Below the pieces are notes generated by a model. That model was given only the letters and a program-made list of their open reading frames with translations. It did not search any database and was not told where the DNA came from. A stretch of 34,812 bases of DNA, from positions 1 through 34,812 of the forward strand of contig DAIDAX010000004.1 of NCBI GenBank assembly GCA_027310405.1. The letters run 5' to 3'. This DNA is from a bacterium. Its GTDB lineage: Archaea; Aenigmatarchaeota; Aenigmatarchaeia; CG10238-14; SCSR01. The translations under genes were made by a program, and so were the position numbers. Position 1 is the first letter of the stretch, and each line of letters opens with the position of its first letter. Of the stretch, positions 1-34,812 are shown piece after piece.

Positions 1-438
1 GCGTTCGGAACTGCTATAGCATTGGCAACTGGAGGAATTGCTGTTTCACTTTTCGCGGGACTTCTGGTGCAGATAGTCTTCACAATTCTTGGAGGAAAGG
101 GAAACTATTGGACTGGTTTAACTTCAATCGTCTATCCTAAATTTCCACTTGCTGTCGGAATTCTAATAAGCTCTTTGCTTTTCAGAGTTCCTTTCTTTGG
201 AGTTGTTGTTGGTGCATTCTTTTTCATAATCATGGCAGCAATGTCGCTTTCGATTTTGTATCGTGGTATGAAAGAACTTTTCAAAGTTGAGATGATAACA
301 ACTTGGATTGGAATAGGTGTTGTTATTCTGTCTCTCGTCGTGGCGTTGTATCTTTCTATAATTTTGCTTTCTGCAAGTTCTCCGACATTCCTTAATTACT
401 TCCACACGGGTACATTTGGTTCGATGATGTGGAGATAA
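1..438 (+). CDS. Multi-pass membrane protein, Yip1-like (5' truncated by window)
   Basis: Open frame continues upstream of the listed start (AFGTAIALATGGIAVS...); several hydrophobic segments. Confidence 0.6.
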   Translation, partial: AFGTAIALATGGIAVSLFAGLLVQIVFTILGGKGNYWTGLTSIVYPKFPLAVGILISSLLFRVPFFGVVVGAFFFIIMAAMSLSILYRGMKELFKVEMITTWIGIGVVILSLVVALYLSIILLSASSPTFLNYFHTGTFGSMMWR

Positions 439-479
439 ACTGATTTAAGTTTCTTGCACGAACTAATGCTTGATTAGAA

Positions 480-1625
480 ATGATACTCGGCGTTGTCGGT
501 AAACCTTCATCTGGAAAATCTAGTTTTTTCAAAGCCGCAACAATGATTGACGTCAAGATTTCTCCAGTTCCTTTTACAACAATCAAACCGAACATCGGTT
601 TCGGTCATGTTATAATTGATTGCGTCGAAAAAGATTTTGGAAAAAAATGTAATCCGAAACACGGACACTGCAAGAATGGAAAAAGATTTGTACCGATAAA
701 ACTTGTCGATGTTGCAGGACTTGTTCCGGGTGCGCATGAGGGTAGAGGAATGGGAAATCAATTTCTCGATGACTTGAGACAAGCATCTGCATTAATTCAT
801 GTAGTTGATGCTTCAGGAATGACAGATTGGGAAGGAAATCCAACGACTGGTCACGATCCAGCAAAAGATGTTGAGTTTCTTGAGAACGAACTTGATTATT
901 GGTTTGCTTCAATCGTGGAAAAAATTTTGCAAAAAATTCCAAAGATAAAATCGAAATACGAACTTTTGGAAATTTTGAAAGATCAACTGAGTGGGTTGGA
1001 AATTTCTGAAAGCCAAATAGAAAATGTATTAGAAAAATTTTCTCCACAAAAAATTTTGGAGTTTGCTAGTGAACTCAGGAAAGTTTCTAAGCCGATAATG
1101 ATTGCTGCAAATAAAATTGATCTTACAGAAGCACAGAAAAATTTTCCAGCACTGAAAGAAAAGTTTTCAAACATCATACCAACTTCCGCCGAAGCTGAAA
1201 TAACTCTGAAGAAAGCCGCTGAGAAAAATTTGATTGATTATGTGCCAGGAAATAAGTTTACAATTAGTGGAAGCCTTGATGAGAAACAGAAACACGCATT
1301 GGAAATAATTAGAAACAAAGTCATCGATAAATTCGGATCGACTGGCGTGCAGGATTGTTTGAACAAAACTGTTTTTGATTTTCTAAATTATGTTGCAGTC
1401 TATCCAGTTGCTGACGCAAATAAGCTGACAGATAGCGAAGGAAATATTTTACCCGATGTCTTTCTTGTATCGAAAGGAACAACGTTGAAAGAATTTGCAT
1501 TTAAAATTCACACTACGATGGGAGAAAAGTTCATAGCTGGAATTGATGCACGAACGAAAAAGAAATTGTCGGCTGATTACCAGTTGAAGAACAATGACGT
1601 TGTCGAGATTGCATTTGCAAAATAA
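480..1625 (+). CDS. ychF: YchF/Obg-like GTPase with C-terminal TGS domain
   Basis: G1 GKPSSGKSS, DVAGLVPGAHEGRGMGNQFLDD, ANKID, C-terminal TGS-like domain. Confidence 0.93.
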   Translation: MILGVVGKPSSGKSSFFKAATMIDVKISPVPFTTIKPNIGFGHVIIDCVEKDFGKKCNPKHGHCKNGKRFVPIKLVDVAGLVPGAHEGRGMGNQFLDDLRQASALIHVVDASGMTDWEGNPTTGHDPAKDVEFLENELDYWFASIVEKILQKIPKIKSKYELLEILKDQLSGLEISESQIENVLEKFSPQKILEFASELRKVSKPIMIAANKIDLTEAQKNFPALKEKFSNIIPTSAEAEITLKKAAEKNLIDYVPGNKFTISGSLDEKQKHALEIIRNKVIDKFGSTGVQDCLNKTVFDFLNYVAVYPVADANKLTDSEGNILPDVFLVSKGTTLKEFAFKIHTTMGEKFIAGIDARTKKKLSADYQLKNNDVVEIAFAK

Positions 1626-1658
1626 GAATTAATAAAACGGTTTCCAATTATTCTTTGT

Positions 1659-2987
1659 ATGTATTCTAAGGAAGTGGAAAAATTCCTTTCTTCAAAAAAG
1701 ATTTCGCTTGGAGACAGAATTCGAATTGAAGATAGTAAAACTTCAACAGATGGAGTCTTAATGCCGCAGACCGAAGCTGGAGATCCAAATTCCATAGTAA
1801 TCAAATTAGATAATGGTTACAATGTTGGTCTGAAATTTTCTCGCGGATTGAAAATTAAAAGAATGGAAGGTGGAAAAAAACTTGAAACTTTCCCTGTAAG
1901 AAAATTTGAACAGAAACCAAATCTTCCAAAAGTTTCGTTGCTTGCGACTGGCGGAACAATTGCGTCACGTATCGATTATAAAACAGGAGCTGTGCACATG
2001 GCGTTTAGTCCCGAAGAATTTTTCTTTGCTGTTCCACAGCTTGCGGACTTGATAAGTTTCAAAGAAGTGAAACAACTTTCGAATATAGCTTCAGAGGACA
2101 TGACTTATGAAATTTGGCAAAAGATAGCGACTGAAACTGCAAAAGAATTGAATGCGGGAGCGCATGCAGTATTGATTACTCATGGCACCGATACAATGCA
2201 TTTTTCTTCTGCTGCTTTGAGTTTTATGTTGCAAAATCTGAGTGGTCCAGTAATTCTGACTGGTGCACAGAGGTCTTCCGACAGAGGCAGTTCTGACACA
2301 GTAATTAATTTGATTTGTTCTGCAATCATTGGGGGTTATTCCGATATTGGGGAAGTTGGAGTTTGTATGCACGCAGAAAATGCCGATACATTTTGTAATT
2401 TTATTCGTGGAACAAAAGTTCGTAAGATGCACACAAGTAATCGCAATGCTTTTCAACCTGTAAACTATTCACCAATTGCAAAAGTTTGGCCTAATAAAAA
2501 AATAGAATACACAAACAATTACAGAAAAATTTTGAAAGGAAAAGTTATCGCCGATACAAAATTTGAACCAAGAATATCATTGTTGAAAGCTTATCCAAAC
2601 TCTGATCCGTCAATAATTGATTATCAAATTAAGAAAGGCGTGAAAGGATTCGTGATCGAGGCTACCGGACTTGGACACGTTCCAACTTCCGAAAAAAAAC
2701 TTTCATGGATTCCGCATATTAAAGATGCAGTCAGAAGCGGAGTGCCTGTCGTTGTTGCGCCTCAAACAATTTTTGGAAGGTTGAATCTAAATGTTTACAG
2801 AAATGGGAGAATGTTGTTAGATGTTGGAGCTATCGATGGACAAGATATGCTGCCAGAAACTGCTTACGTGAAATTGGGTTGGATTCTCGGTCACACAAAG
2901 AACATGGAAAAAATAAAAGAACTTATGATGAAGAACCTTGTCGGAGAAATTTCTGAAAGAACAGAATTAGAAACTTTTCCAGTGTGA
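1659..2987 (+). CDS. gatD: Glu-tRNA(Gln) amidotransferase subunit D (asparaginase-like)
   Basis: LLATGGTIASRIDYKTGAV, THGTDTMHFSSAAL, LTGAQRSSDRGSSD; N-terminal GatD-type domain. Confidence 0.95.
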   Translation: MYSKEVEKFLSSKKISLGDRIRIEDSKTSTDGVLMPQTEAGDPNSIVIKLDNGYNVGLKFSRGLKIKRMEGGKKLETFPVRKFEQKPNLPKVSLLATGGTIASRIDYKTGAVHMAFSPEEFFFAVPQLADLISFKEVKQLSNIASEDMTYEIWQKIATETAKELNAGAHAVLITHGTDTMHFSSAALSFMLQNLSGPVILTGAQRSSDRGSSDTVINLICSAIIGGYSDIGEVGVCMHAENADTFCNFIRGTKVRKMHTSNRNAFQPVNYSPIAKVWPNKKIEYTNNYRKILKGKVIADTKFEPRISLLKAYPNSDPSIIDYQIKKGVKGFVIEATGLGHVPTSEKKLSWIPHIKDAVRSGVPVVVAPQTIFGRLNLNVYRNGRMLLDVGAIDGQDMLPETAYVKLGWILGHTKNMEKIKELMMKNLVGEISERTELETFPV

Positions 2988-3568
2988 TTGGTGTGAACGA
3001 AATAATAAAGTTCGCCGAAGAATTAATGAAACTTAAAGACATCAAAAGAACTGGATGGATTTTAAAAAAAGTTTCGGATCCGGAAAGTGTTGCAGATCAT
3101 ACTTTTAGTCTGACATTTTTGTCGTATCTTTTTGCAAAAAAAATGGGACTGAACGAAAACAAAGCCATGAAGATGGCACTTGTTCACGACATAAATGAAA
3201 TTCTTACAGGTGACATTGCGACTAGAGCAGACGAGAAAAATCAAACTATGGACAATGCAACAAAAGAAAGAATTGAAAATGAAAACACAAAAAAAATTTT
3301 AGAATTATTGCCGGTTGATTTGAAAGCTGAGTTAAATGAAATTTGGGATGAATACAACGGTCTGAAATCGGAAGAAGCCAAACTCGTTTACAATCTCGAT
3401 AAACTTGACTACAGTATACAGGTTATGTTCTATAAAAAAAATAAAAGATCAACTTTAGGTGAAGATTTTGGGGAAGAACATTTGAAAACTGCAGATCAAA
3501 GAATTAACATGCCAGAGATAAGAAAAATTTTTGAACAGATAAAAAAAACAATGAGGGAAAAAAATTGA
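2984..3568 (+). CDS. HD-domain phosphohydrolase, YfbR/HDDC2-like
   Basis: DHTFSLTFLSYLFA, ALVHDINEILTGDI; overlaps gatD and gatE by about 4 nt on each side. Confidence 0.85.
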   Translation: MIGVNEIIKFAEELMKLKDIKRTGWILKKVSDPESVADHTFSLTFLSYLFAKKMGLNENKAMKMALVHDINEILTGDIATRADEKNQTMDNATKERIENENTKKILELLPVDLKAELNEIWDEYNGLKSEEAKLVYNLDKLDYSIQVMFYKKNKRSTLGEDFGEEHLKTADQRINMPEIRKIFEQIKKTMREKN

Positions 3569-4989
3569 CATTCAAAGCCGGTTTAGAAATTCACGTTCAG
3601 CTGAATACGCAACGTAAATTATTTTGCAACTGTTCGACCGCAATGAAAGAAAGAACTCCTATTGCAATTGTTACAAGAAAATTACATCCTGTCGCAAGCG
3701 AACTTGGAGAAGTCGATCGAGCTGCACAGTTTGAATTTTTGCGCGATAGAATTTTTCATTACCAGGTTTTTAAAAGTGAAACTTGTTTAGTCGAACTTGA
3801 CGAAGAACCTCCACATCCAATCAATCAAGAAGCACTCAATGTTGCATTGCAAGTTGCTCTAATGTTTCACTGCAGGATTCCAAATGAAATACACGTGATG
3901 AGAAAAACAGTTATCGATGGAAGCAATACAACAAGTTTTCAAAGAACTATGGATGTCGGGATGGACGGTTATTTTGAATACAGAAATAAAAAAATTCCAA
4001 TCACTTACATAACGTTAGAGGAAGATGCTGCGGCTTCTGTTGAAGAAAAAGATAAAGAGGTTACGTATCGTCTGAATCGACTCGGAATTCCGCTTGTTGA
4101 AATCGACACAGATATTCTCGAAGGATTCACACCAGAAGAAATTCAGGACATAGCTTACACAATCGGCATAATTGTAAAGTCTACACGAAAAGCGAAACAT
4201 GGAATTGGAACGATAAGACAAGACGTAAACATCAGCACAGAAAAAGGTACAAGAGTTGAATTGAAAGGTGTGCAAGAACTCGATATGCTGGCGAAAGTTA
4301 TCAAACTCGAAGTCGAGAGACAAAGTCTTGCAGAGAAAGTTGAAAAGGAAACTCGTTCTGTTCAGCCAGATGGAACTTCTGTTTACATGCGCCCTCTTCC
4401 TGGAGCTGCAAGAATGTATCCGGAAACAGATGTCCCTCCAGTTCAAATTACAAAAGAAGAATTATCTACATTGAAAAAAACTTTGCCGGAACCTTGGAAT
4501 AAAAAATTGGAAAGATTCAAATCAAAACTGAAATTGTCCGAACAACTTGCGCGTGAAATTCTACGTTCCGATTACCTTGATTTGTTTGAAGAAATAGTTG
4601 CGAAGTATAAAATTGAGTCGTCCATTGTAGCAAATGTTTTCGCATCGACGTTGAAAAATTTGGAAAGAAAAGAAAAATTAAACATTGCAGAGATTAGCGA
4701 TGAACATTTTTTCGAAATTTTTGATTTGTTAAGCAAACAGAAAATTGTGAAAGAAGCTGTGCCTGAAATACTTAGACACATTCCAAGAAATCCCCAGAAG
4801 AAAATTTCAGATTTGGTTAAAGAATTGAATCTTTCATTGCTGTCTGAAAATGAAATTGAAAAAATGATCAAGCAAACAATACAAAAAGGGATGCCATACG
4901 AAAAAGCAGTTGGACTAGTTATGAGCAAAGTTAGAGAAAGAGCTCAACCAGAAGTTGTAATGAAACTCGTCAAGAAAAATCTGAAGTGA
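3565..4989 (+). CDS. gatE: Glu-tRNA(Gln) amidotransferase subunit E, short form apparently lacking the GAD insertion
   Basis: GLEIHVQLNT..LFCNC, CLVELDEEPPHPIN, ELKGVQELDM, MRPLPGAARMYPETDVPP; 474 aa; TTG start overlapping the previous stop. Confidence 0.93.
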   Translation: MTFKAGLEIHVQLNTQRKLFCNCSTAMKERTPIAIVTRKLHPVASELGEVDRAAQFEFLRDRIFHYQVFKSETCLVELDEEPPHPINQEALNVALQVALMFHCRIPNEIHVMRKTVIDGSNTTSFQRTMDVGMDGYFEYRNKKIPITYITLEEDAAASVEEKDKEVTYRLNRLGIPLVEIDTDILEGFTPEEIQDIAYTIGIIVKSTRKAKHGIGTIRQDVNISTEKGTRVELKGVQELDMLAKVIKLEVERQSLAEKVEKETRSVQPDGTSVYMRPLPGAARMYPETDVPPVQITKEELSTLKKTLPEPWNKKLERFKSKLKLSEQLAREILRSDYLDLFEEIVAKYKIESSIVANVFASTLKNLERKEKLNIAEISDEHFFEIFDLLSKQKIVKEAVPEILRHIPRNPQKKISDLVKELNLSLLSENEIEKMIKQTIQKGMPYEKAVGLVMSKVRERAQPEVVMKLVKKNLK

Positions 4990-4992
4990 TTT

Positions 4993-5430
4993 TTATTTTT
5001 TCAAAATTCTTCTCTGCCTCTGCACAATTTCGTTCGCTTGCATGACATCGTTCGGATAATGCTTGACGTAATCCTTACCGCGTTCGATTATGTTCTTCTC
5101 GATTTTTTCTGCGTGGAATTTTCCTACAATAAAATCTGTGGCCTTCTGCGTATCAAAATCTTTGCAAGAAAAAATGTCGACCGATGCGAATCCATCTTTC
5201 GCGAACGTGTGTATGGTTATGTGGCTCTCTGCAATCAAAACAAATGCAGAAATTCCTCCGGCGTCGAAAGATTCCGGATTGCCATTGTAAATTGTGACTT
5301 GCGGTTCGGAAATCCTGTGCATGCCGATAAGTTCGGGTAACTCAATTAGAACAGAGAACACAAAATTCTTGTCGATTAATTTTTTCTTGTCGCACCCGTA
5401 CAAATCGAGTGTCAAGTGCGGACCAAACAT
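4993..5430 (-). CDS. speD: SpeD-family pyruvoyl-dependent decarboxylase (annotated class: AdoMet decarboxylase)
   Basis: Self-processing motif AESHITIHTF, GPHLTLDLYGCD, FSCKDFD. Confidence 0.9.
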   Translation of the reverse strand: MFGPHLTLDLYGCDKKKLIDKNFVFSVLIELPELIGMHRISEPQVTIYNGNPESFDAGGISAFVLIAESHITIHTFAKDGFASVDIFSCKDFDTQKATDFIVGKFHAEKIEKNIIERGKDYVKHYPNDVMQANEIVQRQRRILKK

Positions 5431-5528
5431 TTTCTTTTTACAGACGCCCCTTTTTATTTGTGAATAATTTCTTCGTTGAACTTACACTTAAATATTTCTA
5501 TCTTTTTGAATCAATACTCATGAAAAAA

Positions 5529-6074
5529 TTATTCTTCTTGCGCAGAACTGCCCATTCCTTTCTTTCTGAGAACGCTCTTTCTGAACATGTTGATTTTGTT
5601 TTGAATTATTCTTTGGATTAGTTCTGGATTTACCATCGCTTTCATGTTTATTCCTTCTTTGAATCCAGTTATCTCGATGTCTCCATAATTGAACACTCTG
5701 CCCAAAACACTTTTTCTCACAGAAATGTCAGCGACGTTTCCGAACGGAATCACCACTCTTTTCTTTCTGAAAATTCCTTCGACTTTGATTACTTCATCAT
5801 TAGTGACTACGTAGTGTCTGATTATTCCTGCGAGTATCGGCTCATCAAAGAGAAGCGCTATGACAGCTGCCATGCCGAGTATCGTGATTGTTGGAACCAT
5901 TTGGTCTATCGTTTGTGGAAAAAGGCTGAACGTGATGCCGAACGTCGGATAAATAAAACGCACATAGACAAGGTAGAAAAAAATCGTAATGAGAATCGCT
6001 AGAAAATAATTCCCAACATAAGCTCTCCTCGAAGCCCGATACTTAATTCCCTTTGTGACAATATCCATATTCAC
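5529..6074 (-). CDS. Membrane protein with bacterial PH-like (bPH2/DUF304) domain
   Basis: Two TM segments followed by RHYVVTNDEVIKVEGIFRKKRVVIPFGNVADISVRKSVLGRVFNYGDIEITG. Confidence 0.8.
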   Translation of the reverse strand: MNMDIVTKGIKYRASRRAYVGNYFLAILITIFFYLVYVRFIYPTFGITFSLFPQTIDQMVPTITILGMAAVIALLFDEPILAGIIRHYVVTNDEVIKVEGIFRKKRVVIPFGNVADISVRKSVLGRVFNYGDIEITGFKEGINMKAMVNPELIQRIIQNKINMFRKSVLRKKGMGSSAQEE

Positions 6075-6167
6075 TATTTCGTTTACAAAAAACTTATTTG
6101 TGCAGAAATTGTCTGGCTTGAATAAAATTTGAAAAGAAAATCAAAGAAGTGAAAAGAGAGGAAAGTT

Positions 6168-6572
6168 TTATCCTTCCTCTTCAGATTCAGAAGCTTCTTC
6201 CGTTGTTTCTTCAGCAGATTCTTCCTCTGCTTCCTCAGTTGTAGCTTCTTCCGAAGTTGCCTCTGTCCCAGCAGAAGCTGCAGCCGCACCAGTCTTTTCA
6301 CCGATTGCGAATCTGTTTCTAACTTCAGTTATCTTGATGTGGGCTTTTTCTCCTTCTTTCGTACCGTTGACGAACACAACAAAGTTTTTCACGCGAGCGA
6401 TACCGTCACCGCGAGAACCGACTTCGCTGATTTCAACGTCGTACTCTTCTCCCACTTTTACCGGCTTTGGCATGTCTCCGCCGAATCCGCGATCTCCGCC
6501 GCCGAAGCTGCGTCTTGGACCTCCGAATCTGCGTCCACCGCCAAATCCTCTTCCACCACGTCTTTCAAACAT
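6168..6572 (-). CDS. TRAM-domain protein with N-terminal RGG/Gly-Arg region and C-terminal acidic tail
   Basis: TRAM core KVGEEYDVEISEVGSRGDGIARVKNFVVFVNGTKEGEKAHIKITEV; RGGRGFGGGRRFGG head; Glu-rich tail. Confidence 0.85.
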   Translation of the reverse strand: MFERRGGRGFGGGRRFGGPRRSFGGGDRGFGGDMPKPVKVGEEYDVEISEVGSRGDGIARVKNFVVFVNGTKEGEKAHIKITEVRNRFAIGEKTGAAAASAGTEATSEEATTEEAEEESAEETTEEASESEEEG

Positions 6573-6742
6573 ATTTCTTTAACCTCCATTTTTAATCCGG
6601 AAATTTTAGTCGCAAAGAAACTTTCTTCAAGTCCGAAAAGAACCGATAGAATGAGTCCTTCGTCAAACCTCCATTTCCTCTTTGTCTTGTGCTTGTCTTG
6701 CAAGCTATAGATAGTTCATACTCGACGTATTTAAGCTTTATT

Positions 6743-6997
6743 TTAGAGCGGTATAGGAGCGAACATCAGGCCTAGTCCAAGAGCGATTCTCGCAAGTCTT
6801 GGTAGGTGCTCTATCGGCGACTGTTTGATGAACTTGATTGCTCCTTTCGGTACTTTTGAGAAATCTAGTTTGTGCGCCAAGTGCAGTGAAATCAGCTTTC
6901 CGTTCTTCTGTTGCAGGACTTTCTGCTTCTTGTACTGCACAAAGCTTACTAATCCGTCTATGAAAAGGTAGACTCCTGCAAGTTGTACCAATACCAT
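6743..6997 (-). CDS. Small hypothetical membrane protein
   Basis: Intact 84-aa ORF with hydrophobic segments, filling an otherwise empty interval. Confidence 0.5.
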   Translation of the reverse strand: MVLVQLAGVYLFIDGLVSFVQYKKQKVLQQKNGKLISLHLAHKLDFSKVPKGAIKFIKQSPIEHLPRLARIALGLGLMFAPIPL

Positions 6998-7104
6998 TGT
7001 ATCACTCCAAGAATCTTCGAATTTGGGGTTTATATACTTAATTTGGTGTTCGAAGCCTATAAAAATATTAGCCGTTTTCCTTAGGGAACTTTTGAGAATA
7101 AAGC

Positions 7105-7208
7105 GCTGGAGGAGGGATTTGAACCCACATGAGCTTGCGCTCGCCGGTTTTCGAGATTCACCTGAAACTTAGTTCATCCGGTGCCCTACCTAGTTAGGCG
7201 ACTCCAGC
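7105..7208 (-). tRNA. tRNA-Ser(CGA) with an approximately 21-nt intron
   Basis: Acceptor GCTGGAG/CTCCAGC, G73, D-arm GCCT..GGGC, variable arm GAGC-GCAA-GCTC, T-loop TTCAAAT, loop CTCGAAA. Removing ATGAACTAAGTTTCAGGTGAA restores CCGGT/ACCGG and an 83-nt tRNA. Confidence 0.88.
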
Positions 7209-7263
7209 ATAATTAACTAAACGGAAGTCTTCGCTTTTATTCTTTGCAAAAGAAATAAAACTT

Positions 7264-7428
7264 ATGGGCATTTTCAGCGTAATCGTCGCTTTCATGATCG
7301 TTTATCTCACTCGCGTGTCAGCAATGCCAATTCTTTGTTCAATAAGCGACAGTCTGTGTGGCACTCTCGGACTAATAGTCTATTTTCTCGTGGTCTACGT
7401 TATCCTAACTCGTGTCCTTCGACTCTAG
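7264..7428 (+). CDS. Small hydrophobic protein (54 aa)
   Basis: Read by hand: MGIFSVIVAFMIVYLTRVSAMPILCSISDSLCGTLGLIVYFLVVYVILTRVLRL*; overlaps the 3' end of the convergent dph6. Confidence 0.4.
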   Translation: MGIFSVIVAFMIVYLTRVSAMPILCSISDSLCGTLGLIVYFLVVYVILTRVLRL

Positions 7429-8097
7429 ATGCGCTGATTTCACAACAATTTTTCCACTCTGAATCTTTTTGTCCCAAATTTTTTCGAAATCGTCAATCAC
7501 TAGCTTTTTCTTGAACAGCGGACAGTCAAGCACGAGCGATTCTGCCTCTCCACCCTCGAATCCGATGTGCACTCCGAATTTTTTGTTGAGAATTTTCAGG
7601 TCTTCAATAGCCTTCACGTCAATTTTTCGTCCGAGCCAGTTTTCGTCAAATCCAGCTGATGCTACTTGCGTGACAATTATTTTAAAACTGTTTCGGAGCT
7701 CTTCTCGAAAAAGCTCTTCAGGATCTTTGTGCCAGGAAGGTGTGATACTTTCTAATCCAAATTTTTTGCAAATGGCATCAACACGTTCTTTTTGATATTG
7801 ACTCGCGAGCGCGCCAGAAACGATTCCATCGACTTCGTCAGCTATTTCGGAAATCGCTACAGTTAGATCTTCGAGTTCTTTTTCTTTTTCTCCAGAAGTT
7901 TCTTTCCAAATTTGTTTAACTCCCATTGCTTCCGCTTGCAATTTTGTGAGTTCGATACACACACTATGAAACATCCAAGAATCTTCTCTCTTTGGTGCGA
8001 GAGTTATCAGAAATTTTAACTCGTGTCCTTTCTGCAGTGCTTGATAAATTGCGTAAGTCGAATCCTTTCCACCTGAAAATAAAGTCGCCACTCTCAT
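7405..8097 (-). CDS. dph6: Diphthine--ammonia ligase family ATP pyrophosphatase (Dph6-like)
   Basis: SGGKDSTYA PP-loop; GALASQYQKERVDAICKKFGLESITPSWHKDP; GFEGGEAESLVLDCPLFKKKL. Confidence 0.9.
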   Translation of the reverse strand: MRVATLFSGGKDSTYAIYQALQKGHELKFLITLAPKREDSWMFHSVCIELTKLQAEAMGVKQIWKETSGEKEKELEDLTVAISEIADEVDGIVSGALASQYQKERVDAICKKFGLESITPSWHKDPEELFREELRNSFKIIVTQVASAGFDENWLGRKIDVKAIEDLKILNKKFGVHIGFEGGEAESLVLDCPLFKKKLVIDDFEKIWDKKIQSGKIVVKSAHLESKDTS

Positions 8098-8154
8098 ACA
8101 TCAGAAATTAACGTTGGCAAGAGTTTAATATACTATCGTAGAAATAAGGATTGC

Positions 8155-9702
8155 ATGTCAATTCTCAAACTCGATGGTATGGAAGTAAGAGATTATCAGA
8201 GAAATATTGCTGAAGTTGCAAGTGAAAAAAATACTCTCGTCGTTCTGCCGACTGGAATGGGAAAAACTCTTATTGCAGTACTAATTGCTGCAAAACGTTT
8301 GGAAAAATTTCCGGAACAAAAAATTTTGATTATGGCGCCGACACGTCCGCTGAATGCACAACACCAAAAGACTTTCGAAAAACTTACCACAATAGACAAT
8401 GAAGAAATAAGTTTGATAACTGGAAAGGTTTCTCCGAGCTCTAGGAAAGAAATTTACAAAAATTCTAAGATTGTTGTTGCAACTCCACAGACGATTGAAA
8501 ATGATTTGAAAAACGAACGACTTTCTCTAGAAGATTTTTGTTTTGTGACTTTCGATGAAGCGCATCGTGCAGTGAAAGATTATGCATATCCATTCATCGC
8601 AAAAAAATATATGCTACAATCAAAGAATCCACTGATACTCGCGCTAACAGCTTCTCCAGGTGGAACTTCAGAAAGGATAAACGAGACTTGCAAAAATCTT
8701 TTCATCAAAGCCGTGGAAATCAGGACAGAACATGATACAGACGTGGAAAAATATGTGAAGCCGATTGACAGAGAATTTATTTATGTAGATTTTCCGGAAG
8801 ATTTCAAAAAAATAAGAGACTTAATGTACGAAGTCTTGCACGAAGATATTTTGTGGTTGAAAGAGAAACATTACATACCAATTACAAATCCTCCGAAGCA
8901 CATGCTCATTGTATTGCAGAAAAGGATTGGACAAAGATATTCTGAAACAAAAAATTTTGCAAACATTTGGGCATTGATCAGATCTGCAGAAGCAATTAAG
9001 CTGCAGCACGGAATAGAACTTCTCGAAACACAGGGAATAAATTTCCTCTACGATTATTTGAAAAAATTTGAGAAGAGCAACAAACGAACTGACAAGAGAC
9101 TTATGAAAAATGGAAAGATAATTGAGGTAATGGAGCTTGCAAGGAAACTTTACGAACAAAATGTAGAGCATCCGAAATTGAAAAAAGTGAGAGAAGTTAT
9201 TAAAGATGTTCTGAAAGAAAAACAAAACGCGAAGATAATTATTTTCGCAAACTTCCGAGCTACTGTTGACAAGCTAAAAAATATTTTAGATGATGAAGAA
9301 ATAAAATCCAAAATTCTTTTGGGTCAGACAGTGAAAAATGGAAAAGGAATGACACAAGATGAGCAGATAGAAACTTTGAAAGAATTTTCAGATGGAGAAT
9401 TTAACGTTTTGTGCAGTACGTCTGTTGGCGAAGAAGGCTTGTCAATTAGCGATGTTGATGCAATAGTTTTTTACGAACCTATTCCAAGTGAGATTCGGTC
9501 GATACAGCGAAGAGGTAGAACCGGAAGAACAGCTCCGGGAAAAGTTGTTTTCCTAATCACGAAAGGAACGAGAGATGAATGGTACTATTTTGCTTCATTG
9601 AAAAAAGAAAAAAGAATGAGGGGAATTTTGTACAGCTTGAAGAAAGGTAAGAAGCTGCAACAAAAGAGAAATCTTATAGACTGGACGATAAGTGAGAATT
9701 GA
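8155..9702 (+). CDS. Superfamily 2 DNA helicase, Hef-like helicase part
   Basis: LPTGMGKTLIA, FDEAHRAV, ALTASPGG, STSVGEEGLSISDVDAIVFYEPIPSEIRSIQRRGRTGR. Confidence 0.92.
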   Translation: MSILKLDGMEVRDYQRNIAEVASEKNTLVVLPTGMGKTLIAVLIAAKRLEKFPEQKILIMAPTRPLNAQHQKTFEKLTTIDNEEISLITGKVSPSSRKEIYKNSKIVVATPQTIENDLKNERLSLEDFCFVTFDEAHRAVKDYAYPFIAKKYMLQSKNPLILALTASPGGTSERINETCKNLFIKAVEIRTEHDTDVEKYVKPIDREFIYVDFPEDFKKIRDLMYEVLHEDILWLKEKHYIPITNPPKHMLIVLQKRIGQRYSETKNFANIWALIRSAEAIKLQHGIELLETQGINFLYDYLKKFEKSNKRTDKRLMKNGKIIEVMELARKLYEQNVEHPKLKKVREVIKDVLKEKQNAKIIIFANFRATVDKLKNILDDEEIKSKILLGQTVKNGKGMTQDEQIETLKEFSDGEFNVLCSTSVGEEGLSISDVDAIVFYEPIPSEIRSIQRRGRTGRTAPGKVVFLITKGTRDEWYYFASLKKEKRMRGILYSLKKGKKLQQKRNLIDWTISEN

Positions 9703-10352
9703 TGGAATCCCAAAAAATTTTCAAATCTGAGAAAAAAGTTGTTGTTGTGACTGATTACAGAGAAAGAGAAATTGCTGACTTGTTAAAAGAATCTGGAGCG
9801 ATTGTTAATATTTTAAATCTCGAAATTGGAGATTTTGTTTGTAGTGACAGACTTGCGGTCGAAAGAAAAACACATAGCGATTTTGTATCTTCAATAATTG
9901 ATGGTAGAATTTTTGAGCAGACTGAAAATCTTCTGCATAATTTTCAAAAAGCTATAGTTATTGTTGAGGGGAGTTCGAACAGAAACATAAATGAAAATGC
10001 ATATCGTGCTGCGCTTGCAAAAATTTTGGTTGACGGAGTTAGTGTTATCAGCACAAAAAATCCGAAAGAGACTGCGCAGACAATTTACTGGTTGGCGTAC
10101 AAAGAGCAGATAGAAAACAAATCTCCACTGGCTTTCAGAGTTGGGAAAAAACCAAAAGAGGAAAAAAGGCTAATCGAAGAAATCGTTGCTAGTTTGCCTG
10201 GAGTTAGTTCAGTTTTATCCAAACGTTTGTTGGAACATTTCGGATCAGTTGAAAAAATATTTTCTGCGAGTGAAGAGGAGCTTGCAAAAGTAAAAGGTGT
10301 TGGAAAGAATCTAGCGAAAAGAATAAAGAAACTAGCAACAACTAAATACTAG
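9702..10352 (+). CDS. ERCC4/XPF-type nuclease with C-terminal HhH2, Hef nuclease part
   Basis: VVVTDYREREIADLL, LEIGDFVCSDRLAVERKTHSDF; HhH SLPGVSSVLSKRLLEHFGSVEKIFSASEEELAKVKGVGKNLAKRI. Confidence 0.93.
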   Translation: MESQKIFKSEKKVVVVTDYREREIADLLKESGAIVNILNLEIGDFVCSDRLAVERKTHSDFVSSIIDGRIFEQTENLLHNFQKAIVIVEGSSNRNINENAYRAALAKILVDGVSVISTKNPKETAQTIYWLAYKEQIENKSPLAFRVGKKPKEEKRLIEEIVASLPGVSSVLSKRLLEHFGSVEKIFSASEEELAKVKGVGKNLAKRIKKLATTKY

Positions 10353-10362
10353 AGGCGTTGCA

Positions 10363-10863
10363 TTGAAATCGATAATTGTCGGTGTCGATCCTGGTATAAC
10401 AACTGGAGTTTCAATTCTAGATTCTCGCGGACAAATTCTTGCTGTACATAGCAAACGTGACGCAAAAAAAAGCGACATAATAAAATTCATAATGAAATTT
10501 GGAAAGCCTCTAGTTATAGCTACAGATGTCACACCTTCTCCCCATTCGGTAGAAAAAATTGCAAGCTCTCTTGGTTGTAAACTTTTCACCCCAGAAAAAC
10601 CAATAACAGTGCAGAAAAAAATTCGAACTGTAAAAGAATTTTCTAAAGAATTAAAAAACACGCATGAGTCTGATGCACTTGCTGCTGGATTAATTGCTTG
10701 GAAAAATTATAGAGTTTTACTCGACAAAGTTTTCATCGAACTTAAAAAACAGGATAAGATGGAAATCTATGATGAAGTTGTCGCAAAACTCGTAAAGGAA
10801 TACAGTCAGAATATTTCCGAGGCTTTATCTGAAACTAGTATTAAAAAATTAATGAGTAGATGA
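10363..10863 (+). CDS. DUF460-family protein (RNase H-fold/RuvC-like), short form
   Basis: GVDPGITTGVSILDSRGQILAVHSKR, KPLVIATDVTPSPHSVEKIASSLG, NTHESDALAAGLIAWK. Confidence 0.8.
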   Translation: MKSIIVGVDPGITTGVSILDSRGQILAVHSKRDAKKSDIIKFIMKFGKPLVIATDVTPSPHSVEKIASSLGCKLFTPEKPITVQKKIRTVKEFSKELKNTHESDALAAGLIAWKNYRVLLDKVFIELKKQDKMEIYDEVVAKLVKEYSQNISEALSETSIKKLMSR

Positions 10864-11462
10864 GACAAAAACAAAACAAAAAATTAAATGAACAATTAAT
10901 AACGGCAATAATTTTTCTCATCAAACTAAATATTTTGTCGATACCACTTTACATTATTCTCTGGCTTAATCTTTCATATTTTCCATTTCAAGTTTTTGTT
11001 GCATCTGTCGCTGGTGAAGTTTTGAAATTTTTTGGGTACTCGTTATCTCAATTTGGAAACGAATTGACAACATTATTCAGTGGTCAGCTTCTGCGTGTTG
11101 ATGTATCTTGGGATTCTACTGGTTGGAAATCTCTATATGCACTTGCTGCTCTAGTTATTGCAAGTCCCGTTGCTGGATTTAGAGGAAAACTGAAGTTTAT
11201 CATTGTGACTCTGCCAGTAACATTTCTAATTAACATACTTAGAATAGTCTCTACAATTTATTTTTCTCTCACATTTGGTCTGCAATACTTCACATTTCTT
11301 CATACTGTACTCTGGAGATTTATATCGGTTGGTGTTGTGTTGATTTTGTGGTTCGTTTTCTTGTGGGGAAAAAGATATAATATTGTCAAAACCCAATTTA
11401 CATTTAGGATCAGATGGCAGCAAGTACTGAAGTTTCTAGGTTTGAAAATAAAATCAAGCTAA
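10860..11462 (+). CDS. Archaeosortase/exosortase-like membrane protein lacking the nucleophilic Cys
   Basis: Multi-TM; DSTGWKSLYALAALVIASP then LINILRIVSTIYF then FLHTVLWR matches the C/R/H(R) motif order, with Ser-Thr at the Cys position. Confidence 0.65.
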   Translation: MRQKQNKKLNEQLITAIIFLIKLNILSIPLYIILWLNLSYFPFQVFVASVAGEVLKFFGYSLSQFGNELTTLFSGQLLRVDVSWDSTGWKSLYALAALVIASPVAGFRGKLKFIIVTLPVTFLINILRIVSTIYFSLTFGLQYFTFLHTVLWRFISVGVVLILWFVFLWGKRYNIVKTQFTFRIRWQQVLKFLGLKIKSS

Positions 11463-12790
11463 GCCTTTTACAAGCGGAGAAAAGGCTCGTTGAATTAGAG
11501 GTAGCCGTAGCAGAATTGAAGCAGTCTACAGAAAATCTAAAAAATATCGATCCGTCTGCTTTTGAAACCTTAAAAGAACTTCCTGAAATTCAGAAAAGAC
11601 TTGGAGATTTAGAAGATCTCATAGCAGTAGATAATCTCGGTGTGGAAGAATTCAAGAAAACTTTAGAGGATATCAAGGAAAAAGTTTCTGAACAATCTCA
11701 GAAGACATCGCCAGAACTCGAAGCAAAGATTATTGAGGTTGAAGAGAAAACGAGGAAAGTAGCTGAGATAGACAATCTAAAGGAAGAGATAAAGAGTCTG
11801 GATGAAGTCTTCAGAGGATTGAATGAAGAAGTTGCAAAAGTGAAAGCTGAAACTGAATCGAAGACAAGCCCATCTGTTAATTTTGATTTTCTACTTACTA
11901 AAGTTGAGAACTTAAGAAAACTTGTAGACGATGTTAATTCTACAAAAGCTGCATTGGAGATTAGGCTTGACGGATTAGAAAGAAGCGTTTCGTTTTTGCA
12001 GACACGAAGAAATTTCAACCCCTCAGATGAACTAATCAGAGCTGTACAAAATTATAAGAATGATTTCCAAGGAATTATGGGTAGAATGGAAGCACTTGAA
12101 AGTGCGCTAAATAATATTTCTACAAATATTCTCACTCTTGAATCGAAGGTCGGCAAGTTTGAAGGATTTGAGAAAGCTTCAGCATTGGGCAAAGAACTGG
12201 AAATGAAATTGGACGAATTCAAACAAATTGAAGACGAGGTAAGGCGTGTGTCTGGAAATGTTGAATTTGTCTACAAGAATGTTGATGCAAGGCTCGAAAA
12301 AATTAAAAATATAGAAATAAAATTCCCAGAGATTTATGACAGTGTAAAAAGAATTTCGCAAGAGACAGAAAAAAACAGGATAGAACTACTTGCGCGTCCT
12401 AAAAAAGAAGATGTCGAGTCAATCATCGCAAATGCAGAATCACGCATGCGCTTAAGACAAACAAGTCCACCAGATATTTCTGGAAAGATAGAACTTTTGC
12501 AACGAAAAGTTGACGAAGAAAAAATTATGCTTCAGGATCGTGTACGACGTGAAGAAATCTTGAAACTTTTAGACGATGTAAACAGACGAATGGATGAGCT
12601 CGAAAGAAAATCAGCAGAAGCAAAGCAAAGCCAAAATATCCAAACAATCTTGAAAAAAGAATTTGAGCCGATAATTGCTGCAGTTTCAACACAAATTTCT
12701 ACACTTTTGGACAGACTCGTGACACTTGAAACAAAAGTTTCAATGTTAGAGAATACTCAATCGAGAATTCAACCGATAATTTTGGAGTAA
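11414..12790 (+). CDS. Long coiled-coil protein
   Basis: Near-continuous heptad-like Leu/Glu/Lys composition over 458 aa. Confidence 0.75.
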   Translation: MAASTEVSRFENKIKLSLLQAEKRLVELEVAVAELKQSTENLKNIDPSAFETLKELPEIQKRLGDLEDLIAVDNLGVEEFKKTLEDIKEKVSEQSQKTSPELEAKIIEVEEKTRKVAEIDNLKEEIKSLDEVFRGLNEEVAKVKAETESKTSPSVNFDFLLTKVENLRKLVDDVNSTKAALEIRLDGLERSVSFLQTRRNFNPSDELIRAVQNYKNDFQGIMGRMEALESALNNISTNILTLESKVGKFEGFEKASALGKELEMKLDEFKQIEDEVRRVSGNVEFVYKNVDARLEKIKNIEIKFPEIYDSVKRISQETEKNRIELLARPKKEDVESIIANAESRMRLRQTSPPDISGKIELLQRKVDEEKIMLQDRVRREEILKLLDDVNRRMDELERKSAEAKQSQNIQTILKKEFEPIIAAVSTQISTLLDRLVTLETKVSMLENTQSRIQPIILE

Positions 12791-12826
12791 GAAAATTTTT
12801 ATAACGTTTTCTAGACAATTGATAGT

Positions 12827-15052
12827 ATGCCTCAGTCTACAGTAATAATCACTGAGAAACCCGATGCGATGAACAAAATTGCACAGGCTCTCTCCGACAA
12901 CAAGGCGAAGAAAAAAGAGAATGGAGAATTCTATTGGTACGAATTCAAGAGAGGAAATAAAAAGTTCGTAGTTACTTGTGCTGTTGGCCACTTGTTCGTT
13001 CTCGATGCGATAAAAACTGGAAAAGGTTGGACATATCCCGTGTTCGACGTTAAATGGATTCCTACTCACACGAAAAAAGGCCATGAATTCTCCAAAAAAT
13101 ATTTTGAAACTTTGAGCGAAGCTGTGAAAAACGGCAGCGATTTTGTCATTGCTACAGATTACGATACAGAAGGAGCAGTAATTGGCTACAACATTTTGAA
13201 ACTTTTGTGTAATAAAGAAGATGCAAAGAGGATGAAATTTTCGACCATGACGAAAGATGAACTTTTAAATTCTTTTGAGAATGCAAGTGCACATTTGGAC
13301 GAAGGACAAGTTGAAGCTGGTTTGACTAGACACTATTTGGATTTTTATTGGGGAATCAATCTCACTCGTGCATTAACACTTGCAATGAAAAATGCAGCTG
13401 AAAAAGGATTTTCAATTTTATCCACGGGTCGAGTGCAAGGTCCAACATTAGCGATGCTTTACGAAAAAGAAGCCGAGATTAAAAAATTCAAACCAACTCC
13501 ATTTTGGCAAATTGAACTCCATGTGAAACTGGATGGAGAAGAAGTTATTGCAAATTTTGAAAAAGAAAAAATTTGGAAAGAAGATGAAGCAGAAAAGGTT
13601 TTGACAAGCAGCAAAGGAAAGGACGCAATTGTAAAAGATGTGAAGAAGCGCGAGTATAAACAATCTCCGCCAGTTCCATTCAACACAACTGACTTGCAGG
13701 CAGAGGCATATTCACAGTTCAAATATTCTCCAACTCAAACGTTGAGCATTGCAGAAAGTTTGTACCAAGCAGGTTACATTTCTTATCCGCGTTCATCTTC
13801 ACAAAAACTTCCACCAAGTATAAACTATGGAAAAATTTTGAAAGCACTCGCATCGTTGAAACCGTACGAAAAATTCACAAACAATTTATTGAAAAAAGAA
13901 AAATTAATTCCGAAAGAAGGAGCAAAAGAAGATCCGGCGCATCCAGCAGTCTATCCGACATTCGAAGTTGCAGACTTGAAAAAATTAACATCACAGCAGA
14001 AAAAATTATACGATTTAATTGTAAGAAGATTTCTTGCGGTTTTTGCAGACGAAGCTTTGAGAGAAAGTAATACAGTTTCGCTCGATGTTAATGGAAATAG
14101 ATTTGTCATTGTTGGAAAGAGAACGATCGAACTTGGCTGGACGGAAATTTACGGACAGTACATGTCAACAGATGAATTAATTTTGCCTGAATTGGAAGTC
14201 GGACAGAAAATAAAAGTTTCGAAGATTGAAAAACTTGCAAAGGAAACACAACCTCCTGGAAGATATAGTCAAGGAAGCATTTTGAAAGAAATGGAGAAAA
14301 GAGAACTTGGAACTCGAGCAACACGCGCAGAAATTTTGAAAACGCTGTATGACCGTGGATACATTTTGGGACAAAGCATAAAAGTCACGAAGCTTGGAGA
14401 AGTTGTTGTCAAAGCTTTACAGGAATACAGTCCAAGAATTTTGTCTGAAGAGTTGACGAGAAAATTCGAAGACGAAACAGAACAAGTTATGAATGGAAAA
14501 TTGAAGAGAGAAAAAGTTTTAGAGGATGCACGGGGAACTCTCATAGAAGTTTTAAAAGATTTCCGAACGAATGAGAAAAAAATTGGAAAGAAACTTTTGG
14601 AAGGTTTACAAGAATCTAGAGAAGAACAAAGAACTCTTGGAACTTGTGTAATTTGCAAAACTGGACAACTAAAAATTTTGCGCTCGAGATTCAGTGGAAA
14701 ATTCTTTGTAGGTTGTTCAAATTATTTCAGATGTGCAAAGTGCGGATTCACTCGCAATGCATGCAAGTGTAAGTGTCCAATATGTGGGCAAGAAAAAGGA
14801 AAGTGCAAAGACAGTTGGAAAGACAAACAGTGGACTCCAAGTTGTCAAACAGGTTATCCATTACCTAGCAACGCTAAAAATATTCCGACTGGAAAGACTT
14901 GTGAAAAATGTGGAACTCCAATTATCCAAGTAATTCGTAAAGGCAAGCGTCCGTTCAAAATGTGTATAAATCCGAAGTGTGAGACGAAAGCTGATTGGGG
15001 AAAGAAAAAAACTAAGACTGCAAAAGTTATTAAGCCCAAAAGTGCAAGTTAG
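12827..15052 (+). CDS. topA: DNA topoisomerase I (type IA) with C-terminal zinc ribbons
   Basis: TEKPDAMNKIAQAL Toprim, DYDTEGAVIG, GYISYPRSSSQ active-site region, CVICKTGQL and further CxxC pairs. Confidence 0.95.
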   Translation: MPQSTVIITEKPDAMNKIAQALSDNKAKKKENGEFYWYEFKRGNKKFVVTCAVGHLFVLDAIKTGKGWTYPVFDVKWIPTHTKKGHEFSKKYFETLSEAVKNGSDFVIATDYDTEGAVIGYNILKLLCNKEDAKRMKFSTMTKDELLNSFENASAHLDEGQVEAGLTRHYLDFYWGINLTRALTLAMKNAAEKGFSILSTGRVQGPTLAMLYEKEAEIKKFKPTPFWQIELHVKLDGEEVIANFEKEKIWKEDEAEKVLTSSKGKDAIVKDVKKREYKQSPPVPFNTTDLQAEAYSQFKYSPTQTLSIAESLYQAGYISYPRSSSQKLPPSINYGKILKALASLKPYEKFTNNLLKKEKLIPKEGAKEDPAHPAVYPTFEVADLKKLTSQQKKLYDLIVRRFLAVFADEALRESNTVSLDVNGNRFVIVGKRTIELGWTEIYGQYMSTDELILPELEVGQKIKVSKIEKLAKETQPPGRYSQGSILKEMEKRELGTRATRAEILKTLYDRGYILGQSIKVTKLGEVVVKALQEYSPRILSEELTRKFEDETEQVMNGKLKREKVLEDARGTLIEVLKDFRTNEKKIGKKLLEGLQESREEQRTLGTCVICKTGQLKILRSRFSGKFFVGCSNYFRCAKCGFTRNACKCKCPICGQEKGKCKDSWKDKQWTPSCQTGYPLPSNAKNIPTGKTCEKCGTPIIQVIRKGKRPFKMCINPKCETKADWGKKKTKTAKVIKPKSAS

Positions 15053-15057
15053 ATTTA

Positions 15058-15282
15058 ATGCCTAGAAAAAATTTGAAAGTTTCTCAAACTCTTCCACTTT
15101 TTGTTGTTGCAATAAGTTTAGTTTTTGCATTAATTTTTACTATAATTCTTCTCCCAATTGTAAAAACGATATCGCCGGTCAACGCGCAATTGCTTTTCAT
15201 AGTTCTTCTTGTTGTAAGTGCTACAGTTTCATCTGCAGTTGCTCTGCTTTTCTATCTAATTATTTCAAAAAAATTGGTTTGA
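15058..15282 (+). CDS. Small two-TM membrane protein
   Basis: 74-aa ORF with two hydrophobic segments, directly after topA. Confidence 0.55.
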   Translation: MPRKNLKVSQTLPLFVVAISLVFALIFTIILLPIVKTISPVNAQLLFIVLLVVSATVSSAVALLFYLIISKKLV

Positions 15283-15310
15283 CGGTTTTAACAGAGTCAC
15301 GCTCCGATAG

Positions 15311-15353
15311 CTTTATATATTTTAGGATACCATAGTATACTAAATTTAGGATA
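15311..15353 (+). promoter_or_regulatory. Archaeal promoter (TATA box) with overlapping repeat/palindrome operator-like element upstream of the Cdc48 operon
   Basis: ctttatatat (15311-15320), direct repeats TTTAGGATA (15321-15329 and 15345-15353) flanking perfect palindrome TAGTATACTA (15333-15342). Confidence 0.6.
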
Positions 15354-15378
15354 TGCAAGAAACATAAAATGTGATTCA

Positions 15379-15738
15379 ATGGTAGAAAAAAAAGGAATAC
15401 TTATCACGTTTTCAATAAATACTCAAAAAGTGAATCCTACGCAGAGGACTGTCTTCTTCAGAAAACTTTACGGATGGAAGCAAGTAGTTCCGAATGAAGA
15501 GACGGAAAAGAAGTATGAATATGAAAGACCGGGAATACTCGACGAAGTGCCGCACGAAAAAGTCAATCCATCTTCATTCATTGTCCCTGAAGATCAGGCT
15601 GATAAAATTTTTGAATTCTTCAATGAATGGAGCAATAAAGTTATGTGGAGAACTTTCGAAGTATTATTAGACAATCACATGCAGAAAATCTTCCGAGATA
15701 TGGAAAAGTTTTTCTCAGAGAATGAGGAGGAAGTTTGA
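15379..15738 (+). CDS. Hypothetical protein in the Cdc48 operon
   Basis: 119-aa ORF; stop overlaps the Cdc48 start by 4 nt. Confidence 0.75.
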
Positions 15739-18032
15739 TGGCTACTGAAGAAAAAGAAATTCGTTTGAAAGTTGGAGAATTAACTGCACGTGAAGAAGCT
15801 GGAAGAGGAGTTGTGAGAATCGATTCTGCGAACATGTCAAAACTTTCCATACACGAAGGAGACATTGTCGAGCTCGAGGGAAAGAGAAAGACTGCTGCGA
15901 TTGCTGTTCGTGCTTATCCTGCTGATGTCGGAATGAACATTATACGAATGGATGGAATCACTCGAAGAAATTCTGGATCTGGAGTTGGAGAAATTGTAAG
16001 AATTCGAAAGTCGGATGTGAAAGAAGCAAGAAAAGTTACGATAGCTCCTGCGGAAAAAGGGATGATCATTCATGTTTCTCCAAACTTGATTAAACAAAAT
16101 ATTTATTTGCGTCCAGTTATGAAAGGCGACATCATTATTCCATCTCCTGTTGTGCGCAGACGTTCACGTGGTGGAAATATTTTTGAAGAATTTTTTGGAG
16201 TGGACTTTGAAGATTTCTTTTCTCCCTTCACTCCATTTCCAGCTGAAACGAGATTTGTTGTAACGCATGTTGAACCGAAAGAAGCAATTGTAAAAATTAC
16301 AGACGCTACTGAACTAGAAATTTTACCGGAACTCCCAGAATCGATGAAACTTGAAGAACGTGCAATACCTGCAGTAACTTACGAAGATATCGGTGGAATG
16401 CGAACTGTCATACAAAAAGTTCGTGAAATGATTGAGCTTCCACTGCGACATCCTGAATTGTTCGAACGTCTTGGTGTAGAACCACCGAAGGGAGTTTTAC
16501 TCTACGGACCACCGGGAACTGGGAAAACTTTGCTGGCGAAAGCTGTAGCGAACGAAGCTGGAGCTAATTTCATTTCGATATCAGGTCCAGAAATCATGAG
16601 CAAGTGGTACGGACAATCTGAAGAGAACTTGCGAAAAATTTTCGAGGAAGCAGAAAAAAATGCGCCTTCAATAATTTTCATCGACGAACTCGATTCAATT
16701 GCTCCAAAAAGAGAAGAGGTTACTGGGGAGGTTGAACGAAGAGTTGTTTCACAACTGTTGACCTTGTTGGATGGACTGAAGAAACGTGGAAAAGTAATAA
16801 TTATCGCAGCTACGAATAGACCGAACGCAGTCGATCCTGCTCTGCGAAGACCAGGAAGATTCGACAGAGAAATTGAAATTCCTGTGCCAGACAGAATCGG
16901 ACGTTTGGAAATTTTGAAAATTCATTCACGAAACATGCCGATGTCTAAAGACGTTGACTTGCAGTGGCTCGCAGACATAACTTACGGATATGTTGGTGCG
17001 GATCTTTGGGCGCTTGCAAAAGAAGCAGCAATGTCTGCGTTGCGTAGAGTTCTTCCAGACATAAAATGGAAAGAAGAAACCGAGCTTCCGAAAGAAGTCA
17101 TGGAGAAACTTGTAGTGACGAAAGAAGATTTCACAAACGCTTTGCATATGGTTGAACCTTCTGCAATGCGAGAAGTTCTTGTAGAAATTCCGAAAGTTAA
17201 GTGGGACCAAATTGGTGGACTGGATGAAGTAAAAGAAGTTTTGAAGGAAATGGTTGAATGGCCACTGAAGTATGCAGATAGTTTTACAAGAATGGGTATC
17301 GAACCTCCGCGAGGAATTCTTTTGTACGGACCGCCGGGAACTGGGAAAACTTTGCTGGCGAAAGCTGTTGCGAATGAAAGCGGTGCAAACTTCATTTCAA
17401 TTAAGGGACCAGAACTTCGCAGCAAGTGGGTTGGAGAAAGTGAGAGAATGGTTCGTGATTTGTTCAGACGCGCAAAGCAAGTTTCGCCTTGTATAATTTT
17501 CTTCGATGAGATTGATGCACTTGCACCAAGAAGAGGTGCTATGTACGGAGAACATGCAACAGAAAGCATCGTTTCGCAACTGTTGACAGAAATGTCTGGT
17601 TTGGAAGAATTGAAAGGAGTTGTCGTGATTGCTGCGACAAACAGACCAGACATGATTGATCCGGCTTTACTTCGTCCTGGAAGATTCGATAGACAAGTGT
17701 TGGTTCCTGCTCCAGATGAAAAAGAAAGATTGGAAATTTTCAAAGTGCACACGAAGAATGTTCCGTTGAAAAGTGTGAGCTTGGATCATCTTGCGAAAAT
17801 AACTGAAGGATTTTCTGGTGCGGATATAGAAGCTCTCGTGCGAGAATCTGCAATGAGTGCGTTAAGAGAAAACATAAAGTCGAAGGAAATAAAGATGAAA
17901 AATTTCGAGGAAGCTTTGAAGAAAGCGACACCGAGCATCACAAAAGAAGTCAAGACCTACTACGATAAGTTTATTGAGCGTCAGAGAAAGATTCGAGAGA
18001 AGGAAGAAGAGGCAATCGCTTACATTGGGTGA
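15735..18032 (+). CDS. Cdc48/VAT-type AAA+ ATPase (N-domain, D1, D2)
   Basis: Two Walker [18 protein letters not shown], Walker [15 protein letters not shown] and [32 protein letters not shown]; ends ...EEEAIAYIG. Confidence 0.97.
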
Positions 18033-18038
18033 AGAAAA

Positions 18039-18539
18039 ATGAAAAAGAATTTTTCAAAACAACTCGAAGAAGTAGAAAATTTATCACAAATGTTTTCTCT
18101 AGTGAAAGAAGTCGTCAGAATTTTTACGGGAAGAGAGCGAGCGGGTCTGATGGTCGGATTTGCTGATTTGGGTGGTGAACCTGGCGCGTTCATTGGTGCA
18201 TTTCATCCAGTCGGATCAAATTTGATTGTCTTGAACAAGACTCCAATGCGTGTTGTTGAAGCAACTCGTCCAGAATTGTACAAAGAATATTGTTTCCACT
18301 TGATTTTACACGAATATTTGCATTCGATTGGAATTCTCGACGAACAGAAAAATAGAATTGCAACTACACTAATTTCTAAAATGGCTTTTGGAGAAAATCA
18401 TCCTGTGACAATCATTTCTAAAGATATGCCCGCGTTGTTTCCTGAAGTGATGATGTCAACTTTTATGTGGCGACATCTACCGATTCGAAATATAGAAATA
18501 GCAAACATTGATGAACCAAACGTAAACTATATCGGCTAG
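18039..18539 (+). CDS. Putative metzincin-like zinc metalloprotease
   Basis: HLILHEYLHSIGILDE = HExxHxxGxxD; 6-nt gap after Cdc48; ends ...NVNYIG. Confidence 0.65.
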   Translation: MKKNFSKQLEEVENLSQMFSLVKEVVRIFTGRERAGLMVGFADLGGEPGAFIGAFHPVGSNLIVLNKTPMRVVEATRPELYKEYCFHLILHEYLHSIGILDEQKNRIATTLISKMAFGENHPVTIISKDMPALFPEVMMSTFMWRHLPIRNIEIANIDEPNVNYIG

Positions 18540-19021
18540 ATTTTCAAGTTAAGTTTCTTGATTATTTCTTCGCAGACAACAAGATCGTCGATTGCGTGCT
18601 CAACAATTTTGTCGTATTGTTTGAGTTCGAAGAGAGTTGGTATGTGCCTTCCAGTTACTGGAGATTTCCTTGGAATTGAAAGTTCTTTCAACCAATTGTC
18701 CAAACCGTGATTATTTTTTTGAAATTCAGTTAGTTCTACCCAATTTTTGGAATCAACAAGTTTCAGTAAATTGTCCGTAAGTTTTTTGTTCATCAACATT
18801 CGTGCAAGAAGAAAATTTACATCAAACCTTGAGATGTTATAGCCAACAATTTTCTCGTTAGAATTTTTTATGTAATCGAAAAATTTTTCAATAATTTTTG
18901 TTTCGTCATTTTCTTCCCACAACTTCCACATAACTATTTTACCATCGTGCTTTAACTGAACTGTGAGAACTTTGTCTCTAACTGGATTTAGTCCAGTCGT
19001 CTCTATGTCGAATAGTATCAT
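18536..19021 (-). CDS. DnaQ/PolB-like 3'-5' exonuclease (RNase H fold)
   Basis: MILFDIETTGLNPVRDKVLTVQL, IVGYNISRFDVNFLLAR; start chosen at the MILF methionine inside the longer ORF. Confidence 0.8.
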   Translation of the reverse strand: MILFDIETTGLNPVRDKVLTVQLKHDGKIVMWKLWEENDETKIIEKFFDYIKNSNEKIVGYNISRFDVNFLLARMLMNKKLTDNLLKLVDSKNWVELTEFQKNNHGLDNWLKELSIPRKSPVTGRHIPTLFELKQYDKIVEHAIDDLVVCEEIIKKLNLKI

Positions 19022-19058
19022 AACTGTCAGTACGCTAGCTATATAGAAAAACTTTTCC

Positions 19059-19538
19059 TCAGTTTGCTTCGTGCTTCTGTTCCAGTACGCTATTGGCGAG
19101 TAAATCTGCTTTGGAGTTTTTCTCGCGATCAATCTGAAACCAGCGAACTACTTTGAAAAATCCTTCGAGCATCTTTATCTGAATGAGAAGTTCCATTAGT
19201 TTTCGTTTTCTTATTCTGTATCTTCCATTCAATTGATTGACTAAAAGTTTGCTGTCGGTAAAAATCACAACTTTGTTTCTACAGTACTTCATCGCAATTT
19301 CCAGTGCACGTATTGCAGCTTGATATTCAGAAAGATTGTTTGTTGAGTTTCCAATAAATTCTTTGTACTCTTCCAAAACTTTTCCGGAATCGTCTTTGAC
19401 CATTATTCCGATCGCAGATGGACCAGGATTACCTTTGCTCGCGCCGTCGATGTTTATGTAGAGTGAATTGATGACGCGAAAATCTTTTTTGTTTTCGAAT
19501 TCGTTTGTAAGTTTTTGTTGCATGAAAAATAATTCCAA
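19059..19538 (-). CDS. rnhA: Ribonuclease HI family protein, complete catalytic set
   Basis: IDGASKGNPG, NLSEYQAAIRAL, FTDSKLLVNQL, REKNSKADLLAN. Confidence 0.88.
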   Translation of the reverse strand: MELFFMQQKLTNEFENKKDFRVINSLYINIDGASKGNPGPSAIGIMVKDDSGKVLEEYKEFIGNSTNNLSEYQAAIRALEIAMKYCRNKVVIFTDSKLLVNQLNGRYRIRKRKLMELLIQIKMLEGFFKVVRWFQIDREKNSKADLLANSVLEQKHEAN

Positions 19539-19584
19539 AAAGCGATTTGCATATCTCTATAGGAGAACTAAAAGTAGTACTTAC

Positions 19585-19842
19585 TCAGTCTTCTTCGTCT
19601 TCATCGTCGGGTTTGTCTTCGTGTTTCATTCTGTCTTCGATTTCAGGATACGGTTCTTGTCCAGCTTCTTCCTCTTCTTCTATGTCTTCCTCAGAACTTT
19701 CTCTTGGATCTTCTGAAACTTTGTGCTCCAAATCTTCCATCTCTGGAACTGAAACTTCTTCTTGTGCTTGTTTGAAAATTCTTTGCCTTAATTTACTTAG
19801 TGGAGTTTTCTGTTTTATTTTAGAAATTTTCTTTTTTGCCAT
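19585..19842 (-). CDS. Small protein with basic N-terminus and acidic disordered C-terminus
   Basis: 85-aa ORF MAKKKISKIKQKTPLSKLRQRIF...DEDEED, downstream of an RNase H paralogue on the same strand. Confidence 0.55.
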   Translation of the reverse strand: MAKKKISKIKQKTPLSKLRQRIFKQAQEEVSVPEMEDLEHKVSEDPRESSEEDIEEEEEAGQEPYPEIEDRMKHEDKPDDEDEED

Positions 19843-19873
19843 GGAAAAAAATTTGTCGGATGTATTTAAATTC

Positions 19874-20224
19874 TTATCCTAAGATTTTCCCAGCTTTATT
19901 TTTTTCTCTCGGAACATTAACGAAAGAAACTGTTCTTCCTTTTGACAAATTCCAAACTTCTTCTGCCAGTTTTCTCAAATCGTCGTCTTTGATTGCATAC
20001 TTCATCTGTAATTGATTCACAATCAATTGGCTGTCGGAAATTACCTCAATGTCCTCTTTTGGAAAAGCTTTCAGCGCTTCAATCACAGCCAGATATTCTG
20101 CGACATTGTTCGTAATTCCTTTCTTCTGAAAGATTTCCACTTCATTTGTGTCTTCTACAACGTATATGTACTTTCCAGTTTTTCCAGAGCCATCTGTGTA
20201 GATTCGAAGCATTTTCAACAACAA
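19874..20224 (-). CDS. Second ribonuclease HI-like protein, fourth catalytic Asp replaced
   Basis: YTDGSGKTG, NVAEYLAVIEAL, SDSQLIVNQL; C-terminus REKNKAGKILG* where KAD is expected. Confidence 0.8.
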   Translation of the reverse strand: MLLKMLRIYTDGSGKTGKYIYVVEDTNEVEIFQKKGITNNVAEYLAVIEALKAFPKEDIEVISDSQLIVNQLQMKYAIKDDDLRKLAEEVWNLSKGRTVSFVNVPREKNKAGKILG

Positions 20225-20247
20225 TTAATTTATAAAAGCCCAAATTT

Positions 20248-21105
20248 ATGTTATCGGTTTTGATGACGCGAGTAATCGGAATTTGTAGCGGAAAGGGTGG
20301 AGTTGGAAAAACTACAGTAGCGACGAACCTTTCTATAGCTCTCAAGGATTTGGGAAAAAGAATTCTGATCATCGATTGCAATCTTTCGACTCCACATTTG
20401 GCTTACTATCTCGGAGCGACAGACTACAAATACACACTAAATGATGCACTTCAAGGTAAAGTTGATATAACTTCAACAGTCACACCTTATTATGGAATGA
20501 AATTTATCCCAGCTTCACTTGATATGAAAGATCTAGTTGCAATCGATCCGATGTCGTTCAAAAAACATTTGAAGAAAATTCTTGCATCTAAAAATTTGGA
20601 TTTTGTGATTTTGGATTCTGCACCTGGGTTGGGAAGAGAAGCTGTAACAGTTCTCGATGCAGCAGATGAAATTATTTTTGTGACAAATCCTTTCGCTCCA
20701 ACAATCAACGATGTCATGCGTTCGCTTGATGTTTTGAAAGAATTGAAAGGTGGTAAGAATGTCAGCATAGTATTGAACATGGTTACTGGAAATCCGCATG
20801 AAATTTCTGCTAACAGTATAAATGATTTGACGCATATTCCTGTTGTTGGAGAAATTCCTTTTGATCAGAATGTTATTTTGAGTATGGTTTCCAAAAGTCC
20901 AATCATAAATTACAAGTCATCATCAGATGCTAGTCTTGGCATCAGAGCATTAGCTGCGCATCTTGTTGGTGCCGAATTTAAGATGCCAGCGCATGTAAAA
21001 GTCAAAAAGGTTTTACAGAAGATGAAAAATTATTTCACTCCACAAAAAGTTTCTATGCCACAAGATGAAGAATCTGTTAAGGAAGAAGTTTTCATACAGA
21101 AATGA
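20248..21105 (+). CDS. minD: MinD/ParA-like ATPase
   Basis: CSGKGGVGKTTVATNLSIAL deviant Walker A, LIIDCNLSTPHLAYYLG, LDSAPGLGREAVTVLDAADE. Confidence 0.9.
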   Translation: MLSVLMTRVIGICSGKGGVGKTTVATNLSIALKDLGKRILIIDCNLSTPHLAYYLGATDYKYTLNDALQGKVDITSTVTPYYGMKFIPASLDMKDLVAIDPMSFKKHLKKILASKNLDFVILDSAPGLGREAVTVLDAADEIIFVTNPFAPTINDVMRSLDVLKELKGGKNVSIVLNMVTGNPHEISANSINDLTHIPVVGEIPFDQNVILSMVSKSPIINYKSSSDASLGIRALAAHLVGAEFKMPAHVKVKKVLQKMKNYFTPQKVSMPQDEESVKEEVFIQK

Positions 21106-21109
21106 TTTC

Positions 21110-21841
21110 ATGAATTGGAAAAAATTTGCACGTCCAATATCAGCTTTCCTTTTTGATTTGTTCCTCTTGGTTTCAATCGGTTATTATACTCTTGTGCAAC
21201 TCACTCAACCAGATAATCTTAAAACGGTTTTGACAGAAACTGTTTCTTCGCAGACTGACCAAACTTACAATCAAGTATTACAGTATTGTCAACAACCAAG
21301 TTCAACATCGGTTTCGTTTAACATAACTGAAAATCAAACGGTGACAATAAGCTGCTCAGACATTCGGCAGGGAAAAAACGTTTTCATTACGTCCATTGTG
21401 AATCAAATCTTCAGCACAGTCTACTACAAAAATTACACTTGCGAGTTCTTCCAATGTTTACAGCAAGGACAGTTTCCACAAAACATGTTAGTTGTGTTCT
21501 CAGCTTATGGAAATTCTTTTTTCAGCGAAATACTTCTTTACTCTGTGATAGCGACAATAATTTTTGCAGTGATACTAATTGTTTCTTATGAGACGATGGT
21601 TGACAGACTTAAAGGATTTGGAAAAACTCTTTTATCTGAAGGTATTCCCTTTCTAATTTTAACATTTTTAATTGGTGGACTTCTATCTAGCCTACTTCCG
21701 CAGAATTTAGCATCTGTAACATCCGGAATTTCAACCCAACTGACTTCGACTACACAATACATATTTGTCGCTATGGTACTTGTTGGTGCTGTTCTCTACA
21801 CTACGGGAGTTTTACTGCAGAGAAGACAAAATAGAAAATAA
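21110..21841 (+). CDS. Membrane protein of unknown function
   Basis: TM segments; likely ATG at MNWKKFARP just after minD. Confidence 0.65.
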   Translation: MNWKKFARPISAFLFDLFLLVSIGYYTLVQLTQPDNLKTVLTETVSSQTDQTYNQVLQYCQQPSSTSVSFNITENQTVTISCSDIRQGKNVFITSIVNQIFSTVYYKNYTCEFFQCLQQGQFPQNMLVVFSAYGNSFFSEILLYSVIATIIFAVILIVSYETMVDRLKGFGKTLLSEGIPFLILTFLIGGLLSSLLPQNLASVTSGISTQLTSTTQYIFVAMVLVGAVLYTTGVLLQRRQNRK

Positions 21842-21851
21842 ATTTCCAAAC

Positions 21852-22049
21852 TCAGCCTATATAGTTAAGATCTTTTTCGTGCTCTTTGTGCAATTCGATG
21901 TATTTTTGTAATTGCTCTTCGACAAAATCTTCCATCGTTTTTGCACGTTTGGATTTCTTCATCTTTTTTTTCGGTCTCCATTCAAGGTGAACGTGCTGGT
22001 GCATATATAATTTATTTGGGCGAAAGTTTAAAAATAGTTTACTATTCAA
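21852..22049 (-). CDS. Small charged protein ending in YIG (true start may be internal)
   Basis: ...MKKSKRAKTMEDFVEEQLQKYIELHKEHEKDLNYIG*. Confidence 0.5.
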   Translation of the reverse strand: MNSKLFLNFRPNKLYMHQHVHLEWRPKKKMKKSKRAKTMEDFVEEQLQKYIELHKEHEKDLNYIG

Positions 22050-22069
22050 AAAATTTAGAGTGAGAAACG

Positions 22070-22213
22070 ATGAAAGCCAAATGTTTTTGTCCGGAACACG
22101 GAAAATTGAGTTTGGATTTGATAAATATTAAAAATGGTGTACCGGTTTGTGGAAAATGTTCGAAGGAACTCGAATTTGCAGACGTCAGACCGAAAAGCGT
22201 GAAGAAAAAATAA
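22070..22213 (+). CDS. Micro-protein with zinc-ribbon-like Cys pairs (47 aa)
   Basis: Read by hand, below the ORF-track cutoff: MKAKCFCPEHGKLSLDLINIKNGVPVCGKCSKELEFADVRPKSVKKK*. Confidence 0.6.
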   Translation: MKAKCFCPEHGKLSLDLINIKNGVPVCGKCSKELEFADVRPKSVKKK

Positions 22214-22214
22214 T

Positions 22215-23021
22215 TCATTCTCTATAACTGTAGAACATAACCAAGTAACCGTCAGAATCACGAATCGTTAGAGTGTCTTTATCATTATTCCAAATTGGGT
22301 ATGTTGCATTCCAAAATAATTTTTCCTGAGAATTTTTTCCAGCACCAGAGAAAACAGTGAGTGTTTGTTGCGAATTTAGTTGACTGGAGGGAAAAGTGAA
22401 CCTATTATACGAATCGTCTTTGACTTGCCAGTTTTCCAAATCGATTGTAAAGTTACAAGAGTTCTTTAATATGAAATATTCATCGTTCATATTTTCTGCA
22501 TCATTTCCTTTCGCATTCCAATTGAACTTGTAAAGGCCGATACACATAGAATATTGCGAGTGATTCCAAATACCCAAACTATTTTCACGCGCAAATTTTT
22601 CTGCTGCAAAAAATTCGTTTGCATATTTATTGTCTGGAGAAAAAACATACGCTGCTGCCAGACCACTTTTTACCATCTCCAAATTTACAAACCTATCTTC
22701 GAAATAAACGTAACGAAGTAATCTGCCGTAAGTATCTTTGTTCGTCACATCCTTCTCAAGTCTCACTTGTTGCCCTTCTAAAAATTTCAAAGCATTGGCA
22801 GCTTCTTGAAAGAAAGGTTGATTGTGTTCCGGAGCATCTATTTCCAAAAGTCTAACTGTGTCGCCATTTGCAAGATCGAGTGTATCTCCATCAACAATTT
22901 TTGAAACTGTAAGTGTTATTGATTTGTTAGTCGAGTGGGTGAAATAAAAATAAATACCGAACAACAATACAAAAAAGAAAATTATTGAAATTATTTTCCA
23001 GCGCATAAAATTTTCTAGCAA
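22215..23021 (-). CDS. Membrane-anchored/secreted staphylococcal-nuclease-like protein with C-terminal lamin-tail domain
   Basis: N-terminal TM; VDGDTLDLANGDTVRLLEIDAPE, KDTYGRLLRYVY; NDEYFILKNSCNFTIDLENWQVKDD lamin-tail-like. Confidence 0.85.
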   Translation of the reverse strand: MLENFMRWKIISIIFFFVLLFGIYFYFTHSTNKSITLTVSKIVDGDTLDLANGDTVRLLEIDAPEHNQPFFQEAANALKFLEGQQVRLEKDVTNKDTYGRLLRYVYFEDRFVNLEMVKSGLAAAYVFSPDNKYANEFFAAEKFARENSLGIWNHSQYSMCIGLYKFNWNAKGNDAENMNDEYFILKNSCNFTIDLENWQVKDDSYNRFTFPSSQLNSQQTLTVFSGAGKNSQEKLFWNATYPIWNNDKDTLTIRDSDGYLVMFYSYRE

Positions 23022-23050
23022 TAGTCAATCGATTATAGTTGTAGGAGCAC

Positions 23051-24229
23051 TCAAAGTGGTACTTTATTGATGAATTTTTTAATCGATGTCTGTTCCTTCA
23101 AGCCTGCTACAAATTTACTTTTTGCAATCCATTTTCCAGAAGAAATCAGTCTCGAATTTATTTTTTCAATTGCTTGGCCAACTGTTGTAAATTTTTCTGG
23201 AGAAGTTTCAAAAGCGCCACGCACAGTTTCTCTGAGTTGCCATATTCCCATCGGTATGTCATAGCTTGGAAGTATTTCTCTCACGATGAGTATCGATGCT
23301 TGTCGTTTTATTTTCATTAAGTATTCGAGAACTGCAAGTCTGCCTGCATAAAATGCTCCATGTGTGTTTGTTGCGTAATCTTTTCTTCCCCAGTATTGTT
23401 CGTAGTCGGATCCTATCGATGGTTTTGGTAAATCAGAATTCCAAACTTCAACAAGTTCAAACTGATATTCTTTCGGAAGAACTAGAATTTCATAATGATT
23501 GCCGAGATACTCATTGTGGAAAAGTTGAATCTCATTTAATTCTGGAAAATCTTTTATCTTTTCTCTGAGACTTTTTCCAATTATGTCATCAACTGCAGTT
23601 ATACTCCATCTCGTCGGTACAAATTTTCTCTGTATTGGAACACCAATTAAACCAGCTGAAAAAATTTTTTGTATTCGTGAAGTTTGCAGTCCTTCAGAAT
23701 AAAGATCGATGACTGCATTGTTAGCTTTCAAATCCAAATCTGAAATTACATAATCGACTTTTCTTTCTACTGTAGGATTTTCTGTCAATCGCGCTTTTAC
23801 GATCGGTGCAGGATTTCCAATCGGTGCATGCCAAGGATTGAACATAAAATTAAATTTTGGATTTTTCCACAACTCAATCTCAACATCTGTTTGTTTTTTT
23901 GCCATAGCAACTTCTTGCGTTACTTCCTCAAGTTTTCCAGATGGTCGCCTCACCGAAGATGTTCTAAATCTTGAAAAAATCATTTGCCCGCGAAAATGGA
24001 GAATATCAGAAATGTTTGCTTGCATTTTATACCAATCTTCTGGAGAGTCGAGTATTGCTGCATTCTCAATATGCTGTGGTGGAGAAAGAATGCCTACGTT
24101 GACTTTCGGATAAAAAAATCTGCCAACAAAAATTGTCGGAGGTGATGTTCCTATAAATTCTTTTGCATTTTCGATAACTGTTTTCCAAAAACGAACTTTG
24201 TCGAGATACTTAGAATAATCAACTTTCAT
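23051..24229 (-). CDS. nreA: Nre-family (NreA-like) DNA repair protein with C-terminal PIP-like motif
   Basis: TSPPTIFVGRFFYPKVNVGILSPP, DSPEDWYKM, GAFYAGRLAVLEYL; C-terminal QTSIKKFI. Confidence 0.88.
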   Translation of the reverse strand: MKVDYSKYLDKVRFWKTVIENAKEFIGTSPPTIFVGRFFYPKVNVGILSPPQHIENAAILDSPEDWYKMQANISDILHFRGQMIFSRFRTSSVRRPSGKLEEVTQEVAMAKKQTDVEIELWKNPKFNFMFNPWHAPIGNPAPIVKARLTENPTVERKVDYVISDLDLKANNAVIDLYSEGLQTSRIQKIFSAGLIGVPIQRKFVPTRWSITAVDDIIGKSLREKIKDFPELNEIQLFHNEYLGNHYEILVLPKEYQFELVEVWNSDLPKPSIGSDYEQYWGRKDYATNTHGAFYAGRLAVLEYLMKIKRQASILIVREILPSYDIPMGIWQLRETVRGAFETSPEKFTTVGQAIEKINSRLISSGKWIAKSKFVAGLKEQTSIKKFINKVPL

Positions 24230-24281
24230 GAAAAGCTATCGGAATTAAATCAAGATAAACTTTTTTGAAGTTTGTTTCAAG

Positions 24282-24551
24282 TTAGCTTGCTTTCGGATTT
24301 TTTTGCACGGTAAACTTTACATCAGACGGTTTTTCTGTTGCTGATTTAAAAATCTCTTTGTCTTCGTGACCAAATTTTTCAAAAATTTCTTCATCCGAAT
24401 ATTTAGAAGCACAATCTTTACATAGCGTAACTATTTTTTTAGTATCCTCATCACCGATGGTGTAAACCATTTTTTCTTCACCACAAATATCACATTTTCC
24501 CTCGAAAGGCAACGAAGGACGAAGTTTCATAAGAGAAATTATGCTTTTCAA
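24282..24551 (-). CDS. Small zinc-ribbon protein
   Basis: CDICGEE...CKDCASKY, two CxxC pairs. Confidence 0.6.
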   Translation of the reverse strand: MKSIISLMKLRPSLPFEGKCDICGEEKMVYTIGDEDTKKIVTLCKDCASKYSDEEIFEKFGHEDKEIFKSATEKPSDVKFTVQKNPKAS

Positions 24552-24605
24552 AATATAAACGAGAAGCGACGAAAGAATTTAACTACAACTGTCCAGTTAA
24601 TTTTT

Positions 24606-24665
24606 GGCGCGATGATTATACCGTTCCAGTCTGATTAATGAGGATGGAGGTAGCTCTTGAGCGCC
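24606..24665 (+). ncRNA. Putative dual-guide C/D box sRNA (60 nt)
   Basis: GGC/GCC terminal stem (GGCGC...GCGCC); C box gcgatga; D' ctga; 3-nt spacer; C' atgagga; D ttga; guide intervals about 15 and 12-13 nt; lies in an intergenic gap. Confidence 0.6.
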
Positions 24666-24684
24666 TTAATTTTCAGAAAATTTT

Positions 24685-26451
24685 TCAAACATCAAACACG
24701 AAAGCTTCAATCGTTCCTTTCATCGGATTGAGTTGAAATGCATCTGTGTAATGATGTCTATTGGACTTGGAAAATTCTTTGAGTACTGAATCTTCAGAAT
24801 CTACAGATTCGAAAGAGACTTCTCTTTTGTTTAGCCCGAAATCATGTAAGTAACTACAAAATTCTACAGATCTTCCGTATTCTGGATTCGCAAAAAAAAT
24901 TACACGCTTAGCTCCGGATTTTCTTGTAAATTTTAAAATACTCTTGTAAACAAATTCTTTCATCTTGTCCTGACCAAGCGCGGCATAAGCCAATGCACCC
25001 AGTTCTACTGTGTCAACAAAAATCGTAGGCTTTCCCTCTGAAATTCCAGCGTACGCAAAAGCACACGCGACAGGTTCTTGCAAACCTTCTGTGAAGAATT
25101 GTATGAGACTCGTCTTCGGATCCATCATTATTAATTGAATTTCTCCGTACTCGTTGTCGGGAAAGAAAAGGCAACACCAAATGTTTTCGCTGTCATACAA
25201 ATCGTTTGGAATTTTTCTTTTCCAAACTTTTGCCACAACTTTTGCACCTCTAAATGATAATGTTCCGCCATAATCCAAAACCTTCACCAACATTTCGATG
25301 TCGCTGAGAAGTTCAATTGCGGATTGTGGAATTTTTCTATTCGAGAAATTTTTCAACATCGCAAGTTTGATTTCTTTCAGAACTCTTTTTGCAGAGTCTT
25401 TGTCACCTGTCAAACTTTTTTGATAATCGTCTGCTATCTTCTTGTAAAGTGAAGATGGAGCAATATTTGGTATGCTGATTCTAGGTAGAGTTCCATTCTT
25501 TTTACTCCCAATAAGTTTCAGAACTATTGATGTAAGACTCTCTGTCCAATTATCAGAATAATGCCCTTCACTTCTTTTTTGAGCGATTGTTACACCACTA
25601 GCAACAAAAAAATCTGTGTCTATGCCTATTTTTTTCAGTTCCTCTATCACAGCTGTTGTTGCAGGGTTATTTACAAACCATTTTCGAATAGATCCAAATT
25701 CTTTATTTTTCTGGAAAAGGAAGTTGACGTTTGTATCTTTCTCTTTGTCTTCAACAAATCTTATGGCGTCTCTAATCGATGAAATATATTTTGGTGTTTT
25801 GAGTCCGCTAAGATCATTTTGCACTGTTTCAGAAACTCCGCTCAATCCGCTTTTTACCAAAATTTCTGCGTATTGTTTTTTGTCGCTATTTATGATGTCT
25901 CTAAGAATTGAGTAAAATTCGACTTTTTTTTCTAGTGAAATTTTTTTGTTGGCAATCTTTGCAGCGTATTCATTAAAGTCATCTATTTTATTCCAATTTA
26001 CGAAAAGAATTGAAAGTATATTTCGCTTAAGTTTTACATTACCATTTCCATTCAAGCTCGCTGCAAAATCCAAAAGTTTTCTAACTTGTCCATTGTTCAT
26101 CCATGCAACATACCGTTCAACATTGTTTTTGTCAAGAGAATCTTCTACACAATATTGAACACTTGTAATAATTTGATCAGCTATGTCATCAGTATATTTC
26201 AAAAAAATATTTTTCACTGAATCAAGTATAAATATTTTTGCGGCTGTTTGTACGTCCTCGGTACTATGGGTTCTTTGAGCAATCCATTGTAAACTTTCCA
26301 AAATAGCATTTGAAAGATTTTTGTGAGCTTCATCTGTTGTAGAATAATTTCCAATAACTTCTTCAAGAGTGCCACGTAGCTGTTGGTCCTTCGTGAAGGA
26401 AATTATTTTTTTTGTGTACTCTGAGAAATTATTCAAGTCGTCTTCTGTCAT
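24685..26451 (-). CDS. Large protein of unknown function: helical N-terminal region plus GNAT-like C-terminal region
   Basis: 588-aa intact ORF; C-terminal VACAFAYAGISEGKPTIFVDTVELGALAYAALGQDKMKEFVYKSILKFTRKSGAKRVIFFANPEY is GNAT-like. Confidence 0.7.
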   Translation of the reverse strand: MTEDDLNNFSEYTKKIISFTKDQQLRGTLEEVIGNYSTTDEAHKNLSNAILESLQWIAQRTHSTEDVQTAAKIFILDSVKNIFLKYTDDIADQIITSVQYCVEDSLDKNNVERYVAWMNNGQVRKLLDFAASLNGNGNVKLKRNILSILFVNWNKIDDFNEYAAKIANKKISLEKKVEFYSILRDIINSDKKQYAEILVKSGLSGVSETVQNDLSGLKTPKYISSIRDAIRFVEDKEKDTNVNFLFQKNKEFGSIRKWFVNNPATTAVIEELKKIGIDTDFFVASGVTIAQKRSEGHYSDNWTESLTSIVLKLIGSKKNGTLPRISIPNIAPSSLYKKIADDYQKSLTGDKDSAKRVLKEIKLAMLKNFSNRKIPQSAIELLSDIEMLVKVLDYGGTLSFRGAKVVAKVWKRKIPNDLYDSENIWCCLFFPDNEYGEIQLIMMDPKTSLIQFFTEGLQEPVACAFAYAGISEGKPTIFVDTVELGALAYAALGQDKMKEFVYKSILKFTRKSGAKRVIFFANPEYGRSVEFCSYLHDFGLNKREVSFESVDSEDSVLKEFSKSNRHHYTDAFQLNPMKGTIEAFVFDV

Positions 26452-26547
26452 TTCAAATCTTCTACTGTCGCGACACCGCTATAAATTATTTGTACAAACT
26501 TTCATTTATTGTTATCATTTTCAAAAATTTTTTTTCCAAAAATATTT

Positions 26548-26961
26548 TTAGATTCTAAATTCTTCCCAATGAACTTTTTTTCTTTCGATTAGCTCTCTGA
26601 TTTTTTGTTGAACCTTTGATAATTTACTTTCACCAGATTTTACTTCAAGAAAAATTATTTGCTCCGGATCTCTTTTTTCAGAAAGTTTATCAAAAACAAC
26701 TAAGTCAATTGGATCGCCCAGCCAACGCACATCATGTGGATCATAATTAAATTTTTCCAAGAATGGAATTAATTTTTCTAAAGTTTTTCCAGAAAGAGTT
26801 CGTGCACTTCTATTAATTGCATCTTCACGAATTTTTTTCTCGTATTCATCTATCCAATTCTTAATTTTGTGTTCAAATCTAAATCTCCACTGCATATTTT
26901 TTACAAAAAGATAGGCAGCAACAATTGCGAGGATAACGATTGTCAGTTCCAAAATTACCAT
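26548..26961 (-). CDS. Membrane-anchored Holliday-junction-resolvase-related endonuclease (COG4741-like)
   Basis: N-terminal TM; PD-(D/E)xK signature GDPIDLVVFD...IIFLEVKSG. Confidence 0.82.
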   Translation of the reverse strand: MVILELTIVILAIVAAYLFVKNMQWRFRFEHKIKNWIDEYEKKIREDAINRSARTLSGKTLEKLIPFLEKFNYDPHDVRWLGDPIDLVVFDKLSEKRDPEQIIFLEVKSGESKLSKVQQKIRELIERKKVHWEEFRI

Positions 26962-27612
26962 TCATTCACCGATAACTATGCGTGCATCGACTGCCACCGC
27001 ACCTTTTTGCAAAACGATTAACGGGTTGATATCCAGTTCAGTTATTTTTGTATTGTCTTCCAATAATTTTGAAACACGTAAAAGAATTTCTTCGACGGCT
27101 TCTTTATCGACTTTCTTCCCTCTGAAACCTGAGAATATTTTATATGCTTTTATTTCTGAAATCATCTCGCCTGCATCGATTTTGTTAATTGGAACAATCC
27201 TAAGTGAAACGTCTTCGATAAGCTCAACAAAAATTCCGCCAAGTCCGAAAAGTATGGTCTGTCCAAAAGTAGGATCAAGTTTTCCGCCAACAATAACTTC
27301 AACACCATTAACAAATCTCTGAACCATGATACCATCTATTCTTGCGCCGCGGACTTTTTGTTTTATATTGCTTATTATTTTTGCAAAAGCTTTCTGTAGC
27401 TCATCGTCATTTTGAATTCCAAGAATAACTCCTCCAATATCAGTCTTGTGCACAACTTGTTTAGACACGACTTTCAGTGTGACTGGATATCCGATATTGT
27501 TTGCAGCTATGACAGCCGCATCGGAATTTTTTGCGAGATACGATTTTACGAAAGGAATTTTGTATTTCTCCAAAAATTTTTGCGACTGAGAAATATCTAA
27601 GACTCTTTCCAT
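26962..27612 (-). CDS. ADP-forming acetate/acyl-CoA ligase, beta subunit (ATP-grasp)
   Basis: GYPVTLKVVSKQVVHKTDIGGVILG, DPTFGQTILFGLGGIFVELIEDVSLRIVPI, ITELDINPLIV. Confidence 0.92.
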   Translation of the reverse strand: MERVLDISQSQKFLEKYKIPFVKSYLAKNSDAAVIAANNIGYPVTLKVVSKQVVHKTDIGGVILGIQNDDELQKAFAKIISNIKQKVRGARIDGIMVQRFVNGVEVIVGGKLDPTFGQTILFGLGGIFVELIEDVSLRIVPINKIDAGEMISEIKAYKIFSGFRGKKVDKEAVEEILLRVSKLLEDNTKITELDINPLIVLQKGAVAVDARIVIGE

Positions 27613-27650
27613 AACAATAATTTATCTCCTTAGAAAATTAACTTTGCTCT

Positions 27651-28310
27651 ATGGTTCTTGGGTTTTTGTATAGCTTACCTGCTTACTTAATTAGCATTGG
27701 TTTGCAGATGATTTCCACATCTGGCTATGTTGGTGTTCTGTTCCTTATGACACTCGAGTCCGCGCTTCTTCCAGTACCGAGTGAGGTCGTCCTTCCTTTT
27801 GCTGGTTACCTTGTGTCATTGGGACAATTTAATTTTTGGCTCGTCGTCCTTTTTTCCACAATCGGAAATCTTATCGGCTCGATAATTATTTACTATCTTG
27901 GAATTTACGTCGGGCGTGCTGCAATTCTAAAATACGGAAAGTATATTTTGTTGAGCAAGAATCATCTCAAACTTGCTGAGGAATGGTTCAAGAAACATGG
28001 AGAAAAAACTGTTTTCATCTGTCGAATGCTTCCGATAATCAGAACAGTAATTGGATTTCCAGCTGGACTTGCGAAAATGGATTTCAAAAAATTTTCAATA
28101 TACACTTTCTTCGGATCAATCCCGTGGAATATTTTTCTTGTCTACGTTGGTGTGTGGCTCGGGAATAATTGGTCGTCGTTAGAAAACTACAGTAAGTGGA
28201 TTAATTTGTTGGCTGCTGTAGCTGTAGTTCTGTTTGTTGTTTGGTTTATTCTTAGCAAGAGAAGAGAAAGGAATGAAGCGTGCAAAGGAAGAATACAAAA
28301 AACTAACTGA
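27651..28310 (+). CDS. DedA/VTT-domain membrane protein
   Basis: LESALLPVPSEVVLPFAGYLV, TIGNLIGSIIIYYLGIYVGR, FICRMLPIIRTVIGFPAGLAKM. Confidence 0.9.
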   Translation: MVLGFLYSLPAYLISIGLQMISTSGYVGVLFLMTLESALLPVPSEVVLPFAGYLVSLGQFNFWLVVLFSTIGNLIGSIIIYYLGIYVGRAAILKYGKYILLSKNHLKLAEEWFKKHGEKTVFICRMLPIIRTVIGFPAGLAKMDFKKFSIYTFFGSIPWNIFLVYVGVWLGNNWSSLENYSKWINLLAAVAVVLFVVWFILSKRRERNEACKGRIQKTN

Positions 28311-28370
28311 TAAGGTTTCAGAAAGAATCAAAAAACGATTAAGAGTTGAGAGATAAATCACTAAAAAAGT

Positions 28371-28507
28371 AGCCCCGCCCAGATTCGAACTGGGGTTACC
28401 GGGTATCTTCTCGTCATTTCGAGTTCTGCGCTTTAGATCACTGATCCAAAGCCCGATGTATCCAATGGAGTTATTAACTCCATCCTTGGCCTCTAGACGA
28501 CGGGGCT
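28371..28507 (-). tRNA. tRNA-Gln(UUG) with two introns (about 24 nt near 25/26 and 41 nt at 37/38)
   Basis: AGCCCCG/CGGGGCT acceptor, A73, GTCTAGAGGCCAAGGAT D-arm, CTTTGGA loop, CCCAG-TTCGAAT-CTGGG T-arm. Removing GGAGTTAATAACTCCATTGGATAC and the 41-nt ATCAGTG...GAAGAT leaves a complete 72-nt tRNA. Confidence 0.9.
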
Positions 28508-28564
28508 CTCAGTAAAACTAATTTTGTTATGAAGTTATAAAATCTTCTGGTTTAAGTATATTGT

Positions 28565-29149
28565 ATGTCGCAACAAAATCGTCCGATTCTTACTCTTGTT
28601 CTAATTGCTATTATGACTGGAATTTTTTTCATCGAACCCTTTCTTCCACTGCAAGATCTCGCGTTGATTCCAGCAACAGTAGAACAAACGCCGTGGACAA
28701 TGTTGACTTCTGTATTTCTTCACTGGAACCTGCAGCACATTTTCCCCAACATGCTCGCACTTTTCTTCTTTGGAATTGCTCTCGAGTCAAGAATAGGTTG
28801 GAAGAATTTCTTGCTTATTTTTCTCGTCTCTGGAATATTCGGATCAGTTGGTTTCATTTTGACTGCACCTAATCCAACGACTGCGGCACTCGGAGCTTCT
28901 GGAGCAGTATACGGAATTATCGGAACGTTGTTGATCATCGCGCCGTTTGCAATGGTGTGGGCAGGATTCATCCCTCTGCCGATGTTCATCGCCGGAATAC
29001 TTTACGGAGCCACGGAAATCCTCGGACTGTTCGGACCGCAGACCGACATTGCACGTGGCGCACACGTCGGCGGACTCTTTTTCGGAATTGCTTACGGATT
29101 CTACCTGCGTTGGAAATTTTCTCGAGAGAATGTTTTGCTAGTGAAGTAA
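28565..29149 (+). CDS. Rhomboid-family intramembrane serine protease
   Basis: HWNLQHIFPNMLALFFFG, GASGAVYGIIG, GAHVGGLFFGIAYG. Confidence 0.93.
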   Translation: MSQQNRPILTLVLIAIMTGIFFIEPFLPLQDLALIPATVEQTPWTMLTSVFLHWNLQHIFPNMLALFFFGIALESRIGWKNFLLIFLVSGIFGSVGFILTAPNPTTAALGASGAVYGIIGTLLIIAPFAMVWAGFIPLPMFIAGILYGATEILGLFGPQTDIARGAHVGGLFFGIAYGFYLRWKFSRENVLLVK

Positions 29150-29192
29150 GAAAAGTATAAAAAGAATTACTCCCAATCTTCAAACTGATAAC

Positions 29193-29630
29193 ATGCCAGT
29201 AGTTGGATTCACATTAAAGAATGTAGAAGCTAACAGGACAAAGGAACAGATAATGACTGGAAACATAAACATAAACTCTTCGAACAAAATCGATAGCGTT
29301 GAAGAAAAAGAAATTTCTGTCTTCAGCAAAGATCCCTTGCTTAATATTTCTTTTGAATTCAAAACAGAATTTGACAAACTTGGCAAAGTCGAGATGCAAG
29401 GCGAAGTTTATTATTTGTCTGATGACAACAAGAAAGTTTTGAAAGACTGGCAGAAAAATAAAAAACTTCCTACAAACGTTGATGTAGAAGTCCAGAATTT
29501 CTTGTTCAGGAAATGTTTGACTCTTGTGAACAGTGTTTCCGAAAATATGGAACTGCCTCCTCCAATAAATTTCCCGATGGTCGTTCCGAAAGAAAAAGAG
29601 GAAGAAGAAAAAAGCAAGTACATTGGATGA
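29193..29630 (+). CDS. Conserved archaeal SecB-like protein ending in YIG
   Basis: NISFEFKTEFDKLGKVEMQGEVYYLSDDNKKVLKDWQKNKKLP...PPPINFPMVVPKEKEEEEKSKYIG*. Confidence 0.6.
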   Translation: MPVVGFTLKNVEANRTKEQIMTGNININSSNKIDSVEEKEISVFSKDPLLNISFEFKTEFDKLGKVEMQGEVYYLSDDNKKVLKDWQKNKKLPTNVDVEVQNFLFRKCLTLVNSVSENMELPPPINFPMVVPKEKEEEEKSKYIG

Positions 29631-29635
29631 ACTAG

Positions 29636-30160
29636 ATGGTTTTCGAGACCTACATACTGTACGCCCAACATCTGATTGTAAACTATTCCTATGCCGCGAT
29701 TTTTCTTGTCAGCGTTGTTTCGAGTGCGACAATTTTTCTTCCAGTTCCTCTTATCGCTCTAGTTTTTTTCGCCGCTGAACTCGGACTCAATCCTTTACTC
29801 GTCGGCGTGCTTTCCGGAGTCGGCTCTGCAATTGGAGAGTTGACTGGATATCTTTTGGGAGCGGGTAGTGAACACGTCATCGAAACTGAAAGTAAGAAAT
29901 TGAAGACAAAAAGTCAGCACAAGACGCTCCAAAAAATGGACAAGCTTTTCCTCAAGTACGGCTTTCCGATAATTTTTATCTGCGGTATCTTACCGTTTCC
30001 GTTCGATTTCATTGGAATAGTCTCGGGCGCGACGAACTACAGCGTGAAAAAATTTATGATTGCCACAATACTGTCAAAAGTTTTGAAGTACGTCCTAATT
30101 GCATACGCTGGAGTTCTCTCGTTGCCGTTTCTACAATTCTTGTACAATGAAGTGGTTTGA
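29636..30160 (+). CDS. VTT/SNARE-associated membrane protein
   Basis: SSATIFLPVPLIALVFFAAELGLNPLLVGVLSGVGSAIGELTGYLLG; ICGILPFPFDFIGIVSG. Confidence 0.85.
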   Translation: MVFETYILYAQHLIVNYSYAAIFLVSVVSSATIFLPVPLIALVFFAAELGLNPLLVGVLSGVGSAIGELTGYLLGAGSEHVIETESKKLKTKSQHKTLQKMDKLFLKYGFPIIFICGILPFPFDFIGIVSGATNYSVKKFMIATILSKVLKYVLIAYAGVLSLPFLQFLYNEVV

Positions 30161-30505
30161 ATGCAGTACAAACAAGTTATTGTTGTTCGCAGAGATTTGG
30201 ATTGGACGAAAGGAAAAATCGCTGCACATTCTGCACATGCTGCAATCTCTGCGATACGACTCGCTGATGAAAAAGTTATAGAAGGTTGGATTTCTTCTGG
30301 TGGAAAAAAAATTGTAGTCCGAGTTGAAAGTTTACAGGAGTTGAAAGACATTTACAAAAAAGCAAAACAAAAAAAATTACCAGTAGCAATGATAAGCGAT
30401 GCTGGAAAAACTCAATTGAAAAAAGGAACTGTGACTGCATTGGGAATTGGACCAGCCGAAGAAAAAACTGTTGACAAAATTACTGGAAAACTAAAACTTC
30501 TGTAG
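30161..30505 (+). CDS. pth2: Peptidyl-tRNA hydrolase, Pth2 type
   Basis: KQVIVVRRDLDWTKGKIAAHSAHAAISA, LPVAMISDAGKTQLKKGTVTALGIGPA. Confidence 0.96.
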   Translation: MQYKQVIVVRRDLDWTKGKIAAHSAHAAISAIRLADEKVIEGWISSGGKKIVVRVESLQELKDIYKKAKQKKLPVAMISDAGKTQLKKGTVTALGIGPAEEKTVDKITGKLKLL

Positions 30506-30506
30506 T

Positions 30507-31142
30507 TCACTGAAAAGCCGGAGTGTAAGAAAAGATTCCATAAGTCAGATTCATTCCGAATATGCACATCATTGCTTTCTCTGTCGCTAGATCGAGTTCC
30601 GAAAGTGTTGTTCCCTGAATCACTACAGAATAATTCACATATTGCACACTCATGTTCGTCGCGACCGGCGTTGTTAATAAGAAAATTTTTCCGTTCGTCA
30701 AGGTTCCTTCTGTATTTGTCGAACTGTTTAGAAAATCACCATTCAGTGCCGGAACGACTGAGCCGCGAATGGGTTCGATGTAGTAGTAGGTTGTCAGTTT
30801 GTATGCAAGTTCTGTCACTTCTAAATTCGCGTAGCTTGGAACGTTGGTGTTTTGATTCACATAAATTGTGATGTTGGTGAGGAAGTAGTTGTGAAATTCG
30901 TCGTATATCGCTTTACAATCGATTGGTGATGTAGGAACATTGACTGCATTTCTCAAATCCGCTCTGAATTTGAAGTCTACCCCTCCAAAATGCCAAGCGT
31001 TTATTGGAAATAACAGATAAATCAAACTAGACCAGAAAGTGTAAATCAAACTCAAAAAAATTATTGTCAAAACTACAAAACCAATCAAATATTGAACTCG
31101 TGTTTTGGACAAAGTAATTTTCATTTTATTTCGACCCCACAT
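30507..31142 (-). CDS. Single-TM extracytoplasmic protein of unknown function
   Basis: N-terminal TM followed by Asn/Thr-rich extracytoplasmic-like region. Confidence 0.6.
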   Translation of the reverse strand: MWGRNKMKITLSKTRVQYLIGFVVLTIIFLSLIYTFWSSLIYLLFPINAWHFGGVDFKFRADLRNAVNVPTSPIDCKAIYDEFHNYFLTNITIYVNQNTNVPSYANLEVTELAYKLTTYYYIEPIRGSVVPALNGDFLNSSTNTEGTLTNGKIFLLTTPVATNMSVQYVNYSVVIQGTTLSELDLATEKAMMCIFGMNLTYGIFSYTPAFQ

Positions 31143-31791
31143 TTATTAGAACATTCAAGAAAGTTTCGTTTCTAAAACCTTGGACGATTTGTTTTTCATT
31201 AATAACTATCGATGGTGTGGTAGTTATGTTGTATGTTGATTCCAAAAGACTGATAATTCCTAAGTCTAAACCTTGATCAACTGCAAAAATCATTATGTGG
31301 GAAGGATTCGATTTCTTTACAGAATCTAGAACCAAACCTTGGGCAACGCATGCATCACAGTTTCTGACATTGTAGAAAAAAAGAATTGTCGTGATGTTTT
31401 GATTACAATTTTCTCTTAAGTTTCTCATCTGCAACCAGAATTGTAAGTTAACAAGCGTGTACTGTGTTTTCAGTTCTGTGATTTGATTTTGTTGAAATTG
31501 ATTCGTCAATTGGAAATTGTTTATCGTGTTTTCTAAATTTCCTGCTTCTTCAGAAAATTGTGTAGAACGCTCCAACGAAACTGTGCACAGGATTGATTGA
31601 TCTTTCAACGAAGATGTGAAAGAATTTTCAAGAGACAAACTAGAAAATTGATTTTGAAGACTGCTTATCTGAGATTGTAACATTGCAACCCTTGTTGAAT
31701 CCAAAACCCATCCAACAGCTAGCCCACTCAAAAAAACTAATGCAGTCAGTATTGCTGCGCCAATTAAAACTTTTTTATTCGCCTTTACCAT
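31126..31791 (-). CDS. Membrane-anchored thioredoxin-fold protein with coiled-coil stalk
   Basis: N-terminal TM, Gln-rich coiled coil, TTILFFYNVRNCDACVAQG (CxxC), later TTTPSIVINEKQIVQGF (Pro preceded by Thr). Confidence 0.78.
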   Translation of the reverse strand: MVKANKKVLIGAAILTALVFLSGLAVGWVLDSTRVAMLQSQISSLQNQFSSLSLENSFTSSLKDQSILCTVSLERSTQFSEEAGNLENTINNFQLTNQFQQNQITELKTQYTLVNLQFWLQMRNLRENCNQNITTILFFYNVRNCDACVAQGLVLDSVKKSNPSHIMIFAVDQGLDLGIISLLESTYNITTTPSIVINEKQIVQGFRNETFLNVLINVGSK

Positions 31792-33014
31792 TTTGTTTTT
31801 ACTCCTATTAGTTCTCTGAACATACTAGTTATCCAAACTGCTGCAAGCAACATGCTGTAGAAAATCATCTGTATGAAAAAAATTGGAATTGTTTTCAGCG
31901 TCAGTCTTTCTTTTGACACGACATAGCTTTGGTAAGTTAGCGCAAAGAAGAGGGCGATGTTAAGTCCCCAGAGTATTGTCATAGTATCTATGAATGATAG
32001 TGGTGCATCCAATGTCGAAAATGGTATGTTAAACACTCCACTAATCTGTACGATATTTAACATGTGATAAACTGTAGATGCTACATAAAAAAGTGTAGCG
32101 GCTGTGAAAAAAATTATGAAGCCGATAAAAATCATGTAAATTGGTAATGCGAATAAGCCGAGATTACCATATTTGCTGTTGAAGTAAAGGTGTTTGTACT
32201 TTCTGCTGTTATTCAAGAATCCTTGATACCATCTCACTCTTTGTCTGAAAAATTGTTTGAGTGTTTCTGGAGCGCATGTGTGTGTGTAAGCATTGGACGA
32301 CACTTCAATTTTGTATCCTTTGTCCTGCAAGCGCATTGCAATCTCCATGTCTTCTGTCAGATTGTCCACTTCGAATCCTCCAAGTTTTCTGATTACTGAA
32401 GTTTTGTAAAGAGCAAAAGCGCCTGGTACAACAAAAACCGAATCTAGAAAAGCAAAAATTTTGCGCATCAGTATGTTGTAAAGATATTCTATGAATTGAA
32501 TGAAACCAAGAACAGTTTTCGGTTTGTAAACTTTGACGCTACTTGTTACAGAAGCGACATTCGGATTGTTGAAGTAACCAACAGTTTTTTTCAAAACATT
32601 TTTTTCAGCAAAAGAATCTGCATCCATGCAGACAAAAATTTCTCCTTTTGTTTTTTTCAACGCGAGATTCAGTGCAGTTGCCTTACCTCCGTTTTCTTTG
32701 TGGAATACTCTTACCCCGAATTTTTTAAAACTGTCCATAATTTTTCCAGTATTGTCAGTACTCCCATCGTCAACAGCTATTATATCCAAAAGTTTTTTTG
32801 GATAATTCAAATTCAAAATTGTGCGAATTGTTTTTGCAATTGTTTTCTCTTCGTCCTTTGCAGGAATCGCTATTGTAACACTAGGTAGTTTTTTTGCTGA
32901 AGGATCGATAGCCATTCTTCTTCTATTCGGCCAATAAGACAAAACGTAAACGAAGAAAACGTACAGTACGAGAATTGAACCAACGACTGACATTATCTGC
33001 AAAAATGAAAGCAT
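31785..33014 (-). CDS. Glycosyltransferase family 2 membrane protein
   Basis: SVTIAIPAKDEEKTIAKTIRTIL, VDDGSTDNTG, CMDADSF, QRVRWYQGF, C-terminal TMs. Confidence 0.93.
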   Translation of the reverse strand: MLSFLQIMSVVGSILVLYVFFVYVLSYWPNRRRMAIDPSAKKLPSVTIAIPAKDEEKTIAKTIRTILNLNYPKKLLDIIAVDDGSTDNTGKIMDSFKKFGVRVFHKENGGKATALNLALKKTKGEIFVCMDADSFAEKNVLKKTVGYFNNPNVASVTSSVKVYKPKTVLGFIQFIEYLYNILMRKIFAFLDSVFVVPGAFALYKTSVIRKLGGFEVDNLTEDMEIAMRLQDKGYKIEVSSNAYTHTCAPETLKQFFRQRVRWYQGFLNNSRKYKHLYFNSKYGNLGLFALPIYMIFIGFIIFFTAATLFYVASTVYHMLNIVQISGVFNIPFSTLDAPLSFIDTMTILWGLNIALFFALTYQSYVVSKERLTLKTIPIFFIQMIFYSMLLAAVWITSMFRELIGVKTKW

Positions 33015-33067
33015 TTTTTTTCACTATCCAATTTAAATTTCGGTTTCCTTATTTAAGTTGTAAGAAC

Positions 33068-34438
33068 ATGAAAACTTTTAAAACATTTACATTGTTGTTT
33101 TTTTTCTTACTGATACTTTTTTCTGTGTACATTTACACACTCTCTCTGCAAAACAAAGCATACTGGTGGGATGAAGCAGTCTATCTTGGATTGGCAAAAA
33201 ATGTTTTCACGAATCACACTTACGGAATAAATGTTCCATCGTACAATGAAATATTTCGTCCACCTCTCTTCCCAATTTTACTCTCGACAGTAAGTTCTTT
33301 TGGTGAAAACGTTGAAAGAATTTTTTCTCCAGTTTTCTATTTTCTTTCAGTCATCGTGACTTATTTTTTTGCGAGAAAACTTTTCGGAAAAGACACTGGT
33401 CTTCTCTCTTCAATTTTTCTTGCAACATCTCCGCTTCTGATTTTTTTCTCCTCAAAGATTCTTACTGAAAGTTTGTCTGTGTTCCTCTTCATTTCTTCTA
33501 TGTTTGCTTTTTACAAAAGTTTTGAAAATAGAAAATTCTTAGTTTTGACGGCTGTTCTTACTGCACTAGCTATACTTGCACATTATCAAGAAGCTGTTCT
33601 TTTCGTTATTTATGCAGTCATATTATTTACAAAAACCAAAAAACAAATTTCGAATTTATTTTTTTCAAAAACTTTTTTGTTAGCTATTTTAGTTTTTGTT
33701 GCAACACTTTTTCCATGGCTAATTTTTAGTTTTGAAAGTTACGGTTCAATTTTTGGTGCAGTACAAGATTCATTAAGCCAAATAACTACGAACACTTTTT
33801 TCTATGCTCCTGCAGATTTTTATTTACGAAATATTTCTTTCCTTGGATTGCCAATAATTTTCTTTGTACCTGCTTTGTTTTTCTACAAAAAATTTGGTGA
33901 GAAGGAAAAAGTCATTTTAATTTCCGCAATTGTTATCTTCCTAATTTTTTCATTTGCTATTTCTAGAAAAGAAGAACGGTATCTTCTGCCTTTCAGTCCA
34001 ATATTTTACATTTTTTCAGCAGTCGGATTTTCTAAATTAGAGAAGTTATTAAACAGAAAATATTTCAAATTAGTAGCAATCGCTTTTGCACTTCCAGGAT
34101 TAGTTGTTGGTGTTGCAGCGATTCAATTCAATTATCAAGCTGGACTCCAAATAAAACAGGCAGCAATTTTTCTCGAACAGTTTCCAGACAAATACGTTGT
34201 TGCAGAAAATTATCCAGTGATTAACTATGTCTCTGGGAAAGACGTGTTCCCTTTTCCATCCGACTATTCGGTATTCCAAAACCTAACCAGCACATATAAC
34301 ATACACTACGTTGTCGTTGACAGTGCAGAACTTTACCAGTCTCCTTCGTACGTTAGTAATCTAGTCAACCAATTTCCGACAATCGCTACTTTCGGTTCTT
34401 CGCTGCAGTCTGAAGTTAGAATTCTGAAAATTCAATAA
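33068..34438 (+). CDS. GT39/ArnT-like polytopic glycosyltransferase
   Basis: YWWDEAVYLGLAKN, FRPPLFPILLS, many TMs; start chosen at MKTFKTF. Confidence 0.85.
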   Translation: MKTFKTFTLLFFFLLILFSVYIYTLSLQNKAYWWDEAVYLGLAKNVFTNHTYGINVPSYNEIFRPPLFPILLSTVSSFGENVERIFSPVFYFLSVIVTYFFARKLFGKDTGLLSSIFLATSPLLIFFSSKILTESLSVFLFISSMFAFYKSFENRKFLVLTAVLTALAILAHYQEAVLFVIYAVILFTKTKKQISNLFFSKTFLLAILVFVATLFPWLIFSFESYGSIFGAVQDSLSQITTNTFFYAPADFYLRNISFLGLPIIFFVPALFFYKKFGEKEKVILISAIVIFLIFSFAISRKEERYLLPFSPIFYIFSAVGFSKLEKLLNRKYFKLVAIAFALPGLVVGVAAIQFNYQAGLQIKQAAIFLEQFPDKYVVAENYPVINYVSGKDVFPFPSDYSVFQNLTSTYNIHYVVVDSAELYQSPSYVSNLVNQFPTIATFGSSLQSEVRILKIQ

Positions 34439-34449
34439 TTTGTTGAAAT

Positions 34450-34695
34450 TCAAATTCGTAATTTTTTGAACTCAACATCAAAAGGAATTGAAAGTTTTTT
34501 CCATTTGGGAGCTGTCCCAAAAGATTTTGAAAAATTGAGAATCATGAATCCGATTGGTTCGCGAGTCTTTGCGTCCAATCTGATCCATATATCGTCGTCC
34601 CTGTTTGATGGGGTGAAAAAGCCTTCTGTGTTTCGTATAGTGAACTCTAGAATATCTCCTTCCTTGTCGAACCAAAGTCTCAAATTTTTTTCCAT
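34450..34695 (-). CDS. DUF2283-like small protein
   Basis: LRLWFDKEGDILEFTIRN...DDIWIRLDAKTREPIGFMILNFSK. Confidence 0.65.
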   Translation of the reverse strand: MEKNLRLWFDKEGDILEFTIRNTEGFFTPSNRDDDIWIRLDAKTREPIGFMILNFSKSFGTAPKWKKLSIPFDVEFKKLRI

Positions 34696-34812
34696 ACTAT
34701 CTCGCCCTTCTTTATTCTATCAGTGAAATATGAAGTTAATACTTCACCGTCTCTATTTAAAACTTTCACGACGACAAGCATGTACTTTTCAGTCACTGGT
34801 GTGTGCCTATAG
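34680..34812 (-). CDS. 3' end of a small protein overlapping the DUF2283-like gene (truncated by window)
   Basis: Read by hand: ...TPVTEKYMLVVVKVLNRDGEVLTSYFTDRIKKGEIVWKKI*; 16-nt overlap with next ORF. Confidence 0.5.
   Translation of the reverse strand, partial: YRHTPVTEKYMLVVVKVLNRDGEVLTSYFTDRIKKGEIVWKKI

Follow-up and report, generated by a model that had tools for sequence, protein, structure and literature searches.

The gene directly downstream of Cdc48 in this Aenigmatarchaeota genome encodes a predicted metallopeptidase, here called zincin, which belongs to an archaea-wide family and ends in a proteasome-type tail, Tyr-hydrophobic-X (Y-Phi-X), that unnamed small proteins share. We consider this a stronger finding than the pairing of an unfoldase with a protease that had been proposed in the initial annotation. 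The reading toward which we lean, with slightly better than even confidence, is that zincin is a small zincin-type metallopeptidase of the cytoplasm, whose flexible C-terminal Y-Phi-X tail docks it on the 20S proteasome; we infer its 20S binding, zinc binding, peptidase activity, and role.

Results

The zincin gene and its neighbors in the window

The window, which is the whole stretch of 34,812 nucleotides analyzed here, is part of a 537-kb genome in 82 contigs. The features relevant to this work are as follows.

15738..18032, + strand: Cdc48 (CDC48 subfamily AAA ATPase, TIGR01243), ending AYIG
18039..18539, + strand: zincin gene, predicted mini-zincin-like metallopeptidase of 166 aa, unnamed archaea-wide family
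18309..18344, + strand: HEYLHSIGILDE, predicted zinc-site motif, residues 91-102 (family alignment of 99)
18516..18536, + strand: flexible C-terminal end PNVNYIG of zincin (alignment of 99 and low pLDDT)
21852..21962, - strand: microprotein ending YIG, 36 aa when started at the likely ATG, in an ORF open to 22049
29193..29630, + strand: 145-aa protein ending KYIG, near Cdc48 in several relatives

The ORF of zincin, its coordinates, a motif fitting HExxHxxGxxD, the 6-nt gap to Cdc48, and the YIG end common to both proteins had all been described correctly in the initial annotation. Upstream lies Cdc48, identified by a TIGR01243 score of 1066 bits (cut-off, 803); its stop ends at 18032 and the zincin ATG lies at 18039. 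Because the Cdc48 ATG also overlaps the stop of a 119-aa ORF (15379-15738), the 119-aa ORF, Cdc48, and zincin look like one transcription unit.

Two further gene pairs of the window were read from translations. A helicase and an ERCC4-type nuclease (8155-9702 and 9699-10352) form two overlapping genes, like a split Hef, and two RNase HI-like ORFs lie close together on the minus strand (19059-19538 and 19874-20224).

Zincin belongs to an archaeal family with a conserved zinc-site motif

As a single sequence, zincin had no match in Pfam, NCBIfam, or the PDB, and a single-sequence scan of GTDB genome contigs found no relative; an alignment-based query of GTDB genomes later gave 269 places at which relatives are encoded. 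The best 80 of these 269 carry archaeal titles throughout and include Thermoplasmata, Methanoperedens, Bathyarchaeota, Methanothrix, Micrarchaeota, Altiarchaeota, Asgard lineages, Hydrothermarchaea, and ANME-1. Relatives were present in 12 of the 57 genomes searched, the genome of the window included, and profile matches in 31 of 156 Aenigmatarchaeota genomes. No relative was found on viral contigs, and openly licensed papers yielded no description of the family. We take the zincin ORF to be a real conserved gene.

In an alignment of 99 zincins, the residues Val-22, Arg-34, Gly-36, Asn-61, Ile-63, Asn-66, Phe-86, Glu-92, Tyr-93, His-95, Gly-98, Glu-102, and Tyr-164 are invariant (99/99), and His-91 is kept in 96/99. 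HExxH, whose absence from the family would have counted against the zinc-protease assignment of the initial annotation, is thus conserved. The exceptions at His-91 all fall in one genus, which has REYMH in place of HEYLH and the tail YLR; this genus (g30; L008, L009, L010, and L178) is a probable inactive lineage.

Conservation of HExxH leaves the prediction of a zinc-site protein standing, but the more specific assignment to the metzincins, with Asp as the third zinc ligand, was rejected. The Asp is present in this gene, yet position 101 varies in the family (73 Asp, 17 Ser, 6 Asn, and 3 Glu among the 99), and the Met-turn expected of a metzincin has no candidate, as no column after the motif holds Met in more than 26 of the 99 sequences. 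Since Glu-102 is invariant and Asp-101 is not, Glu-102 appears to be the better candidate for the third ligand. The search for SprT/Wss1-type profiles gave a SprT-like match in a single member of the 99 (E = 0.13), and no Wss1-type family was among those listed. Weak Pfam matches to Zincin_1 (PF06262) were obtained for 37/99 members, the best at 1.8e-4, and none for this gene.

Structure prediction gave a model with a pLDDT of 76.6 from 11 sequences and of 82.2 from 99 sequences. The model with pLDDT 82 places an active-site helix at residues 78-96. Its fold matches to YbeY, selecase, TTHA0227 (2ejq), and thermolysin were weak, none lying below E = 0.001; the match of highest probability was YbeY 7y7o (probability 0.75, TM 0.47/0.52, E 0.48). 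The protein is best called a predicted zincin, apparently a distant one of the small mini-zincin kind, and neither a metzincin nor a SprT/Wss1 protein.

The C-terminal tail of zincin

Tyrosine occupies position -3 (P3) in 99/99 aligned zincins, archaea-wide. The following residue, P2, is Ile in 81, Phe in 13, Leu in 3, Val in 1, and Tyr in 1 of these sequences, and P1 is variable. A tail of the HbYX type would have Hydrophobic-Tyr-X at the extreme C terminus; zincin instead ends in Tyr-(Ile/Phe/Leu/Val/Tyr)-X. Residues 160-166 have a pLDDT below 50, so the tail is predicted to be disordered, and the FDRSS stretch just before it is also conserved across the alignment. Endings of the form Y[IVLF]x were found in 11 of 533 neighboring ORFs, several of these being Cdc48 itself or dubious ORFs. 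By the usual criteria, namely an invariant sequence, predicted disorder, and a position that is always exactly C-terminal, the Y-Phi-X tail of zincin qualifies as a putative docking motif.

Y-Phi-X tails on Cdc48, PAC2 proteins, and small proteins

The suggestion that the YIG end shared by zincin and Cdc48 is meaningful held up in the window, where the pattern TAYATHGGNTRR occurs 5 times, 4 of them at gene ends, against 0.10 occurrences expected from shuffles. The genome has five YIG-tailed genes; zincin, Cdc48, the microprotein, and the 145-aa protein lie in the window, and the fifth, the one YIG ending elsewhere that was traceable to a gene, encodes a PAC2-family protein. The bare YIG DNA pattern is not enriched genome-wide (7 matches versus 8 for the reversed control), and the signal therefore lies in which genes end with YIG.

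The archaeal proteasome factors PbaA and PbaB both belong to the PAC2 family. Against the PDB, the YIG-tailed PAC2 protein of this genome matched 3vr0, which we take to be Pyrococcus furiosus PbaB, at E = 6e-64, and PbaA (3wz2) at E = 1e-25. It is closest to PbaB, and we treat it as the PbaB ortholog. PAC2/PbaB-type proteins of the Aenigmatarchaeota end YIG in 46/46 cases, and CDC48-type AAA proteins of the phylum have Tyr at -3 in 49/50, with YxG in 44 (among them 21 YIG and 19 YVG).

In 22 zincin-holding genomes of other archaea, nearly all readable best PAC2 matches end Y[IF]x; in one of them the PAC2 protein ends YYS, as zincin there also does. A second PAC2 paralog in such genomes mostly ends MYG or MYR. 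Most readable PAN ends are M[YF]x, and several Cdc48 proteins end MYR, IYG, or AYG; in Bathyarchaeota, the end of Cdc48 in the sequences read is TPVA, and a few ends were not reliably readable. Cdc48 and PbaB thus have an HbYX tail in some lineages (P. furiosus PbaB, GYL) and a Y-Phi-X tail in others. In a separate observation, one genome carries four tandem PAC2-family genes (G007:C41:4125-7535) and two further copies elsewhere.

The microprotein belongs to an unannotated family, present in 17-18 genomes, of basic, probably helical proteins of 36-50 aa that end EKDLxYIG; all 18 members read end Y-I-X. The family of the 145-aa protein was found in 35/57 genomes, and most of its aligned members end YIG. 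It gave no convincing match in Pfam or the PDB. Its LPPP-FP end resembles that of SecB; no profile match backs a SecB-like identity, which we did not retain. Another candidate for a Y-Phi-X-tailed protein is a small YIG-ending protein (L059:443-784 and L351:1096-1509), directly downstream of Cdc48 in one genome, that presumably resembles DUF3467.

The Cdc48 neighborhood

Within the Aenigmatarchaeota, Cdc48 adjoins zincin at about half of the loci, 16/30 (directly upstream at 14 and just downstream at 2), and this synteny was not seen outside the phylum: among the best 80 GTDB zincin loci, Cdc48 is present at only 5, apparently all of them from Aenigmatarchaeota. Most genomes with the microprotein gene have it no more than about 15 kb from Cdc48, and in two of them the distance is 0.05-0.6 kb. 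For the gene of the 145-aa protein, the distance to Cdc48 is about 1 kb in two genomes and 10-12 kb in three others. The zincin-Cdc48 pairing is a real feature of the phylum and part of a small Cdc48 neighborhood of Y-Phi-X-tailed genes. Clustering of the neighborhoods of 72 zincin loci revealed no archaea-wide partner gene, and within about 6 kb of zincin at the 80 GTDB loci there was no proteasome alpha gene and PAC2 only once.

Cdc48 frames of 1200-1830 aa in nine genomes matched in pieces, which suggests inteins in several Aenigmatarchaeota Cdc48 proteins.

Discussion

In P. furiosus, the last three residues of PbaB, Gly-Tyr-Leu, mediate both its binding to the 20S proteasome and proteasome activation, which the alpha-subunit substitution K68A impairs (PMC3605417). 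In the human 20S motif, Tyr stands at P3 and is followed by an aromatic residue at P2 (PMC8907193). Subunits of the 20S proteasome, the proposed receptor, are present in 56/57 genomes searched, and in the alpha subunit encoded here the Gly and Lys that align with Gly-34 and Lys-66 of Thermoplasma acidophilum are retained. The main reason for caution is the register of the tyrosine, at P3 in zincin versus P2, where it is essential, in archaeal HbYX tails. The conserved FDRSS also speaks against docking, because an inert linker before the tail would not need it, and so do the lack of an alpha gene and the single PAC2 occurrence near zincin at the 80 GTDB loci. A C-terminal YIG in proteasome partners was not found described in openly licensed papers.

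The simplest reading is that one pocket accepts Y-Phi-X and HbYX tails interchangeably and that zincin docks there too. Its tail would enter the pocket between two alpha subunits, with the free carboxylate facing the pocket lysine, and would work as the HbYX tails of PAN, Cdc48, and PbaB do. Because the same tail is found on all five, zincin, Aenigmatarchaeota Cdc48, the PbaB ortholog, the 145-aa protein, and the microprotein would probably either divide the seven pockets among them or compete for them. Placed at the proteasome entrance alongside unfolding by Cdc48, zincin might trim or clip substrates, which we consider the most plausible option, or remove a block or modifier; alternatively, it might play a regulatory part, filling pockets on which Cdc48 and PbaB depend. 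More broadly, we see an even chance that archaea use a second, unrecognized proteasome-docking code, Tyr-aliphatic/aromatic-X, that brings to the 20S core particle PbaB and Cdc48 and, beyond these, a dedicated metallopeptidase, the microprotein, and further small adaptors.

The tails could instead dock on another receptor than the 20S alpha ring, for example an adaptor or hub on which Cdc48, PbaB, zincin, and the small proteins come together. The P3 register, which is not the canonical archaeal P2, would fit such a receptor, as would the coexistence in one genome of YIG- and MYG-tailed PAC2 paralogs, two tail classes that could differ in what they bind. We nevertheless hold this to be improbable: the YIG-tailed PAC2 protein is orthologous to PbaB, for which 20S binding by these very residues is proven, Cdc48 is HbYX-tailed in other archaea, and no single candidate for another receptor appeared. 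It is less probable still that the C-terminal tyrosine serves zincin itself, folding back as an active-site or supporting residue in place of a Met-turn or as part of an autoinhibitory tail. There is a precedent in the mini-zincin Acel_2062, in which a C-terminal Tyr sits at the place of the Met-turn Met (PMC3890501), and conservation of FDRSS just before the tail is in keeping with it. Against this stand a tail that is unstructured in the predicted model, a chain end whose distance from the conserved Tyr, at position -3, never varies, and the recurrence of the tail on an unrelated AAA ATPase, a PAC2 protein, the microprotein, and the 145-aa protein.

Docking is also compatible with a catalytically inactive zincin-fold adaptor that is not a protease, for which we see roughly one chance in five. 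The loss of the active-site His in the genus with REYMH argues against a peptidase there, and since the protein and its Tyr tail (YLR) are kept, an adaptor role without catalysis is possible in that genus. For the family, the near-complete conservation of His-91 and the invariance of Glu-92, His-95, Gly-98, and Glu-102, with the tail kept throughout, favor an enzyme. The model of the initial annotation, in which a Wss1/SPRTN-like protease works with Cdc48 on DNA-protein crosslinks, has in its favor HExxH and the adjacency of the two genes in the phylum; we regard it as very unlikely. Beyond the single SprT-like match described above, no SprT/Wss1-type profile matched the 99 members, no DNA-binding region is evident in the 166-aa protein, linkage to Cdc48 is confined to Aenigmatarchaeota in the loci seen, and an archaeal Wss1/Cdc48 pair of this kind was not found in openly licensed papers. 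The tail that zincin has in common with Cdc48 points to one receptor for both, with the 20S proteasome as the likeliest candidate, and not to a protease that binds Cdc48 alone.

Most of the proteins known to dock on the 20S proteasome are ATPases, chaperones, and activators. If the docking reading of zincin is true, this metallopeptidase, with its matching tail and its spread across archaea, would represent a kind of proteasome partner not seen before and a possible simple analog, in role and not by homology, of Rpn11, the metallopeptidase in the eukaryotic lid. With the Y-Phi-X tail, unrecognized proteasome partners of uncultured archaea could also be listed directly; searches for hydrophobic-Tyr-X miss endings of this order.

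Among known systems, the HbYX-tailed activators PAN and Cdc48/VAT resemble zincin in having a free C-terminal tripeptide with Tyr and a hydrophobic residue and a variable last residue. They differ in order, hydrophobic-Tyr-X in place of the Tyr-hydrophobic-X of zincin, and because of this reversal the zincin tail would generally escape an HbYX search of the ProEnd type (PMC11475706). PbaB (3vr0) shares with zincin a flexible C-terminal tail with Tyr within the last three residues, and its orthologs here end YIG; zincin, however, belongs to an unrelated sequence family, and the GYL of P. furiosus PbaB has Tyr at P2. The Zincin_1 homologs reported in PMC3890501 are bacterial, whereas the family described here is archaeal. 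Like the Zincin_1 proteins and mini-zincins (PF06262, DUF1025; Acel_2062, 3e11; TTHA0227, 2ejq), zincin is short and cytoplasmic and has HExxHxxG followed by an acidic pair, with little sequence following the motif; unlike Zincin_1, it has Glu-102, not Asp, as the invariant residue, and it carries the C-terminal Y-Phi-X tail as a further feature of its own. YbeY (UPF0054) has HxxxHxxGYxH, with a spacing similar to that of the zincin motif. Zincin differs from it in having the Glu of HExxH, and the YbeY profile PF02130 matched one of the 99 members, at E = 0.18.
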